Of a stretch of DNA of 64,000 bases, positions 1 to 64,000 are shown in pieces (positions within the stretch are counted from its first letter, which is position 1; every line of letters starts with the position of its first letter). The DNA is from Gammaproteobacteria bacterium (GTDB lineage Bacteria; Pseudomonadota; Gammaproteobacteria; JAJPIJ01), in NCBI GenBank assembly GCA_022072255.1, contig JAJVHZ010000037.1:18162-82161 (forward strand). The letters run 5' to 3'. A program made the translations under genes and the position numbers. The notes below the pieces were generated by a model. That model searched no databases and was not told the DNA's origin. It saw only the letters and a program-made list of their open reading frames with translations.

Positions 1-18
1 CGCGCGGCCCGTGGCGTA

Positions 19-822
19 TCAGGCGCCGCCAACCTGGACGTCGTCCATCTCCAGGCCGGCGCGAGTCGCCGCCTGCAGCAGACGCAGCGTATTGCCCTGG
101 GAGGTCTGATCCGGTTCCAGGACCGTCACCAGCCGGGTGGAATACCACACGGCCATCTCTTCGCGCGCCAGGCTGAGATAGTTCCTGTAGAAGCCTTCGT
201 TCACGCTGATGATTCGATGTCGATAATTGCGACGGCGCGCGAACCTGTCGTTGGCCACCACCGATACGGCCGCGCCCACGCTCACGATCTCCACCGTCTT
301 TCCCGCCCACAGCGGCGCGTTGATCGCGAAGTACTCATCGAGCCTGTCCTGCGCCGCGCTCTCCCGAATGGCTCCGCCGGCGTCCAGCAGCAGCAGCCGC
401 ACCGCGTCGAGCCGACCGAGCATCTCCAGCCACCGCCCCGGAAGCAGGCAGTTGCGTGGCGCCTGGCGGAACATCTCGACGATCTCGCCCATGCCGATGT
501 TCGGATTGCCGTATCCGAAGGCGGTCACGCGAAACGGCCGTTGCGGGTGGGCCGCGGCGTACTTCAGAAAGTTCTGGACGTAGTTGACGAGCACGCCGCG
601 GGTGAGCGGTATCATCTCGCTGTCCAGCGTCGGGATGCCATAGGTGTTGCCGTGATGCCCCCAGCCTTTGCCGTCGACGGCGCCGTGACATTTCTCCGCG
701 AGCAACGACACGCCCCGGCCATGCTGCCCGCCGAGGTTGGACTCGAACACGAGCACGGGTTCCTCGGCACGGGCGCCGTGATCGGGGGTCTCCGGTGATC
801 TTTGCGGTGAGGCCGTGTTCAT
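19..822 (-). CDS. Hypothetical protein with N-terminal phage-type macro-like domain
   Basis: A 267-residue protein read from an ATG at 822. Residues about 22-110 contain VLVFESNLGGQHGRG, then HGNTYGIPTLD and AFGYGNPNIG. This resembles the macro-like fold of A1S_2505-type phage non-structural proteins (pattern VFGSNLxGxHGxGAA...GNSYAIPTKD). The C-terminal half (about 120-267) has no motif I recognise. There is no signal peptide or membrane segment. It lies 173 bases downstream of dtd on the same strand and could be read with it or alone. The macro-like assignment is from pattern memory. The function, perhaps nucleotide or ADP-ribose related, is inference. Confidence 0.7.
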   Translation of the reverse strand: MNTASPQRSPETPDHGARAEEPVLVFESNLGGQHGRGVSLLAEKCHGAVDGKGWGHHGNTYGIPTLDSEMIPLTRGVLVNYVQNFLKYAAAHPQRPFRVTAFGYGNPNIGMGEIVEMFRQAPRNCLLPGRWLEMLGRLDAVRLLLLDAGGAIRESAAQDRLDEYFAINAPLWAGKTVEIVSVGAAVSVVANDRFARRRNYRHRIISVNEGFYRNYLSLAREEMAVWYSTRLVTVLEPDQTSQGNTLRLLQAATRAGLEMDDVQVGGA

Positions 823-995
823 GTCGCACACTCTGTTCTTGTGTGAGTTGTCGATGAATGTAGCGGCCGCGGCGGTGCGTGCTTGAGGCCCGCCGGCGCG
901 ATCGCCCGGGGCGCCCCGGGCATGGGGGCACGGAAGGAGACGCGAATCCCGGCGTGGCGGAGGCGGAATGACACCGCCGACAGTAACTGCCGCCG

Positions 996-1448
996 TCAGG
1001 GACGGCCGGGAAATGTCTGAAGCCAGAAGGTAACGGGGCCGTCGTTGACGAGGCTGACCCGCATCTGCGCGCCGAAGACCCCGGTCGCCACGACGGGGTG
1101 CAATGTTCGCGCCCTGCCGACCAGATGATCGAACAGGGCCTGGCCTTCCTGCGGCGGTGCCGCGGGCGTGAAGCTGGGGCGCATCCCCTTGCGCGTGTCG
1201 GCAGGCAGCGTGAACTGCGGCACCAGCAGCAGGCCGGCGCCGATGTCGCGGAGGCTCAGATTCATCCTGTCCTCGGCGTCGGCGAACACGCGGTAACCCA
1301 GGAGCCGATCGAGCAGCCGGTCCGCCTCTGCCCGCGTATCGCCGCGCTGCACGCCAATCAGCACGAGCAGCCCGTGGTCGATGCGTCCGATCACCTCGTC
1401 GTCCACCTCCACGCTCGCCCGGAGCACCCGCTGCAACAGACCGATCAT
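996..1448 (-). CDS. dtd: D-aminoacyl-tRNA deacylase
   Basis: A cytoplasmic homodimeric proofreading enzyme that removes D-amino acids (and glycine mischarged on tRNA-Ala) from tRNA. The 150 residues fit the family's usual 145-150, starting [13 protein letters not shown] and carrying [11 protein letters not shown] and the C-terminal [10 protein letters not shown] motif. The first conserved signature, normally SQFTL, reads PQFTL: codon 77 is CCG (Pro) where E. coli Dtd has Ser77. The ATG at 1446-1448 overlaps the TGA of the upstream exported-protein gene, so translation is probably coupled in a typA-hypothetical-dtd operon. The identity is secure; the effect of Ser77Pro is unknown. Confidence 0.95.
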
Positions 1449-2224
1449 GGCGAATATCCGTGCGGCGCCGGCGGGCGCCGGTGCCTCTGCGCCCAGCTCT
1501 CCAGTTCGAGCTGGAACCCTGCCCAGTGGAAACCACCCTGCCGCGCAGGCCGATCGTATCGCTTCACCATGTCGCGGATCTCGGCCGCCGGCATCCGCAG
1601 CAGACGGTCGTTCAGCAACGGCGTGCCGCTGTCGAATCGCGGCGTGAAACGCAGAACGAGACCGACCCGGGCGTCCGCCGCCAGAAAGGTGCCGTCGCGC
1701 AATCCGAGCAGTTGCGGATCGAGTATTGCGACGCGCTGGGTCACGATCAGCATGTCGTGCAGATCGCAGTCGGCCGCCGTCAGCGTGCGGGGTTCCTCGA
1801 GGACCCACAGCAGCGCGTACTCCGCCACTGTTCTTCGACGCGCGTCTTCCACGGCGAGGGTCACCCCGGGCCGTTGTACGCAGCCGGGAGGCCCTATCCG
1901 ACGCACGGTGCCGCCATCGGCTATCGTGGCCTTGTAGGGATTGGTGTTCGGAGCGGTCGCGGTCGAGCGGGCATCTCCGGCCTGGAGGACCGTCCCCGAA
2001 AAGAACGTCACCGCCTCACTGCCGCGAACGATGGCGACATCCCCGTCCGCCATCGGCACGAGCTCGATGTAGCCGCGCCCCGCACCCGCCTCGGACAGCT
2101 CCCGATGCCAGAGGTCCGGCAGTGGCGGCTGCGCCGCCGCCATGCCGCTCACAGCGATGGCCGCGCACGCCGCGCGGCGCCATCCGCCGCCGCGCGCCTG
2201 GCCGATGGAGGCGGCACGGCCCAC
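1445..2224 (-). CDS. Exported hypothetical protein in the typA-dtd operon
   Basis: A 259-residue protein with a GTG start at 2224, seven bases after the typA stop. GGAG within the end of typA serves as its ribosome-binding site. The N-terminus (arginines, then about 15 Ala/Ile/Val residues ending near AAAQ) looks like a Sec signal peptide, so the product is probably periplasmic. The rest is soluble, with two cysteines (PPGC and AADC) that could form a disulfide. I do not recognise the family. The four-base overlap with dtd supports it as a real member of the operon. Confidence 0.75.
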
Positions 2225-2230
2225 GCCGAG

Positions 2231-4054
2231 TTACTCCGCGACGGCCCTGTCGGCGCGCCTGCGCTCGTGCTCCTGAAGCAGCTTCTTGCGCAGGCGGACG
2301 GCCTTGGGCGTCACCTCGACGAGCTCGTCGTCGTCGATGAATTCCAGAGCCTGCTCGAGATCGAAGCGGATCGGCGGGGTGAGGATGATGTTCTCATCGG
2401 AACCGGCGGCGCGGATGTTGGTGAGCTTCTTGCCCTTCAGCGGGTTGACCACGAGATCGTTGTCGCGCGAGTGGATGCCGATGATCATGCCCTCGTAGAC
2501 CTCATCGCCGTGGCCTATGAACAGCCGGCCCCGCTCCTGCAGGTTGAACAGCGAGTAGCCCAGGGCCTGCCCCTCCTCCATGGCTATGAGCACGCCGTTG
2601 GTGCGCTGCGCGATCGCCCCCGGCTTGGCCGGCTTGTAGCTGTCGAAGGTGTGATACATCAGGCCGGTGCCCGAGGTCAGCGTCATGAACTCGGTGCGGA
2701 AGCCGATGAGGCCGCGCGAGGGGATCATGTACTCCAGCCGCACCCGGCCCCTGCCGTCGGGCATCATGTTGACCAGCTCGCCCCGGCGGCTGCCGAGCTT
2801 CTCCATGACGCCGCCCTGGTTGTGCTCCTCGACGTCCACCGTGAGCTGCTCGTAGGGCTCGTAAACCACGCCCTCGATATGCTTGTAGATCACCTTCGGC
2901 CGCCCGACAGCGAGCTCGAATCCCTCGCGGCGCATGTTCTCGATCAGGATCGACAGGTGCAGCTCGCCTCTTCCGGAGACGAGGAAACTCGACGGGTCGC
3001 CGGTGTCCTCCACGCGCAGCGCGACGTTGTGGATCAGCTCGCGCTCGAGGCGCTCGCGGATCTGGCGGCTGGTGACGAACCTGCCGTCGCGACCGGCGAA
3101 CGGGGAATCGTTCACCTGGAAGGTCATGCTGACGGTGGGCTCGTCCACGGACAGCCGCGGCAGTGCCTCGGGATTCCCCGGATCGCAGAGCGTGTCGGAG
3201 ATGCGGATGCCCTCGATGCCGCTGACCGCCACGATATCCCCGGCCGCGGCCTCTTCCATCGGCACCCGCTCAAGACCATGAAACCCCAGTACCTGCAGCA
3301 GCCTGGCGTTGTGCCTGTTGCCGAGCTCGTCGACGCGCACGATGGCCATCCCGGGCTTCGCTCGGCCGCGCGTGATGCGGCCGATGCCGATGGCGCCCAC
3401 GTAGCTCGAATAATCGAGCGCGCTCACCTGCATCTGGAACGCCCCTTCCATGTCGACGTCGGGAGGCGGCACGTGTCTGACGATGGTCTCGAGCAGCGGC
3501 GTCATGTCCACACCCTTGCCGCCGGCGTGCTCGAGCGTCGCCCAGCCCTCCAGCGCCGAGGCATACACGATCGGAAAGTCCAGCTGCTCGTCGGTGGCGC
3601 CCAGACGATCGAACAGGTCGAAGGTCTGATCGACCACCCAATCCGGCCGCGCGCCTGGCCGGTCGACCTTGTTGACGACCACGATCGGCTTCAGCCCCCG
3701 GGCGAAGGCCTTCTGCGTCACGAAACGGGTCTGCGGCATCGGGCCGTCGACGGCGTCGACCAGCAGCAGCACGGAATCCACCATCGAGAGTATGCGTTCG
3801 ACCTCGCCGCCGAAATCGGCGTGGCCAGGGGTATCGACCACGTTGATGCGGTAGTCGCGCCAGCGGATCGCGGTGTTCTTGGCGAGGATGGTGATGCCGC
3901 GCTCGCGCTCCAGGTCGTTGCTGTCCATCACGCGCTCCGGAGCGGCGGCGCGCTCGCCCAGTGTGCCCGACTGCTGCAGCAGGCAGTCCACGAGCGTCGT
4001 CTTGCCGTGGTCGACGTGCGCGACGATGGCGATATTTCTCAACTTCTCAATCAC
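2231..4054 (-). CDS. typA: Ribosome-associated translational GTPase BipA/TypA
   Basis: A 607-residue translation-factor GTPase, the normal BipA length, involved in ribosome assembly and stress adaptation. Visible elements are the G1 motif AHVDHGKT (residues 12-19), the switch region ERERGITI, the G3 motif DTPGHADF and the G4 motif NKVD. EF-G-like domains III and V follow, then the BipA-specific C-terminal domain ending in basic residues. On the minus strand a perfect TATAAT (plus-strand ATTATA at 4087-4092) lies about 33 bases upstream of the start and is a plausible -10, although I see no good -35. It is first gene of the typA-hypothetical-dtd operon. Confidence 0.98.
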
Positions 4055-4387
4055 TTGAAGATTCCGGCGGGAGATAAAGGGGGCTCATTATACGGGGGAA
4101 TTGCGAAACCACCACTCGCCGCCGGCCCCGGGGCGCCGCCGTCGCCGGGGAGCCGTTGCCGGCCGTTGAGGCAATATCTAACATGGCGGCGCCGGCCGCC
4201 AGGGAGCCGCACTCGGCGGCACGCGCAGGATACCGCGTCGCCGCATCGGCAACCGCGGACCGGCCCCGCCGCGCGGCCGGGAGCCCGGGCGCGGCACATG
4301 AGTGTTGACCGATGATCGAGTGTGCCGGTGGAGGAGCGTCGCGGCATGTGGATGAATGACCCGAGAAAGCAATGAGGAGACGACAAG
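4055..4387. other. Intergenic region between typA and the fae-like gene
   Basis: A divergent 333-base gap. The typA side holds TATAAT (minus strand, 4087-4092). The fae side ends in the ribosome-binding site GAGGAG about eight bases before the ATG at 4388. I see no convincing -35/-10 pair for the fae-like gene, no sigma-54 element and no small ORF with coding character. Confidence 0.5.
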
Positions 4388-4936
4388 ATGGCAAAGAAGA
4401 TGCTGTTCCGGGCCGGCGAGGCCACCGTATTCGCATCCGAAGGACAGTACACGGATGCGATGCCGGAGATACTCATCGGCGACGTCGGCGGACCGGTCGG
4501 TCACGCCTTCGCCAACATGATGGCGCAAAGCAAGGGCCACACCTGCATGTTCGCCGTGCGGGCCTGCAACTACATGGTGCGGCCGCCGACGATGATGGCT
4601 ACCAAGGTGACGATCAAGGACGCGGCCTACGTGAATCTGTTCGGCGGCGTGGTGCAGTCCGCCGTCGCCGATGCGATCGTCGATTGCGTGAAGGAGAAGA
4701 TCATACCCGCCGCGCAGGTCAGCGACCTGTGCATCCTCGCGCTCATCTGGATCGATCCGCGCGCGCCGAAGGATCCGAATCTCGACAAGGACGAACTGTT
4801 CCGCAACAACTACGAGGCGGCCAGGCTCGCGGTGCGACGCGCGATGAAGGGGGAGCCCACGATCAAGGAGCTCATGGCTACGCGCAGGAAGGTCAAGCAC
4901 GACATGTTCGACCAGTCGACCGGTCAATGGTATTGA
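4388..4936 (+). CDS. Formaldehyde-activating enzyme (Fae) family paralogue, probable non-canonical form
   Basis: A 182-residue cytoplasmic protein. Fae condenses formaldehyde with tetrahydromethanopterin in methylotrophs. The match is clear along most of the length: VTIKDAAYVNLFGGVVQ, VADAIVDCVKEKIIP and NNYEAARLAVRRAMKGEP correspond to Fae's VTINDARQAVQMFGPAQ, VQDAVAEGIIP and YNYEATKLSIQRAVNGEP. In canonical Fae the catalytic His sits in AHIDLIIG. A gapless alignment by eye gives AMPEILIG here, so Met replaces His. Paralogues of this kind occur beside true Fae in methylotrophs and their role is unresolved as far as I know. It has a good GAGGAG ribosome-binding site and stands alone between typA and the EF-hand genes. 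Family membership is firm; formaldehyde activation is doubtful. Confidence 0.85.
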   Translation: MAKKMLFRAGEATVFASEGQYTDAMPEILIGDVGGPVGHAFANMMAQSKGHTCMFAVRACNYMVRPPTMMATKVTIKDAAYVNLFGGVVQSAVADAIVDCVKEKIIPAAQVSDLCILALIWIDPRAPKDPNLDKDELFRNNYEAARLAVRRAMKGEPTIKELMATRRKVKHDMFDQSTGQWY

Positions 4937-4960
4937 AGCGAACGAGCCAGGGCAAAAGGA

Positions 4961-4988
4961 AGGCCCATCCCGCTGCCGGGATGGGCCT
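4961..4988. terminator. Intrinsic terminator between fae-like and EF-hand genes
   Basis: A perfect 12-base-pair stem (AGGCCCATCCCG with CGGGATGGGCCT) around a CTGC loop, between convergent genes. On the minus strand it is followed by TCCTTTTG, so it best terminates the EF-hand gene. Without a T-run on the plus side it would serve the fae-like gene less well. Confidence 0.75.
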
Positions 4989-5036
4989 GAAGGTTGCCGG
5001 TTGCTCACCGGTGGGGGAGGTTTGACTCTTCGGCAA

Positions 5037-5408
5037 TCAGTTCTGGTTGGCCGGGTTGTGCGGCATGAACCCGGTGTTCCTGTACCACTCGTTCACCATC
5101 TGCTTGTCGGTGTACTGGTGGGCGACCATCATGTTGTGCAGCTCGCCGGTGTCGACCACGCCGTCCGTGTTCGCGTCGAGCTCCGCGAAGTGATCGGTCA
5201 TCCACGGCTGGAAGCCGTTGAAGTCCTCGCCGAGCACATGATTCATCTCCTTGACCTCGTCCATGCTCAGCTTGCCGTCCTTGTTGCTGTCATAACCGCT
5301 CCAGATGTCCTTCATCCAGTTTGACCATGGCATGAATCCCGTATCGCCGGCCGCGGAAGCCGAACCGACCGCGAAAGCAAGCACCAAAGCGATGAGTGTC
5401 TTATTCAT
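5037..5408 (-). CDS. Exported EF-hand protein, paralogue 1
   Basis: A 123-residue protein with a Sec signal peptide (residues 1-20, ending ASA-A), so periplasmic or secreted. Two canonical 12-residue EF-hand loops are visible: DSNKDGKLSMDE (40-51) and DANTDGVVDTGE (78-89). Each has acidic ligands at positions 1, 5 and 12, Asn at 3 and Gly at 6. The segment between them, GFQPWMTDHF, recurs as GFQAFMADHF in the gene at 5831-6160, so the two are paralogues. AGAGGA seven bases before the ATG is a good ribosome-binding site. Binding of calcium or a similar ion is expected from the loops. No proline follows the first Asp, unlike lanmodulin, so a lanthanide role is only speculation. Confidence 0.85.
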   Translation of the reverse strand: MNKTLIALVLAFAVGSASAAGDTGFMPWSNWMKDIWSGYDSNKDGKLSMDEVKEMNHVLGEDFNGFQPWMTDHFAELDANTDGVVDTGELHNMMVAHQYTDKQMVNEWYRNTGFMPHNPANQN

Positions 5409-5830
5409 TGCAGCATCCTCTGTGGGTTGACGTATCGACAGTTTCCTCGGCGGTGAACGATCTCACTCCACCGATGACCTTGCGCACCTCCGGACGCTTC
5501 CGGGGTGTGTACTGGCGTTATTTCAATCGTCATGCCAGCCGGCGTTACTGCTATTTTTCGCTTTGGAATCATCCGCATATGTCGATCGCCCGCCATCGGC
5601 CGGGATCCTGTACGCCGCGGCCGGCTGCGGCGATGAAGCAATGCCACGAAATACCGAGGCCGCTCGGGTTGGTCGATCGACGACAGCGGGGTGGTGCGCG
5701 CGCGGCGCGGGATCCTGCGGGAAGCGTGGGACGTTTCTGGCGATGAAGGCCGATCTGCAGACCGGCGCTGCGGGGAGCTGGAGTGCGCGGCGAGCGAAGA
5801 TCCGCGCGGAGGTTGACCGGCGTAGCGCCG
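5409..5830. other. Intergenic region between the two EF-hand genes
   Basis: A 422-base stretch upstream of EF-hand gene 1. Several frames are open but none has a ribosome-binding site or a recognisable product. I found no clear sigma-70 or sigma-54 promoter and no strong hairpin. Its length suggests that the two paralogues are transcribed separately. Confidence 0.4.
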
Positions 5831-6160
5831 CTAGTTCTTCGACATGAATGCAAATCCCTTGGCAAAGCCCTCCGCGACCTCGTCATCCGATATGCCCAGA
5901 CGCATCAGCCCCGCGCTCATCTCCTCGACGCTGACCATGCCGTCCTCGTTGGTGTCCAGGGCGATGAAGTGATCTGCCATGAAGGCCTGGAACCCCACGT
6001 ACTCGTCGTTGTGCGCGTATTCCTTCACCTCGTTCATGCTCACGCTTCCGTCAGCGTCCGTGTCGGCCTGCCTCATGACTTGTAGCCATGGCGGATCGCC
6101 CTCCAAGGCGCTGGCGGTCAGGGACATGAACATGAACAGCAGCGGACTCAGGCTTTTCAT
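5831..6160 (-). CDS. Exported EF-hand protein, paralogue 2
   Basis: A 109-residue protein with a short signal peptide (residues 1-18, ending TASA). The EF-hand loops are DTDADGSVSMNE (33-44) and DTNEDGMVSVEE (69-80), each with acidic ligands at positions 1, 5 and 12. The loops lie 36 residues apart, compared with 38 in paralogue 1. AGGAG eight bases upstream of the ATG supports the start. Shared signatures with the neighbour (NEVKEY against DEVKEM, and the GFQ..M.DHF linker) show tandem duplication followed by divergence. Likely a periplasmic divalent-cation-binding or sensing protein; no partner is evident in the window. Confidence 0.85.
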   Translation of the reverse strand: MKSLSPLLFMFMSLTASALEGDPPWLQVMRQADTDADGSVSMNEVKEYAHNDEYVGFQAFMADHFIALDTNEDGMVSVEEMSAGLMRLGISDDEVAEGFAKGFAFMSKN

Positions 6161-6235
6161 CGCAGGACTCCTGGCAATCCTCGTATGCTCTGCATCAATC
6201 CGGCCAACCCGGGGGTACCTCCATCGCGACTGCGA

Positions 6236-6649
6236 TCAGCGGGCGTATGCCTGCGTCGCATCCCGAAAAGACTTGAACTCCAGTGCATTTCCGCTCGGGT
6301 CCAGCACGAACATGGTCACCTGTTCGCCGGTTTGACCGGCGAACCGCACCGTCGGTTCAACCAGAAACCGCGTCCCGCGCGCGCGCAGCCGGTCCGCCAT
6401 ACGCTGAAAGTCCTGCCACGCCATGATCACCCCGAAATGAGGGATCGGGACCGGGCGTCCGTCCACCGATCCCACCCCGTGGCTGTGCGTGGGGCGCAGG
6501 TGCGCCGACAACTGGTGCCCGAAGAAATCGAAGTCGACCCACGTCTCGGATCTGCGGCCTTCGCGACAGCCGAGCACCTCGGTGTAGAAGACGCGCGTCG
6601 CCTCGAGATCGGTCACCGGGAGGGCGAGGTGGAACGCCGGGCAGCTCAC
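6236..6649 (-). CDS. VOC-superfamily (glyoxalase-like) protein
   Basis: A 137-residue cytoplasmic protein with the two beta-alpha-beta-beta-beta halves of the vicinal oxygen chelate fold. The opening [22 protein letters not shown] is typical. His7, the second-half PHFG and the final [13 protein letters not shown] (Glu near the end) are likely metal ligands. The substrate cannot be assigned. Its start overlaps the stop of the lipoprotein gene by four bases, so it lies in an ilvA-aldolase-lipoprotein-VOC run. Confidence 0.85.
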
Positions 6650-7230
6650 CTCACGAACTCGAGATATCGCGGATCATTCAGGAGTTTCTCGAGCGCCCTG
6701 GCCAGCGTGTCGTTGACGTAGGCCTCGTTGTCCTCCGGCGCGGGCGCGCGCAGCACATTGCGCGTATCGGACACCCCGGCGCTGGCAGCGTAGCGCTGGT
6801 CGCCGCGCGTGATGACGTTCGAGACCTTGGCCGCGATCTCCACCGTGCGCACCACCGGGTCGCCATAGGCCCTGTAGGACAACGCCTCCAGCCCGACCGT
6901 CATGCCGAAATCCGCCGGCGCGCCGGCGTCCAGGACGCGGAAGCCCTGTGCGCCGAGCGCGTCCGCCATCGATCTTCGCAATGCCGCCGCGACGTCATCC
7001 ACCGTGGAGATGGTGGCGCTGTCCCGGTAGACGCCGCCGCGCGTGCCCAGGGTCTGGTCAGCGCGATGATCGACCGCGTCCAATGCGACCGTCCGGCCCT
7101 GGCCGATGTCCGATTCATCGATTGCCAGCACCGGTTGCAGCGGCACGGTCTGAGGACTCAACGCGCAGCCCGTCAGCAGCCACGCGACCAGTAGCGCGAC
7201 CGGCGGGAGGACAGTGCGGGGGGCCTTCAT
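6646..7230 (-). CDS. YajG-like lipoprotein
   Basis: A 194-residue predicted lipoprotein with an ATG at 7230. The N-terminus ends in the lipobox LLTGC, so Cys is lipidated and the protein sits in an outer or inner membrane. The mature part ([19 protein letters not shown], later [23 protein letters not shown] and [18 protein letters not shown]) fits the YajG family of unknown function. It overlaps the aldolase gene by four bases and the VOC gene by four bases, so the three are probably translationally coupled. Confidence 0.8.
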
Positions 7231-7880
7231 GACCTGCCCTGCTCCTGCCGTCCGTAGCTCTTGAACTTCTCCATCACGATAAGCATCTCGGCGCGCGTGA
7301 GTCGGGCGGGCCGGCCGATCTGCAGGCTCAGCACATACTGCCGTGCCAGGAACTCGACCTCGGTCGCGAGCGCCATGGCGCCGTCGAGGTCCTCGCCATA
7401 TGCGAGCATGCCGTGATTGGCCAGCAGACACGCGCGACGGCCGGTGAGCGCCCGCAATGCGTGGTCAGACAGCGCCTGCGTGCCGAAAGTTGCATAGGGC
7501 GCGCAACGTATGGAGTCCCCGCCGGCGACGGCCACCATGTAGTGAAAGGCCGGGATCGAGCGGCGCGTGCAGGCAAGGGCGGTCGCATACGGCGAATGCA
7601 CGTGCACGATCGCGCCCGCCTCCGGCCGCGCGGCATAGATGTCCCGATGGACGCGCCATTCGCTGGACGGCCGCAGTTGGCGGCCCGGCACCGTACCGTC
7701 CGTGGTCACATGCACGATCGACCCCGGCCGCAGCCTTGCGTACGGCATGCCCGTCGGCGTGATGAGGAAGCCCGTGCGCACGCGGGCGCTGACGTTCCCG
7801 GCCTTGCCGGGGTTGAGCCCGGTCTCATTGATGGAGCGCGCCGCCGCGATGATCTGCCTTCGCAGGACGAGGTGGGCCAT
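7227..7880 (-). CDS. Class II aldolase/adducin-family protein
   Basis: A 217-residue zinc-dependent aldolase-fold protein of the fuculose-phosphate aldolase/ribulose-5-P epimerase group. Motifs are NPGKAGNVSAR (phosphate-binding GN-S), the catalytic acid in SSEWRVHRDIY, the zinc pair in HVHSPYATALA, and a third zinc His in NHGMLAYG. The substrate is not decidable by eye; fuculose-1-phosphate aldolase and methylthioribulose-1-phosphate dehydratase are both possible. It begins three bases after the ilvA stop, in the same operon. Confidence 0.85.
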   Translation of the reverse strand: MAHLVLRRQIIAAARSINETGLNPGKAGNVSARVRTGFLITPTGMPYARLRPGSIVHVTTDGTVPGRQLRPSSEWRVHRDIYAARPEAGAIVHVHSPYATALACTRRSIPAFHYMVAVAGGDSIRCAPYATFGTQALSDHALRALTGRRACLLANHGMLAYGEDLDGAMALATEVEFLARQYVLSLQIGRPARLTRAEMLIVMEKFKSYGRQEQGRS

Positions 7881-7883
7881 GGC

Positions 7884-9398
7884 TCAGCCGAGAAACATCT
7901 GGTACGCGGGGTTGGCCGTCTCCTCGACGTGAACCATCCCCAGTCGGTCGAGAAATCCCTGGAACTCGGCCGTATCCCCCGGCGGCACCTGCATGCCCAT
8001 CAGCACGCGCCCGTAGGCGGCGCCGTGGTTGCGGTAGTGAAACAGGCTGATGTTCCATCGGCTGCCCAGCTCCCCGAGGAAATGCAGCAGCGCACCGCTG
8101 CGCTCCGGGAACTCGAACCGGAAGATGCGTTCGTGTTCGACAAAATTGCCGTGGCCGCCCACCATGTAGCGCACGTGCATCTTCGCCATGTCGTTCGCGG
8201 ACAGATCCGACACCTCGAAGCCCTTCTCGCGCAACGAATCGATGAGCTGGTCCTTCTCCTTCAGACCGTTGCGGACACGAACGCCCGCGAAGACGTGCGC
8301 GTGGCCCGGATCGGCGTAGCGGTAATTGAACTCGGTGATCTGGCGCGGCCCGAGCGCGTGGCAGAACGTGCGAAAGCTGCCCGGCCGCTCGGGTATCGTC
8401 ACGGCGATCAGCGCCTCGCGCTGCTCGCCCAGCTCGGCGAGCTCCGCGATATGCCGCAGCCGATCGAAATTGACGTTCGCACCGCTGAAGATCGCCACCA
8501 GCTGTTTGCCGCGCAGGCCATGCTTCGCGACGTACTGCTTGATACCGGCCAGCGCCAGCGCGCCGGCCGGCTCCGCGATCGCGCGGGTGTCCTCGAAGAT
8601 GTCCTTGATGGCGGCGCAGAGCTCGTCGTTGTTCACGAGCAACGAGTCATCCACCAGCTCGCGCGCGATACGGAAGGTCTCGCCGCCGATCTGGCGGACC
8701 GCGGCGCCGTCGGCGAAGATGCCGACCGACGGCAGCACGACCCGTTCGCCGGCCCGCAACGCCGAGTGCAGAGTCGGGGCCTCGTCGGATTCCACGGCGA
8801 TGATCCGGGTCCGCGGCGCGACCTCCTTGACGTATGCCGCCACGCCCGCGATGAGACCGCCGCCGCCGACGGGAACGAAGATCGCGTCGATATCCCGGGA
8901 GGACTGCCGGAGGATCTCCATGCCGACCGTACCCTGGCCGGCGATCACCAGAGGGTGGTCGTAAGGCGGGACGTAGGTCAGCCCGCGTTCGCGTTCCAGT
9001 TCATGGGCGTGCTCGCTCGCTTCGTCGTAGGTGTTCCCGTGCAGAACGATGTCCGCGCCGTGCCTGCGTACGGCGGTAACCTTGATTTCCGGCGTGGTCT
9101 TGGGCATCACGATGAGCGCCGGTATCCGCAGCCGGGCAGCCGCCAGCGCCACCCCTTGCGCGTGGTTGCCGGCGGATGCGGCGATGACACCGCGGCGGCG
9201 CTGTTCGGGGTCGAGCGAGCTAATGTGGTTGTAGGCGCCGCGCAGCTTGTAGGAGAACACCGGCTGCAGATCCTCGCGCTTGAGCCATACGGCGTTTTCC
9301 AGGCGTCGCGACACCTCGGGCATCGAATCGAGCGGCGTCTCGCGCGCCACGTCGTAGACCCGCGCGCGCAGTATCATCTTGAGGTAGTCTTCGAACAT
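7884..9398 (-). CDS. ilvA: Threonine ammonia-lyase, biosynthetic
   Basis: PLP enzyme that deaminates threonine to 2-oxobutanoate, the first step of isoleucine synthesis. The catalytic domain carries WLKREDLQPVFSYKLRGAYN (Schiff-base Lys in SYK), SAGNHAQG and GGGGLIAG. Two ACT-like regulatory modules follow (about residues 320-504; the starts are near PERPGSF and PERSGAL), giving feedback control by isoleucine. I chose the ATG at 9398 (504 residues), which aligns with the E. coli N-terminus at EDYLKMILRARVYD. The longer start at 9425 has GGAGGG directly against it. The gene is divergent from rpiA across a gap of about 47 bases. Confidence 0.96.
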   Translation of the reverse strand: MFEDYLKMILRARVYDVARETPLDSMPEVSRRLENAVWLKREDLQPVFSYKLRGAYNHISSLDPEQRRRGVIAASAGNHAQGVALAAARLRIPALIVMPKTTPEIKVTAVRRHGADIVLHGNTYDEASEHAHELERERGLTYVPPYDHPLVIAGQGTVGMEILRQSSRDIDAIFVPVGGGGLIAGVAAYVKEVAPRTRIIAVESDEAPTLHSALRAGERVVLPSVGIFADGAAVRQIGGETFRIARELVDDSLLVNNDELCAAIKDIFEDTRAIAEPAGALALAGIKQYVAKHGLRGKQLVAIFSGANVNFDRLRHIAELAELGEQREALIAVTIPERPGSFRTFCHALGPRQITEFNYRYADPGHAHVFAGVRVRNGLKEKDQLIDSLREKGFEVSDLSANDMAKMHVRYMVGGHGNFVEHERIFRFEFPERSGALLHFLGELGSRWNISLFHYRNHGAAYGRVLMGMQVPPGDTAEFQGFLDRLGMVHVEETANPAYQMFLG

Positions 9399-9445
9399 CG
9401 ACGGTAGAATAGCATTTAACCCCATCCCTCCGAGAAGGGCCGGCG

Positions 9446-10099
9446 ATGACCCAGGACGACAAGAAGCGGCATGTGGCCGAGGCGGCGTTGGCGTACGTCG
9501 AGGACGATGCCGTGATCGGGGTCGGCACCGGCAGCACGGTCGACTTCTTCATCGAGAAGCTTGCGGCGATCAGGGGGCGCATCGCCGGCGCGGTTTCCAG
9601 CTCCGAGGCCTCCACCGCCTTGCTGCAGAGGCACGGCATCCCGGTCGTGGAACTGAACAGTGCCGGCGACCTCGGCGTGTACATCGACGGCGCGGACGAG
9701 GCCACGCCTCAGCGCGCGCTCATCAAGGGCGGCGGCGGCGCGCTGACGCGCGAGAAGATCGTGGCTGCCGCCAGCCGCCGGTTCATCTGTCTCGTCGACG
9801 ACTCGAAAATGGTAGATGTCCTCGGCCGCTTCCCGCTGCCCGTGGAGGTGATACCGATGGCGCGCAGTTACGTTGGCCGGCAGCTCGTCAAGCTCGGCGG
9901 GCGGCCGGAGTTGCGCCTGGGAGTCACCACCGACAACGGCAACCTCATCATCGACCTGCATGGTCTGAAGATCCTCGAACCCGCGAAGCTCGAGGCCGAG
10001 ATCAATCAGATCGCCGGCGTGGTATGCAACGGAATCTTCGCCCGGCGCCCGGCTGACCTCCTCCTCGTCGGTCGCGACAACGGCGTCGAGAAGATATAG
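9446..10099 (+). CDS. rpiA: Ribose-5-phosphate isomerase A
   Basis: Interconverts ribose-5-phosphate and ribulose-5-phosphate in the non-oxidative pentose phosphate pathway. The 217 residues match the RpiA family. [17 protein letters not shown] forms the phosphate loop, YIDGADEA holds catalytic acids, and [12 protein letters not shown] holds the Lys/Glu catalytic region. It is divergent from ilvA, a common gammaproteobacterial pairing. TAGAAT at 9405-9410 resembles a -10 element but no -35 sits at good spacing. Confidence 0.97.
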
Positions 10100-10125
10100 G
10101 CGAACCCCACACCCGGAGCCTCGCG

Positions 10126-10344
10126 ATGCCGGACCTGCCGCCCGTCTCCCGAATCCTCGTGGTTGCCGGTGCGCTGTTGATCGTGATCGGGCTGCTGTGG
10201 CCGGTTGTCGCCCGGCTGGGCCTGGGCAGACTGCCGGGCGACATCGTGATTGAACGCGAAGGTATGCGTATCCACCTCCCGCTGGTCACCGGTCTCATCC
10301 TGAGCGCGATCCTTTCGGTCCTGCTCTGGTTCTTCCGCCGCTGA
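10126..10344 (+). CDS. DUF2905 small membrane protein
   Basis: A 72-residue protein with two hydrophobic segments (about residues 9-29 and 50-69) flanking the conserved LGRLPGDIVIEREGMRIHLPL block that defines DUF2905. Function is unknown. It follows rpiA by 26 bases and may be co-transcribed with it. It converges on tatC with about 40 bases between. Confidence 0.85.
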   Translation: MPDLPPVSRILVVAGALLIVIGLLWPVVARLGLGRLPGDIVIEREGMRIHLPLVTGLILSAILSVLLWFFRR

Positions 10345-10385
10345 CGCCGTGCCCGGCGCCACCTGCGCGGCCTGCCCGCCGGGAC

Positions 10386-11165
10386 TCAACCGGCCGGGTG
10401 TATGCGCGGCGTGTCGGAGTCCTCCTCGCGCCTGGGCAGAAGGCCGGACACCCACACTCCTGTCTCGTAGAGCAACCACATCGGCACGGCCAGCAGCGCC
10501 TGAGAAACCACGTCCGGCGGCGTGAGGAACGCGCCGACCACGAAACACCCCACGATCACGTAGGGCCGCATCTCCTTCAGCTTGGCGCGCTCGATGACCC
10601 CGGCGCGCACCAGCAGCACCGTGGCCACCGGGATCTCGAATACCACGCCGAAGGCCACGAACATGGACAGTATGAAGTCGAGATAGCTGTTTATGTCGGT
10701 CATCACGGTGACCCCGGCAGGCGCCGTGCTGGTGAAGAATCCGAAGATGACAGGGAAAACCACGAAATAGGCGAACGCGGCTCCGCAGTAGAACAGCAGC
10801 GTGCTGGAAACGAGCACCGGCAATACCAGACGCTGCTCGGTCTGGTACAGGCCCGGCGCGATGAATCCCCACACCTGATAGAGGACATAAGGCAGCGCGA
10901 TGAACAACCCGAGCACGGCCACCAGTTTGAACGGCGCCATGAACGGCGCCGCCACACCGGTGGCGATCATCGTCGAATTCGGCGGCAGCAGTTTCATCAT
11001 CGGCTGCGCCATCAACGTGTAAATGTCGTTGGCGAAGAACGACAGGGCGACCACGATCACCAGCACCGCGAGCAGGCTGCGCATCAGGCGCGTGCGCAGT
11101 TCGACCAGATGCTCGATGAAGGTCTGCTCGCGATCGCCCGGGGGCGCCTGATGTTCGGATTCCAT
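10386..11165 (-). CDS. tatC: Sec-independent translocase subunit TatC
   Basis: A 259-residue polytopic inner-membrane protein that recognises twin-arginine signal peptides together with TatB. It has the six membrane spans of the family, the N-terminal EQTFIEHLVELRTRLMRSL signature with the conserved Glu, and the FAYFVVFP motif. It is last of tatA-tatB-tatC, downstream of the his genes, a common gammaproteobacterial arrangement. Confidence 0.97.
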   Translation of the reverse strand: MESEHQAPPGDREQTFIEHLVELRTRLMRSLLAVLVIVVALSFFANDIYTLMAQPMMKLLPPNSTMIATGVAAPFMAPFKLVAVLGLFIALPYVLYQVWGFIAPGLYQTEQRLVLPVLVSSTLLFYCGAAFAYFVVFPVIFGFFTSTAPAGVTVMTDINSYLDFILSMFVAFGVVFEIPVATVLLVRAGVIERAKLKEMRPYVIVGCFVVGAFLTPPDVVSQALLAVPMWLLYETGVWVSGLLPRREEDSDTPRIHPAG

Positions 11166-11197
11166 GACCAGTCAGCGGCAGCGCGGCGGGAAGCGGC

Positions 11198-11515
11198 TCA
11201 CGACTGTTTGGGTGGCGCGCTATCGGCAGCCGGCCGGTCGGCGAGCGCGGCCCCCTTGGGCGCGTCCGCCCTGGTCGCCTTCTCGATGTCGTTGGCGAGC
11301 GCGTTCAACGGTGCCTCCATCTTCTCGCGCGCCCGGCGCATCTCGTCGAACGCTATCTCCCGCTCGATCTCGCTGCGCACGTCGTTGACCTGGCGGCGGA
11401 TGCGTCCTATCCAGTACCCGGCACGGCGGGCGAATTGCGGCAGCTTCTCCGGCCCGAACACGACCAGCGCGATCACCGCGATGACCACCAACTCCCAGAA
11501 TCCTATGTCGAACAT
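11198..11515 (-). CDS. tatB: Sec-independent translocase subunit TatB
   Basis: A 105-residue protein read from the ATG at 11515, giving the classical MFDIGFWELVVIAVIALVVFGPEKLP start. It has one membrane helix, the FGPEKLP hinge, an amphipathic helix (RRQVNDVRSEIEREI) and a flexible polar tail. With TatC it forms the signal-peptide receptor. An upstream extension of the frame adds residues absent from TatB proteins, so I rejected it. Confidence 0.96.
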   Translation of the reverse strand: MFDIGFWELVVIAVIALVVFGPEKLPQFARRAGYWIGRIRRQVNDVRSEIEREIAFDEMRRAREKMEAPLNALANDIEKATRADAPKGAALADRPAADSAPPKQS

Positions 11516-11580
11516 GCGCGTGCAGGCGCGGGCGGAACGCGGGTGGGTCAACCGGGACGCCCGACGCGCCGGCCCGCCGC

Positions 11581-11796
11581 TCAGGACGGGGTCTTGTCGC
11601 CCTGCTTGACGCTGTCGCCTTCGATCACCCGATCGCCGGTGGCCTTCGAGGCATCCTCCTCACCCTCGCGCAGCGCCGAGCGAAAGCCCTTGATGGCGCT
11701 GCCGAGATCGCCACCCAGCGACTTGATCTTGCGGGTGCCGAACAACAGCACGACGATCGCAAGGATTAACAGTAACTCCCAGATTCCGAATCGCAT
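11581..11796 (-). CDS. tatA: Sec-independent translocase subunit TatA
   Basis: A 71-residue protein with one N-terminal membrane helix (residues 5-20), the FGTRKI hinge and the amphipathic helix [21 protein letters not shown]. It oligomerises to form the transport path for folded twin-arginine substrates. It starts about 70 bases after hisE and leads the tat group. Confidence 0.96.
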
Positions 11797-11866
11797 TTTT
11801 CATCTTCCCGCCGGGGCCGGCCCGGCCGTTGCGTGTAAGCCGTCAGTAGCGGTGCCTGACCCGCCG

Positions 11867-12190
11867 TCATGCACCGGGCTCGCGGCTCGCCTTCTCCTCG
11901 AGCCCCGATGTGCCCGCGCGCCGCTTCAATTCCGCCAAGACCTCGGCGACGGGTATATCGAGGTGACTGAGCAGCACCATGCTGTGGAACCACAGGTCGG
12001 CGGTCTCTCGCACGACCTGCCGCGCGTCGCCACCCTTCGCTGCGACGACGGTCTCGGTAGCCTCCTCGCCTATCTTCTTCAGTATCGTGTCGAGGCCTCT
12101 GTGATACAAGCGGGCGACGTACGAGGTCTCCGGATCCGCGCTCTTGCGGGCCCGCAACACGTCATTCAGCTCGGCGAGCACGTCGCCCAC
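11867..12190 (-). CDS. hisE: Phosphoribosyl-ATP diphosphatase
   Basis: A 107-residue MazG-like pyrophosphohydrolase for the second step of histidine synthesis (PR-ATP to PR-AMP). The metal-binding signature [15 protein letters not shown] and the later [13 protein letters not shown] helix are present. It is a separate protein rather than a HisIE fusion. An exported SYLF gene ends one base before it, separating it from hisI. Confidence 0.96.
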
Positions 12191-12191
12191 G

Positions 12192-12890
12192 TCAGCGGCC
12201 GGCGTACTTGGCGATGAGGGCCTTCAGCCGCGCCGCATCGGCCGGGTGCCGGGGCGCGCGATTCTCGAAGATCTCCCGCGGCGTGATGCCCTGTCTGCCG
12301 TAGTAGCTGGCGTTGGCGGCGTGGTCGATCTCCATCACCGAACCGTCGAGCGCAACGCCGGCGAACAGGCCGCGGCTGCGCGAATACGACAGGATCTCGG
12401 ATCGCAGCTGCACGTCGGTCGCGGCCTGCGCGTTGCGGCCCACCGGACCCGCCGCGACCGCGGCGTCGGCGCCCAGGGTGAACTTGCCGTTCACCAGGCT
12501 GTCCAGCCCACGGTAATTCTTGAACACGAGGATCACGTCGGTGGCCGAAGCGCCCGCCTGAAAGCCGACGCTGCCGCCGGCAAGGGTGAGGAACACCGGG
12601 TCGCTCCACTGGCGGCGCGCGCGGTCCCGGCGCATCACGATGCCCTTGCCGTAGCGGCCGCCGACGATGAATCCCGCCTTGATCACGCCCGGGACGATCG
12701 CGATCGCCTGCGCGTTGGCGAGCAGGCTGGGAGGAATGGCATTCTCCGGGATGGCCAGGATGTCCTCCATGACCTCGGTGGCCTCCTTGATCTTCACCCG
12801 CTGCTCCTCGGCCGCCGTCGCCTTGCCGATGTACCCGAACAACGACGCCAGCAGCAGCGTGTATCCGACGAAGACAGTGCGTTGTTTCAT
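12192..12890 (-). CDS. Exported SYLF (YSC84-like) domain protein inside the his operon
   Basis: A 232-residue protein with a signal peptide (residues 1-27, ending ATA-A). The body matches the SYLF/YSC84 lipid-binding fold: [41 protein letters not shown], and [19 protein letters not shown] near the C-terminus. Bacterial members are periplasmic and may contact phospholipid; their role is unclear. It sits between hisI (31 bases) and hisE (1 base), so it is co-transcribed with histidine genes although nothing suggests a histidine function. Assignment is good, reason for location unknown. Confidence 0.88.
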
Positions 12891-12921
12891 GTCTGAGTTG
12901 TCCTCCAGTCGTTGGCGGCCG

Positions 12922-13284
12922 TCACCCTGCGAGGACCGGCTCGACCTCGAGCCACTGATCGTCCTGCAGACGCTTGTAGAAACAACTGTGACGTCCGGTG
13001 TGGCACGCGATGCCATCCTTTTGATCCACAAGGAGAAGGATAACATCGTTGTCGCAATCCAGGCGAATCTCGCGCACCGTCTGCACGTGGCCGGACTCCT
13101 CGCCCTTGCGCCACAGCCTGCCTCGCGAGCGGGACCAGTAAACGGCCCTGCCCTCCGTCGCCGTCAGCGCCAGCGCCTCGCGATTCATCCAGGCCACCAT
13201 CAGCACCTTGCCCGTGCCGGCTTCCTGGGCGATCGCCGGAATGAGACCATCGACGGCCCAGTTAATTTCATCCAGCCAGTTCAC
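12922..13284 (-). CDS. hisI: Phosphoribosyl-AMP cyclohydrolase
   Basis: A 120-residue zinc enzyme that opens the adenine ring of PR-AMP in histidine synthesis. The GTG start at 13284 gives the typical N-terminus (M)[19 protein letters not shown]. Zinc and catalytic ligands are seen in [10 protein letters not shown] and [12 protein letters not shown], and the [17 protein letters not shown] signature is present. It follows hisF by 11 bases. Confidence 0.95.
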
Positions 13285-13295
13285 GATCTGCGACC

Positions 13296-14069
<774 letters not shown>

Positions 14070-14075
14070 GGGAAT

Positions 14076-14825
14076 CTACTTCTTGCTGGCTATGGCGAGA
14101 GAATCCGCGAGCTTCTGCGCCTCGGCGAAGTCGATGCTGCCTTCGTATATGGCGCGTCCGGTAATCGCCGCGCAGATGCCTTCGCCCTCGACCTCGCAGA
14201 GTCTGCGTATGTCATCGAGGTTGGTCAGGCCGCCGGAGGCGATCACGGGTATCGCCAGTTCGCGGGCGAATGCCACCGTGGAATCGATGTTCACACCGTT
14301 CAGCATGCCGTCGCGGCTGATGTCCGTGTAGACGATGGCGCAGACACCGTCCTGCTCGAACTGCTGCGCGAGATCGACCGCGTCGTGACGGGCCAGCTTC
14401 GACCAGCCCTCGATTGCCACCTTGCCATCTTTCACATCCAGGCCGACGATGATGTGGCTGGGGAACTCCATGCAGACGTCGGCGACGAAGTGCGGTGCGG
14501 TGACGGCCTTGGTGCCGAGGATGACAAACGTGACGCCGGCGTCGAGATACTGCTGAATGGTGTCCTCGTCCCGGATGCCGCCGCCAACCTGGATCGGCAC
14601 CCCGGGGCACGCCTCGCAGATGCGGTGGACGAGCTCCGCGTTCACCGGGCGGCCTTTCGTCGCGCCATTCAGATCAACGATATGCAGCCGCCTGGCGCCG
14701 GCCTCCACCCATCGCCGGGCCATCGCGACCGGGTCCTCGGAATAGACCTTGTCATCGTCCATCCGACCCTGGCGAAGCCGGACGCATTTTCCGTCCTTGA
14801 TATCGATCGCAGGGATGAGAAGCAT
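14076..14825 (-). CDS. hisA: ProFAR isomerase
   Basis: A 249-residue barrel enzyme that isomerises ProFAR to PRFAR. The catalytic Asp8 in [19 protein letters not shown] and the second Asp in [12 protein letters not shown] are present, with [11 protein letters not shown] near the C-terminus. It is the first his gene here. The next gene upstream is polA, so the usual hisB-hisH partners are located elsewhere. Confidence 0.97.
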
Positions 14826-15008
14826 TCGGCTTGACGCAGCGGGAGAACGGTGCAGAGGCGACTTGCCGGGGTAGCGATGACGTACGGAGCGTCGTGAGGC
14901 TTCGGTTTCTTGAATGTTAGCACAGCGCCTGCGCCGGTTGTAGGTAGCGTTCTCACTTCGAAAATCCGGAGAATCCGAGGGCTGCGCGCGGGTCGAAACG
15001 CCGCTCCG

Positions 15009-17729
15009 TCAATGCGCCTCGTCCCAGTTGGCCCCGACTCCCAGATCGACCAGCAGCGGCACCGCGAGCGTCGCCGCCCCGCTCATCAGTTCCGGAACCC
15101 GCTCGCGCGCGGCATCCACCGCATCCTCGGCCACTTCCAGCACCAGCTCGTCGTGCACCTGCATGACGAGCCGCGCCCGCAACGCGCTGCCCTGCAGCCA
15201 CGAGTCGACAGCGATCATCGCCCGCTTGACGATATCGGCTGCCGAACCCTGCATCGGCGCATTGATAGCGGTCCGTTCGGCGTACTGGCGCCGCTGCATG
15301 TTTCGGGAGTTGATGTCAGGGAGGTGGAGGCGCCGCCCGAAGATGGTCTCCACGTAGCCGCGCTCGCGCGCCTCGGATCGGATCCGGTCCATGTATGCGC
15401 GTACACCGGGATAGCGCGAGAAATACAGATCGACGTACTGCTGCGCGGCGTTGCGCTCGATGCCGAGCTGGCGGGCCAGTCCGAAGGCCGACATGCCGTA
15501 GATGAGGCCGAAATTGATCGCCTTGGCGGCTCGCCGCTGATCCTCGCCGACCGCCGAGGGCGTCAGGCCGAACACCTCCGCTGCCGTGGCGCGGTGTATG
15601 TCCTCGCCGCGCGCAAACGCGCCGATGAGCCCTTCGTCTCCGGACAGATGGGCCATGATCCGCAGTTCAATCTGCGAGTAGTCGGCGGCCACGAGCCGGC
15701 AGCCCGGCGAGGCAACGAAGGCGCGGCGTATGCGCCGGCCTTCCTCGGTGCGTACCGGGATGTTCTGCAGGTTCGGATCCGAGGAGGAAAGCCGCCCGGT
15801 GGCCGCCACCGCCTGGTGGTAGCTCGTGTGCACGCGGCCGGTACGCGGATCGACCTGCTGCGGCAGCGTATCGGTATAGGTGGATTTCAGCTTGCTGTAG
15901 CTGCGATGCTCGAGGATGAGCGCCGGCAGGCGATAGGTTGCCGCCAGCTCCTGCAGCACCGATTCCGAGGTCGACGGCTGTCCGGTGGGCGTCTTTTCGA
16001 TGGGCGTGATGCCCATCTTCGCGAAGAGGATTGCCTGGATCTGCTTCGGCGAGCCGAGATTGAAGGGCTGCCCCGCCTCCTCGTGCGCCTCGCGCTCCAG
16101 CGCCGCGATGCGCTCACCGAGCGAGCGCGCCTGTTCCGCAAGCATTGCGGTATCGACGAGCACGCCGGCACGCTCCATCCGCGAAAGCACCGGCACCAGG
16201 GGGATTTCGATACTCTCGTACAGGTTGCGCAGGCCCGCGTCGGCCGACAGCCTGCGCCAGAATTCCTGGTGCAATTGCAGGCTCACGTCGGCGTCCTCGG
16301 CCGCATATTCGCTGGCCTGCGCCAGCGGCACCTGGTTGAAGGTCAGCTGATTCGCACCCTTGCCGGCGACATCCGCGAAGTGAATCGTTCGCCGCCCCAG
16401 GTACTTCAGTGCCAGGGAATCAAGATCATGCCGCGTGGCGGTGCTGTCGAGCACGTAGGACTCCAGCATCGAGTCGTGGCGGATGCCGCGCAGATCGACG
16501 CCGTGATTGGCCAGAACGTTGCGATCGTATTTCAGATTGTGGCCGAGCTTCGCCTTGTCGGGATCCTCGAGCAATGGCCGCAGCGCCTCGAGCACCGTAT
16601 CCGGCGCGAGCTGCTCCGGCGCCCCGGCGTAGTCATGGGCTACCGGGACATAGGCGGCCTCACCGGGCCGCACCGCGAACGACAGGCCCACCAGCCGCGC
16701 GCGCATGTAGTCGAGATCGGTGGTTTCGGTGTCGAACGCGAACAGCTCGGAGGCGCGCAGGCGCTCGAGCCATCGGTCCAGGTCCTCGCGGGTGAGTACG
16801 CACTCGTATGCCTTCCCGGCCTCCTGGTCGGTCCGCGGCGCAGCGACCGCCGCTACGGCGCCGCCCGCGCGCTCGGCCGCGAGCAACTCGTTCAGCCAGG
16901 CCTTGAACTCCAGCAGCCGGTACAGCGCCTTGAGCCCCTCGGTGTCGGCTGCCGCCGGCCGCAGGTCCCGCGGCCCGACCGTCAGCGGGACGTCGAGCTT
17001 CAGGGTCACCAGTCGCCGCGACAGCGGCAGCTGGTCGATGGCCGCACGCAGGTTCTCGCCGATCTTTCCCTTGATCTCGTCGGCCCGTGCGATGACCTCA
17101 TCGAGGCTGCCAAATTCGCCTATCCATTTCGCCGCCGTCTTCGGTCCGACCTTCTCCACCCCCGGCACGTTGTCGACGCTGTCGCCGATGAGCGTGAGGT
17201 AATCGACCATCTGTGCGGGCTCGACCCCGAACTTCGCCTTCACGCCGCCGGCATCGAGCGTGGTGTTATCCATGGTGTTCACGAGGGTGACCCGATCGCT
17301 GACCAGCTGGGCCATGTCCTTGTCACCGGTGGCGACGTAGGTGCGCAAGCCCATGTCCTCGGCTTGCCGCGCCAGCGTGCCGATGACGTCGTCGGCCTCC
17401 ACGCCCTCGGCCACCAGCAGAGGCAGACCCATCGCCCGCACCAGTGCGTGCAGCGGCTCGATCTGCGCCGCCAGCTCATCGGGCATGGGCGGACGGTGCG
17501 CCTTGTAATCGGCGAAGAGCTCGTCGCGGAAGGTTGGACCGCGCGCGTCGAAAACCACCGCGACATAGGCGGGCTGATAGTCCTTCATCAGGCGGCGCAG
17601 CATCGCGGCCACGCCGTGTATCGCGCCGGTGGGCTCCCCGCGGGAGGTGGTCAATGCCGGCAGGGCGTGAAAGGCGCGGTAGAGCCAGGAGGTGCCGTCG
17701 ACCAGCAGCAGCACGGGATCCATATTCAT
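15009..17729 (-). CDS. polA: DNA polymerase I
   Basis: A 906-residue enzyme for repair and Okazaki-fragment maturation. Residues 1-290 form the 5'-3' exonuclease (opening VLLLVDGTSWLYRAFHALP, with EADDVIGTLA). The middle holds the proofreading domain with intact acidic residues in FAFDTETTDLDYM. The polymerase domain has motif A DYSQIELRIMAHLSGDE, motif B RRAAKAINFGLIYGMS and motif C QVHDELVLEV. Because the D-x-E exonuclease motif is intact, proofreading should be active. It is divergent from the DUF2782 gene, a typical gammaproteobacterial neighbour. Confidence 0.98.
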   Translation of the reverse strand: MNMDPVLLLVDGTSWLYRAFHALPALTTSRGEPTGAIHGVAAMLRRLMKDYQPAYVAVVFDARGPTFRDELFADYKAHRPPMPDELAAQIEPLHALVRAMGLPLLVAEGVEADDVIGTLARQAEDMGLRTYVATGDKDMAQLVSDRVTLVNTMDNTTLDAGGVKAKFGVEPAQMVDYLTLIGDSVDNVPGVEKVGPKTAAKWIGEFGSLDEVIARADEIKGKIGENLRAAIDQLPLSRRLVTLKLDVPLTVGPRDLRPAAADTEGLKALYRLLEFKAWLNELLAAERAGGAVAAVAAPRTDQEAGKAYECVLTREDLDRWLERLRASELFAFDTETTDLDYMRARLVGLSFAVRPGEAAYVPVAHDYAGAPEQLAPDTVLEALRPLLEDPDKAKLGHNLKYDRNVLANHGVDLRGIRHDSMLESYVLDSTATRHDLDSLALKYLGRRTIHFADVAGKGANQLTFNQVPLAQASEYAAEDADVSLQLHQEFWRRLSADAGLRNLYESIEIPLVPVLSRMERAGVLVDTAMLAEQARSLGERIAALEREAHEEAGQPFNLGSPKQIQAILFAKMGITPIEKTPTGQPSTSESVLQELAATYRLPALILEHRSYSKLKSTYTDTLPQQVDPRTGRVHTSYHQAVAATGRLSSSDPNLQNIPVRTEEGRRIRRAFVASPGCRLVAADYSQIELRIMAHLSGDEGLIGAFARGEDIHRATAAEVFGLTPSAVGEDQRRAAKAINFGLIYGMSAFGLARQLGIERNAAQQYVDLYFSRYPGVRAYMDRIRSEARERGYVETIFGRRLHLPDINSRNMQRRQYAERTAINAPMQGSAADIVKRAMIAVDSWLQGSALRARLVMQVHDELVLEVAEDAVDAARERVPELMSGAATLAVPLLVDLGVGANWDEAH

Positions 17730-17918
17730 GCGGCGACGTCGCGATCGGCCTCACTCATGAGGGCTACGATAGCATTCGGCGGCCGGTGCGGTGCGTTGGA
17801 CAAAGCCCGGGAAGTAGTGGATGCTATTCGCACGCCCAAGGCGGCAACGACGGAGGTTCCTGCGGAACCTGCGCCCGCGGCAGGCTTCCAACTGATATCC
17901 CCGCGATCACAAAGACTT

Positions 17919-18272
17919 ATGATGTTCAGAGATGATGTCCTAGCCGTGTTCATCGCTGCGATCCTGACCGCGCCGGCCGCGTACTCGGCCGAGGAGCGCC
18001 TCGAGCAGATTCCTGAGGCGGCACCACCGCCGCCACCGCGCGTCCAGAGCGGGGAGGCCCTGGAGCCCGATGTCACCATTCGCGCCGGCAAGGAGGGCGA
18101 GGTCGAGGAATACCGCGTATCCGGCCGCCTCTACATGGTCAAGGTCACCCCGAAGATCGGCAAGCCATACTACCTCGTGGACTCGGACGGCGACGGCAAG
18201 CTCGAGTCCAGGATGAGCCACCTCGATTCGAATTTCGTCGTTCCGAGCTGGGTGATTTTCAGCTGGGACTGA
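17919..18272 (+). CDS. DUF2782 exported protein
   Basis: A 117-residue protein starting at tandem ATGs (17919 and 17922). It has a signal peptide (to about AYSA), a proline-rich stretch, then the DUF2782 core VSGRLYMVKVTPKIGKPYYLVDSDGDGKLE and a Trp-rich end. DSDGDGKLE looks like half of an EF-hand loop but lacks Glu at position 12. The family is usually found divergent from polA in gammaproteobacteria, as here. Function is unknown. Confidence 0.85.
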   Translation: MMFRDDVLAVFIAAILTAPAAYSAEERLEQIPEAAPPPPPRVQSGEALEPDVTIRAGKEGEVEEYRVSGRLYMVKVTPKIGKPYYLVDSDGDGKLESRMSHLDSNFVVPSWVIFSWD

Positions 18273-18580
18273 TCCCCACGGCGGCGGCCGAAGATGGTCG
18301 ACGCCACGCCTGGAAGCCCGGCTACGCCGCGAGCGTTCACGCCCGGCGGCGATCGTGCCGCTGCCTGCACGCACCTGCGCCACGCATGCGGATGAGCGCC
18401 GGCACAACCATCCCGTTTCGCTTTGCAGCATCCGCCCGCCCCTGCGATTTGCGCACAGGAGTCCGAGGCATCTCTTTACAAGCCGCAGCGTTTGGATTAA
18501 TTAGTTGCCCGCAATCTTCACTGTCGCAATTCTGGTGATCGATGCCCGGAAAGTTGCGGCGAAAGTGCGGGGGGCTGTGA
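18273..18580. other. Intergenic region downstream of the DUF2782 gene
   Basis: A 308-base gap before the small basic protein at 18581. I see no ORF with a ribosome-binding site, no strong hairpin and no clear promoter. Confidence 0.4.
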
Positions 18581-18808
18581 ATGAGCAAGAAATCCTTGCC
18601 CGTAGGAATGTCGGACGAGGCAGCGTGGAGGGAAGGGGAGGAGGATCCCGGGGAGGGCTATTCGGAGGCACCCGCGGTGAAATCCACGAAGAACCGCTCG
18701 GGCAAGCCGTCGCGACAACGCATCGAGGAGTACTTCGAACGCAAAAGGCTCGCGGAGGCACTGCAGGAAGATCTGGGCGAGGATTTTTTCCAGCGTTTGA
18801 GTCTGTAA
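18581..18808 (+). CDS. Small charged protein, possibly of the PA3496 type
   Basis: A 75-residue hydrophilic protein without a signal peptide or membrane segment. The C-terminal half, SRQRIEEYFERKRLAEALQEDLG, is a predicted charged helix that recalls the R-R-IE-LEERRLR-EL segment of PA3496-like proteins. The N-terminal half is probably disordered. I see no strong Shine-Dalgarno. The family guess is weak and no function is offered. Confidence 0.5.
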   Translation: MSKKSLPVGMSDEAAWREGEEDPGEGYSEAPAVKSTKNRSGKPSRQRIEEYFERKRLAEALQEDLGEDFFQRLSL

Positions 18809-18911
18809 CGACCGGCTCCCGGCGATGCCGGCCGCACCGGCATCGGATGGCGATCAGTCGGGCATTTTTCGCAGCGGCGACGTCTCGCCGATCCGCCAGG
18901 GAGCCTGCCGG

Positions 18912-20645
18912 TCAGTTGATCCTGTCCAGGATCGCCGCGACCTCGTGTCCCGAGGCGCAGGCGAGGATCGTGGACTTCATCCTTGCGAGCTCCCCGGCGT
19001 GACTGTCATTGATGATGCGCTTGATCTCGAGCAGCGCCGCAGGATGCACGCTGAACTCCTTCAACCCCAGCGCCAGCAGCAGGCGCACGTATCGCGGATC
19101 TCCGGCCATCTCACCGCACATCGCCACCATCTTGCCGCTGTTCTCGCCAGCCTCGATGGTGTGCCGGATCAGACGCAGGACGCCCGGATGCAGGGGATCG
19201 TAGAGATAGTTGACCTCGTCGTTGACGCGGTCGATCGCCATCGTGTACTGGATCAGATCATTGGTGCCTATGGAGAGGAAATCCATGTGTCTGACGAACA
19301 GATCCGCGCAGACCGCTGCTGCCGGCACCTCGATCATGCCTCCGACCTGCATGCCTTCATCGAACTTGATGCCTCGCGCTCGGAATTCGGATCGCACCTC
19401 CTCGACCAGCATCATGACCTGCTGCACCTCGTGCAGACTGGACAGCATCGGGATCATGAGCCGAACCGGCCCGAGCGCCGAGGCGCGCAGGATCGCTCTT
19501 AGCTGCGGCCGGAACAGTGACGGATCCTTCAGGCACAGCCGGACGGCGCGGAGTCCGAGCGCCGGGTTGGCGGCCACGGGCCGGGCCTGATAGCCCCCGT
19601 CAACGGTCTTGTCGGCGCCGAGATCGAGCGTGCGTATCGTCACCGGTATTCCGTTCAGGGCGCGCAGCACGTCGGCGTAGCGCTCGAACTGCTCGTCCTC
19701 ATCGGGCAGATGCTGCCGGTTCATGTAAAGGAACTCGGTGCGATAAAGGCCGATTCCCATGGCGCCGACCCGCCGCACGGCCTCGAAGTCCGCGGGCAGC
19801 TCGATGTTCGCCAGCAGGCTGATCTCCACGCCGTCTATCGTGATTGCCGGAGCCTCCTTCAGCTTGGCGAGCTCGGCGTAATAGCGGCTGTCCGCGGCCT
19901 GCTTGTCGCGGTAGTAGCTCAGGATGTTGTCGTCCGGCTCGACGATGACCACGCCGTTCTTGCCGTCGACGATGACGATGTCGTCGTCGCGGATATAACG
20001 ACGCGCCTGATGAGCGCCCACGATCGCTGGGATGCCGAGGCTGCGGGCAAGTATCGCCGTGTGCGAGGTCGGCCCGCCGTACTCGGTAATGAAGGCCGCG
20101 ATGCCGTGATGCTGCATGAGCACGGTATCGGCGGGGGTCAGATCGTCGGCCAGCACAACGAGGTCGCGAAGCCGGCTGTCCGGTATCTCGTGCTTGGCCG
20201 GAATCTGATTGGCGAGAATGCGCTGTATGCGATTGACCACGTGGTCAACGTCGTCGCGCCGCGTGCGCAGATACGGATCCTCCATCTCGTCGAACACCGC
20301 GACCAGCGCGTCGCGCTGCAGCTTCAGCGCCCACTCCGCGTTGCAGCGCAGCTCGGCGATCAGTCGAACCGGCTCCTGGGTGAGGGAGGAGTCCTCCAGC
20401 ATCAGCAGGTGGGTGTCTATGAATGCGGCGATGTCCGCCGCCGTGGACTTCGGCACGTGCTCGCGTATCGTGCGAAGCTGAAGCCGGGCTGCCGTTATGG
20501 CGTTCTGCAGGCGCAGGATCTCCGCATTCACCTTCTCCTTGGCGATCGCGTATTCCTGAACCTCGAGCTGGTCGCGCTCGAGTATGTGCACCCGGCCTAC
20601 GACGACGCCGCGCGAGACTCCAACGCCGTGGATCGTAAAGGTCAT
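18912..20645 (-). CDS. ptsI: PTS phosphoenolpyruvate-protein phosphotransferase (enzyme I)
   Basis: A 577-residue cytosolic enzyme that takes phosphate from PEP and passes it to HPr. The phospho-histidine is His195 in GGPTSHTAILAR. The PEP-binding barrel carries GIGLYRTEFLYM, IGTNDLIQY and the active Cys in MVAMCGEMAGD. It has no N-terminal GAF domain, so it is the ptsI rather than the ptsP type. The ATG overlaps the ptsH stop by four bases. No sugar permease is nearby, so it probably feeds a regulatory phosphorelay. Confidence 0.95.
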   Translation of the reverse strand: MTFTIHGVGVSRGVVVGRVHILERDQLEVQEYAIAKEKVNAEILRLQNAITAARLQLRTIREHVPKSTAADIAAFIDTHLLMLEDSSLTQEPVRLIAELRCNAEWALKLQRDALVAVFDEMEDPYLRTRRDDVDHVVNRIQRILANQIPAKHEIPDSRLRDLVVLADDLTPADTVLMQHHGIAAFITEYGGPTSHTAILARSLGIPAIVGAHQARRYIRDDDIVIVDGKNGVVIVEPDDNILSYYRDKQAADSRYYAELAKLKEAPAITIDGVEISLLANIELPADFEAVRRVGAMGIGLYRTEFLYMNRQHLPDEDEQFERYADVLRALNGIPVTIRTLDLGADKTVDGGYQARPVAANPALGLRAVRLCLKDPSLFRPQLRAILRASALGPVRLMIPMLSSLHEVQQVMMLVEEVRSEFRARGIKFDEGMQVGGMIEVPAAAVCADLFVRHMDFLSIGTNDLIQYTMAIDRVNDEVNYLYDPLHPGVLRLIRHTIEAGENSGKMVAMCGEMAGDPRYVRLLLALGLKEFSVHPAALLEIKRIINDSHAGELARMKSTILACASGHEVAAILDRIN

Positions 20646-20911
20646 TCGGCCTCTCCGAACCGTTCCTTCACCAGCTGTGCGAGGTCATTGACCGCCTGCT
20701 CCGCATCGGGACCCTCGCCGACGATATCGATGCTCGTGCCCTTGCCCGCCGCCAGCATCATGACGCCCATGATGCTCTTGCCGTTCACCTCCTTGGCCTC
20801 GCGGGTAAGCTTGATCTCGGACTCGTACCGCGAGGCCAGTTGCACGAACTTCGCCGCCGCCCGCGCGTGCATGCCGAGCTTGTTGCAGATTGTCACCGAT
20901 TGCTTGTACAT
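20642..20911 (-). CDS. ptsH: Phosphocarrier protein HPr
   Basis: An 89-residue phosphocarrier with phospho-accepting His15 in NKLGMHARAAAKF and the regulatory Ser46 in NGKSIMGVMML. Ser46 is the target of HPr kinase/phosphorylase, which is encoded in the same cluster, so both phosphorylation routes are represented. It lies between the EIIA gene (5-base gap) and ptsI (4-base overlap). Confidence 0.97.
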   Translation of the reverse strand: MYKQSVTICNKLGMHARAAAKFVQLASRYESEIKLTREAKEVNGKSIMGVMMLAAGKGTSIDIVGEGPDAEQAVNDLAQLVKERFGEAE

Positions 20912-20916
20912 GCGCT

Positions 20917-21321
20917 TCAGGGTCCCTTCGCAGGCGCCGGCATCTCGAACACGCCGTCCACTCCGCCACTCACCGCCTTGGCGGCCAGGCCGCCGAGATC
21001 GAGCTGCGGATAGTTCAGCACGCGTATGAGCATCGGCAGATTGATGCCCGTCACCACCCGCGTGCGGCCCGAATCCAGCAGTCGTGCCGCGATATTGCTG
21101 GGCGTGGATCCGAACAAATCCGTCAGGACGAGGACGCCGTCTCCCGTGTCGAGCGCGGCGAGCGCCGTCCTTGCCCGCTGCAGCAGCGCCTCCGGATCAC
21201 AGTCGCGCGACGCGCTGATCATGTCGGTGGCAAGGGGTGATTCCGCCAGTGCGACGTGGGCCGAATGCAGCAACGCACGTCCGATATCGTCGTGCGTGAT
21301 TATCAATAGTCCAACACTCAT
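20917..21321 (-). CDS. PTS EIIA component, mannose family
   Basis: A 134-residue EIIA-Man domain protein. The predicted phospho-acceptor is His10 in VGLLIITHDDIG, and VLVLTDLFGSTPSN is typical of the fold. EIIB, EIIC and EIID genes are absent, as in the regulatory PTS of many proteobacteria, so transport is unlikely. It lies between rapZ and ptsH on one transcript. Confidence 0.92.
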   Translation of the reverse strand: MSVGLLIITHDDIGRALLHSAHVALAESPLATDMISASRDCDPEALLQRARTALAALDTGDGVLVLTDLFGSTPSNIAARLLDSGRTRVVTGINLPMLIRVLNYPQLDLGGLAAKAVSGGVDGVFEMPAPAKGP

Positions 21322-21345
21322 AAGACCCTTCCGCGCGGTCCTGCG

Positions 21346-22239
21346 TCAACCCGCCCGCGACGACTCGTGGCCGATATCCCGGTGACTGACGAGGGCATTC
21401 TTGCCGGTCTTCTTGAAATGCTCCGCAAGGCGCTCCGCGACGTATACCGATCGGTGCCGACCGCCGGTGCACCCTACGGCCACCGTGAGATAGACCCTGT
21501 TCTCCCTCTCGAAGCTCGGAACCCACATCGCCAGGAAGTCCGCGATGTGCTGAATCATGGACTGAACCTGCGAGGATTGGCCGAGGAAAGTGACGACGTC
21601 CGGATCGCGCCCGGTCTGATCCCTGAGCCCTCCCTCCCAGTGCGGATTCGGCAGGCAGCGCAGGTCGAACACGAAATCAGACTCCGCAGGAACGCCATGC
21701 TTGAAACCGAAGGACAGGAACTGCAGCGCGAGGCTGTTGAGCGGTCGCCGCGCAATGCGTTCGCGCACGAAATCCCGCAGTTGATGAATGTGCATGTATG
21801 TGGTGTCCACGCGCAGGTCCGCGCCCTCCGACAGCGGTTCGACGAGCCGCCGCTCGGTGGCGATTGCGCGCGCGAGGGAGACATTCTCATTGGAAAGCGG
21901 ATGGCGCCGGCGCGTCTCGCTGAAGCGCTTCAGCAGGATCTCGTCCTGCGCGTCGACGAAAACCAGCTCGGTCGCGGTTCCCGTCTCCCGCAGGCGCTGC
22001 AACTGTCCCGGAACCCGGGCCAGGCTGTCCGCGGGACTGCGCGCATCGATGCCCAGAGCGAGCTGCTGATAGAGCGACGAGGTGCCGATCTCCAGTTCCT
22101 TTTCGAACTGGCCGAGGAAGGCCACGGGCAGATTGTCGATACAGTAGAAGCCCAGGTCCTCGAGCGCGTGCAGAACGACGGTCTTGCCGGAGCCGGAGAG
22201 CCCGGTGACGATGACCAGGCGCCTATCCCGTGGCGGCAT
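21346..22239 (-). CDS. rapZ: RNase adapter RapZ
   Basis: A 297-residue nucleotide-binding protein. In E. coli it delivers the sRNA GlmZ to RNase E and so controls GlmS and amino-sugar supply. It has the Walker A motif GLSGSGKT at the N-terminus, LVFVDA as Walker B, and the C-terminal RNA-binding region with VAVGCTGGRHRSVYVAERL. Whether GlmZ exists in this organism cannot be seen. It overlaps hprK by 17 bases. Confidence 0.96.
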   Translation of the reverse strand: MPPRDRRLVIVTGLSGSGKTVVLHALEDLGFYCIDNLPVAFLGQFEKELEIGTSSLYQQLALGIDARSPADSLARVPGQLQRLRETGTATELVFVDAQDEILLKRFSETRRRHPLSNENVSLARAIATERRLVEPLSEGADLRVDTTYMHIHQLRDFVRERIARRPLNSLALQFLSFGFKHGVPAESDFVFDLRCLPNPHWEGGLRDQTGRDPDVVTFLGQSSQVQSMIQHIADFLAMWVPSFERENRVYLTVAVGCTGGRHRSVYVAERLAEHFKKTGKNALVSHRDIGHESSRAG

Positions 22240-23257
22240 CGGGCGGCTCCTGGGCGACGATGAGGTCGTTTTGACGCTGGATGAAATCCTCCGAGGAGTT
22301 GTAACCGCTGGTGCGCAGGATGTGGTTGCGGGCCGCGCACTCCACGAGCACGGCGAGGTTGCGCCCCGGCGCTACCGGTATGGTGATCTCGGGCACGTCC
22401 ATGTCGAGTATGCGCCGGTTGCGGTAGCTGCCTGACAGCCTGTCGATGTCGACGAGTTGATCGCGCTCCAGGCGCTCCAGGCGGATGATGAGGCGCAGGT
22501 ACTTGCTGCGTTTCACCGCGCTGTCTCCGAAGAGCTGCCGGACGTTGACGATGCCGATGCCGCGCACCTCCAGAAAGTCCGCCAGCGAGGGCGGACAGGT
22601 GCCGCTGATGATGTCCGGGGCGATGCGTGAGAACTCCGGCGCGTCGTCGGCGACCAGACGGTGGCCGCGGGTGATGAGCTCCAGGGCGAGCTCGCTCTTG
22701 CCCACGCCGGGCGGCCCGACCAGCAGCACGCCGAGGGCCGTCACCTCCATGAACACGCCGTGCAGCGTGACGACCTGCGCCAGGCGGTTGCCCAGGAAAT
22801 AGTGCAGTGTGTCGACGACCTTGTCGCTGTTGCTCTCGGTGACGAACAGCGGCGTCTGCGTGTGCATGCAGATCTGCGTGATATCCTCCGGACAGTAACG
22901 CCCCTCGGCGACGATCAGACTCACCGGCGCATGACTGAAAAGCTGGCGGATCGCGTCCTGCCGCGAGATCTCGCGCAGGCTGGCCAGGTATTGCAGCTCC
23001 GAAGTACCCAGCACCTGCACCTGATTGGGATGTATCAGATTCAGGTGCCCGACCAAAGCACGACTCGGGGCGACCTGATTGATGGCGACCGGCGACTGCC
23101 CGGCGGCATCGATGTCGTCGCCGGCCGGCCGCGCCCCCGCGGAACGCATCGCCTGGGCCACCACGGCGCGCTGCGCCCCCTGCTGTCCCACCAGCCACTT
23201 CAACTGGAGGCGATCGGCGTTCGCCTCGAACAATTCACTGATGGTGACCGAGGACAT
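22223..23257 (-). CDS. hprK: HPr kinase/phosphorylase
   Basis: A 344-residue bifunctional enzyme that phosphorylates or dephosphorylates Ser46 of HPr. Walker A is GPPGVGKSELALELI (residues 181-188 for GPPGVGKS). The HprK signature DFLEVRGIGIVNVRQLFG is intact. The N-terminal lobe (1-140) is present. It stands where ptsN is often found in gammaproteobacteria: hpf ends 21 bases upstream and rapZ overlaps downstream. Confidence 0.95.
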   Translation of the reverse strand: MSSVTISELFEANADRLQLKWLVGQQGAQRAVVAQAMRSAGARPAGDDIDAAGQSPVAINQVAPSRALVGHLNLIHPNQVQVLGTSELQYLASLREISRQDAIRQLFSHAPVSLIVAEGRYCPEDITQICMHTQTPLFVTESNSDKVVDTLHYFLGNRLAQVVTLHGVFMEVTALGVLLVGPPGVGKSELALELITRGHRLVADDAPEFSRIAPDIISGTCPPSLADFLEVRGIGIVNVRQLFGDSAVKRSKYLRLIIRLERLERDQLVDIDRLSGSYRNRRILDMDVPEITIPVAPGRNLAVLVECAARNHILRTSGYNSSEDFIQRQNDLIVAQEPPDAATG

Positions 23258-23278
23258 CGTCGCGCTCCCGCCGCGGGT

Positions 23279-23593
23279 TCAGCCCTGCTCGCGCGGCTTG
23301 GTGGCGCGGTGCGCGGTGATCTTCTCCTTGTGCTTCTTCACCTGCCTGTCGATCTTGTCGAGCATCGAGTCCACCGCCGCGTACATGTCGTCGTCCACTG
23401 CATCCGCGAACACCGTCGCACGGCCGGCCTGCACCGTCGCCTCGGCCTTGTGGCGCAGTTTCTCCACGCTCAGGACCACGTGAATGCCTATCAGGTTGTC
23501 GAAATGGCGCTCGATTCGCTCGAATTTTGACTCCACATACTGACGCAGGGCCGGGGTTATTTCGACATGGTTACCGGTCAGTTCGATTTGCAT
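23279..23593 (-). CDS. hpf: Ribosome hibernation-promoting factor, short form
   Basis: A 104-residue protein starting at the ATG 23593 (MQIELTGNHVEITPALRQYVESKF). It is the single-domain HPF/YfiA fold that binds the 30S decoding region in stationary phase; the long-form dimerisation domain is absent. The conserved AVDSMLDKIDRQVKKHKEK helix is present. It follows rpoN by 42 bases in the conserved lptB-rpoN-hpf order. Confidence 0.94.
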   Translation of the reverse strand: MQIELTGNHVEITPALRQYVESKFERIERHFDNLIGIHVVLSVEKLRHKAEATVQAGRATVFADAVDDDMYAAVDSMLDKIDRQVKKHKEKITAHRATKPREQG

Positions 23594-23635
23594 GCGTGAC
23601 TCCTGGAACTCGCGGGTGAGTAGGTACGACAACGG

Positions 23636-25156
23636 TCAGGTCAGCCGCTTGCGCTCGTGCGACGGCGGGATGTTCATCGCCTCGCGATACTTCGCGACCG
23701 TACGCCGAGCGACGTTGATGCCTTGATCGGAGAGTATCTGCGCGATCGTGCTGTCGCTCAGGGGTTTCATCGCGTTCTCCGCATCGATGAGCTTGCGTAT
23801 CACGGCGCGTATGGCGGTCGAAGAGGCTTCGCCGCCGGCAGCCGTGCTGACGTGGCTGGAGAAGAAATATTTCAGCTCGTAAATGCCGCGCGGGGTATGC
23901 ATGTACTTGCGCGTCGTGACACGCGAGATGGTCGATTCGTGCATGCCCAGCGCCTCGGCGATATCGTGCAGAACCAGCGGCTTCATTGCCTCCTCGCCGT
24001 GCTCGAGAAACGCCCTCTGCCTTTCGACGATGGAGGTGGCCACTTTCAGCAGGGTCTCGCCCCGGCTCTGCAGGCTCTTGATGAACCAGCGGGCCTCCTG
24101 CAGGTGCGCACGCAGCGAGCTGTTGTCGGGGCTGTTGTCCGCCCGCCTTATCATGCCCGCGTAGCGGCGGTTGATGCGCAACGAGGGAACGGCCTCGGGA
24201 TTGAGCTCGACATGCCATTTGCCGACCTTGCGGCGCACGAACACGTCCGGCACGACGTACTCGGTCTCCTCCGCCGCGAACTGGGAACCCGGCCGTGGGT
24301 TCAGCGACTGGATCAGGTTCACCACCTTCTGCAGATCCTCGCGCGCGAGCTTCATCTTGCGCAGCAGCTGGGTGTAATCGCGGGACGCGAGCAGCTGCAG
24401 GTGCTCATCGACCAGGCGCCGGGCATCGGCCAGGCGCGGCGTGTCTGCGGGCAGTTGTGCCAGTTGCAGCAGCAGGCACTCGCGCAGGTCACGCGCGCAG
24501 ACCCCCGGCGGGTCGAACTGCTGGATGCGCTTGATGACCGCCGAGATCTCCTCCGGCTCCACCCCGGGCCCGGCAGCTTCCTGCAGCTCTTCCATGCCGG
24601 CCTCTAGGTAGCCGTCGGAGCTGATGGCATCGATGACCGCCAGGGCGATGGCCTCGTCGGTATCGCTCAGCGGCGTGAGGTTGAGTTGCCAGCGCAGGTG
24701 ATCGACCAGCGACTCCGTCGCGCTGCGCTGGCTCTCGAACTCCATGTCCTCGCTCGCCGAGGCTCCCCCCGAAGGCAGCGCGGGACCGCTGTCATAGATG
24801 TCCTCCCAGGCGGTGTCCACGGGAAGCTCGGCGGGGATATCGGTGGCGCGCGGGGCGTCGTCGGAGTCGTGGTGCTCCGCCGTGTCGAAACCCTGCTCGG
24901 CGTCCTGGCTCGTCGTAGCGCCGGGCGTGGTGCTGCCGCCGTCGCCCGCCGCCTCGCCCTCGCGCAGAAAGCGGTCCGCCTCCTCAGCGCCTTCAGAGCC
25001 CTCCTCGGAGAGCTCCAGCATCATGTTCGATTCCAGCGCCTGCTGGATCTCCAGGTTCAGCTCAATCGTCGACAGCTGCAGCAGGCGTATCGCCTGCTGC
25101 AGCTGCGGCGTCATCGTCAGGTGCTGTCCGAGCCGGAGCTGGATGGACTGTTTCAT
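23636..25156 (-). CDS. rpoN: RNA polymerase sigma-54 factor
   Basis: A 506-residue alternative sigma factor that recognises -24/-12 promoters and needs an AAA+ activator. Region I opens with [29 protein letters not shown], followed by a long acidic linker. Near the C-terminus are the helix-turn-helix ([17 protein letters not shown]) and the RpoN box [18 protein letters not shown] used the ATG at 25156, which gives the family N-terminus; the longer frame adds unrelated residues. A -24/-12 element precedes pqqA in this window. Confidence 0.97.
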
Positions 25157-25299
25157 CGGGTAGACATCTGGTCGCGCAGGGCCGAAACCGGGCGGCTCAC
25201 GGCCGCCTTCTGTATGTAGTTTAACCCAAATCCGGAGAACGGCACGCCGCGTGCATGCTCCGGCTTGACCCGCCTCACGTTCCCGCCGCAGCACCCCGC

Positions 25300-26025
25300 T
25301 CAGAGCTTGAATTCCGCCCCGAGATAGACATCCCGGACGTGGTCGTCCGCGAGTATGGTGTCCGGGTCACCCTCGGCGATGATTCGACCCTCGCTGACGA
25401 TGTAGGCGCGATTGCAGATGCCGAGGGTCTCGCGCACGTTGTGGTCCGTGACCAGAACCCCGATGCCGATGTTGCAGAGATGTTGGACGATCTTCTGGAT
25501 GTCGATGACCGAGATCGGGTCGACGCCGGCGAAAGGCTCGTCGAGCAGGATGAAGCGCGGCTCGGTCGCCAGCGCCCGCGCGATCTCCAGGCGGCGGCGC
25601 TCCCCGCCAGAAAGGCTTGCACCCATGCTGCCGCGCAGGTGGTCGAGGTGGAACTCGCGCAGCAGATTGTCCAGCCGCCGTGCCTGCTGCTTGGCATTCA
25701 GGTGAGGCAGCACCTCGAGTACGGCGCGAACGTTGTCCTCCACCGACAGCTTGCGGAAGACCGACGCCTCCTGGGGCAGATAGCCCAGGCCCATGCGCGC
25801 CCGCTCGTCCATGGGCCGGTGCGTGATGTCGTTGCCGTCGGCGAGGATCTGGCCGCTGTCGCACGGGATGAGGCCCACGATCATGTGAAAGCTCGTGGTC
25901 TTGCCCGCACCGTTGGGACCGAGCAGGCCGATCACCTCGCCGCTCTTCACGGTCAGGCTGACGTCCTTGACCACCTCGCGTTGCCTGTAGCGCTTGGACA
26001 GGTTGTGGGCGGTGAGTTCGCTCAT
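25300..26025 (-). CDS. lptB: LPS export ABC transporter ATP-binding protein LptB
   Basis: A 241-residue ATPase that powers extraction of lipopolysaccharide from the inner membrane with LptFG. Walker A is [10 protein letters not shown], the signature is [15 protein letters not shown] and Walker B is [13 protein letters not shown], with the H-loop in [10 protein letters not shown]. It lies between lptA and rpoN. Confidence 0.97.
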
Positions 26026-26114
26026 CGGCGCGACGTGACTGCGGGACCGCGAGGCGGTACCGCATCGCGACGGCCGCTCGACTGCGGGAGACGATTAACC
26101 ATGACGGACGATAT

Positions 26115-26672
26115 TCAGGGCGCCGCCTTCTTTTCCTTCGGCGGGATGATCATGCGCACCCGGCCGCCGGGGGGCTTCTCCCCGTCTTCGGCGCCGCCGC
26201 TCGTCGTCTTGGGACGCCCCTGACCGGTGAGTATGCTGTTCTTGGTGTCGTAGACGATGAGCGGTCCGGCGAACGAGGACTTGCCCTGCACGAGCTTCGC
26301 GTCGTTGATGAGATGCAGGCGTTCGTCCTGGGCATGATACTCCATGCGCAACGCCTCGCCTTCGAAGTCCTGGCCCTCGCCGTCCGGTCTTTGCTTGAAA
26401 TGCGCCGGCTTGCCCTCCAGGACGGCGTCCTTCAGCTCGTCGTTCTCGTCGTAATGGACGGTGAGCACGTCGCCCCACATGCGTATGCTGCCCTGCGTGA
26501 CGATGACATTGCCCTTGTAAATCGTCTGGCGCTCGTTCTTGCGCAGCTCGGCGTAATCGGCCTCGATCTCGATGGGCTGATCCTTGTCGGTGGCGAGCGC
26601 CATGGCGGCGCCGCTCGCGCCGCATGCGGCCGCGAACAAAAGCGCTTCAAGAATTCTCGTTCGCGGATTCAT
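26115..26672 (-). CDS. lptA: LPS transport periplasmic protein LptA
   Basis: A 185-residue periplasmic bridge protein of the OstA beta-jellyroll fold that carries LPS between LptC and LptD. The signal peptide is residues 1-26. The core ADYAELRKNERQTIYKGNVIVTQGSIRMWGD is characteristic. The C-terminal tail is rich in Lys, Pro and Gly. It overlaps the 3' end of lptC by 26 bases. Confidence 0.94.
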   Translation of the reverse strand: MNPRTRILEALLFAAACGASGAAMALATDKDQPIEIEADYAELRKNERQTIYKGNVIVTQGSIRMWGDVLTVHYDENDELKDAVLEGKPAHFKQRPDGEGQDFEGEALRMEYHAQDERLHLINDAKLVQGKSSFAGPLIVYDTKNSILTGQGRPKTTSGGAEDGEKPPGGRVRMIIPPKEKKAAP

Positions 26673-27219
26673 GCCGGCCCTTCACTCGGCTCAACAGCTC
26701 AAGACGGTTTTCATTGAAAATGGCGCGCATGCCGACGGCGTTGTACAACACCCCGGGAGCGTGTATGCGGGCCGCCTTGTCGGTCTCGGCGTAGCGCTGC
26801 TTCGGCAACACGCGCAGGTCGCGGGTGAGCACGTCCAGTTCACGCATGCCGTTTTCGTCGTCGCGCCATATGTGCACTTCGCCGGTCAACAGCACGACAT
26901 CGTTGTTCGCGCTTATCCAGCCTTTTTCCGCACGCACGCGCCATGGCAGAGGACCCTCATTGTAGACTTCGAGCACCGGCTTGACCAACTCGGTGCTGTC
27001 GTCGTCCGGGTAATGCAGCATCATGTCGGCCGTGAGGCGGTGATGCAGCTTGCCGTCTTCGTTCATGCGCGATTGAGTGAAATTCTCCATGTAGTAATCC
27101 GGCTCATGTGCCTGCAAGACGCGCGTGGCGCGATCCCCGCTGCCCAGCTCGCTCAGCCACCACGCGGTAGTGGCCGCGAGCAAGACCGCGACCAGCAGGA
27201 TTGTCCGTTGATTCAGCAC
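26647..27219 (-). CDS. lptC: LPS export protein LptC
   Basis: A 190-residue protein with one N-terminal membrane anchor (residues 7-23) and a periplasmic OstA-like domain (PDYYMENFTQSRMNEDG, later GEVHIWRDDENG). It links the LptBFG transporter to LptA. The start is GTG at 27219, eight bases after the kdsC stop. Gene order kdsC-lptC-lptA-lptB is the standard one. Confidence 0.93.
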   Translation of the reverse strand: MLNQRTILLVAVLLAATTAWWLSELGSGDRATRVLQAHEPDYYMENFTQSRMNEDGKLHHRLTADMMLHYPDDDSTELVKPVLEVYNEGPLPWRVRAEKGWISANNDVVLLTGEVHIWRDDENGMRELDVLTRDLRVLPKQRYAETDKAARIHAPGVLYNAVGMRAIFNENRLELLSRVKGRHESANENS

Positions 27220-27227
27220 GGGAGCGG

Positions 27228-27758
27228 CTACTCGGCGCGATAGCGCGCATGCTGCGCCGCGAGCAGCCCCTGCGCATCGAGGATGAGATCGCTCACCTCG
27301 CGCGCCGCGCCCCGGCCGCCCGCCAGCCCGGTCGTCCAGTGCGCGTGGCGTCTTATCTCCGGGTGCGCGTCGGCGACCGCGATCGCAAGTCCGGATTTCA
27401 CCATCGCCGCGAGATCCGGCAGATCGTCCCCGACGAAGGCCGCCTGCTCGTGCGTGAGATCGAGCTCGCGAAGCAGTTCCTCGAATACCGGCAGCTTCGC
27501 CTTCGTGCCCTGGAAGACGGACCTTATCCCCAACGCGGCCATGCGCTCGGCGACAATGGGCGAGGATCGCCCCGTTATCACCGCGACATGCAGACCGGCC
27601 TCCCGCAACATCACCAGTCCCTGTCCGTCGCGCGAGTGAAAGACCTTGTACTCCTCGCCGCGCTCCCCCAGGATGAGGCGGCCGTCCGTCAGGGTTCCGT
27701 CGACGTCGAAGCAGACCAGGCGCACCTTGGCGGCGCGCTCGCGTATCTCCCGCATCAT
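27228..27758 (-). CDS. kdsC: 3-deoxy-D-manno-octulosonate-8-phosphate phosphatase
   Basis: A 176-residue HAD phosphatase that releases Kdo from Kdo-8-phosphate for LPS core synthesis. The nucleophile motif is VCFDVDGTLTDGRL, followed by ITGRSSPIV and AAFVGDDLPDLAAM. It has no cap domain, which fits KdsC. The start lies at a tandem ATG (27758/27755) just after GGGGAG, so the exact start is uncertain by one codon. Confidence 0.95.
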   Translation of the reverse strand: MMREIRERAAKVRLVCFDVDGTLTDGRLILGERGEEYKVFHSRDGQGLVMLREAGLHVAVITGRSSPIVAERMAALGIRSVFQGTKAKLPVFEELLRELDLTHEQAAFVGDDLPDLAAMVKSGLAIAVADAHPEIRRHAHWTTGLAGGRGAAREVSDLILDAQGLLAAQHARYRAE

Positions 27759-27771
27759 CTCCCCGTTACCG

Positions 27772-28782
27772 TCAGACCACGCCCGCGCGCAACAGGTCCT
27801 GCATGTGTAGCAGACCCTGCAATTGGTTTGACTCGTCGATCACCAGCAGTACGGCGATCTTGTGCTTCTGCATCATCGCCAGCGCCTCGGCGGCGAGCAT
27901 CTCGGCGCCGATCGACTTGAACTGCCTGGTCATCACCTCGCGCATGTGCGCGCAATGAACATCGATCGAGCGATCGAGTGCGCGACGCAGGTCACCGTCG
28001 GTGAACACCCCCGCAACCCTGCCGCCGGCATCGATGACGGAAGTCATGCCAAAGCCCTTGCGCGTCATCTCCACCAGCGCTTCGCGCAACAGCGTGTCTT
28101 CTGCCACCTTCGGGATCTCGTCACCCGTGTGGATGAGGTCGCTGACCTTCAGCAGCAGGCGCCGCCCCAGGCTTCCCCCGGGGTGCGCGAACGCAAAGTC
28201 GTCCGCGGTGAATCCGCGCGCGTCGAGCAGCGCGATCGCCAGCGCGTCCCCCATCGCGAGCGCCGCCGTCGTGCTGGAGGTCGGCGCAAGGCGCAGCGGG
28301 CAGGCCTCCTGTTCGACACTCACGTCGATCACCACCGTGGCCGCCTTGCCGATCGTCGAGTCGGGCTTGCCGGCCAGGGCGATGAGCGGCACGCCCAGGC
28401 GCTTGATGAGCGGCAGCAGGACGACCAGTTCGTTGGTCTCGCCGGAGTTCGACAGCGCGAGCACGACGTCCTTGGCGGTGATCATCCCCATGTCGCCGTG
28501 GCTCGCCTCGCCGGGGTGCACGAAGAACGCGGGCGTGCCGGTGCTCGCCAGCGTAGCCGCGATCTTGCCGCCGATATGCCCCGACTTGCCCATGCCGAGC
28601 ACCACGATGCGCCCCTCGCAGGCGAGCATGTGACGCGCCGCCGCGACGAAATTCCCGTCCACCCGGTCCGCCAGCGCCGAGACGGCCGCCGCCTCGGTCT
28701 CGATGACGGCGCGCCCGAGGGCGGCCAGGCCGGCATCGGTGCTCGGATTGGCAGGTGGCTGGGCGCGGTCAGGCGAGGACAC
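27772..28782 (-). CDS. kdsD: Arabinose-5-phosphate isomerase
   Basis: Converts ribulose-5-phosphate to arabinose-5-phosphate, the precursor of Kdo. A SIS domain ([31 protein letters not shown]) is followed by two CBS domains, the last ending [14 protein letters not shown] as in E. coli KdsD. I used the GTG at 28782 (336 residues). A TTG at 28842 would add 20 atypical residues reaching towards the ppnP promoter region. It is first gene of the kdsD-kdsC-lptCAB-rpoN-hpf-hprK-rapZ-PTS series. Confidence 0.93.
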
Positions 28783-28910
28783 GTGTGCGGCGCATCGGGA
28801 ACATGGTCCGCTATTTGACCTTAACCGCGGCCAAGGGTGCAACGCAGTCGGACTGGCTCGGGCATTCTGGTAGCATTTGCAGCGTTTTCACGCTGTCGGA
28901 GGAACCTACA

Positions 28911-29222
28911 GTGCCGCAACTCGATAACGTAAGCATCTTGAAGAAGTCGAACATCTACTTCGACGGCAAGTGCGTAAGCCATACCGTGCTGGCCCCGGAC
29001 GGAACGCGCAAGACCATCGGCGTCATCTTTCCGAGCACGCTGACCTTCAATACCGGTGCGCCGGAGATCATGGAGCTGGTGGCGGGGCGGTGCCGGGTTC
29101 GGCGTGCCGGCCAGGCGGAGTGGACGACCTACGAGGGGGGCCAATCCTTCAGCGTCCCCGGCAACAGCAGCTTCGATATCGAGACGCTGCAGACCCTCGA
29201 CTACGTCTGCCACTTCGGCTGA
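28911..29222 (+). CDS. ppnP: Pyrimidine/purine nucleoside phosphorylase (PpnP)
   Basis: A 103-residue single-domain cupin that phosphorolyses several nucleosides. It matches the YaiE/DUF1255 family: [33 protein letters not shown] and [11 protein letters not shown]. The start is GTG at 28911 with GGAGG seven bases upstream, a clear initiation site that rules out the longer frame. It is divergent from kdsD. Confidence 0.95.
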
Positions 29223-29366
29223 TGCGGCGGGTGACCGCAAGGCACGGCGTCATGACGTCCCGGTCATTTTTGCATTGCGGCAGATCCGCGATAATGGCCA
29301 TCGTGCCGCACGGCCGCGCCCCGATCAATCCCCGACGACACCTAACCTGCAACCGAAAGAGACAAT

Positions 29367-29912
29367 GTGATCAATAACGTAGGACCCGGCAGCAAAGCCC
29401 CCGACGAGATCAACGTCATCGTCGAGATCCCCATGCGCGGGGAACCGGTGAAGTACGAGGTCGACAAGGAGACCGGCGCGATCTTCGTGGACCGCTTTCT
29501 CGAGGCCTCCATGGTGTATCCCTGCAACTATGGCTACGTTCCGCGCACCCTGGCGGGCGACGGCGACCCGGTCGATGTCCTGGTACCGACCCCGGTGCCA
29601 CTGATCCCGGGCTCGGTCGTGGTATGCCGGCCGGTCGGTATGCTCGAGATGGAGGATGAGTCCGGCATCGACGCCAAGATACTCGCCGTGCCCATCGACA
29701 AGGTCTATCGGAAGTATGCGCACATCAGCAGGCCGACCGACCTCGCCCCCGGCCTGATCGAGCGGATCACGCACTTCTTCCAGCACTACAAGGACCTCGA
29801 AAAGGGCAAGTGGGTCAAGGTCAGGGGCTGGAAGTCGGCCACGGCCGCACGCAAGGAGATAAAGGATTCCCTGAGGCGCTTCAGCACCGCCTCGCCCCGT
29901 CCGCACTTCTGA
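29367..29912 (+). CDS. ppa: Inorganic pyrophosphatase
   Basis: A 181-residue family I soluble pyrophosphatase that drives biosynthetic reactions. The metal-site signature [12 protein letters not shown] is intact, with [18 protein letters not shown] and YPCNYGYVP before it. The start is GTG at 29367. GATAAT at 29290-29295 could be a -10, though the best -35 is only 15 bases away. It ends convergent with maf. Confidence 0.97.
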
Positions 29913-30002
29913 TCCCGGCCCCCGGGGCGGTGCGGATCCGAACCCGGCGGGAGCCGCCGGCGCAAGCCCGCCGGCCGGACTCGTCGGGCGGTGAGTTCTC
30001 GG

Positions 30003-30593
30003 TCAGACCGCCACCGCCGCGGCGCGCAGGAGCGCGGCGGTCTCGTAAAGCGGCAGCCCCATCACCCCCGAGTAGCTGCCCTCGAGGCGCTCGATGAAGG
30101 CGGCGGCACCGCCCTGGATGGCATAGCCACCGGCCTTCCCGAGCGGCTCCCCGGTGTCGCAGTACGCCCTTATCTCCTCCGCCGAGAGTGCGCGGAACAC
30201 CACGCGACTCATGTTCACGACCGATCGTTCCTCGCCCTGCAGATCGACGAGCGCGACACCCGATAACACCCAGTGACTACGGCCGGAGAGCCGTTTCAGC
30301 ATGGCGACCGCCTCGTGGGTCTGCTCGGCCTTGCCGAGGATCGCGTCGTCCAGCACGACGGCCGTGTCGGCCGCCAGCACCGGCAGGGGCCGTGAAGTCG
30401 CCACCTCTGCCCACCCGCGCCGCGCCTTCTCCAGGGCCAGTCGCGTGACGTGCGCACGTGGCGGCTCCTCGCCATCCCAGCTCTCGTCGACCACGACGTC
30501 CAGCGGGGCGTGGCTCACGCCGATCTGCAGGAGCAGCTCGCGGCGTCGCGGCGACTGCGAGGCGAGGTAGATGCGGGGCGCACACGGGCTCAT
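30003..30593 (-). CDS. maf: Maf-family nucleotide pyrophosphatase
   Basis: A 196-residue house-cleaning NTP pyrophosphatase. Motifs are YLASQSPRRRELL at the N-terminus, LAADTAVVLDDAILGKA in the middle and GGYAIQGGAAAFIERLEGSYSGVMGLPLYET near the end. The last motif fits the YhdE (dTTP/UTP) type. It ends the leuS operon, nine bases after rlmH. Confidence 0.93.
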   Translation of the reverse strand: MSPCAPRIYLASQSPRRRELLLQIGVSHAPLDVVVDESWDGEEPPRAHVTRLALEKARRGWAEVATSRPLPVLAADTAVVLDDAILGKAEQTHEAVAMLKRLSGRSHWVLSGVALVDLQGEERSVVNMSRVVFRALSAEEIRAYCDTGEPLGKAGGYAIQGGAAAFIERLEGSYSGVMGLPLYETAALLRAAAVAV

Positions 30594-30601
30594 CGCGACG
30601 C

Positions 30602-31072
30602 TCAGGCCCGATGGTAGGGATGACGGTTGAGCAGGCTCCAGGCCCTGTAGAGCTGCTCGGCGAGGACGACCGGCACGAGGGCATGCGGCAGGGTCAGTCT
30701 CGACAGTGACCAGACGTGCTCGGCACTTTCGATGAGCGCAGGGTCCAGGCCATCGGCGCCGTCGACCAGCAGGGCGAGATCACGGCCTTCCTGCATCCAG
30801 CGTTCGAGCTGAGCCGCCAGCTCTGCGGTGCTCCACTGGCAGCCGTTCTGGTCGAGAGCGATCAGGCACGCGCCCTTTGGAATGGCGGCACGCAGGCGTT
30901 CGGCCTCCCTGCGCCGGGACGACGCCACGCTCTGGCTGCCATCGCGCGCGACCGGCGCGACTTCGCTGAGCGCGAGCGACAACTGCGGTGGTAGCCGCTT
31001 GGCGTACTCGCGGAACCCCTCCCGTATCCAATCTGGCGATCTTTTCACCACCGCGGCGAGAACCACGCGCAC
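30602..31072 (-). CDS. rlmH: 23S rRNA pseudouridine-1915 N3-methyltransferase RlmH
   Basis: A 156-residue SPOUT methyltransferase. The C-terminal trefoil knot is seen in ALLVDGADGLDP, SLSRLTLPHALVPVVLAEQLYRAW and the family end HPYHRA. In E. coli the SAM loop reads GGPEG. Here it is DGADG, so the first Gly is Asp; the rest is conserved. It sits next to rsfS in the standard order. Confidence 0.95.
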   Translation of the reverse strand: MRVVLAAVVKRSPDWIREGFREYAKRLPPQLSLALSEVAPVARDGSQSVASSRRREAERLRAAIPKGACLIALDQNGCQWSTAELAAQLERWMQEGRDLALLVDGADGLDPALIESAEHVWSLSRLTLPHALVPVVLAEQLYRAWSLLNRHPYHRA

Positions 31073-31097
31073 GAGCCGGGCCGAGGAACCTGTGCGA

Positions 31098-31454
31098 TCA
31101 CACGGCCGTGGACTGGCGCGCGAGCTCCGGATCGCCCCATAGCTTCTCGAGCTGGTAGAAGGCGCGGGTAAGCGGATGCATGCAGTGCACCACCACGTCG
31201 CCGAGATCGACCAGCACCCACTCGCCCGCCTCGTATCCCTCGGTGCCCAGGGGCCTGATCCCGCGCTTCTGCGCCTCCTCGATCGCCCTGTCGGCGATGG
31301 CGCGCACCTGCCGGTTGGAACGGCCGCTGCCGATGATCATGTAGTCGCACATGGAGGTGAGCGTGCGCACGTCCAGGACCTGTATGTTGTCGGCCTTCAG
31401 GTCCTCCAGCGCGGTGACCATGGCGTCAGCGATTTCCTTCGGCGTCGATGTCAT
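31098..31454 (-). CDS. rsfS: Ribosomal silencing factor RsfS
   Basis: A 118-residue protein (ATG at 31454) that binds L14 and blocks subunit joining under starvation. The family core is clear: DNIQVLDVRTLTSMCDYMIIGSGRSNRQV, then GYEAGEWVLVDLGDVVVHCM and FYQLEKLWGD. The start overlaps the nadD stop as ATGA. Confidence 0.95.
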   Translation of the reverse strand: MTSTPKEIADAMVTALEDLKADNIQVLDVRTLTSMCDYMIIGSGRSNRQVRAIADRAIEEAQKRGIRPLGTEGYEAGEWVLVDLGDVVVHCMHPLTRAFYQLEKLWGDPELARQSTAV

Positions 31455-32092
31455 TCCGGTTTCGAATAGAGATGATGGCGATGGATGAAGTCGAATACGG
31501 CGTCCGGCAACAGATAACGCACGCTCAGGCCGTGACGCAAGCGCTCGCGGATCTGCGTGGATGAGATCTCCAGCTGCTGGATGATATGGCGGTAGACACC
31601 GCCACACGGCTGCCCGCACAGCATGTCAGGATCGGGAGTTTCCGCGCGTACGAACTCCGCTGGCAGATCGGCGGGGTCGGTTGCACCGCTGCCGGGGCGC
31701 GCGGCGATCACGATGTGCGACAGCGTCAGCAATCGCTGCCACCGGTGCCAGGTCCCTATGCTGCGGTAGGCGTCCATGCCGAGGATGAGGCATAGCGGTT
31801 GATGGGGCAGTTCCTCGCGCAACGACTGCAACGTTTCCACCGTATACGAAATCCCGCCACGCCGCAATTCGCGATCATCGGGCACCAGCCGGGGTTCGCC
31901 GGCAACCCCCGCGCGCAGCATCGCCAGCCGTTGTTCACCGGCGGCGACCGGCTGCTTGGTCGCGTTGGGGAGGTTCAGCGGCACCAGCCGCACGTGATCG
32001 AGATCGAGCCCCTCCATCACCTCGATCGCCAGCCGCAGATGGCCGTTATGAACGGGGTCGAAGGAACCGCCGAGCAGTCCGACCGGCTTCAA
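31451..32092 (-). CDS. nadD: Nicotinate-nucleotide adenylyltransferase
   Basis: A 213-residue enzyme, as in E. coli, that adenylates nicotinate mononucleotide in NAD synthesis. The nucleotidyltransferase motif [15 protein letters not shown] and the late motif [14 protein letters not shown] are present. The only start that keeps the N-terminus is TTG at 32092, which overlaps the proA TGA (TTGA), so translation is probably coupled. It overlaps rsfS by four bases downstream. Confidence 0.94.
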
Positions 32093-33348
32093 ACCCGGAT
32101 GTGACCGTCGCCGAGGACGATCCACTTCCTGGTGGTCAGCCCTTCCAGACCGACCGGGCCGCGGGCGTGGAACTTGTCGGTGCTGATGCCGATCTCCGCG
32201 CCCAGGCCGTACTCGAAGCCGTCGGCAAATCGCGTCGAGGCGTTGACCATCACCGAACTGGAGTCGACCTCGGCGAGGAAGCGGCGGGCGCGCACGATGT
32301 CGCCGGTGACGATGCTGTCGGTGTGCGCCGAGCCGTAGCGCCGGATGTGATCCATCGCCTCGTCGATGCCGGTGACCACGCGTACCGACAGGATCGGCGC
32401 GAGATACTCGGTGCGCCAGTCCTCCTCGGTCGCCGGGCACGCGGACGGCACCAGCCCGCAGGTCTTCTCGCAGCCGCGGATCTCGACCCCTTCCCGCTCA
32501 TACATCGGAATGAGCGCGGCGAAGACGAGCTTCGCCACGCGCTCGTGCACCAGCAGGGTCTCCATGGTGTTGCAGGTGCCGTAGCGCTGGCACTTGGCGT
32601 TGAACGCGACCTTCACGCCCATCTCCAGGTCGGCGCGATCATCGATGTAGACGTGGCAGATGCCGTCGAGATGCTTCAGCACCGGGATGCGCGATTCGCG
32701 CGAGATGCGCTCGATGAGGCCCTTGCCGCCGCGCGGAACGATGAGATCGACGTACTGGTTCATCGTGACCAGCTCCCCGACTGCTGCGCGATCGGTGGTC
32801 GCCACGAGCTGCACCGCGGACCGCGGCAGGCCGGCCGCATCCAGACCCTCGTGTATGCAGCGCGCGATCGCGGTGTTCGAACGGATGGCCTCGGAGCCGC
32901 CGCGCAGTATGACGGCGTTGCCGGCCTTCAGGCACAGTGCCGCGGCCTCCTGGGTGACGTTCGGCCGGGACTCGTAGATGATGCCGATGACGCCCAGCGG
33001 CACGCACATGGTGCCCACCTGTATGCCGGAGGGACGGAAGCGCAGATCCCTGATCTCTCCGACCGGGTCCGGCAGCTGCGCGACCTGTTGCAGTCCCTCG
33101 GCCATTGCCTGCACGCGCCTGGCGTTGAGCTCGAGGCGATCCTTCAGGGCCGGGTCGAGGCCGTCGCCAGCCTCCATGTCTTCGGCATTGGCGCCGAGGA
33201 TGGCGTCCTGCGCGGCGAGGACCCGCTGCGCGATCGCGCGCAGCGCCGCGTTCTTGCTGTTGGTGTCGGCACGCGCCATCGCCACCGCGGCGTCACGCGC
33301 TTTGCAGCCGAGTTCCTGCATGTAGTGCTTGATGTTCAAGGTGTCCAT
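32089..33348 (-). CDS. proA: Gamma-glutamyl phosphate reductase
   Basis: A 419-residue NADPH enzyme of proline synthesis that makes glutamate-5-semialdehyde. The aldehyde-dehydrogenase-like fold is seen in [26 protein letters not shown]. The catalytic Cys lies in [18 protein letters not shown], and the C-terminus contains [22 protein letters not shown]. The ATG is at 33348 inside the 3' end of holA (13-base overlap). proB is not adjacent. Confidence 0.97.
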
Positions 33349-34358
33349 GCCGTCCCTCCCAAGGGCCTGCCGGCCGTGGCCAGGCACAAGGAAACCAGTT
33401 CGCCCCAGGCATCGCCCGCCGCGGCGCCCTTGACGATGCGGTCCACGCGCGCGGCCCGGCGCAACAGGTGCCGCAGCGGCTTCAGTCCCAGCCGCTGGCC
33501 CGCCGATCGCAACGTGCCCTCGCGCCCTCCGAACATCCGGTATCCCGGGATGCCCTGCTCGGGCCGCATGCCCGCGCACAGCAGGCTGGCTGCGCGCAGC
33601 TCCCGCGTCAGCGCCCAGCATATCAAAACCGGTTCCGCACCTTCATCCCGGAGGCCGTTCAGGATCCGCACGCAGCGTGCCGCCTCGCCGCTCAACGCGG
33701 TGTCGGCCAGCGAAAACAGATCGAAGCGCGCGCTGTCGCCGACCATGGCGAGCACGGTGTCCGCGTCGATGGGTCCGGCGCCCGAGACGAGCGCGAGCTT
33801 CTCGATATCCTGCACGGCGGCAAGCAGGTTGCCCTCGACCCGGTCGGCGAGCAGGCGGATCGCCTCCGGCGTAGCCGCAAGCCCGCGCGCCTGAAGCCGC
33901 TTCGCGATCCAGCGCGGCATCTCCTCGGGCTTCACCGGCCAAACCTGCACCACCTCGCCGGCGCGATCGACGGCCTTGTACCACTCCGCGGCCTGGCCGC
34001 GACCGTCGAACTTCGGCGCCGAGATCAGCAGCAGCGTGTCGGCGGCCGGGTCCGCACAATAGCGGCGGAGCGCCTCAGCGCCTTCCGCGCCCACCTTTGC
34101 CTCGTGCAGGCGGATCTCGATGATGCGCCTGCTGGCGAACAGCGACAGGCTGTCGGCCTCGAAACGCAGCGCTGCCCAGTCGATCCCGGTGCTCGAGTCT
34201 ATGGCGATCCGATCCTCGAAGCCGCGTGCGCGTGCGGCGGCGCGCACGGCGTCGACACACTCCATGCGCTGCAGGGGTTCCTCCCCGGTAACCAGGTAGA
34301 CCGGCGCGAGCCCGCGCGTCAGGCCGGCGAGCAGCTGTTCGGGGTTCCGCCGGATCAT
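33336..34358 (-). CDS. holA: DNA polymerase III delta subunit
   Basis: A 340-residue clamp-loader subunit that opens the sliding clamp. It starts with [29 protein letters not shown], typical of HolA, and contains the AAA+-like fold with degenerate nucleotide motifs and a C-terminal collar domain ([20 protein letters not shown]). The order leuS-lptE-holA is conserved in gammaproteobacteria. It overlaps lptE by four bases. Confidence 0.95.
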
Positions 34359-34867
34359 TCTGCGGCGGTTGCCACGGGGTGAGCGGCCTGCAGGCGCCGC
34401 ACGATGGCGGCGGCGAGATCGCGCCGCATCTCCCGGTAGAGCGTGGCCTCCTGCTCGTACTTGCCGAGCGCGGCGGTCTCATCGAAGGTGTAATCGCGCT
34501 GCAAGGCGATATCGTCATCCTCCAGCAGCACTCTGCCGTCGGCGCTGACCGCGAGGATGCTCGTGTCCACGATCAATTCGTATTCGCGCACCTTGCCGGT
34601 TTTCGGATCGACCGACAGGACCTGGCGCTCCTGCGTGTCGCGGGTAATGGTGATGATGGTATCGGCCTGGCCGGCCTGCGACACGAACTCCACGCCGATG
34701 AGGGAAAGCAGTCTCCGCACCTCCGCACCGGTGGCGCCTCCGCCCTTCATGTAGACGCGTCCGAGCTGCCAGTCCCCGCCGGTCGAGCCGCGCAGGTGGT
34801 AGCCGCAGCCGGAGAGGCCGATCGCCGCGATGAGGACGGCCAGGAAAACCTTCAGATTCACGTTCAT
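34355..34867 (-). CDS. lptE: LPS-assembly lipoprotein LptE
   Basis: A 170-residue outer-membrane lipoprotein that plugs LptD during LPS insertion. The signal peptide ends in the lipobox GLSGCGYHLRG; CGYHLRG is the family hallmark. The rest matches the LptE domain (VEFVSQAGQADTIITI, DDIALQRDYTFDETAALGKYEQE). It follows leuS by nine bases. Confidence 0.94.
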   Translation of the reverse strand: MNVNLKVFLAVLIAAIGLSGCGYHLRGSTGGDWQLGRVYMKGGGATGAEVRRLLSLIGVEFVSQAGQADTIITITRDTQERQVLSVDPKTGKVREYELIVDTSILAVSADGRVLLEDDDIALQRDYTFDETAALGKYEQEATLYREMRRDLAAAIVRRLQAAHPVATAAE

Positions 34868-34876
34868 CCTCCCCGG

Positions 34877-37898
<3,022 letters not shown>

Positions 37899-38174
37899 CT
37901 ACGGCTTCGCCGTGGCCGAGACCGTGAGCTTGTCCTTGTTGGCGGCCAGCGTCTTCTCGCCGATCCCGTCCACCATTGCCAGTTCCTCCACCGACTGGAA
38001 CGGGCCATGCTGCTCGCGGTAGGCGACGATCGCCTGGGCCTTGGCCTCGCCCACGCCGTTCAGTTCCTTGGCAAGGGTGGCCGCATCCGCGGTGTTTATA
38101 TCGACGGGTTCGCCGAAGGCCAGGGGACTGACGGCGAGAAGTGCGGCGAGAGAGAGGTTTTTGAAAGTAGCCAT
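37899..38174 (-). CDS. ComEA-like helix-hairpin-helix protein
   Basis: A 91-residue exported protein with a signal peptide (residues 1-21, ending AFG) followed by the helix-hairpin-helix domain VDINTADAATLAKELNGVGEAKAQAIVAYRE and a second hairpin VDGIGEKTLAANKDKL. Such small ComEA-like proteins bind DNA and may help DNA uptake. The short gammaproteobacterial form lacks the membrane anchor of Bacillus ComEA. It stands alone with its own terminator. Confidence 0.9.
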   Translation of the reverse strand: MATFKNLSLAALLAVSPLAFGEPVDINTADAATLAKELNGVGEAKAQAIVAYREQHGPFQSVEELAMVDGIGEKTLAANKDKLTVSATAKP

Positions 38175-38376
38175 TTGCGAATCTCCTTTTCATTACAGTT
38201 GCACATCGTCCATTGCGTCACGCGGGCAGCGGCCGTCTGCCTGCGTAGCTCCTGCTGATGCCGCGGCGCGATCCTCGCGCCGCTCATCGCGCGGTCAATC
38301 TATCACCGCGGCCGCGCCCGCAAACCGGCGCGTTCGAATTCTGTGAATCAGTTCGAAGGGGGCAGCTCGCAAACGA

Positions 38377-38404
38377 GCCGGGAGGGCGATCTCGCCCTCC
38401 CGGC
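38377..38404 (-). terminator. Hairpin after the phosphate-porin gene
   Basis: A stem of about 13 base pairs built from GCCGGGAGGGCGA and its complement with a two-base loop, 14 bases beyond the stop at 38418. No real T-run follows on the minus strand (GTTTGC only), so it may act with Rho or only stabilise the mRNA end. Confidence 0.45.
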
Positions 38405-38417
38405 CGCAACGGCCCGG

Positions 38418-39812
38418 TTACCAGTAGACCATGGCGCGCAGATTCACGGAGCTCGGTTCGTCGCCGTCGAACCCGCTGCCGGGGCGGTCGAGGTCGAGCA
38501 CGGTCACGTAATCGGCCATGAAGCGGATGGTGTTGGTCGGATACCAGTTCAGGGCCACTCGGAAATCCTCCTCCCGGCCGCCGGACACCCCCCCGTCCTG
38601 GAACTCGTTCAGATCCATCACGTCGTAACGCGCCGCCATCTGCCAGGCGCCGATGCCGCCCTTGCCGACGATGCCCTTGGGCTTCACACCGCTGAAATGG
38701 CCCTCGTCCAGCTCGAACTTCATCGACTCCCCGGTGAGGAAGTAGCTGGCCTCCACGTAATAGCCGTCGAGCGTCACGTCATCGCCGCCGAAGGCGGCAC
38801 CGTTCGGGGAGACGTTCCAGTTGGTGTACTCGGCCTGAAAGTGGGCTGGTCCCCAGACCGCCACGGCCTCGGCGTTGAAGGCCAGGATACCTTCCACGTC
38901 GCCGGTGCCGAAGTCGGCGTCGGTGAAGTAGCTGTCGGAGGCGCGGATCACGCCCGGGCGCTGGCGCACGCGCACCTCGGTGTCGTTCGGGTCCTTGTAC
39001 CAGACCGCGCCGCCGAGATGGACGAAGTGGTTCTTGTTCCTGATGTGCGGATTCATCGTCACGCGCGCGGCGATGCTGAGCTGCTCGAAGGTGTCCGGAT
39101 CCTCGCCTTCCTCGGCGCCGTAGATGCCCGTGTGGAACGTCCAGAGCTGGCCGTCCTTGCCGCCGTTGATGAAGAACGACGACCCCAGCTGTCGGTTCGG
39201 CTGCAGCACGACATCGGCCATGAGCGGCCGCTCCAGGAACAGCATGTACTTGGAGCTGGACATCGTGGCCAGACCGAACGGCACCTGCTGCTGGCCGACC
39301 TTCACGTTCCACTCGCCGCCGGAGTACTCGTCCTCGTAGCCGACGTAGCCGTCCTTGAGCGCGGCGTCGCCGCCGGCGAAATCGTACTCGAGCTTCCAGA
39401 TCCAGTGCTGCCAGAGCCTGCCCCGCATGCCGAGGCGCGCGCGGCGGATGTCGCCCTCGGTGTCGATCTGGCTCAGATCGGAATCCGGGATGTAATAGTC
39501 GGCCATCAGCAGGCCGATGAACCGCCATTCGAAATCGCCGTCGGCGGAGGTGACCTTGATCTCCTCCTTGGTGTCGATCTTGGGCGTCTCCTTCTGCATC
39601 CGCTCGATCTCATCCCTGGCATGGCTGACGTGCTCGTCGTCGGCCTTGGCGGCGTTGACCAGCGACTCGTAGGTCGCCTCATCGAGCGTGCCCTTGTCCC
39701 TGAGGACCTTCAGCAGCCCCATCATGGCATCGTTGGCCGCCGGCGCGGGCGCCGGCGCGACCGCGCCGGCCGCCAGCACCAGCGGCAATAGCTTCCCGTG
39801 GGTCCGAAACAT
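38418..39812 (-). CDS. OprP/OprO-like phosphate-selective porin
   Basis: A 464-residue outer-membrane protein. It has a signal peptide (residues 1-26), a short helical segment (TLDEATYESLVNAAKADDEH) and then a beta-barrel domain. Marks of the family are IRRARLGMRGRLWQHWIWKLEYDFAGG, VGQQQVPFGLATMSSS and the aromatic C-terminus AMVYW, which ends in Trp as barrel proteins often do. It is divergent from phoB and close to ppk, so a role in phosphate or polyphosphate uptake under Pho control is likely. Confidence 0.88.
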   Translation of the reverse strand: MFRTHGKLLPLVLAAGAVAPAPAPAANDAMMGLLKVLRDKGTLDEATYESLVNAAKADDEHVSHARDEIERMQKETPKIDTKEEIKVTSADGDFEWRFIGLLMADYYIPDSDLSQIDTEGDIRRARLGMRGRLWQHWIWKLEYDFAGGDAALKDGYVGYEDEYSGGEWNVKVGQQQVPFGLATMSSSKYMLFLERPLMADVVLQPNRQLGSSFFINGGKDGQLWTFHTGIYGAEEGEDPDTFEQLSIAARVTMNPHIRNKNHFVHLGGAVWYKDPNDTEVRVRQRPGVIRASDSYFTDADFGTGDVEGILAFNAEAVAVWGPAHFQAEYTNWNVSPNGAAFGGDDVTLDGYYVEASYFLTGESMKFELDEGHFSGVKPKGIVGKGGIGAWQMAARYDVMDLNEFQDGGVSGGREEDFRVALNWYPTNTIRFMADYVTVLDLDRPGSGFDGDEPSSVNLRAMVYW

Positions 39813-39987
39813 ATCTTCCTCCTCTTGTGAACGGCTATCGGCAAACCCGCGCGACCGGATCCCCTCGTGGACGCGTCTGGAATTGAGGGTTCGGGGCGGA
39901 TGCTAGCGGGCGTTTGTGACGAAAGTATGTCATTCCGCGACGTGACCGATCGGCGACTGTTCAAGGTGCCGGAGCCTTCCCGCAGTA

Positions 39988-40016
39988 ATGTCACAAACCT
40001 GTAAGATTTTCGACAT
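39988..40016 (+). promoter_or_regulatory. Candidate Pho box upstream of phoB
   Basis: Three 7-base units at an 11-base period, ATGTCAC, CTGTAAG and TCGACAT, compare with the Pho-box unit CTGTCAT (5, 5 and 4 of 7 matches). The site ends 30 bases before the phoB ATG, in the gap shared with the divergent porin gene, and could serve autoregulation. Degenerate sites of this quality occur by chance at some rate. Confidence 0.45.
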
Positions 40017-40046
40017 CTGACGGGGGGTGGAAGGCGCGCATGACCC

Positions 40047-40733
40047 ATGAGCGGGCAAATACCCATCGTCGAGGACGAGCCGGCCATCCGGCAGATGCTG
40101 CAGTTCACCCTGTCGGCGGAGGGTTTCGACTGCCAAGAGGCGGGAAGCGCCGACGAGGCCGCGGGCGCGCTGGCCGCGCAGGTCCCTGATCTGATCCTGC
40201 TCGACTGGATGCTGCCGGGCGTCAGCGGGCCCGATTACGCGCGGCGCCTGAAGCGCGACCCGCGCACCCAGGGCGTCCCGATCATCATGCTCACGGCCAA
40301 GGATACGGAGGCCGACAAGGTCAGGGGCCTGGACAGCGGCGCCGAGGATTACGTCACCAAGCCCTTCTCGACCCAGGAGCTGCTGGCGCGGGTGCGCGGG
40401 GTGCTGAGGCGTTCGACGCCGGCCGGCGGCGGGCAGACCATGGAGGCCGCCGGCTTGAGGCTGGACCCCGCGACCCACCGCGTGACGGCGCGCGGCGTCA
40501 GTCTGAACCTGAGCCCGACCGAATTCCGCCTGCTGCACTTTTTCATCAGTCACCCGGAGCGGGTTTTCACCCGCAACCAGCTGCTCGAACAGGTCTGGGG
40601 CGATCGCGTCTACATCGAGGAGCGAACGGTGGACGTGCACACTCGCAGGCTGCGCAAGGTGCTCGCCGAGCACGGATTCGATCACCTGATTCAGACCGTA
40701 CGCAGCGTCGGCTACCGCTTTTCCGCCCAATAG
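40047..40733 (+). CDS. phoB: Phosphate regulon response regulator PhoB
   Basis: A 228-residue OmpR-family regulator. The receiver domain has acidic residues in IVEDEPAI, phospho-acceptor Asp53 in LILLDWMLPG, the switch Thr in MLTAKD and the conserved Lys in YVTKPF. The winged-helix domain has LSPTEFRLLHFF, RVYIEERTVDVHTRRLRKVL and TVRSVGYRFS, typical of PhoB. It appears fully functional, but the following phoR lacks its kinase. Confidence 0.94.
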   Translation: MSGQIPIVEDEPAIRQMLQFTLSAEGFDCQEAGSADEAAGALAAQVPDLILLDWMLPGVSGPDYARRLKRDPRTQGVPIIMLTAKDTEADKVRGLDSGAEDYVTKPFSTQELLARVRGVLRRSTPAGGGQTMEAAGLRLDPATHRVTARGVSLNLSPTEFRLLHFFISHPERVFTRNQLLEQVWGDRVYIEERTVDVHTRRLRKVLAEHGFDHLIQTVRSVGYRFSAQ

Positions 40734-40806
40734 CCGCGGACCTGCCTCATTGGACAGTGCGGGCCGCTGTTCCTGCACTTGACGGAGACCGGGGTTCAAC
40801 GGGTTC

Positions 40807-41400
40807 ATGGCGCCAATGCAGGCCGATCTCTGGCGGGCCAGCGCACTCCTCACTCTGGCGTTGCTGATTGGACTGGCAAGCGGCAAGCTGCTTGCCTGCC
40901 TGATCGTCGCGACGACGGCCTATGGGGCGTGGTCGCACTGGCGACTGCGGCAACTGCTCGGCTGGCTGCGCGATCGCAACCAGCATGCGGCCCCCGATGT
41001 GCCCGGGGTGTTCGAGGCGATATGCTCCGGGATCGATTTCCTGCGCAACCGTCATCGCCGCCGCAAGCGCAAGCTCGCGGCGCCGCTGAAGCAGTTCGAG
41101 GACGCCACCTCGGCGCTGCCCGACGCGACCGTCATACTCGGTCCGGGGGGTGAAATCCGCTGGGCCAACACCGCTGCCCGGAACCAGCTGGGGATACGCT
41201 GGCCGGATGACCGCCGGCAGCGCCTGACCAATCTCCTGCGCCATCCCGACGTGGCAACGCTGCTGGAGTCGCAGGCCGCGGCGGAGACCACTGTCGATAT
41301 CCCCTCTCCGATCGATCCCGGCGTGCAACTGAGCCTGAGGGTGGTGCCGTACGCGCACCGCGCGGCGCTCGATCGGGGTCATCTCTCGGCAACGATGTAG
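40807..41400 (+). pseudogene. phoR: phoR, truncated before the histidine-kinase domain
   Basis: A 197-residue product matching only the N-terminal part of PhoR: two hydrophobic segments (about residues 10-45), the basic linker RNRHRRRKRKLAAPLKQFEDA, then a PAS domain (ATSALPDATVILGPGGEI, then RLTNLLRHPDVATLLES and LPSP-like PSPIDPGVQLSLRVVPY). A normal PhoR then continues through HisKA and the ATPase domain (about 430 residues in all). Here the frame stops at 41400 and its last codons overlap the 3' end of the opposite methyltransferase gene. A deletion or rearrangement has probably removed the kinase half. It could still make a membrane-PAS protein, but it cannot phosphorylate PhoB. Confidence 0.8.
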
Positions 41401-42203
41401 GCGATCCAGCCGGCCTCCGGTTCGCCCGCTTCCGTGGGCTCGAACTCCCCGGTGCCCTTCTGCTTCTTCTCGTCCCAGCCTTCCCAGTACATGGTCACCT
41501 TGCGAAAGCCCGATTCCAGCAGCAGCTCGTGCAGCTCCGGCAGCGTCCACAGCCGCCAGTCGTAGGTGAATGCCTTTGGCAGCCGCGAGCCGTCGGGAAA
41601 GGAGAAGTCGATATGGCAGAGAAAGTCGCCGCTAATCGGATTGTATGCGGCCTGGTGCCAGATGTAGGTGAAGCCGCGATGCTTCGTGCGCTCGCGCAGC
41701 ACCCGGAAGGCGTCGTAGCCGCCCATCGCATCTAGGAAGAACAGCCCGTCCGCAGCCAGCCCGGCGCGCACGTTGCGGAAGTAGGACCTCATCAGGTCGC
41801 GCGACTTGAACAGCCAGTAGCTGAAGTTCATCGCCATCACCACGTCCACGGGACGCGTGCGCACCTTCAGCACGTCCTCGTTGAGGAGCGTGATGCGCGA
41901 GTTCGCCGAGGAGGACAGCGTCGAAAGGTTGTGTTCCCGGCCCCAGGCGAGCACCGCCGGATCGAGATCGACGCCAAAGGCGATATTGCCGGGACGGCGG
42001 CGGACCCACTCGCAGGCCACCAGCGCGGTGCCGCAGAAATCCTCCCTCAGCGTGGCGGGCCTGCGCCGCCGCAGCCTGCCATAAACCTCATCGACGAAAT
42101 CGACCTCGGACTCCGCGCACTGCACGGAGCGCTGGTAGAGGATCTGGCGATCGGCCTTCTGCGCCATGGTGCGGGCGCGACGGGGCACGGCTTTCTGGGC
42201 CAT
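41379..42203 (-). CDS. SAM-dependent methyltransferase, class I
   Basis: A 274-residue protein. The SAM-binding region is in ATLREDFCGTALVACEW and AFGVDLDPAVLAWGREH, with motif IV near VDVVMAMNFSYW. The substrate is unknown. I chose the ATG at 42203 because GGAG lies seven bases upstream; the earlier ATG at 42236 has no ribosome-binding site. A later in-frame ATG before ADRQILYQRSV is also possible. Its 3' end overlaps the cut end of phoR. It is divergent from ppk. Confidence 0.85.
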   Translation of the reverse strand: MAQKAVPRRARTMAQKADRQILYQRSVQCAESEVDFVDEVYGRLRRRRPATLREDFCGTALVACEWVRRRPGNIAFGVDLDPAVLAWGREHNLSTLSSSANSRITLLNEDVLKVRTRPVDVVMAMNFSYWLFKSRDLMRSYFRNVRAGLAADGLFFLDAMGGYDAFRVLRERTKHRGFTYIWHQAAYNPISGDFLCHIDFSFPDGSRLPKAFTYDWRLWTLPELHELLLESGFRKVTMYWEGWDEKKQKGTGEFEPTEAGEPEAGWIAYIVAER

Positions 42204-42306
42204 GTGTTGCTCCGGTGATTGGGGAACCAGTTGCATCGGGAGGATGTCGTAGCGTTGTCATGATGCGGGCGCGCGCCGCATGATAACATGCTGAATCAAT
42301 AACGAA

Positions 42307-44418
42307 ATGCTCGCGCGAACCGCCCGTGCGGAGCGCGCGCCGGCAACGATGGATCCGACCGACCTGCAACGCCCCGAGCTGTACATCAACCGGGAGCTCT
42401 CCCAGCTGGAGTTCAACCGGCGCGTACTCGATCTCGCCAGGGACGAGAACGTGCCGCTGCTCGAGCGCCTCAAGTTCCTTTGCATCGTCAGCACCAATCT
42501 CGACGAGTTCTTCGAGATCCGCGTCTCCGGCCTGAAGCAGCAGGCCGAGTACGGCTCGCTGCAGACCGGCCCTGACCGGTTGCGCGCACCGGATCAGCTG
42601 CGGCGCATCAGCGAGATCGCCCACGCGCTCGTCGTCGAGCAGTATCGCGTGCTCAACGAGGAGCTGATCCCCCGGCTGGCCGAGCACGGCGTGCGCTTTC
42701 CGCGGCGCGCGGACTGGGACGGCAAGCTCGCCGACTGGGTGAAACGCTACTTCAACCGCGAGCTGCTGCCGGTGCTCAGCCCGATGGGGCTCGACCCGGC
42801 GCACCCGTTTCCGAAGATCCTCAACAAGAGCCTGAACTTCATGGTGTCGCTGGAGGGCAAGGACGCCTTCGGCCGCAACAGCGGCATCGCCATCGTCCAG
42901 GCGCCGCGCTCGCTGCCGCGCGTCATCAACGTGCCGGAGAGCTACGCGCAGGGTCCGCACGATTTCGTGTTTCTCTCCTCCGTCATCCATGCGCACGTCG
43001 GCGACCTGTTCCCGGGCATGAAGGCGACGGGCTGCTATCAGTTTCGCGTCACCCGCAACAGCGACCTGTTCGTCGACGACGAAGACGTCGAGGACCTGTT
43101 GCGCGCGCTGAAGGGCGAGCTGCCGTCGCGCCGCTTCGGCGATGCGGTGCGCATCGAGATCGCCGACAACTGCCCGCCGGAGATGATCAGTTTCCTGCTC
43201 GCGCAGTTCGAACTGAGCGAGGACGACATCTACCAGGTGAACGGCCCGGTCAACCTTTCCCGCCTGATGGCCATACACGACCTGGTTGCCCGCCCCGATC
43301 TGAAATACACGCCATTCACGCCGAGCCAGCCCAGGCGGCTGACGGGCGACAACGACATCTTCGAGACCATCCGCAAGGACGATCTGCTGCTGCTGCACCC
43401 TTTCCAGTCCTTCACGCCGGTGGTGGACTTTCTGCGGCAGGCCGCCCTGGACCCCAAGGTGCTCGCCATCAAGCAGACACTGTATCGCACGGGATCGGAT
43501 TCCGTGATCGCGCAGGCACTGATCGATGCCGCCAAGAAGGGCAAGGAGGTCACCGTCGTCATCGAGCTGCGGGCGCGCTTCGACGAGGAGGCCAACATCG
43601 AACTGGCCGACCGGCTGCAGGAGGCCGGCGCGCACGTCGTCTACGGTGTCGTCGGCTACAAGACGCACGCGAAGATGGCGCTGGTGGTGCGCCGCGAGGA
43701 GCGCCAGCTGAAGCGCTACGTGCATCTCGGCACCGGCAACTATCACGCGCGCACTGCGCGCCTTTACACCGATCTCAGCCTGCTGACCTCCGACGTCGCC
43801 ATCTGCGAGGACGTGCACAAGGTCTTCCAGCAGCTCACCGCACTCGGCCGGCCCGGCAAGCTGCGCAAGCTCCTGCAGTCGCCATTCACGCTGCACAAGG
43901 GCATGCTCGCTCTCATCCGGCAGGAGGCAGGCGCGGCGCGCGCGGGCAGGCCGGCGCGGATCATCGCGAAGATGAACCAGCTCACCGACCCGACCGTGGT
44001 CGGCGCGCTGTACGAAGCGTCGCAGGCGGGAGTGAGGATCGATCTCGTCGTACGCGGCGTATGCGTCCTGCGGCCGGGGATCAAGGGCGTCTCGGAGAAC
44101 ATTCACGTGCGTTCCATCGTCGGGCGGTTGCTCGAGCATTCGCGCGTTTTCTATTTTTTCAACGGCGGCGAACCACTGGTCTTTCTCTCCAGCGCCGACT
44201 GGATGGAGCGCAATCTCTACAAGCGCGTGGAGGTCTGCTTCCCGGTGGAGGACAAACGCCTGCTCGCCCGCGTGGTGGAGGAGTCGCTGCACAACTACCT
44301 CTCCGACAACACGCAGGCGTGGGTGCTCAACTCCGACGGCAGCTACAGGCGGCTGACGCCGGGCGCCCACAGGCAACGCTCGGCGCAGCAGGCGCTGCTC
44401 GATGAGTACTGCGGGTAA
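42307..44418 (+). CDS. ppk: Polyphosphate kinase 1
   Basis: A 703-residue enzyme that polymerises the ATP gamma-phosphate into polyphosphate. The N-terminal domain opens YINRELSQLEFNRRVLDLA and STNLDEFFEIRVSGLKQQ. The two phospholipase-D-like catalytic histidines are His454 in GYKTHAKMAL (the autophosphorylation site) and His611 in LEHSRVFYFFNGG. The start may instead be the ATG at 42349, which gives MDPTDLQRPELY. It follows the phosphate genes; ppx is not adjacent. Confidence 0.97.
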   Translation: MLARTARAERAPATMDPTDLQRPELYINRELSQLEFNRRVLDLARDENVPLLERLKFLCIVSTNLDEFFEIRVSGLKQQAEYGSLQTGPDRLRAPDQLRRISEIAHALVVEQYRVLNEELIPRLAEHGVRFPRRADWDGKLADWVKRYFNRELLPVLSPMGLDPAHPFPKILNKSLNFMVSLEGKDAFGRNSGIAIVQAPRSLPRVINVPESYAQGPHDFVFLSSVIHAHVGDLFPGMKATGCYQFRVTRNSDLFVDDEDVEDLLRALKGELPSRRFGDAVRIEIADNCPPEMISFLLAQFELSEDDIYQVNGPVNLSRLMAIHDLVARPDLKYTPFTPSQPRRLTGDNDIFETIRKDDLLLLHPFQSFTPVVDFLRQAALDPKVLAIKQTLYRTGSDSVIAQALIDAAKKGKEVTVVIELRARFDEEANIELADRLQEAGAHVVYGVVGYKTHAKMALVVRREERQLKRYVHLGTGNYHARTARLYTDLSLLTSDVAICEDVHKVFQQLTALGRPGKLRKLLQSPFTLHKGMLALIRQEAGAARAGRPARIIAKMNQLTDPTVVGALYEASQAGVRIDLVVRGVCVLRPGIKGVSENIHVRSIVGRLLEHSRVFYFFNGGEPLVFLSSADWMERNLYKRVEVCFPVEDKRLLARVVEESLHNYLSDNTQAWVLNSDGSYRRLTPGAHRQRSAQQALLDEYCG

Positions 44419-44424
44419 AGTCCG

Positions 44425-45222
44425 CTAGGGGCCGCCCGCCGTGGCCGGCGAGGCGGTCACGAGACGTTCGATCGCCAGAAGCAGTCCGGTATCGCTCGCC
44501 TCTTCGGCGATCTCCACCCTGCCGCTGTATCCCAGGTTCAGGGCGCGATCCGCGATGCGCGCGCTCAGCGCCGCGACGGGCACGGCGAGCAGCTCACGCA
44601 ACCCCTGCGCGTCGAGAAGGTGGCCGAGATGCTCGGCGGCTTCCGCGCTGGTCAGCACCAGGACGTCCGGGCGCTCCACGTCGGCCGCCATCAGTGTCGC
44701 GCCGACGGCGACCGGTTTCGGGACACGCCGGTACACCTCCACGTACTCGACCTCGGCGCCGCGGTCGTGGAGCGTGTGCGCCAGCAGGTCGCGGCCGCCG
44801 TGGCCGCGCACGATGACGACGACGCGACCGGCGACCGCCGTGGCGGAGAGGGCCGCGGTGGTCAGCCAGCCCTCGCTGCTGGCGTCGATGTCCGGCATCG
44901 CCATGGGCATCTGCCCGGCCGTCCGCAGCGCGGCCACGGTGGACGGGCCCACACCGATGATCGCGCCGCCCGCCGGCAGCAGAGGACGAACGACCTTCAG
45001 GCCCAGGCGCACCGCGTTCACGCTCACGAAAATGACGGCGCAGATGCGCTCCCGCTCGACGTTCGGCAGCACGGGATTGGCTACGGGCTCGATGGTCATG
45101 AGCGGCAGCAGCACGGCAGTCCCGCCGCGCACCTCGATAAGCTCGCGCAGCCGGGCGGATTGCCCCGCCGGCCGGGTGACCACCACACTGATACCGCGCA
45201 ACGTCGGCGTCCGATTCGGCAT
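44425..45222 (-). CDS. hemD: Uroporphyrinogen-III synthase
   Basis: A 265-residue protein from the ATG at 45222. HemD sequences are weakly conserved, but the pattern is right: ISVVVTRPAGQSARLRELI, VIFVSVNAVRLGL, GAIIGVGPSTVAALR and VEVYRRVPKP, with VLVLTSAEAAEHL near the end. It closes the tetrapyrrole ring of uroporphyrinogen III. It is not next to hemC. It ends seven bases from ppk, convergent with it, and is divergent from arfB. Confidence 0.88.
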   Translation of the reverse strand: MPNRTPTLRGISVVVTRPAGQSARLRELIEVRGGTAVLLPLMTIEPVANPVLPNVERERICAVIFVSVNAVRLGLKVVRPLLPAGGAIIGVGPSTVAALRTAGQMPMAMPDIDASSEGWLTTAALSATAVAGRVVVIVRGHGGRDLLAHTLHDRGAEVEYVEVYRRVPKPVAVGATLMAADVERPDVLVLTSAEAAEHLGHLLDAQGLRELLAVPVAALSARIADRALNLGYSGRVEIAEEASDTGLLLAIERLVTASPATAGGP

Positions 45223-45271
45223 GGATTCGAAATTAGCTGACGCGCCGCCGGCGTTCAAGCGAAAATGCTGC

Positions 45272-45694
45272 ATGCTGATAGTCAACTCCGCGCTCGCCAT
45301 CCCCGATGCCGAGATCGACCTCACCTTCGTGCGCGCCGCCGGACCGGGCGGACAGAACGTCAACAAGGTCGCGACCGCCGCGCAGTTGCGCTTCGACATC
45401 GATGCCTCGCGCGTGCTGCAGCCGGCCGTGCGCGAGCGCCTGCGCAAGCTCGCCGGCCAGCGCGTGAGCAGCGGCGGCGTGCTGACAATCAAGGCCGGCC
45501 GTCATCGCACCCAGGAACGCAATCGCGAAGACGCGCTGCGGAGGCTGGCCGAGCTGCTGCGGGCCGCGCTGGTCGCGCCCAGGCCGCGCATCAAGACCAG
45601 GGTGCCCAGGAGCGCGGCGCGGCGGCGACTGGAGGGCAAGCAGCATCGCTCGGCGGTGAAGTCACTGCGCCGCCGTCCGGCCGGCGAGGACTGA
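45272..45694 (+). CDS. arfB: Alternative ribosome-rescue factor ArfB
   Basis: A 140-residue peptidyl-tRNA hydrolase that frees stalled ribosomes. The catalytic GGQ lies in AAGPGGQNVNKVATAAQLRFD. The basic C-terminal tail (residues 100-138, rich in Arg and Lys), which enters the empty mRNA channel, is present. It is shorter than RF1/RF2 and lacks codon-recognition domains. Its 3' end overlaps that of the PHP nuclease gene by 33 bases on the opposite strand. Confidence 0.93.
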   Translation: MLIVNSALAIPDAEIDLTFVRAAGPGGQNVNKVATAAQLRFDIDASRVLQPAVRERLRKLAGQRVSSGGVLTIKAGRHRTQERNREDALRRLAELLRAALVAPRPRIKTRVPRSAARRRLEGKQHRSAVKSLRRRPAGED

Positions 45695-46543
45695 GGCGGC
45701 CGGAAGCGACTCCCATACCGGCTCGATCTCCGGCGGCAGGGCGCCGAAGGCGCCGAGCTCCGGGGCATACCGGCCGCAGGCGTGAAAATCCGAGCCCACG
45801 GACCCCATCAGGCCGCAATGCCGCGCGATCGCGGCCGCCGTCGCCGTCTCCCGCTGCGGCTGATTGGCGAGCACCACTTCGATGGCACTGCCGCCGCACT
45901 CCCTGAAGCGCCCCGCGATGCGCCGCAGCCAGGTTGCCGTGAATTTGTACCGCATCGGATGCGCCAGCACGGCCACGCCGCCGGCCTCGCGTATGCAGGC
46001 GACCGTGTCCTCGATTTCCGGCCAGACGGTGGCCACGTAGGCGGGCCGGCCGCGCCCGAGCAGACGACTGAAGATCTCCGCGTTGTCGGCACAGATGCCG
46101 CGACCAATCAGCCAGCGCGCGAAATGCGCGCGACCGGGAACCGCGGCGCCCGCCTCGGCGCAGGCGCCTTCGTACGCCTGCGCGATCCCCAGGCGCGCCA
46201 GCCTCCGACCGATTCGGCGCGCGCGCTCGGCACGCAATTCCCGCAATCGCCCGATCGCCGCGCGCAGGCCGGCGGCATCCGGATCGATCCCGAGGCCTAC
46301 CACGTGCAGCGGTTTGTCGCCGGCCGCGGCCGACATCTCGATCGCCGGCACCAGGCCGACGCCGTGGCGGCGGGCCGCCTGCCGAGCCTCGGCGATGCCG
46401 GCCGTGGTGTCGTGATCCGTGAGCGCCAGCACCTCGATGCCGCGCTCCGCGGCGCGCGCCACCAATTCCGATGGACTCAGCATGCCGTCGGAGGCGCTGG
46501 AGTGCGCGTGCAGGTCGATCCGTGATCTCTCAGTTGATCGCAT
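45662..46543 (-). CDS. rnm: PHP-domain nuclease of the RNase AM (YciV) type
   Basis: A 293-residue PHP phosphoesterase. Metal ligands are seen in IDLHAHSSASDG, LALTDHDTTAG, EMSAA, HVVGLGID, VAVLAHPMRYK and GSDFHACGRYAPELG. E. coli YciV (RNase AM) is a 5'-3' exonuclease that trims 5S and other rRNA ends; members have also been called 3',5'-nucleoside bisphosphate phosphatases. The symbol rests on length and motif agreement. It overlaps the DUF3301 gene by 14 bases. Confidence 0.87.
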   Translation of the reverse strand: MRSTERSRIDLHAHSSASDGMLSPSELVARAAERGIEVLALTDHDTTAGIAEARQAARRHGVGLVPAIEMSAAAGDKPLHVVGLGIDPDAAGLRAAIGRLRELRAERARRIGRRLARLGIAQAYEGACAEAGAAVPGRAHFARWLIGRGICADNAEIFSRLLGRGRPAYVATVWPEIEDTVACIREAGGVAVLAHPMRYKFTATWLRRIAGRFRECGGSAIEVVLANQPQRETATAAAIARHCGLMGSVGSDFHACGRYAPELGAFGALPPEIEPVWESLPAASVLAGRTAAQ

Positions 46544-46877
46544 GGACGGTACCGCCGGTCATGATGAAGGGACCGCCTGGATGCTCCAGGCGCACGAACT
46601 CCACGGTCCGGCCCGTCATCGCCGCCACCCCGCGGTGGCGATCGGTGCCATTGGTGCTGAATTCGAAGCCGTAGCGCCGGAGCAGCACCAGCCGCCCGCG
46701 AGCGTCACGGCCCAGGCTGAGCGATGCCAGCGCCACCGTCTGATCGAGAAACTGCACGCTGGCATCCTGGCAGGCACGACCGCAGTATTGCAGGGCGACC
46801 TCGCGCGCGCGCGTGCTGTCGGCCCAGAGCCAGACCAGCCCGACAAGCACGGCAATGAAGATCAGGGTTTCCGGCAC
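46530..46877 (-). CDS. DUF3301 membrane-anchored protein
   Basis: A 115-residue protein with one N-terminal membrane helix (residues 3-18) followed by the DUF3301 pattern ADSTRAREVALQYCGRACQDASVQFLDQTVAL and RRYGFEFSTNGTDRHRG. Function is unknown. It is often near PHP nuclease genes in gammaproteobacteria and overlaps one here. Confidence 0.85.
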   Translation of the reverse strand: MPETLIFIAVLVGLVWLWADSTRAREVALQYCGRACQDASVQFLDQTVALASLSLGRDARGRLVLLRRYGFEFSTNGTDRHRGVAAMTGRTVEFVRLEHPGGPFIMTGGTVHAIN

Positions 46878-46902
46878 CTCGTCGTCTCCTCGACCGCGCC
46901 CG

Positions 46903-47097
46903 TCAGTCCGACTGCGTCGCCTCGAATCCCGCCAGCAGCCCGTCCTCGGCGCTGAGCGCCAGCCGCATCGGCCGGCAGCAGACCTCGCAGTCCTCGACGT
47001 AGTCCTGCGTGCCGTCCACCGAGAGGTCCAACAGCACCGATACGGTCTCGCCGCAGTACGGACAGGTGAAATGGTGCTCGGAGATCTCGGGTCCCAC
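46903..47097 (-). CDS. CPXCG-motif cysteine-rich protein
   Basis: A 64-residue protein with a zinc-ribbon-like arrangement: FTCPYCGETVSVLLD, then VEDCEVCCRPM. The paired cysteines (C-x2-C twice) probably bind zinc. The family is conserved but of unknown function. It is co-directional with the DUF3301 gene. Confidence 0.85.
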   Translation of the reverse strand: MGPEISEHHFTCPYCGETVSVLLDLSVDGTQDYVEDCEVCCRPMRLALSAEDGLLAGFEATQSD

Positions 47098-47137
47098 GCG
47101 GAAATCGCCGATCCTGGGCCCGTCTGCGCCTGGCGGG

Positions 47138-47620
47138 TCAGTCGCGAAAATTGACGTACTGCAGCGGCAGCTCCAGTTTCGCCGCGCGCAGCATCGCGAT
47201 TACCGCCTGCAGGTCGTCGCGCTTCTTCCCGGTGACGCGCACCTGCTTCTCCTGGACCTGCGCCTGCACCTTCAGCCCGCTGTCCTTGATGAGCCTGACG
47301 ACCGAGCGCGCGAAATCGCTGTCCAGCCCTTCGCGAACCAGCACCGCCTGACGGGCCTCGCTGCCGCTCACGACCGTCTCCTCGACCTTCAGCGCGGCAA
47401 GATCGATGCCGCGCCTGGCGAGCTTGGCCTTGAGGATGTCGAGCAGTTGCTGGACCTGAAACTCCGAGGGCGCCACCAGCGTCAGCGCGAGCTCCTTCTG
47501 CTCGACGCGGGCGTTGGATCCCTTGAAGTCGAACCGGGTGGCGAGCTCCCGGGCGGTCTGATCCAGGGCGTTGCCGAGTTCGTGACGATTGATCTCCGAC
47601 ACCACGTCAAATGACGGCAT
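47138..47620 (-). CDS. YajQ-family nucleotide-binding protein
   Basis: A 160-residue cytoplasmic protein. The family opening MPSFDVVSEINRHELGNALDQ, the core ELATRFDFKGSNARVE and the end LPLQYVNFRD are present. Relatives in Xanthomonas and Pseudomonas bind cyclic di-GMP and act as transcription co-factors; whether this one does cannot be judged by eye. GGAGGA seven bases upstream supports the ATG. Confidence 0.93.
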   Translation of the reverse strand: MPSFDVVSEINRHELGNALDQTARELATRFDFKGSNARVEQKELALTLVAPSEFQVQQLLDILKAKLARRGIDLAALKVEETVVSGSEARQAVLVREGLDSDFARSVVRLIKDSGLKVQAQVQEKQVRVTGKKRDDLQAVIAMLRAAKLELPLQYVNFRD

Positions 47621-48905
<1,285 letters not shown>

Positions 48906-48975
48906 TCGCGCGCAACAGCTGGCGGGAGCGAAGCCCGCGGCCGCCGCATGACTCGCGGGCCAGGGCAGGACCGCG

Positions 48976-49911
48976 ATGACGCTGACCGAACTGCGCTACC
49001 TGGTGACGCTCGCACGCGAGCGCCACTTCGGCCGCGCCGCCGAGAAGTGCTTCGTCAGCCAGCCGACACTCAGCGTGGCCATCCGGAAACTCGAGGAGGA
49101 ACTCGGAGTCTCATTATTCGAGCGCAGCGCGAGCGAGGTTCGCCCGACGCCGGTCGGACAGCAGATCGTCGCGCAGGCGCAACGGGTGCTCGATGAGGCC
49201 GCCGCCATCAAGGAACTCGCCCGGCAGGGAAAGGATCCGCTGGCCGGCGCGCTGCGCCTGGGGGTGATCTTCACGGTCGGCCCCTACCTGCTGCCGCAGC
49301 TCATACCGAAGCTGCACAAGATCGCGCCGCAGATGCCGCTCGTCATCCAGGAGAACTACACGGCACGGCTGGCGGAACTGCTCAAGCAGGGCGAGCTGGA
49401 TGTCGTCATCGTCGCGCTGCCCTTCAACGAGCCCGGGGTCGCGGTGCAGCCGCTGTACGACGAGCCCTTCGTCGCCGCCGTCCCCAGGGGCCACCCCTGG
49501 GAGTCGCGCAAGTCGATCAGGGGCGAAGACCTGGGCGGGGAGCACATGCTCATGCTGGGGGCGGGCCATTGCTTTCGCGACCAGGTGCTGCAGGCGTTCC
49601 CGGCCCTGAATCGCGCCAGCGAGGCGGCCGGTTCCATGACGCGCATCCTCGAGGGCAGCTCGCTCGAGACGCTGCGCATGATGGTCGCCTCCGGCGCGGG
49701 CGTGACGGTGATGCCTTCCACGGCCGCCGCCGCCCACGGCGGCAAGAGCGCGCTGGTCCACTACCTGCCCTTCAGCCGGCCGGTGCCGGATCGGCGCATC
49801 GTGCTGGCCTGGCGCAACAGCTTCACGCGCACGGCGGCGGTGGAGGCCCTGCGCGAGGCGGTCCTCGCCTGCAATCTGCCGGGCGTCGAACCGGTGCAGG
49901 CGCCTCGATGA
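48976..49911 (+). CDS. oxyR: OxyR-type LysR regulator lacking the second redox cysteine
   Basis: A 311-residue LysR-family regulator. The helix-turn-helix is LRYLVTLARERHFGRAAEKCFVSQPTLSVAIRKLEEELG. The peroxide-sensing region reads LGAGHCFRDQVLQAFPAL. The first cysteine is codon 199, the same number as E. coli Cys199. Codon 208, where E. coli has the disulfide partner Cys208, is TTC (Phe). The threonines and the His next to Cys199 are kept, so peroxide could still oxidise Cys199, but the classical 199-208 disulfide cannot form. dps follows, with an OxyR-like site between. Confidence 0.9.
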   Translation: MTLTELRYLVTLARERHFGRAAEKCFVSQPTLSVAIRKLEEELGVSLFERSASEVRPTPVGQQIVAQAQRVLDEAAAIKELARQGKDPLAGALRLGVIFTVGPYLLPQLIPKLHKIAPQMPLVIQENYTARLAELLKQGELDVVIVALPFNEPGVAVQPLYDEPFVAAVPRGHPWESRKSIRGEDLGGEHMLMLGAGHCFRDQVLQAFPALNRASEAAGSMTRILEGSSLETLRMMVASGAGVTVMPSTAAAAHGGKSALVHYLPFSRPVPDRRIVLAWRNSFTRTAAVEALREAVLACNLPGVEPVQAPR

Positions 49912-49914
49912 ATG

Positions 49915-49951
49915 ATAGAGATTCTGTATAGCATTGGTTGTAATAATCGAT
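49915..49951. promoter_or_regulatory. Candidate OxyR-binding site upstream of dps
   Basis: Four tetranucleotides at exact 7-base spacing, ATAG-N7-GTAT-N7-GTTG-N7-CGAT, compare with the OxyR pattern ATAG-N7-CTAT-N7-ATAG-N7-CTAT (12 of 16 bases match). The site begins four bases after the oxyR stop and ends 99 bases before the dps ATG. An AT-rich patch just downstream may hold the dps promoter. Confidence 0.5.
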
Positions 49952-50050
49952 TGGATAAATATCCGTCCGGTTTGTAGACTTGGGTCGAATGCCCCGAAGC
50001 CGCAGGCGGCGACGGGCAGGCTGGTGAAACCACCGAGAGGAGGCGAGGTC

Positions 50051-50548
50051 ATGGCAGCGAAGAAGACAGCAGCGGCAGCACGCATCGACATCGGCATCAG
50101 CGCGCCCGATCGCGCGAAGATCGCGCAGGGCCTCTCCAGGCTCCTGGCCGACACCTACACGCTCTACCTCACGACGCACAATTTCCACTGGAACGTGACC
50201 GGCCCCATGTTCAACACGCTGCACACCATGTTCATGGACCAGTACACCGAGCTCTGGAACGCCGTGGATCCGATCGCCGAGCGCATCCGCGCGCTGGGTC
50301 ATGCGGCCCCTGGCTCGTACGCCCAGTTCGGCAGGCTGAGCACGATTTCCGACGCACCGGCGACGCCGCCGAATGCCATGGACATGATCGGTATCCTGGT
50401 GGTGGGCCACGAGGCCGTGGCGCGCACGGCGCGCGGCGTATTTCCGGCCGCGGAGCGGGCCGACGATCAGCCCACGGCCGATCTGCTCACCCAGCGGCTG
50501 GATATCCACGAGAAAACCGCGTGGATGCTGCGCAGCCTGCTGGAGTAG
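50051..50548 (+). CDS. dps: Dps-family DNA-binding ferritin-like protein
   Basis: A 165-residue protein that forms a 12-subunit cage, oxidises iron with peroxide and protects DNA. The inter-subunit ferroxidase ligands are in [14 protein letters not shown] (His) and [14 protein letters not shown] (Asp/Glu). The N-terminus [11 protein letters not shown] is a lysine-bearing tail that could bind DNA. GAGGAGGCGAG before the ATG is a strong ribosome-binding site. The place after oxyR and an OxyR-like site suggests peroxide induction. Confidence 0.95.
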
Positions 50549-50705
50549 CAGCAGGCACGGCAGATCGATGCCCGGCCGCCGCCGCAGCCGGGGCGGACAG
50601 CGGCCCGGGATCGCACCGCCGCCTCCGGCCGCCCCGGCGGTTGCGCGCCTGACAGGCGGCGCGCGCCCGCGTGCGCCGCAGACCATTATGCAGCAGGGAA
50701 CCGAC

Positions 50706-53606
50706 ATGACCACGACCTTCGAACTGTTACGCGCGCAGCGCATCGACACGCTGAACGTGGAGATGCAGGAATACCGGCACAACAGCACCGGGGCCGTGCA
50801 CTATCACCTCGCCGCCGAGGACAGCAACAATTGCTTCATGGTCGCGTTCCCGACCGTGCCGATGGATCACACCGGCGTCGCCCACATCCTGGAGCACACC
50901 GTGCTGTGCGGCAGCCGCAAGTTCCCGGTGCGCGATCCGTTCTTCATGATGCTGCGCCGCTCGCTGAACACCTTCATGAACGCGTTCACCAGCAGCGACG
51001 CGACCGCCTACCCGTTCGCAACACAGAACCGCAAGGACTTCGAGAACCTGCTGTCGGTGTATCTCGACGCGGTGTTCTTCCCCCGGCTCGATCCGCTGGA
51101 CTTCGCGCAGGAAGGTCACCGCATCGAGTTTGCCAGGCCCGCCGACCCGTCCTCGCCGCTGATGTACCGCGGCGTTGTCTACAACGAGATGAAGGGCGCG
51201 ATGAGCTCGCCCATCGCACAGGTGCAGATGGAGCTGCAGTCGCTGCTGTTCCCGACCACGACGTACCACTACAACAGCGGCGGCGACCCGGAGCACATCC
51301 CCGCGCTCAGCTACGAGCAGCTCGTGAGCTTCCATCGCGGCCATTATCACCCCTCGAACGCCACCTTCATGACCTACGGGGATTTCCCGGTGCGCGATCA
51401 TCAGGCCCTGATCGAGGATTGGGCATTGCGGCATTTCGAGAAGCGGGTCCTCGACCTGCACCTGCGCGACGAGCGTCGCTACCGCGAGCCGCTGCGGGTG
51501 GAGAGCTATTACACGCACGAGGGCTCCGGCGAGGAGCGCGACGCGACCTACATCGCCATGGGCTGGCTGCTCGGCCAAACCGGCGAAACGCGCCACTACA
51601 TGCACGATCTGCTGCTGTCCAACGTGCTGCTCCAGCACAGCGGCTCGCCACTGCGGCAGGCGCTGGAGACCACCATGCTCGGCACCGCGCCGCTGGAGCT
51701 TTGCGGCCTGGACGACTCCGCGCGCGAGGCCATGTTCATCTGCGGCCTGGAAGGCTCCAATGCCGGGGATGCCGATGCGGTGGAGCGGCTGATCATCGAC
51801 GTGCTGGAGGGCGTGGCCCGCGATGGCGTGCCGCTGGAGACGATCGAGGCGGTGCTCACCCAGATGGAGATCGCCCAGCGCGAGCTCGGCGGCGGCCATT
51901 TCCCTCACGGGCTGCAGTTGCTGACCCGCATACTGGGCGCAAAGACACACGGCGGCGATCCGTTCGCCTTCCTCGACGTCGATGCCGCCATCGAGGAGCT
52001 GCGCGCCGAGATCAAGGACCCGGATTTCATCAGGCGCCAGGTGCGGCGGCTGCTCGACAACCCGCACCGTGTGCGGCTGGTAATGAGCCCCGACCCGGGC
52101 CTCGCCAAACGCCGTGAGCAGGCCGAACGCAAACGGCTGGACGCGCTCGCGCGCGAGATGGACAACGCCCGCCGGCAGGCCGTCATCGAGCGCGCCGCCA
52201 CGCTCGACGAGCGCCAGCGCCACGGCAACAATCCGGACCTGCTGCCCAAGGTGGGCATCGCCGACGTGCCGCCGGATCTCCGTATCCCCGTCGGCCGGGA
52301 ACAGCCGATCGCAGGCACCCCGGCAACCTGGTATTCCGCCGGCACCAACGGCCTGGTCTACATGCAATGGGTGGCCGAGCTGCCCGAGCTGACCGCGGCG
52401 GAGACCGAGGCACTGGTGTTGTACTACACGATGCTGCCGGAAGTCGGCAGCGGCGGCCGCGACTACGCCGCCACCCAGGCCCTGCAGGCGCGTCTTGGCA
52501 GCCTCGCGGCACACGTCTCGCTGCGCGCCGATGTCGCCGATGTGAACAATGCGCGGGGATTCATCGCGCTGTCCGGAAAGTCGCTGGCGCGCGATCAGGC
52601 TGCGCTCGCCCGCCTCATGCGCGAGACCATCGACACCGTCGATTTCGGCGAGCGGCAGCGCGTGCGCGAAGTCGTGGCGCAGATGCGCGCCGCGCAGGAG
52701 GCCTCGGTCACCGACCGTGGCCATACGCTGGCCATGCTGGCGGCGGCCTCCGGCATGGGCACCGTCGGCGAGCTCGACAACCTCTGGGACGGTCCGCTGT
52801 CGATCGCGAAGCTGAAGCATCTCGACGCCGTGGTCAACGACGAGGCCGCACTGGCCGGGTTCGCCGACCGCCTGCGGGCGATCCGCGAAAAGATGTCGGC
52901 CCAGCCGCCTTGCCTGCTGGTGGTCAGCCAGGAGGACGAGCAGCGCGCGCTCGAGGCGACGCTGGCCGCCACGCTCGCCGCCGACAACGTCGGCCGCGCG
53001 GGCAGCCGGTTCGGCTGGTCCGGGTCGTCCAGGCGCGTGCACGAGGCATGGCTCGCCAGCACCCAGGTCAATTTCTGCGCACGCGCATATCCCGCGGTGC
53101 CGGCGGATCATCCCGATGCGCCCGCCTTCAGCGTGCTGGGCAAGTTCCTGCACAACGGCTATCTGCACCGTGCGATCCGCGAGCAGGGCGGTGCCTACGG
53201 CAGCGGCGCGCGCTACGACTCCGACTCCGGCAGCTTCCGCTTCTTCTCATACCGCGACCCGCGCCTGGAGGGGACGCTGCAGGACTTCGACGAGGCACTC
53301 GCATGGCTGCAGGGCACGCACATCGACCGCGAACTGGAGGAGGCCGTGCTCGGCATCATCCAGGCGATCGACCAGCCCGCCTCGCCCGCCGGCGAGGCCA
53401 TCCAGGCCTACTTCCAGGCGCTGCATGGACGCACGCCGGATTTCCGCCGCCGTTATCGGAGCGGGGTCCTGCGCACCACGGTCGCGGATCTGCAGCGGGT
53501 TGGCCGTGAATACCTGCGCCCGGAACTGGCGAGCACCGCGGTCATCACCAACCGCGAGACGCTGGAGAAGCACGCGCACCTGCGGCTGGAGCCCAGGATA
53601 ATTTGA
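50706..53606 (+). CDS. M16C zinc metallopeptidase (PreP-like)
   Basis: A 966-residue insulinase-family peptidase. The inverted zinc motif HILEH is at residues 60-64, and the distal Glu is expected in VVYNEMKGAMSSP. The four homologous domains of a full-length M16C enzyme fit the length, and GGAYGSGARYDSDSG is seen in the C-terminal half. PreP-type enzymes degrade unfolded peptides up to about 65 residues inside a closed chamber. No signal peptide is seen, so it is cytoplasmic. It is 640 bases upstream of pqqA; PqqF, which processes PqqA, is also an M16 peptidase. The start at 50706 is preferred over 50688. Confidence 0.92.
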   Translation: MTTTFELLRAQRIDTLNVEMQEYRHNSTGAVHYHLAAEDSNNCFMVAFPTVPMDHTGVAHILEHTVLCGSRKFPVRDPFFMMLRRSLNTFMNAFTSSDATAYPFATQNRKDFENLLSVYLDAVFFPRLDPLDFAQEGHRIEFARPADPSSPLMYRGVVYNEMKGAMSSPIAQVQMELQSLLFPTTTYHYNSGGDPEHIPALSYEQLVSFHRGHYHPSNATFMTYGDFPVRDHQALIEDWALRHFEKRVLDLHLRDERRYREPLRVESYYTHEGSGEERDATYIAMGWLLGQTGETRHYMHDLLLSNVLLQHSGSPLRQALETTMLGTAPLELCGLDDSAREAMFICGLEGSNAGDADAVERLIIDVLEGVARDGVPLETIEAVLTQMEIAQRELGGGHFPHGLQLLTRILGAKTHGGDPFAFLDVDAAIEELRAEIKDPDFIRRQVRRLLDNPHRVRLVMSPDPGLAKRREQAERKRLDALAREMDNARRQAVIERAATLDERQRHGNNPDLLPKVGIADVPPDLRIPVGREQPIAGTPATWYSAGTNGLVYMQWVAELPELTAAETEALVLYYTMLPEVGSGGRDYAATQALQARLGSLAAHVSLRADVADVNNARGFIALSGKSLARDQAALARLMRETIDTVDFGERQRVREVVAQMRAAQEASVTDRGHTLAMLAAASGMGTVGELDNLWDGPLSIAKLKHLDAVVNDEAALAGFADRLRAIREKMSAQPPCLLVVSQEDEQRALEATLAATLAADNVGRAGSRFGWSGSSRRVHEAWLASTQVNFCARAYPAVPADHPDAPAFSVLGKFLHNGYLHRAIREQGGAYGSGARYDSDSGSFRFFSYRDPRLEGTLQDFDEALAWLQGTHIDRELEEAVLGIIQAIDQPASPAGEAIQAYFQALHGRTPDFRRRYRSGVLRTTVADLQRVGREYLRPELASTAVITNRETLEKHAHLRLEPRII

Positions 53607-53659
53607 TGGGTCGGAGTGAATTATCCTGGTGCACGCACCCCGGCGCGACACCCCCGCCC

Positions 53660-53974
53660 ATGCGAAAGGTCTACACCTCTGCGAACCGGATGCTGGTCGG
53701 CCTGCTCAGCGGCGCGCTGGGCGATCACGGCATAGAATGCATCATCCGCAACGATTACCTCGGCGGCGGCGTCGGCGATCTCCCGGCACAGGAGTGTTGG
53801 CCGGAACTGTGGGTACTGCACGATCACGACGAGGCAAGGGCGCGGCAGATCGTCGAGGCCGTGCTGCCCCGACAGCCCATCGCGGGCGAGCGGTGGCAAT
53901 GCCCGGGGTGCGGCGAGTGGCTCGAGCCGCAGTTCGGGGCATGCTGGCGGTGCGCTGCGACCGCCGACCCCTGA
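53660..53974 (+). CDS. DUF2007 protein with C-terminal zinc ribbon
   Basis: A 104-residue protein. The N-terminal ferredoxin-like DUF2007 part reads MRKVYTSANRMLVGLLSGALGDHGIECIIRND. The C-terminus has a zinc ribbon CPGC (WQCPGCGEW) and CWRC. Related proteins may bind PII-like or metal partners; function is unknown. I chose the ATG at 53660 because it gives the family N-terminus, although it lacks a ribosome-binding site. An ATG at 53606 overlapping the peptidase stop is the alternative and would add 18 residues. Confidence 0.8.
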   Translation: MRKVYTSANRMLVGLLSGALGDHGIECIIRNDYLGGGVGDLPAQECWPELWVLHDHDEARARQIVEAVLPRQPIAGERWQCPGCGEWLEPQFGACWRCAATADP

Positions 53975-54175
53975 GCAGCACGGCACGCCCGTCCATGGTC
54001 TGTCCGCCGCCCGCTGCCCGCGGCCGCTTTGGTTAATCACAACCAGCTGGCTGTTTTATATTAATCAAATCCGTCCCGCCGGGCCTGGGCCGCGGTACGT
54101 CTGCCGGGAGCAGAGAATATTCTAAGATATTGAAAATTATAACCTATGTCCTTGGCCTCGACCGCCCGGGTCGGC

Positions 54176-54190
54176 TGGCACGGGAACTGC
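54176..54190 (+). promoter_or_regulatory. Candidate sigma-54 (-24/-12) promoter of pqqA
   Basis: TGGCACGGGAACTGC matches the consensus TGGCAC-N5-TTGC at nine of ten specified bases. The invariant GG (54177-54178) and GC (54189-54190) are exactly ten bases apart. It predicts a transcript starting near 54202 and a leader of about 48 bases before pqqA. An AT-rich tract at about 54115-54145 could be bent by IHF, as sigma-54 promoters often need. The activator binding site is not identified. rpoN is intact in this window. Confidence 0.6.
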
Positions 54191-54249
54191 CCGGGTAAAG
54201 GTACGTCAGTTTAATTGCGGTTCCAACTCACTCACTGGAGGGTATCAAA

Positions 54250-54324
54250 ATGGCCTGGGAAACTCCTGCTTTCGCCGATGTGCGCTTTGGCTTCGAAGTC
54301 ACGATGTACATCAGCAACCGTTAA
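54250..54324 (+). CDS. pqqA: Coenzyme PQQ precursor peptide PqqA, stand-alone copy
   Basis: A 24-residue peptide ending GFEVTMYISNR. The Glu16 and Tyr20 pair in E-x3-Y is what PqqE joins and PqqF, PqqB and PqqC later convert to pyrroloquinoline quinone. Both residues and the surrounding motif agree with Klebsiella and Pseudomonas PqqA, and the length is typical. GGAGGG at 54237-54242, seven bases before the ATG, is a strong ribosome-binding site. A -24/-12 promoter lies upstream and an intrinsic terminator starts 23 bases after the stop, so it is a single-gene transcript. No pqqB, C, D, E or F is in the window; these must be elsewhere or this is an extra copy. PQQ serves periplasmic alcohol, methanol or glucose dehydrogenases. 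Confidence 0.93.
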   Translation: MAWETPAFADVRFGFEVTMYISNR

Positions 54325-54347
54325 TCGGGTAACTGGGTTGTATCGGC

Positions 54348-54377
54348 AAAGGGGCCTCATGGCCCCTTTGTTTTTTT
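54348..54377 (+). terminator. Intrinsic terminator of pqqA
   Basis: A perfect nine-base-pair stem (AAAGGGGCC with GGCCCCTTT) around a TCAT loop, followed by GTTTTTTT. It is strong, plus-strand-directed and 23 bases after the pqqA stop. It ends the transcript before the convergent algC gene. Confidence 0.92.
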
Positions 54378-54465
54378 CCTGTCTCCACGCCCGCGGCTCG
54401 CGAGCCGCCCGCCCGTAAACCACCGGGGGGCGGGGCCACTTGACCGGCCGGCAGCCGCCGCCGGC

Positions 54466-55845
54466 TTAGAAGGGCACCGGGATGCCGGGCCAGACGGCCT
54501 GCAGCGCGTGCCGGAAATCGGCCTGTATCCGTCGCAGCGCCGCTTCGTTCTCGGCCTCGAAGCGCAGCACCACCACCGGCGTGGTGTTCGAAGGCCGCGC
54601 CAGTCCGAAACCATCGGCGTACTCCACGCGCAGCCCGTCGATGGTGATGCGTTCGGTCGCGCCGGCAAACTCGCCGCGACTCTTCAGCCGTTCCACCAAC
54701 TCGAAGGGCTCGCCCTCGGCCATCTTGATATTGATCTCCGGCGTGCTGGTGGAGTCCGGCAGGGCGGCGAGCACGGCATTGGCGTCCGCGGCGCGCGACA
54801 CGATCTCGAGCAGCCGGGCACCGGCATACAGACCGTCGTCGAACCCGTACCAGCGCTCCTTGAAGAACATGTGGCCGCTCATCTCGCCGCCGAATGGCGC
54901 GTTGGTCTGCTTCAGCTTGGCCTTGATGAGCGCGTGGCCCGTGTTCCACATCAGCGGCACTCCGCCCGCCGCCCGGATGGCGGGCGCCAGGTTACGCGTG
55001 CATTTCACGTCGTAGATGATCTGGCCGCCCGGAACTCGCGAGAGCACGTCGCGCGCAAACAGCATCAGCTGCCGATCCGGGAACACCACCTCGCCGTTCT
55101 TCAGCACCACGCCCAGCCGGTCGCCGTCGCCATCGAAGGCGAGCCCGAGTTCGGCATCGCTGTTTTTCAGCATGTCGATGACATCCTCGAGATTCTCGAG
55201 CTTCGAGGGATCCGGGTGGTGGTTGGGAAAGCTGCCGTCGACCTCGCAGTAGAGCTCCACCACCTCGCAGCCCAGGCGCCGGAACAGGCGCGGCGCGACG
55301 TCGCCCGCCACGCCGTTGCCGCAGTCGATCACGATCTTCATCGGGCGCGAGAGCTTCACGTCGGCGACGATCCGCTCTAAGTACCTGTCGCGGACGTCCG
55401 CCGTGCGCAGTGCGCCGGCGCCGTGCGCGAGATCGTCGCCCTCGATGCGGCGGCGCAGGCCCTGGATCAGATCGCCGAACAGCGTCTCGCCGCCGAGCAC
55501 CATCTTCAGACCGTTGTACTCCGGCGGATTGTGACTGCCGGTGACGCTCACGCAACTGCTGCAACCGAGCTCGTGGGCAGCGAAATAGGCAAGCGGAGTC
55601 GCCACGCAGCCGATGTCGATCACATCCACGCCCGCGGCGCGGATGCCCTCGCCGAGCGCGCTGGCCAGGCGCGGGCCGGACAGTCGCCCGTCGCGGCCGA
55701 CCGCGATCGCCGTCTGTCCGCGGGCCCGTGCCTCGCTGCCCAGCGCCTGACCGATGGCGCGCGCGGCGTCCTCCGTCAGTGTCTTGTCGACGATGCCGCG
55801 GATGTCGTAGGCCTTGAAGATCTCCGCCGCCGGAACCTGATGCAT
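54466..55845 (-). CDS. algC: Phosphomannomutase/phosphoglucomutase (AlgC-type)
   Basis: A 459-residue alpha-D-phosphohexomutase. It supplies mannose-1-phosphate and glucose-1-phosphate for LPS core and exopolysaccharide. The phosphoserine is Ser104 in VTGSHNPPEYNG, the metal loop is FDGDGDRLG, the sugar-binding loop is GGEMSGHMFF and the phosphate-binding C-terminal loop is RPSNTTPVVVLRFEA. Length and motifs match AlgC. GGAGG six bases before the ATG at 55845 fixes the start. Confidence 0.94.
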   Translation of the reverse strand: MHQVPAAEIFKAYDIRGIVDKTLTEDAARAIGQALGSEARARGQTAIAVGRDGRLSGPRLASALGEGIRAAGVDVIDIGCVATPLAYFAAHELGCSSCVSVTGSHNPPEYNGLKMVLGGETLFGDLIQGLRRRIEGDDLAHGAGALRTADVRDRYLERIVADVKLSRPMKIVIDCGNGVAGDVAPRLFRRLGCEVVELYCEVDGSFPNHHPDPSKLENLEDVIDMLKNSDAELGLAFDGDGDRLGVVLKNGEVVFPDRQLMLFARDVLSRVPGGQIIYDVKCTRNLAPAIRAAGGVPLMWNTGHALIKAKLKQTNAPFGGEMSGHMFFKERWYGFDDGLYAGARLLEIVSRAADANAVLAALPDSTSTPEINIKMAEGEPFELVERLKSRGEFAGATERITIDGLRVEYADGFGLARPSNTTPVVVLRFEAENEAALRRIQADFRHALQAVWPGIPVPF

Positions 55846-56004
55846 GCAGCCCTCCTGTCGGTGTTCGATGCACCGGATTATCACACGCCGGCCCGCCCAC
55901 CCGGCAGCCGGGCGCCGTTCGTACTGAGAAGAATGCCGCGGCGATCGGGCCTGCCTGCACGCAGACTGCAGGCGCGGCTGCTATGCTCACTTCAGAGGCG
56001 AACC

Positions 56005-56778
56005 ATGCGACTGCCCGGTGACGTCAAGGCGGTGCTCCTGGATCTGTCCGGCGTGCTCTATGTCGGCGACACGGCCCTGCCGGGTGCCGCGCAGGCGTTG
56101 CAGCGGCTGCGCGCGAACGTGCCGTCGATACGCTTCCTGACGAACACCACGCGCTCATCGCGCGCCAGCATCCTGAAGAAACTCGCCGCCATGGGGATCG
56201 CGGTTGCGCCGGAGGAGGTCTACACCGCGCCGCTCGCCACGCGTCAGCTCATCGCGCAGCGCGGTCTGCGGCCGCACTACCTGGTGCATCCGGACATCGA
56301 GGAGGAGATGGGTCCCTCCGATCCCAATCCCACTGCCGTCGTCCTCGGCGACGCCGGTCCTTTCTTCACCTACGAGCGCCTGAACCAGGCCTTTCGCCTG
56401 CTGATGCGCGGGCTCCCGCTCGTCGTCATGGCGCGGAATCGCTACTTCAAGGAGGGCGATGGCCTGTCGCTCGACATGGGCGCGTTCGTCGCCGCGCTGG
56501 AGTACTCGTCCGGCGTGCAGGCCGAGGTAGTGGGGAAGCCCGCGCTGCCGTTCTTCGAGGCGGCCCTGCGCGACGCGGCGGCGCAGGCCTCCGCGACAGT
56601 GATGATCGGTGACGACCTGCATGATGACATCGAAGGCGCGCAGCGCGCCGGGATCGCCGGGATACTCGTGCGCACGGGCAAGTTCCGGCCTGAGGACGAG
56701 AAGGACGGATCCGTGCGCCCGGCGCTCATCGTCGATCACTTCCCGGCGGCCGTCGACCGGCTGACCCGCTGCGGATGA
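56005..56778 (+). CDS. HAD-IIA hydrolase, LHPP-like
   Basis: A 257-residue HAD phosphatase. Motif I is LLDLSGVLYVGD, motif II is FLTNTTRSSRA, the conserved Lys is in VVGKPALPFFEAAL and motif III is MIGDDLHDDIEGAQRAG, ending VRTGKFRPEDE. These agree closely with LHPP (phospholysine phosphohistidine inorganic pyrophosphate phosphatase) rather than NagD. The usual first DxD of motif I reads D-L-S, as in LHPP. AGAGG before the ATG supports the start. The natural substrate is uncertain. Confidence 0.88.
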   Translation: MRLPGDVKAVLLDLSGVLYVGDTALPGAAQALQRLRANVPSIRFLTNTTRSSRASILKKLAAMGIAVAPEEVYTAPLATRQLIAQRGLRPHYLVHPDIEEEMGPSDPNPTAVVLGDAGPFFTYERLNQAFRLLMRGLPLVVMARNRYFKEGDGLSLDMGAFVAALEYSSGVQAEVVGKPALPFFEAALRDAAAQASATVMIGDDLHDDIEGAQRAGIAGILVRTGKFRPEDEKDGSVRPALIVDHFPAAVDRLTRCG

Positions 56779-56916
56779 GATCGAAGCATTGACCTCACCC
56801 GATTGCCGCATTCCCCTGACCCTCCGTCGGCGGCGCACCGGGCCACGACCCGTGCCTCGGGCAGGTCGGACGACCCCGGGCAGGTAATGCTCATGCGGCA
56901 CCGGGCGGAACGCGGG

Positions 56917-57537
56917 TCACGCCTGCGCCAGCCGCAGCTCGGTGGCGGCGCCGCGCAACACGAACACCGCGGAGCGCAGGAACAGGGCGGCGATGGCCAC
57001 GCCGACGACGATGTCCGGCCATGCCGCGTCCAGCGACCACACCATGAACGCCGCCCCCAGCACCGAGACATTGGCGACGATGTCGTTGCGCGAGCACAGC
57101 CATACCGAGCTCATGTTTATGTCGTCGGTCCGATGCCGCCACAACAGCACCAGGCAGACACCGTTCGCCAGGAGCGCGAGCAATCCGACGCCGCCGATGA
57201 CGGCCGCCGCGGGCGCCTGCGGATAGAGCATCTTGTAGATCGCCTGCGCGAGGACCGCGAGGCCGAACGCGGCCATGATGCCGCCCTTCAGCAGGGCCGC
57301 GAAGGCCTTCTGTCGCGCCCCGTGGGCGACGGCATAGAGGCTGAACCCGTAGACCGTCGCGTCGCCCAGCATGTCCAGGGAGTCCGCCAGCAGCGAGACC
57401 GAACCGGCGAGCAGGCCCGAGGCGAACTCGAGGACGAACATGACGGCGTTTATCGCGAGCACGCGCCTGAGCGTGGCGGACTGCCTCGCGCGCAGTGCCT
57501 CGACCTCACAGCTCTTGTCGTTGCAGCAGCTGCTCAT
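56917..57537 (-). CDS. Cation-diffusion-facilitator-like transporter without a cytoplasmic domain
   Basis: A 206-residue inner-membrane protein with six predicted spans. The N-terminus MSSCCNDKSC may bind metal. Span 2 carries ADSLDMLGDA (Asp55-x3-Asp59) and span 5 WLCSRNDIVANV. There, aligned with the His-x3-Asp site of YiiP-type transporters, Cys148-x3-Asp152 appears. The C-terminal ferredoxin-like domain of CDF proteins is missing. The LCSRND motif recurs in a subfamily I recall, so it is probably family-typical. The metal is not predictable. Confidence 0.85.
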   Translation of the reverse strand: MSSCCNDKSCEVEALRARQSATLRRVLAINAVMFVLEFASGLLAGSVSLLADSLDMLGDATVYGFSLYAVAHGARQKAFAALLKGGIMAAFGLAVLAQAIYKMLYPQAPAAAVIGGVGLLALLANGVCLVLLWRHRTDDINMSSVWLCSRNDIVANVSVLGAAFMVWSLDAAWPDIVVGVAIAALFLRSAVFVLRGAATELRLAQA

Positions 57538-57574
57538 GGGCTCGTCGCGTCGGCCACGCCGGTATTCTGCCTCG

Positions 57575-57790
57575 TCAGGCCCGACAGGAGCCCGTCCTCG
57601 CCTTGCGCCGCCTTCGCGGGCCCCCCACGCGGGCGCCTCGGGCCTCCTCCCCCGCTTCGCTCCGGCGGCGGGCGCGGCCGCCCATCATCGCGCGCGGGTC
57701 CTGTCGCGTGAACACCCCGGCCTTCCGATCCAGGGCGTTGCTGCCCTGACTGACCCGTTGCGACCAACGCTCGCGCTTCGCCGCTGTCAT
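57575..57790 (-). pseudogene. DUF3175 protein remnant
   Basis: From the ATG at 57790, which has GGAG a few bases upstream, the first 35 residues (KRERWSQRVSQGSNALDRK, then AGVFTRQDPRAM) match the DUF3175 opening WSQRVTETSNALDLE-GVFTWDDP. The rest should read like SLKRSAE-S-RRK--PYRSAMSMLTFYINRAG, but here it is an Arg/Gly-rich stretch with no such motif in this frame or, as far as I can read, in the other two. The gene is probably a remnant whose C-terminal half was replaced or destroyed. An upstream GTG or ATG (57862) would only add unrelated residues. Confidence 0.5.
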
Positions 57791-57873
57791 GCGCTCCCCC
57801 GGGGCCCCGTTGAATTGCCCGGTCTCGGCGCGCCCGCACCGACGCGCCGGCGAGACCGCCATGCGACGTGCGC

Positions 57874-58608
57874 CTACTCACAATTCGCCCGCGCGCAGCC
57901 GCGCTCCAGCTCCACCAGGTGCGTCAGCAGCTCGGCGTTCTTCTGCACGTGAAAGATGAAGCGGGGGACGTCCCGGCCGGTGGTCTGCGCCATGAACGGC
58001 TCGCCCCAGAAGCTGAGCAGCGCCTCGGCGCCGCCGCTCGACTGACTGTCGGCGATTATGAAAGACACCGTCCTGCTCAGGCGGTGCCAGCGCGGTTCGC
58101 GCACCTTCGCGCCGCCGTCACACGCGGCGATCATGGGCTGTATGGTCCGGTCCCAGAGCTCCTTCTGGCTCTCGTCGAGCACGAACTGGATGGCGGTGAC
58201 CATGGGGTTGTCCAGTGCCGGCCGCAGCAAGGCCTCGAACAACGGCGGCGGCCTGTACATCGACAGGCAGACGTTGAACCACATCGTGTCTCCGGTCATC
58301 TGCCGGAGGAACTGCTGGTTCACGGCGCGCAGATGTCGCGGACCTATCAGGATCACGTCAGGATGCTTCAGGGCGGACTGGATCCCGGTCACCGCATGCG
58401 CGGTGCGCTCCACCTGTTCGGCGGTCAGCTCGTTGTTCCGGGCGTGACGCATGAAGTTCAGAAACAGCAGCGCCAGCAGGGCGAGGACGATCGGCAGGAT
58501 GACGTGCTCGTCGACCACGTGCGTGAAATGCAGAACGATCGCCACCACTGCCGCAACGATGCCGGCGATCGCGTCCCATTCCAGAGCGAGAACCTGCCTG
58601 ATTTTCAT
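57874..58608 (-). CDS. Hypothetical inner-membrane protein
   Basis: A 244-residue protein starting MKIRQVLALEWDAIAG, with two membrane helices (about residues 12-27 and 35-53) and a soluble C-terminal domain of about 190 residues on the cytoplasmic side. The soluble part (DVILIGPRHLRAVNQQFLRQMTGDTMWFNV) recalls phospholipase-D-like or stress-associated membrane proteins, but the motif H-x-K is absent and I make no function call. It is co-directional with the PPOX gene. Confidence 0.7.
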   Translation of the reverse strand: MKIRQVLALEWDAIAGIVAAVVAIVLHFTHVVDEHVILPIVLALLALLFLNFMRHARNNELTAEQVERTAHAVTGIQSALKHPDVILIGPRHLRAVNQQFLRQMTGDTMWFNVCLSMYRPPPLFEALLRPALDNPMVTAIQFVLDESQKELWDRTIQPMIAACDGGAKVREPRWHRLSRTVSFIIADSQSSGGAEALLSFWGEPFMAQTTGRDVPRFIFHVQKNAELLTHLVELERGCARANCE

Positions 58609-58859
58609 GGGTGGCCCCACACGCCAATCTCCCGGGAGATCATGAGGCGTGGCGGGCTGAAGCGACCGGCGGCCGGCATCGGGCACCCGCGATGCCGGCC
58701 GGACCGGGCGACCCGGCGCGCATCGTGTCGCGGCAGGCCCGCGCCCGCCCGAGGCAGCCCGCCAGGACCGCGCCCCGTGGCGCCCGGACACCGGTCGCGG
58801 GCCGCGTGCTGCGCAGCAGCGTTCCCGCGAGGCGCTGCCGGCACCGGGGCGCGGATGGC

Positions 58860-59519
58860 TCAGGCGCCCGGGTCACCGCTCTTCACCTTCTCGATCCACT
58901 CCTCGATGGCGATGGTACCCGCGGCCTGGGCCTTCGCGGCATCGCGCGCCGTGAGCACGTCCTGGACCAGATCGATGCGTTTCCATTCCGCCAGCGGCGT
59001 TTCGCACTCGGCCCGCGGCACGTAGCGCGACGGCTGCACCTTCTGGTAGCGGTGGATGTAGCGTGGGCAGTTCTGCCAGAGCTCGGAGAGCTGCACGCGC
59101 ACGACGAAGTCCGCCTCCCGGTAGTGCGCCATCATCGGATCCTCGCGTGAGATGCTGGCGGTGCCCTGCACACGGATCCGATGCGGGCGCTCGAAGGAAA
59201 TGAACAGCATGCCGATCTGCCTGTTGCGGGCGATATTGCCCATGGAGAGGAACATGCCGTTGCCGTCGTAGCTGGGGAACACCAGCGTGGTGCTGTCGAC
59301 GATCCGCACGAAGCCCGGGTCGCCGCCCTTGTAGGAGACGGTGGGCCGTCCCTCGTGGTCGGCCGTCGCGAGGAAGAACATGTCCATGGACTCGATGAAG
59401 CCCCTGGACTCCTCGTCGAACTCCGTTCGGCAGGCGACCTGCTCGATGCGATCGGCCATGTTGCGTGTTCCGAATTCATCCTGCAATACGCGATGCTGCT
59501 CCCCGAACAGTCTGCTCAT
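58860..59519 (-). CDS. Pyridoxamine 5'-phosphate oxidase-fold flavoprotein
   Basis: A 219-residue protein with a split-barrel FMN-binding fold. Marks are FIESMDMFFLATADHEGRPTVSYKGG at the start of the barrel, LVFPSYDGNGMFLSMGNIARNRQIGMLF and RIRVQGTASI. It is related to general FMN-dependent oxidoreductases or heme-utilisation enzymes, not to PdxH. GGGAGG seven bases before the ATG at 59519 is a good ribosome-binding site. The substrate is unknown. Confidence 0.88.
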   Translation of the reverse strand: MSRLFGEQHRVLQDEFGTRNMADRIEQVACRTEFDEESRGFIESMDMFFLATADHEGRPTVSYKGGDPGFVRIVDSTTLVFPSYDGNGMFLSMGNIARNRQIGMLFISFERPHRIRVQGTASISREDPMMAHYREADFVVRVQLSELWQNCPRYIHRYQKVQPSRYVPRAECETPLAEWKRIDLVQDVLTARDAAKAQAAGTIAIEEWIEKVKSGDPGA

Positions 59520-59567
59520 GCCCCGCCTCCCCCTTTGCACGTTTGATGATGGTGGTCGACCCACCTG

Positions 59568-59759
59568 TCAGAAGATCGTCAATAGCGCGATGCTCACGCC
59601 GGCATAGATCGCGATCACCGTCCAGAAACGGCGCGGCGAGGCCGCCCTCGTGATGCTTCGGCCCCAGGCCCCTGATTTCGCGTACACCGAGCCGGTCGCC
59701 GCTGCGTAGGCCGCGTACAGTCCGACCGCTATTCCGAGCGTCTTGAACATGACAGTCAT
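59568..59759 (-). CDS. Small two-span membrane protein
   Basis: A 63-residue protein with hydrophobic helices at about residues 5-22 and 44-61 joined by a basic loop. It could start at 59759 or 59750. No strong ribosome-binding site is visible and I do not recognise the family. The hydrophobic pattern and position between two co-directional genes support it. Confidence 0.55.
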   Translation of the reverse strand: MTVMFKTLGIAVGLYAAYAAATGSVYAKSGAWGRSITRAASPRRFWTVIAIYAGVSIALLTIF

Positions 59760-59830
59760 CCGACGCGATTCACACCGGGTCGATACGAATATTCACTCCT
59801 GCTGCCCCGACCATCGGCCGGTCGTCCCGG

Positions 59831-59986
59831 TCATGACAGCTTCGCCCCACGCTCCTCGGGCAACCGGCGCGAGACCGAGCGGTGACGGTGCGTCTCCTTC
59901 GCGAAGCAGCAGCCGATCGCGAAACCGGCAGTGTGCGACATTGCGGCCAGCAGATCGAGCACGGGACTGTTCTCCAGGGTCGTCAT
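59831..59986 (-). CDS. Possible 51-residue small protein
   Basis: A short frame from the ATG at 59986. The peptide reads MTTLENSPVLDLLAAMSH at the start and has a Cys pair and an Arg/His-rich C-terminus. It lies in the 378-base gap between the small membrane protein and the Usp gene; I see nothing else in that gap. The ribosome-binding site is weak (CCGGG). It looks more protein-like than neighbouring frames but remains a guess. Confidence 0.3.
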   Translation of the reverse strand: MTTLENSPVLDLLAAMSHTAGFAIGCCFAKETHRHRSVSRRLPEERGAKLS

Positions 59987-60137
59987 CCCGGCGCGATAAC
60001 GCCTCCTGAAAACAGCCCGATCGCGTTCCGTGCGGGTCCGCTGCGCCAGGGCGGACGATGCGCACGGGCCATGGACGTTCCACCTCCATCACGGCCCTCG
60101 GCACGCCAACCACGTGCCTTGCCGGACTTTACGACTG

Positions 60138-61019
60138 TCACTGCACCACGAGCACGTCGCACTCACACTCCGACAGCAGGTGAAGCGTAACGCTTCCGAG
60201 CAGCAATTGCTCGCCGATCGACCGGCCGTGCTTGCCGGCGACGACGAGATCGGCGTCGATCACGGCGGCCTTCTCGCGCAGGGCAGCGGGTGGATGATCG
60301 CCATACGCCACGGAATACCGCAGCCGGCCGCCAGCCACGCCGTTTTCCCCGATGAAGCGTCTCATCTGTACCTCGGCCTCGTGCCCGGCCTTGGTACGGT
60401 ACTCGCGGACTATCTCCTCGGGTACCCCGGCCTCTAGCATCCTGCCCTCGAACGGCGCCTCGAACACGTGCAGGAGGTGGATCTCCGCGCGCGGCGCGAT
60501 TTCCATTCCCCGCAGGAGGGCCGTGCGCGAGTGCGGCGAGAAATCCGTGGCCACGAGCACGCGTCGATATGGCGCCGAGGGCGCGCGCCTGACCACGAGT
60601 ACCGGCTTCGGCGTCTGGCGCACCAGGCGTTCCGCCGTCGTCCCGACCACGAAACGCCGCAGCGGATGCGTTCCGCGCGCGCCCAACGCGAGCAGATCGT
60701 GGCTGCCCGATTGCTCCAGTATCGTATCGACGACCCTGCCCACCGCCACCTTCGATTCGAGGCCGAAACCGGAGCGCTTTTGCACCGCCGCAACCAGGTC
60801 CGCGAGTGACCGCGAGGCCTGCGACACCAAGGCCTGCTCGGACTCCGCCGACAGGTTCACGAGGTGCTTCAGGGTGTCCAGCCACGAGGATTCCAGCACA
60901 TGGAGCACGGTGCCGCGCGGGATCCCCACGGTCGCGCAGATCGTGGCCGTGCGTTCAACGGCATGCCGCGCGTCGGTGGAAAAGTCCGTTGCGGCCAGTA
61001 TGGAAGTGAAATTCGCCAC
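60138..61019 (-). CDS. Tandem-domain universal stress protein
   Basis: A 293-residue protein with two UspA domains. The first (about 1-145) has ILAATDFSTDARHAVERTA and the ATP-binding GARGTHPLRRFVVGTTAERL. The second (about 150-293) has VLVATDFSPHSRTALLRGM and GKHGRSIGEQLLLGSV. Both keep the G-x2-G-x9-G-S/T pattern, so both may bind ATP. The start is GTG at 61019 after AGGGGG. It follows the Kef-type antiporter by 75 bases. Confidence 0.92.
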   Translation of the reverse strand: MANFTSILAATDFSTDARHAVERTATICATVGIPRGTVLHVLESSWLDTLKHLVNLSAESEQALVSQASRSLADLVAAVQKRSGFGLESKVAVGRVVDTILEQSGSHDLLALGARGTHPLRRFVVGTTAERLVRQTPKPVLVVRRAPSAPYRRVLVATDFSPHSRTALLRGMEIAPRAEIHLLHVFEAPFEGRMLEAGVPEEIVREYRTKAGHEAEVQMRRFIGENGVAGGRLRYSVAYGDHPPAALREKAAVIDADLVVAGKHGRSIGEQLLLGSVTLHLLSECECDVLVVQ

Positions 61020-61094
61020 CGCACCCCCTTTCGGTATCCGGTGTCGTTCGCGGTGCTCCGCGCGGCGGGGCGGCACCGCGGCCGCCTTGCCGGC

Positions 61095-63083
61095 TCAGCC
61101 TGCCAGCACACGCTCCGCGCGCTCCAGGTCCTCGGCGGCGCCGAACAGCACGACGACGTCGCCCACCTCCAGGCGTGTTTCGCCCGGCGGCGTGAGCCGT
61201 CTCTGCCCGCTGCGGACCATCGCCGTAATGGCCACTCCTTCAAGCCCCAGCTCCTGCAGGGCGCGTCCGACTGCGGGGCTCTCCGGCAGCAGCTCGACCG
61301 GGCGAAGTTCGTCGGTGCTGCCTTCCTCGGCCTCCTCGATGAGGGCGCTGTCGCCCCGGAACAGCTCGCGCAGCAGATGATAGCGGCCTTCGCGCATCTC
61401 CTGCATGCGCCGCACCACGCGGGCGAGCGGCACCTCCAGCAGCACCAGGGCATGCACGGCGATCATCAGGCCGGCCTCCAGGGTCTCCGGCACGACTTCC
61501 GTGGCCCCGGCGGCGCGCAGCTCCTCGACCGGGCGTTCATCGCGCGTGCGAACCATGACCGGCAGGTCCGGCCGCAGGGTGCGCACATGGTGCAGCACCT
61601 TCTTGGCCGAGGCGACGTCCTCGTGGCTGACGACCACCAGGCGCGCGGTGCCGACACCCACCGCCTCGAGGATGTCGCGCTCGCCGGCGTCGCCGTAGAA
61701 GACCCGCTCGCCGGCGATGTGCGCCGCGCGCACCCGCTCCGCGTCGAGGTCCAGCGCCACGTAGGGAATGCGCTCCTCCTCTAGGAAGCGGGCCACGCCC
61801 TGGCCGATGCGCCCGAAACCGCAGACGATGACGTGACCGCGCAACGGACCGACGTTCGCCGCGATGGCCTGCGGCGCCGCCTGCTCGACCGCGCGCGGCG
61901 GGCGCGGCGCGCACAGGCGCGCCAGTGCATGGTTGTAGCGTATGACGAACGGCGCGGCGATCATCGAGAACAGCACCGCGGTGAGCACGATCTGCCCGAC
62001 TTGCCGATCGATGATTCCCACGCTGAGCGCGATGGCGAGCAGGGCGAAACCGAACTCGCCACCTTCCGCCAGCACCCAACCGGTGCGCCACGCCGTCATC
62101 GCATCCATCCCCGCGACGCGAATGATCTGCGCCACCAGCACCGTCTTCAGCAGCAGCAGGATCACCGCCCCCATGAGCGCCCAGTGCCAGATCTTCGGAA
62201 GCGAGGATGGATCGAAAAGCATGCCGATGCCGACGAAGAACAGGCCGACCAGGACGTCGCGGAAGGGCCGGATGGCCGATTCCACCTGGTGGCGGAACTC
62301 AGTCTCACCCAGCATCATGCCCGCCAGAAACGCCCCGAACGCCATCGACAGCCCCAGGCTGTGGGTGGTCCACGCAGCCGCCAGCGAGACCAGCAGCACG
62401 GTCATGGTGAAGACCTCCGTGGAGCGCTGCCCGGCGACGAGATAGAACAACGGGCGCAGCAGCCAGCGGCCGACGAGGAACACCAGCACGAGCGCGAACA
62501 CCGCCTTGGCGAATGCCGCTCCGAGCGCGATCGCCATCGTGCCCATGCCGTTGCTGGCATCGGCCGCAACGGTCGCCAGCACCGGGAAGATGACCACGAA
62601 CGGCACCGCCGTGACGTCCTGGAAGACGTTCAGGGCGATGGCCAGCCTACCGTGCCGGCTGTTCTCCTCGCCCTGCTCGGTCAGCTGCTTGACGATGATG
62701 GTCGTGGAGGACTGGGCGAAGACCGCCCCGACGACGAACGCCGCCGCCACGGGCAGCCCGAGCAGCCAGGCCAGCAGACCAACCGTGGCCGTGGTGAGCA
62801 GTACCTGCGCGGTGCCCAGGCCGAGCAGCACGTGCCGCATGGCATGGATCTGCGGCATGGAGAAGTTCAACCCAATGGCGAACAACAGGAACACGATGCC
62901 GAATTCGGCGAGATTGCGCACCGGCTGCGCGTCGATGACCGGCCCCGGGGTATAGGAGCCGAGCAGCACGCCGACCAGCAGATAACCGAGGCTCGAGGGG
63001 ATGCGCAACCGGTGGAATACGACCACTACGACCACCGCCGTCACGAGCAGGATCAGTACCTGGGTGAGGAAATGTTCAATCAT
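61095..63083 (-). CDS. CPA2-family monovalent cation:proton antiporter with RCK domains (Kef/YbaL-like)
   Basis: A 662-residue protein. The first 390 residues hold about 12 membrane spans of the CPA2 family (FAIGLNFSMPQIHAM, QSSTTIIVKQL, EGGEFGFALLAIALS). A TrkA-N/RCK domain follows, with the dinucleotide-binding HVIVCGFGRIGQGVARFLEEE. The C-terminal TrkA-C domain is near GRALQELGLEGVAITAMVRSGQRR. Such proteins move potassium or sodium against protons under nucleotide control. The ATG at 63083 is used; the preceding TTG would add one residue. Its 5' end overlaps the upstream gene's stop by eight bases. Confidence 0.93.
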   Translation of the reverse strand: MIEHFLTQVLILLVTAVVVVVVFHRLRIPSSLGYLLVGVLLGSYTPGPVIDAQPVRNLAEFGIVFLLFAIGLNFSMPQIHAMRHVLLGLGTAQVLLTTATVGLLAWLLGLPVAAAFVVGAVFAQSSTTIIVKQLTEQGEENSRHGRLAIALNVFQDVTAVPFVVIFPVLATVAADASNGMGTMAIALGAAFAKAVFALVLVFLVGRWLLRPLFYLVAGQRSTEVFTMTVLLVSLAAAWTTHSLGLSMAFGAFLAGMMLGETEFRHQVESAIRPFRDVLVGLFFVGIGMLFDPSSLPKIWHWALMGAVILLLLKTVLVAQIIRVAGMDAMTAWRTGWVLAEGGEFGFALLAIALSVGIIDRQVGQIVLTAVLFSMIAAPFVIRYNHALARLCAPRPPRAVEQAAPQAIAANVGPLRGHVIVCGFGRIGQGVARFLEEERIPYVALDLDAERVRAAHIAGERVFYGDAGERDILEAVGVGTARLVVVSHEDVASAKKVLHHVRTLRPDLPVMVRTRDERPVEELRAAGATEVVPETLEAGLMIAVHALVLLEVPLARVVRRMQEMREGRYHLLRELFRGDSALIEEAEEGSTDELRPVELLPESPAVGRALQELGLEGVAITAMVRSGQRRLTPPGETRLEVGDVVVLFGAAEDLERAERVLAG

Positions 63084-63750
63084 CAATCACGCCAGGCAGC
63101 GAACGCGGGCGATCGTTGAAGACAGCGGGATGGTGGCCCGGCCAATGGTCTGCGTTCTCGATCCGTTCCAGTTGGTTCAATCGTCGAATGCTCGGACTGG
63201 CCGGGCCCTCATTGTCCCGCCCGCCATTTCCAGGAGCAATCTCTACCCTCGGGTTCTCCCGCCGATCGGCCTCGTCAGCGCACAGCACGGCCGGACGTCC
63301 CCGTATTGCAGACCCGCCGGGCGGCCGACCGTGCGTAGGCAAACCGGTCGCCGCACAGGCGCACCGCTCGAAATAATTGTCGCGGTAGGGACAACGTCCC
63401 TGCAGCAGTTCCCATGCGCTGGAGGCGGAATATGCCAACAGAAAGAACGGCCCCCACGCCTCGTACTGACGAACGTGAACATGCTCGTGTTCACGTACCG
63501 CGACCATCGTGGCCGCGCTGCCGCCCAGGATCACATGACCGAACGTGATGGCGCTGAAGCGCAAGGCCCCGGGCAGCGCGATGCAAATCCTGCCCATCAA
63601 GCCGCCGTGGAACTCGACAACGCCACGCACGAACTGAGCCCGGCCGCCAAGGCCAAGTACCAGCAGGCCGACCATCAGCCCCAGCAACGTATTCGGCCCC
63701 GCCCAGACGTAGGCAGTTATCCGGCGGCCAATGCGCAATGCGTTCACCAT
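63076..63750 (-). CDS. Hypothetical protein with HEHVHVRQYE motif
   Basis: A 224-residue protein with an N-terminal hydrophobic helix (about 15-38). It contains GHVILGGSAATMVAVREHEHVHVRQYEAWGPFFLLAYSASSAWELLQG and CPYRDNYFERCA. A conserved proteobacterial family carries AHERVHVRQYERWGPLF followed by AYRDN-FE; I know no function. His-Glu-x2-His resembles a metalloprotease HExxH but is not certain. The last 70 residues are polar, Arg/Pro/Gly-rich and unlike the motif region, and the stop lies inside the antiporter start. Confidence 0.7.
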   Translation of the reverse strand: MVNALRIGRRITAYVWAGPNTLLGLMVGLLVLGLGGRAQFVRGVVEFHGGLMGRICIALPGALRFSAITFGHVILGGSAATMVAVREHEHVHVRQYEAWGPFFLLAYSASSAWELLQGRCPYRDNYFERCACAATGLPTHGRPPGGSAIRGRPAVLCADEADRRENPRVEIAPGNGGRDNEGPASPSIRRLNQLERIENADHWPGHHPAVFNDRPRSLPGVIDD

Positions 63751-63770
63751 TTTCCTCGGCGCTTTTCGTA

Positions 63771-64000
63771 CTAGTCGTGGCGGCGCCACCACAGGCCTGT
63801 CTCGTTGCGCCCCTTGGGGGCGCGGTCGAGCCGCTGGTACATGCCCCACAGTGCGTCCAGTCCGCGCGCATACGCGGAATAGGTATGGTAAACGACGCCA
63901 TCCTCGAGCACGAACGCGCTCATGCCCGGCCGGTCGCGCGTGTAGGTGGCGACGTCGGTTCCGGTCATGGCCGCGCTCTCGGCCACGGGCCCCTCCTGCC
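63771..64000 (-). CDS. DUF899-family (thioredoxin-like) protein, C-terminal part
   Basis: Partial gene that runs off the window edge. The visible C-terminal 71 residues (AFVLEDGVVYHTYSAYARGLDALWGMYQRLDRAPKGRNETG) match the end of DUF899 proteins, which have about 230 residues. A GTG at 63986 with AGGAGG just upstream could be read as a start, but the family length indicates that the frame continues beyond position 64000. Function is unknown; DUF899 proteins have a thioredoxin-like fold. Confidence 0.8.
   Translation of the reverse strand, partial: QEGPVAESAAMTGTDVATYTRDRPGMSAFVLEDGVVYHTYSAYARGLDALWGMYQRLDRAPKGRNETGLWWRRHD

Follow-up and report, generated by a model that had tools for sequence, protein, structure and literature searches.

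Here, we describe the genome of an uncultured bacterium which retains the response regulator gene phoB and appears to have lost the whole phosphate-sensing transporter complex, beyond the kinase alone. With a probability of roughly 80%, a lineage-specific deletion of about 7.7 kb fused phoR at approximately codon 182 to the gap beside a methyltransferase gene, such that Pst, PhoU and the kinase half of PhoR were lost at once; the remaining piece of phoR would then be a non-signalling relic, phosphate would enter via Pit, and PhoB would be uncoupled from external phosphate. The gap in an otherwise colinear locus, the absence of the lost genes from the assembly and the retention of Pit are observed.

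The locus and the phoR remnant

The window, i.e., the whole stretch of 64,000 nucleotides that was analysed (G000:C10:18162-82161), belongs to a metagenome-type assembly of 4.27 Mb in 128 contigs, which is 95.5% complete with 1.4% contamination. All evidence for the deletion comes from this one assembly, the single genome of its species in the comparison. Comparisons were made mainly with G001, a genome of the same genus, whose corresponding locus is L046. The relevant features are:

38418..39812, minus strand: porin of the phosphate-selective type (Porin_O_P, PF07396, 8.3e-50), divergent from phoB, kept
39988..40006, plus strand: Pho-box-like site upstream of phoB, 14 of 19 consensus positions, kept
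40047..40733, plus strand: phoB, open frame of 228 aa, above the TIGR02154 cut-off, kinase partner lost
40807..41400, plus strand: phoR stub, open frame of 197 aa with ATG start; has membrane domain and PAS region, with the last 14 codons or so stemming from past the junction
41347..41358, no strand: deletion junction, best split 41354/41355 (split scoring against two G001 flanks, blastn); about 7.7 kb sits here in G001
41379..42236, minus strand: methyltransferase, 285 aa, intact, 91% identical to G001, right-hand neighbour of the junction; Pfam matches below cut-off
42307..44418, plus strand: ppk1, polyphosphate kinase (TIGR03705, 979 bits), kept

The genes thus follow each other in the order porin (minus), phoB (plus), phoR stub (plus), methyltransferase (minus) and ppk1 (plus). 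About 0.6 Pho-box-like sites at 14 of 19 positions are expected per shuffled window, and such a site is weak evidence by itself; G001 also carries one at 14 of 19 upstream of phoB.

Profile searches place the PhoR membrane domain (PF11808, 5.3e-19, above cut-off) on residues 5-88 of the stub and a weak, sub-threshold PAS match on residues 100-158 (PF00989, 21.4 bits against a cut-off of 22.6), and no Pfam match to HisKA or HATPase occurs in this frame at E<=0.1. The NCBIfam model of PhoR, NF008235, covers the stub over model positions 20-188 of 431 only. The product is a remnant of PhoR and no PhoR kinase. This bears out the original prediction, made from the letters of the window, that the piece keeps membrane segments and PAS domain, the latter with a weak match, and ends at residue 197 before HisKA; its reading of the stop codon (41398-41400) as lying 22 bases inside the 3' end of the opposite methyltransferase gene, which ends at 41379, also agrees with the coordinates. 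In the 56 genomes searched, PhoR with the same N-terminus was found in 37 others: in 36 of them phoR is open over at least 427 aa, and in the remaining one (G036, 254 aa) the frame runs off the contig end. Hence, PhoR does not normally occur in so short a form.

Relative rate analysis gave 8 changes in the stub versus 10 in G001, i.e., no acceleration. By dN/dS the stub ranks 40 of 51 ORFs, in a rough ranking with a third-position filter in which some ORFs may be antisense shadows. As far as substitutions tell, such an unaccelerated stub would fit a recent deletion.

Junction and extent of the probable deletion

Window and G001 are colinear over about 56 kb, from 34 to 55811, except for three gaps. 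Two of these are minor, with a few hundred bases each (near 35184-35457 and 54053-54455). The third lies at phoR, between a left flank (window 36097-41348, L046 19001-13788, 86.6% match by blastn) and a right flank (window 41373-47427, L046 6055-1, 90.9%, also by blastn). The gene order in G001 is phoB, full phoR, phoU, pstB, pstA, pstC, pstS, methyltransferase and ppk1, where phoR encodes 456 aa with HisKA and HATPase_c, and phoU to pstS are located on the opposite strand. Counted in G001 coordinates, the window lacks about 7.7 kb, from approximately codon 182 of phoR to the gap next to the methyltransferase stop; this figure is the length of the gap in G001 and may differ from the length deleted in the window lineage.

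The junction was placed by scoring every possible split against both G001 flanks. A deletion junction had been predicted near 41370-41400; the deletion is retained here, its position is not, as homology to phoR already stops at 41347-41358. The sequence beyond is ordinary methyltransferase-gene flank, and the stop codon is merely encountered after the junction. On its right side, the junction falls about 24 bases past the methyltransferase stop, at the edge of the Pho-box-like site of pstS, which in G001 (L046 6072-6090, 14 of 19 positions) is found 23 bases past that stop. A repeat-mediated deletion was rejected, since the G001 breakpoint regions share no exact direct repeat of more than 7 bases. 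An RNA element at the junction was also rejected, as Rfam gives no match in 38000-45000.

The loss of the kinase half by deletion had been proposed before and this half is indeed gone, but the event is larger: pstS, pstC, pstA, pstB, phoU and the Pho-box-like site of pstS are missing from the same gap. Full phoR, phoU and pst genes are present in this neighbourhood in G001, G002 and G014, together with the methyltransferase. G003 has full phoR, phoU and pst as well, and the methyltransferase has no match there. Since these four relatives hold the full set, we regard the absence in the window genome as derived.

Search for the lost genes in the remainder of the genome

The missing 7.76 kb of G001 DNA give no long match in the window genome. 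The 16 short matches found fall on two short stretches only, namely a dispersed intergenic repeat and a part of pstB that is matched by other ABC ATPases. On the protein level, PhoU has no match in this assembly and two in each of four relatives, and the best match of PstB reaches 33% identity versus 65-100% in the relatives. PstC attains 58 bits at best, below the model cut-off; pstA was looked for by DNA match and via its similarity to the PstC model only. For the PstS family, one strong match is TupA-like and a second is partial at 47 bits. The former, at G000:C1:115969, is a PBP_like_2 protein; we discarded it as a candidate second PstS, as it is TupA-like (187 bits, model cut-off 400) and has a counterpart in G001.

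Outside the locus, the best match of the PhoR kinase half shows 32% identity, and no cognate kinase was found in the assembly, in line with the expectation that PhoB has no cognate kinase here. A complete phoR next to pstSCAB elsewhere, which would have spoken against the original prediction, was looked for in the assembly and not found; a complete phoR or pst copy was rejected by DNA, family and protein searches alike. Thus, all members of the PstSCAB-PhoU complex, pstS, pstC, pstA, pstB and phoU, are not found in an assembly of 95.5% completeness. Pit is retained with an open frame of 337 aa (PF01384, at G000:C36), preceded by an open frame for a PhoU_div/DUF47 protein of 232 aa. Non-cognate kinases are numerous, as judged from 21 HisKA matches in the genome.

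State of PhoB

PhoB passes the PhoB equivalog model TIGR02154 with 324.1 bits (cut-off 296.2) and, scored side by side, is slightly lower than its G001 counterpart (323.5 versus 333.9 bits). The translation, aligned with 1b00, contains the phospho-acceptor D53 as well as T83 and K105. The comparison set was derived from 56 loci with a PhoB match, 45 with a PhoR N-terminal match and 39 with both, after prior exclusion of three loci of the genome itself; 37 pass an adjacency and length filter, and 31 remain when identical sequences are removed. At columns at least 90% conserved among these 31, the window PhoB has five private residues, and G001 none: P6 (L in 31 of 31), E100 (D in 31), G118 (A in 31), E181 (D in 30) and T199 (I in 30, V in 1). 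Residue 6 lies in strand beta1 and residue 199 in the recognition helix, a placement that fits the 1b00 and 1gxp alignments. An equal or higher count occurs in 5 of the 31 others (L034, L027, L038, L031, L016), whose counts are inflated because they are distant from the window PhoB (at most 54% identity).

The relative rate is 16 versus 9 in G001, which is not significant (chi2 1.96), and 11 versus 11 with outgroup G014; dN/dS is 0.334, rank 36 of 51 in the rough ranking described above. PhoB had been called intact. This holds for the open reading frame and the family score; the unusual residues at conserved sites qualify it. They are suggestive only, and PhoB may be starting to decay under perhaps relaxed selection.

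Alternative explanations

We have to ask whether the deletion is an effect of assembly or population, in which the assembler kept a short path from mixed cells or produced a chimeric junction. The metagenome-type assembly with its 128 contigs and 95.5% completeness leaves room for this, and neither phoR stub nor phoB evolves significantly faster, which would agree with an intact locus in many of the cells. However, a random chimera would not link flanks that are neighbours in G001, in the same order and orientation. A collapse by the assembler would find no repeat to act on, and the window contains no N characters; moreover, no other contig carries the missing DNA. Even as a population variant, the deletion would be real in some cells. 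All in all, we consider an artefact of this kind unlikely.

Two further readings concern the proteins that are left. The stub may have been retained as a working membrane protein, e.g., with its PAS domain binding another partner. Its open frame and its rate, no faster than that of G001, speak for this, but the open frame is equally explained by a recent deletion, the known partners PhoU and Pst are gone, and the last 14 codons or so originate from past the junction, which makes a working stub highly improbable. PhoB, in turn, freed from PhoR, PhoU and Pst, might be under repurposing as a kinase-independent or cross-driven regulator of the phosphate-selective porin and other genes, with private substitutions in receiver and DNA-binding domain that are adaptive rather than signs of decay; to this we assign only a small likelihood. 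A lineage-specific deletion that left a relic remains our preferred explanation: it looks real and is ordinary gene loss in kind.

Proposed working

A single deletion would have taken the PhoR kinase half, phoU, pstB, pstA, pstC, pstS and the Pho-box-like site of pstS. The 197-aa stub would be a relic unable to signal, because its catalytic domain is absent and its PAS domain has lost the partner PhoU. Pit with its DUF47 partner would be the route of phosphate entry. PhoB would be blind to external phosphate, with at most a basal level of phosphorylation by other kinases or by acetyl phosphate; rather than being strictly silent, it probably no longer responds to phosphate. In E. coli phoR deletion strains, 3-5% of PhoB is phosphorylated and activation persists (PMC5433096).

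The joint loss of PhoU, Pst and the kinase would spare the cell both the growth defect of PhoU loss and the constitutive Pho response of Pst loss. In E. coli, the N-PAS piece of PhoR binds PhoU and loss of phoU leads to a severe growth phenotype (PMC4423584), and Pst mutations render the Pho regulon constitutive (PMC3511308).

Relation to known systems

With the E. coli type PhoBR-PstSCAB-PhoU system, the locus shares phoB, the membrane domain and probable PAS region of PhoR, a Pho-box-like site and the phosphate-type porin, and G001 has the full set here; the window genome differs in having neither kinase half, PhoU nor any of the four Pst genes. E. coli phoR deletion strains (PMC5433096) likewise have a PhoB devoid of its kinase, but here the loss is natural, PhoU and Pst are lost too, and a PhoR piece ending after PAS is kept. 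Among the literature searched, the nearest published pattern appears to be that of the flexible phosphate islands of marine HIMB59, whose gene content tracks phosphate (PMC10734472). Common to both is that phosphate gene content at one place varies between close relatives, here one pair, window genome and G001. The islands described in that source all keep the pst operon, the simplest ones having no PhoR-PhoB; here we see the opposite, pst lost and phoB kept.

Within titles and abstract openings, our literature search found no report of a naturally occurring deletion that takes phoR, phoU and pst and leaves phoB. Prochlorococcus MIT9313 is said to have a broken phoR, for which no report was found within the same scope.

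In a sample of the class, PhoU is present in 214 of 276 genomes and absent from 62. Twenty of these 62 were listed, window genome included, such that 19 others were considered. Four of the 19 have a PhoB of at least 288 bits, one of them over the cut-off, and three more range at 205-217 bits. All four keep an adjacent PhoR-like kinase, 40-52% identical to G001 PhoR, so a PhoB that has no kinase looks uncommon in this small sample. The four gammaproteobacterial loci (L188, L189, L190 and L191, from G032, G026, G030 and G027) show no pst or phoU match within the 9-10 kb analysed.

The locus offers a base-level example of a two-component system coming apart, where transporter, co-sensor and kinase vanish together and the response regulator and its likely target porin remain. 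It predicts a Pit-only cell unable to sense phosphate in the usual way, and cautions that phoB alone is insufficient to call a Pho system present.

Further observations in the relatives

In G001, G002 and G003 (L046, L047, L049), phoR and the pst-phoU operon point towards each other, whereas the operon follows phoB-phoR in the same direction in G014 (L048); therefore, it was inverted or moved between lineages. In G001, PstC (about 760-806 aa) and PstA (554 aa) are long forms (L046 7140-11221), with large regions ahead of the permease domain. They are also long in G014, whereas the open frames are short in G002 and G003 (366 and 297 aa).

A GC-rich repeat with a palindromic core, about 60-110 bases in length, separates phoU and phoR in G001, where the two genes converge (L046 12905-12990). 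At least seven dispersed copies occur in the window genome (C1:59789, C15:62668, C38:16002, C7:78750, C22:57603, C40:19103, C28:13330), and its appearance is that of a REP-type element belonging to the genus.

What the first reader, a model, noticed from the sequence alone, without database searches (positions are those of the whole stretch)
54250..54324. Stand-alone pqqA gene, too short for ordinary gene calls
Seen: a 24-codon gene with a strong ribosome-binding site, the PqqA motif GFEVTMY and the Glu16/Tyr20 pair that PqqE cross-links. Known: PqqA normally leads pqqABCDE. Here the next gene is a convergent algC and no other pqq gene is in 64 kb. Inference: the precursor is encoded away from the rest of the pathway, or this is an additional copy that raises precursor supply.
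Basis: partly seen in the sequence, partly recalled or inferred. Interest (0 to 1): 0.75.

Follow-up and report, generated by a model that had tools for sequence, protein, structure and literature searches.

The report
Extra pqqA gene in sigma54 regulon
This tiny gene is a real extra copy of the peptide from which bacteria make the cofactor PQQ, and its promoter, like those of most pqqA genes in its relatives, carries the landmarks of a switch (sigma54 plus what looks like a dedicated two-component regulator) that I could not find described for PQQ.

Summary
In detail: 54250-54324 encodes MAWETPAFADVRFGFEVTMYISNR, a bona fide PqqA (TIGR02107, 47.9 bits, cut-off 20). The genome has the whole pathway elsewhere (pqqABCDE on contig C15), a divergent pqqADE set on C1, and a second stand-alone pqqA on C46. 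This is one of four copies, and extra copies are a published, common arrangement. As a gene it is a new member of a known kind.

What I did not find described is its control. The 220 bp before the gene carry a sigma54 -24/-12 element and, 146 bp upstream of it, a perfect palindrome TGGTT-N6-AACCA with a weaker second copy 22 bp on. All four pqqA copies here, and pqqA genes in 27 of 43 pqqA-bearing genomes tested, have the pair. So do PqqU-type PQQ importers in seven genomes. One histidine kinase/NtrC-type regulator pair, present here beside a PQQ dehydrogenase, occurs in 30 of 52 genomes with pqqA and 1 of 317 without. It adjoins pqqA in 12 genomes and tracks the promoter elements (26/29 versus 1/14). 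I infer a dedicated two-component, sigma54 regulon for PQQ precursor supply and import. Regulator-DNA binding and the signal are untested.

The parts
54250..54324 (+). pqqA, 24 codons, stand-alone PQQ precursor peptide gene
   Evidence: E16/Y20 present; mostly synonymous differences between copies
54237..54242 (+). ribosome-binding site GGAGGG, 7 nt before the ATG
   Evidence: sequence
54176..54191 (+). sigma54 -24/-12 element TGGCACGGGAACTGCC; expected transcript start near 54202
   Evidence: 0/300 and 1/200 shuffles as good; same element before the other pqqA genes; no sigma70-like promoter found in 53960-54470
54030..54045 (.). UAS1: perfect palindrome TGGTTAATCACAACCA (TGGTT-N6-AACCA), 146 bp upstream of the -24 element
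   Evidence: one of only two perfect sites in the 4.27-Mb genome, the other inside a NapC-like coding frame
54052..54067 (.). UAS2: weaker second site TGTTTTATATTAATCA (8/10), exactly 22 bp after UAS1
   Evidence: second site at +22 bp with a score of at least 7 in 22 of 33 loci, the only strongly enriched offset
54345..54372 (+). intrinsic terminator of the single-gene transcript
   Evidence: -24.4 kcal/mol, z -3.6
54466..55884 (-). context: algC-type phosphomannomutase/phosphoglucomutase, convergent
53603..53974 (+). context: DUF2007 protein
50568..53606 (+). context: M16C (PreP-type) peptidase; conserved beside algC in G001, which lacks pqqA here, so not evidence of a PQQ role

Best explanation
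The gene is a stand-alone extra copy of pqqA whose 24-residue peptide feeds the PqqBCDE enzymes encoded on contig C15. Shown: the gene, the rest of the pathway, three further pqqA copies, the terminator, and conserved upstream elements. Inferred: transcription is by sigma54-RNA polymerase from 54176-54191. It is switched on when a two-component system (membrane sensor kinase C38:11247-12737 and NtrC-type response regulator C38:12730-14163, encoded after a PQQ-dehydrogenase and a cytochrome c gene) is activated and the regulator binds the tandem palindromes TGGTT-N6-AACCA at 54030-54067 as an enhancer. The same switch would drive all four pqqA copies of this genome and, in some relatives, the PqqU-type PQQ importer. 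Precursor supply and import would thus be raised together when PQQ demand (PQQ shortage, or alcohol substrate) is sensed in the periplasm. The signal is unknown.
For: pqqA identity. Pathway elsewhere: (PqqB 389 bits, PqqC 365, PqqD 122, PqqE 571, all above cut-off on C15). Four copies. Several PQQ alcohol dehydrogenase genes. Sigma54 plus UAS before all four own copies and in 27 of 43 pqqA genomes tested; the joint score of the window promoter was matched by 0 of 2000 shuffles. Combined pattern GGTT-N6-AACC-N84..145-TGGCAY-N6-TGC in 28 genomes: 29 hits, reversed-pattern control 0, about 26 of the hits at pqqA. Second palindrome at exactly +22 bp in 22 of 33. Kinase: one strong ortholog in 30 of 52 pqqA genomes, 1 of 317 others (Fisher p about 7e-29, genomes not independent). 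Kinase versus promoter elements 26/29 vs 1/14, p=2e-7; by family 12/13 vs 1/12, p=3e-5. Kinase within 3 kb of pqqA in 12 genomes of 8 families. NtrC-type regulator next to the kinase with Response_reg, Sigma54_activat and Fis-type HTH domains. PqqU-type receptors (closest PDB match the solved PQQ transporter, 368 bits against 83 for the next receptor) carry UAS (8-10/10) and sigma54-like sites in G134, G069, G001, G303, G123, G215, G011, not in G147, which lacks the kinase.
Against: No binding, transcript or mutant data. Three kinase-bearing genomes do not fit fully: G162 (nine pqqA copies, neither element), G173 (sigma54-like site, no UAS), G031 (perfect UAS, no clear sigma54 element). G334 has the elements but no kinase found (82% complete; sister G124 has it). 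The sigma54 element of the window has CTGC rather than the consensus TTGC. PqqU is absent from this genome and from 27 of 38 searched, so co-regulation of import is not general. The sister species G001 lacks this particular copy, so it is dispensable. The kinase could act on a regulator other than its neighbour.
Confidence: 0.72

Rival explanations
1. An ordinary dosage copy: a duplicated pqqA transcribed from a housekeeping promoter; the upstream motifs are incidental.
For: Extra pqqA copies are common (24 of 52 pqqA genomes; 3-12 copies in Methylophilaceae, PMC4109929).
Against: No sigma70-like promoter in 53960-54470; joint UAS plus sigma54 score reached by 0 of 2000 shuffles; the same pair at non-syntenic copies in about 13 families.
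Confidence: 0.08
2. The promoter is sigma54-dependent and the palindrome is its enhancer, but another enhancer-binding protein binds it; the kinase/regulator pair merely travels with PQQ genes.
For: Own-genome kinase/regulator genes are on C38, away from any pqqA; no binding data; G162 has the kinase but no sites.
Against: The pair is the immediate neighbour of pqqA in 12 genomes of 8 families and its presence tracks the sites.
Confidence: 0.14
3. The peptide serves something other than PQQ synthesis, for example lanthanide handling, as proposed for the orphan pqqA2/pqqA3 of Methylorubrum extorquens (PMC11317620).
For: Orphan pqqA copies respond to lanthanide form in that organism.
Against: The peptide differs by one residue from the operon copy, with all substrate residues kept, and shares its regulation.
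Confidence: 0.04
4. A decaying, silent relic.
For: G001 lacks it at this site and keeps what looks like a degenerate UAS.
Against: Intact RBS, ORF, terminator and the best UAS of the four own copies; mostly synonymous differences between copies.
Confidence: 0.02

Closest known systems
Stand-alone pqqA paralogs of methylotrophs (Hyphomicrobium FJNU-6, PMC9851590; Methylophilaceae, PMC4109929; M. extorquens pqqA2/pqqA3, PMC11317620)
   Same: Several pqqA copies, one in pqqABCDE, one in pqqADE, others separate: the same layout as this genome.
   Different: No sigma54/UAS control in the passages I read; the nine-copy genome G162 lacks both elements.
LuxR-type and sensor-kinase control of PQQ genes in Pseudomonas (ErbR/AgmR, ErcS; PMC12997753)
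   Same: A regulatory system that controls PQQ synthesis with PQQ alcohol dehydrogenases.
   Different: Not sigma54; two Pseudomonas-like pqqA genes (G147, G164) lack the palindrome and the kinase (assignment to Pseudomonas from peptide sequence, from memory).
NtrC-family two-component systems (AtoSC, ZraSR, PEP-CTERM response regulator)
   Same: Membrane kinase plus receiver-AAA+-Fis regulator acting on sigma54 promoters from upstream enhancers.
   Different: Scores far below every NCBIfam equivalog cut-off (AtoC 369 of 714, TIGR02915 342 of 502.6); linked to pqqA and carrying GAFT[SNTH]A in place of GAFTGA.
PqqU/YncD TonB-dependent PQQ importer (PMC12124388; PDB 6v81, 9c4o)
   Same: The second recurrent target is a PqqU-type receptor.
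   Different: That paper infers, from lack of synteny, that importer and biosynthesis are generally regulated independently; here they share an enhancer motif in seven genomes.

Membership tests
PqqA (TIGR02107/PF08042) | match above the curated cut-off | tested here: met
   47.9 bits vs 20; 43.3 vs 21.1
PqqA (TIGR02107/PF08042) | Glu and Tyr separated by three residues, the pair joined by PqqE | tested here: met
   E16 and Y20 in the translation
PqqA (TIGR02107/PF08042) | PqqBCDE present in the same genome | tested here: met
   C15 cluster
PqqA (TIGR02107/PF08042) | peptide is made and turned into PQQ | not testable with these tools
   needs transcript, translation or PQQ assay
sigma54-dependent promoter | GG at -24 and GC at -12 with correct spacing and flanking consensus | tested here: met
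   TGGCACGGGAACTGCC, one core base off the consensus
sigma54-dependent promoter | upstream enhancer site, often tandem | tested here: met
   palindromes at 54030-54045 and 54052-54067
sigma54-dependent promoter | transcription lost without RpoN | not testable with these tools
   wet-lab test
sigma54-dependent promoter | rpoN present in this genome | not tested
NtrC-family response regulator controlling pqqA | receiver, sigma54-interaction and Fis-HTH domains | tested here: met
   Pfam on the G122 ortholog; own copy matches AtoC/NtrC-type models over its full length, below every cut-off
NtrC-family response regulator controlling pqqA | belongs to a named regulator family (AtoC, NtrC, ZraR, PEP-CTERM response regulator) | tested here: not met
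   all below equivalog cut-offs
NtrC-family response regulator controlling pqqA | binds TGGTT-N6-AACCA | not testable with these tools
   co-occurrence and linkage only
PqqF/PqqG peptidase (M16) for the neighbour at 50568-53606 | match to a PqqF model | tested here: not met
   M16C/PreP type by Pfam; no NCBIfam match at 1e-20

The most novel reading that the evidence does not exclude
A dedicated two-component system, widespread in Gammaproteobacteria (GTDB sense), senses PQQ status or demand from the periplasm and, through sigma54 and a TGGTT-N6-AACCA enhancer, sets the supply of the PqqA precursor (all pqqA copies) and of the PQQ importer PqqU together: a cofactor-homeostasis regulon not described before. 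Stand-alone pqqA copies such as this one multiply the output of that switch without enlarging the enzyme operon.
Probability: 0.55. Interest if true: 0.75.

Novelty: new variant of a known kind. Interest (0 to 1): 0.62.

Why it matters
PQQ drives methanol, alcohol and sugar oxidation in many bacteria and is an industrial product, and precursor peptide supply has been reported to limit it (Methylovorus work cited in PMC11317620). Outside Pseudomonas and Methylobacterium I know of no described control of its synthesis. A conserved enhancer, a candidate kinase/regulator pair and a short target list make the question 'what signal sets PQQ supply?' directly testable. They also connect biosynthesis with import, which a 2025 survey took to be generally regulated independently (PMC12124388).

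Tried and rejected
A link of the neighbouring M16 peptidase to PqqF was rejected: it is PreP/M16C type and stays beside algC where pqqA is absent. The idea that the pqqA-algC neighbourhood is conserved was rejected: none of 80 named algC loci, most with 5-6 kb flanks, contains a pqqA by motif, and the stand-alone copies of relatives lie in other contexts. Regulation of the PQQ alcohol dehydrogenases by the same sites was tested for several of them in this genome and not seen. Rfam: no RNA family in the window. Organism: not resolved; the algC protein is closest to Rhodocyclales, but the genome's nearest held relatives beyond its own family are only 'same class'.

Full report
The gene. The 75 bases 54250-54324 encode MAWETPAFADVRFGFEVTMYISNR. 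It matches the NCBIfam PqqA model at 47.9 bits against a cut-off of 20 and the Pfam PqqA model at 43.3 against 21.1. Glu16 and Tyr20, the pair joined by PqqE, are present. GGAGGG lies 7 nt before the ATG. A 12-pair stem followed by a T run at 54345-54372 ends the transcript (-24.4 kcal/mol, z -3.6). The next gene is a convergent algC. No pqqB, C, D or E is in the window.

The genome. The window is contig C10:18162-82161 of a 4.27-Mb, 95% complete assembly. C15 holds a complete pqqABCDE: PqqB 389 bits, PqqC 365, PqqD 122, PqqE 571, all over their cut-offs. C1 holds a divergent pqqA ([24 protein letters not shown]) followed by pqqD and pqqE; no B or C was found in the 19.5 kb around it. C46 holds a second stand-alone pqqA. 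Peptides of C10, C15 and C46 differ at one or two residues while 4-7 codons differ synonymously. Several PQQ alcohol dehydrogenase genes are present. So this is one of four pqqA copies.

This layout is known. Hyphomicrobium FJNU-6 has pqqABCDE, pqqADE and three separate pqqA genes (PMC9851590; genus from memory). Methylophilaceae carry 3-12 copies (PMC4109929). M. extorquens has orphan pqqA2 and pqqA3 that respond to lanthanide form, and in Methylovorus PqqA availability was reported to be rate-determining (PMC11317620). In a sample of 369 genomes of the class, 52 have pqqA and 24 of these have two or more copies.

History of the copy. In G001, the sister species, the flanking DNA is 89% identical but the segment with pqqA is gone. 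What remains in its place aligns by eye to the upstream palindrome in degenerate form (TGGTCAACCTCGGCCGG), which suggests loss there rather than recent gain here. Stand-alone copies of the other relatives lie in unrelated contexts, with only the gene and its immediate flanks in common.

The control region. Upstream of the window gene is TGGCACGGGAACTGCC (54176-54191), a sigma54 -24/-12 element one core base off consensus. No sigma70-like promoter was found in 53960-54470. A perfect palindrome TGGTTAATCACAACCA (54030-54045) lies 146 bp further up. The joint score was reached by 0 of 2000 shuffles. The sigma54 consensus I used is from memory (Barrios et al. 1999), and the palindrome was noticed on this family's sequences first, so the family itself is not independent evidence. 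The other genomes are.

Across genomes. With a fixed pattern GGTT-N6-AACC, a gap of 84-145, and TGGCAY-N6-TGC, 28 pqqA-bearing genomes gave 29 hits and the reversed pattern none. All but three hits are pqqA promoters. The three others are a PqqU-type receptor (G134), a catalase-peroxidase-like gene (G237, named from the translation by eye) and one probably by chance (G134:C276). A second palindrome sits exactly 22 bp after the first in 22 of 33 loci (mean score 6.45 against a background of 2.4), which is two helical turns, as expected of an enhancer bound by two dimers. In this genome only two perfect palindromes exist: this one, and one inside a NapC-like coding frame.

The regulator. Beside stand-alone pqqA genes of G134, G237 and G122 lies a sensor kinase with two predicted membrane segments and a stretch of about 145 residues between them, presumably periplasmic (read from the sequence), followed by an NtrC-type response regulator. 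A profile of the kinase finds a single strong ortholog in 30 genomes. In 369 genomes it is in 30 of 52 with pqqA and in 1 of 317 without; the exception, G313, is a 78% complete genome from a family whose other members here have both. It is within 3 kb of pqqA in 12 genomes of 8 families. Among genomes with a scorable pqqA promoter, the elements occur in 26 of 29 with the kinase and 1 of 14 without (p=2e-7; by family 12 of 13 against 1 of 12, p=3e-5). In this genome the pair is at C38:11247-14163, after a PQQ dehydrogenase and a cytochrome c gene. The regulator scores far below every named NCBIfam regulator cut-off.

A second target. The G134 receptor matches the solved PQQ transporter PqqU/YncD at 368 bits against 83 for the next receptor. 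PqqU-type genes of seven kinase-bearing genomes have the palindrome (8-10 of 10) and a sigma54-like site at 91-142 bp spacing; that of G147, without the kinase, has neither. This threshold was set by eye, and these sigma54 sites are on average weaker than those of pqqA. The PqqU-type genes of G142 and G173 do not show the pair clearly. This genome has no PqqU match at E 1e-60.

Mechanism. Shown by sequence: gene, pathway, copies, terminator, conserved paired elements, and co-occurrence and linkage of one kinase/regulator pair. Inferred: sigma54 transcription, binding of this regulator, and joint control of precursor and import. Unknown: the signal. Because each stand-alone copy carries its own enhancer and terminator, adding copies would multiply precursor peptide relative to the enzymes, which fits a substrate consumed one per cofactor.

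Literature. Searches of 5.39 million open papers for pqqA or PQQ with sigma54, RpoN, NtrC or two-component found no report of this control; I read passages of the few that looked close, not every paper listed. The nearest are LuxR-type control in Pseudomonas (PMC12997753) and the PqqU survey that expects independent regulation (PMC12124388). Subscription papers are mostly not held, so 'not described' is provisional.

Verdict. The stand-alone gene is ordinary for its kind. The sigma54/two-component regulon around it is the finding.

Noticed in passing
L016 (G000:C1:24500-44000), pqqA about 9046-9117, pqqD 9137-9493, pqqE 9423-10610: A second, divergent pqqADE set without pqqB/C nearby; its pqqA ([24 protein letters not shown]) recurs in G001 and G002, with sigma54 and UAS, and a similar one is in G164 without them. 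Its product could be PQQ precursor or a different cross-linked peptide.
   Followed up: partly
G162 (L141, L163-L169): Nine pqqA copies in a 2.6-Mb genome, none with the sigma54/UAS elements, although a distant kinase ortholog is present.
   Followed up: partly
L238 (G237:C11) 97-245: UAS plus sigma54 pattern upstream of a catalase-peroxidase-like gene whose frame appears split in two.
   Followed up: no
L237 (G134:C21) 5100-7349 and L205/L290 (G001:C7): PqqU-type TonB receptors with perfect palindromes upstream; the G001 gene has an in-frame TAG.
   Followed up: partly
G031 (L024): Perfect palindrome upstream of pqqA, next to the kinase gene, but no recognisable sigma54 element; either a divergent -24/-12 or a different promoter.
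   Followed up: no
L173 (G142:C3) and L176 (G237:C6): Two of the best sigma54-like elements end in TGGC or TAGC at the -12 instead of NTGC, with perfect palindromes; the -12 element may be more variable than the pattern I used.
   Followed up: no
G000:C38:8639-14163 (L138): Own kinase/regulator genes follow a PQQ dehydrogenase gene (464 bits, just under the TIGR03075 cut-off of 480) and a diheme-type cytochrome c gene; no UAS upstream of these.
   Followed up: partly
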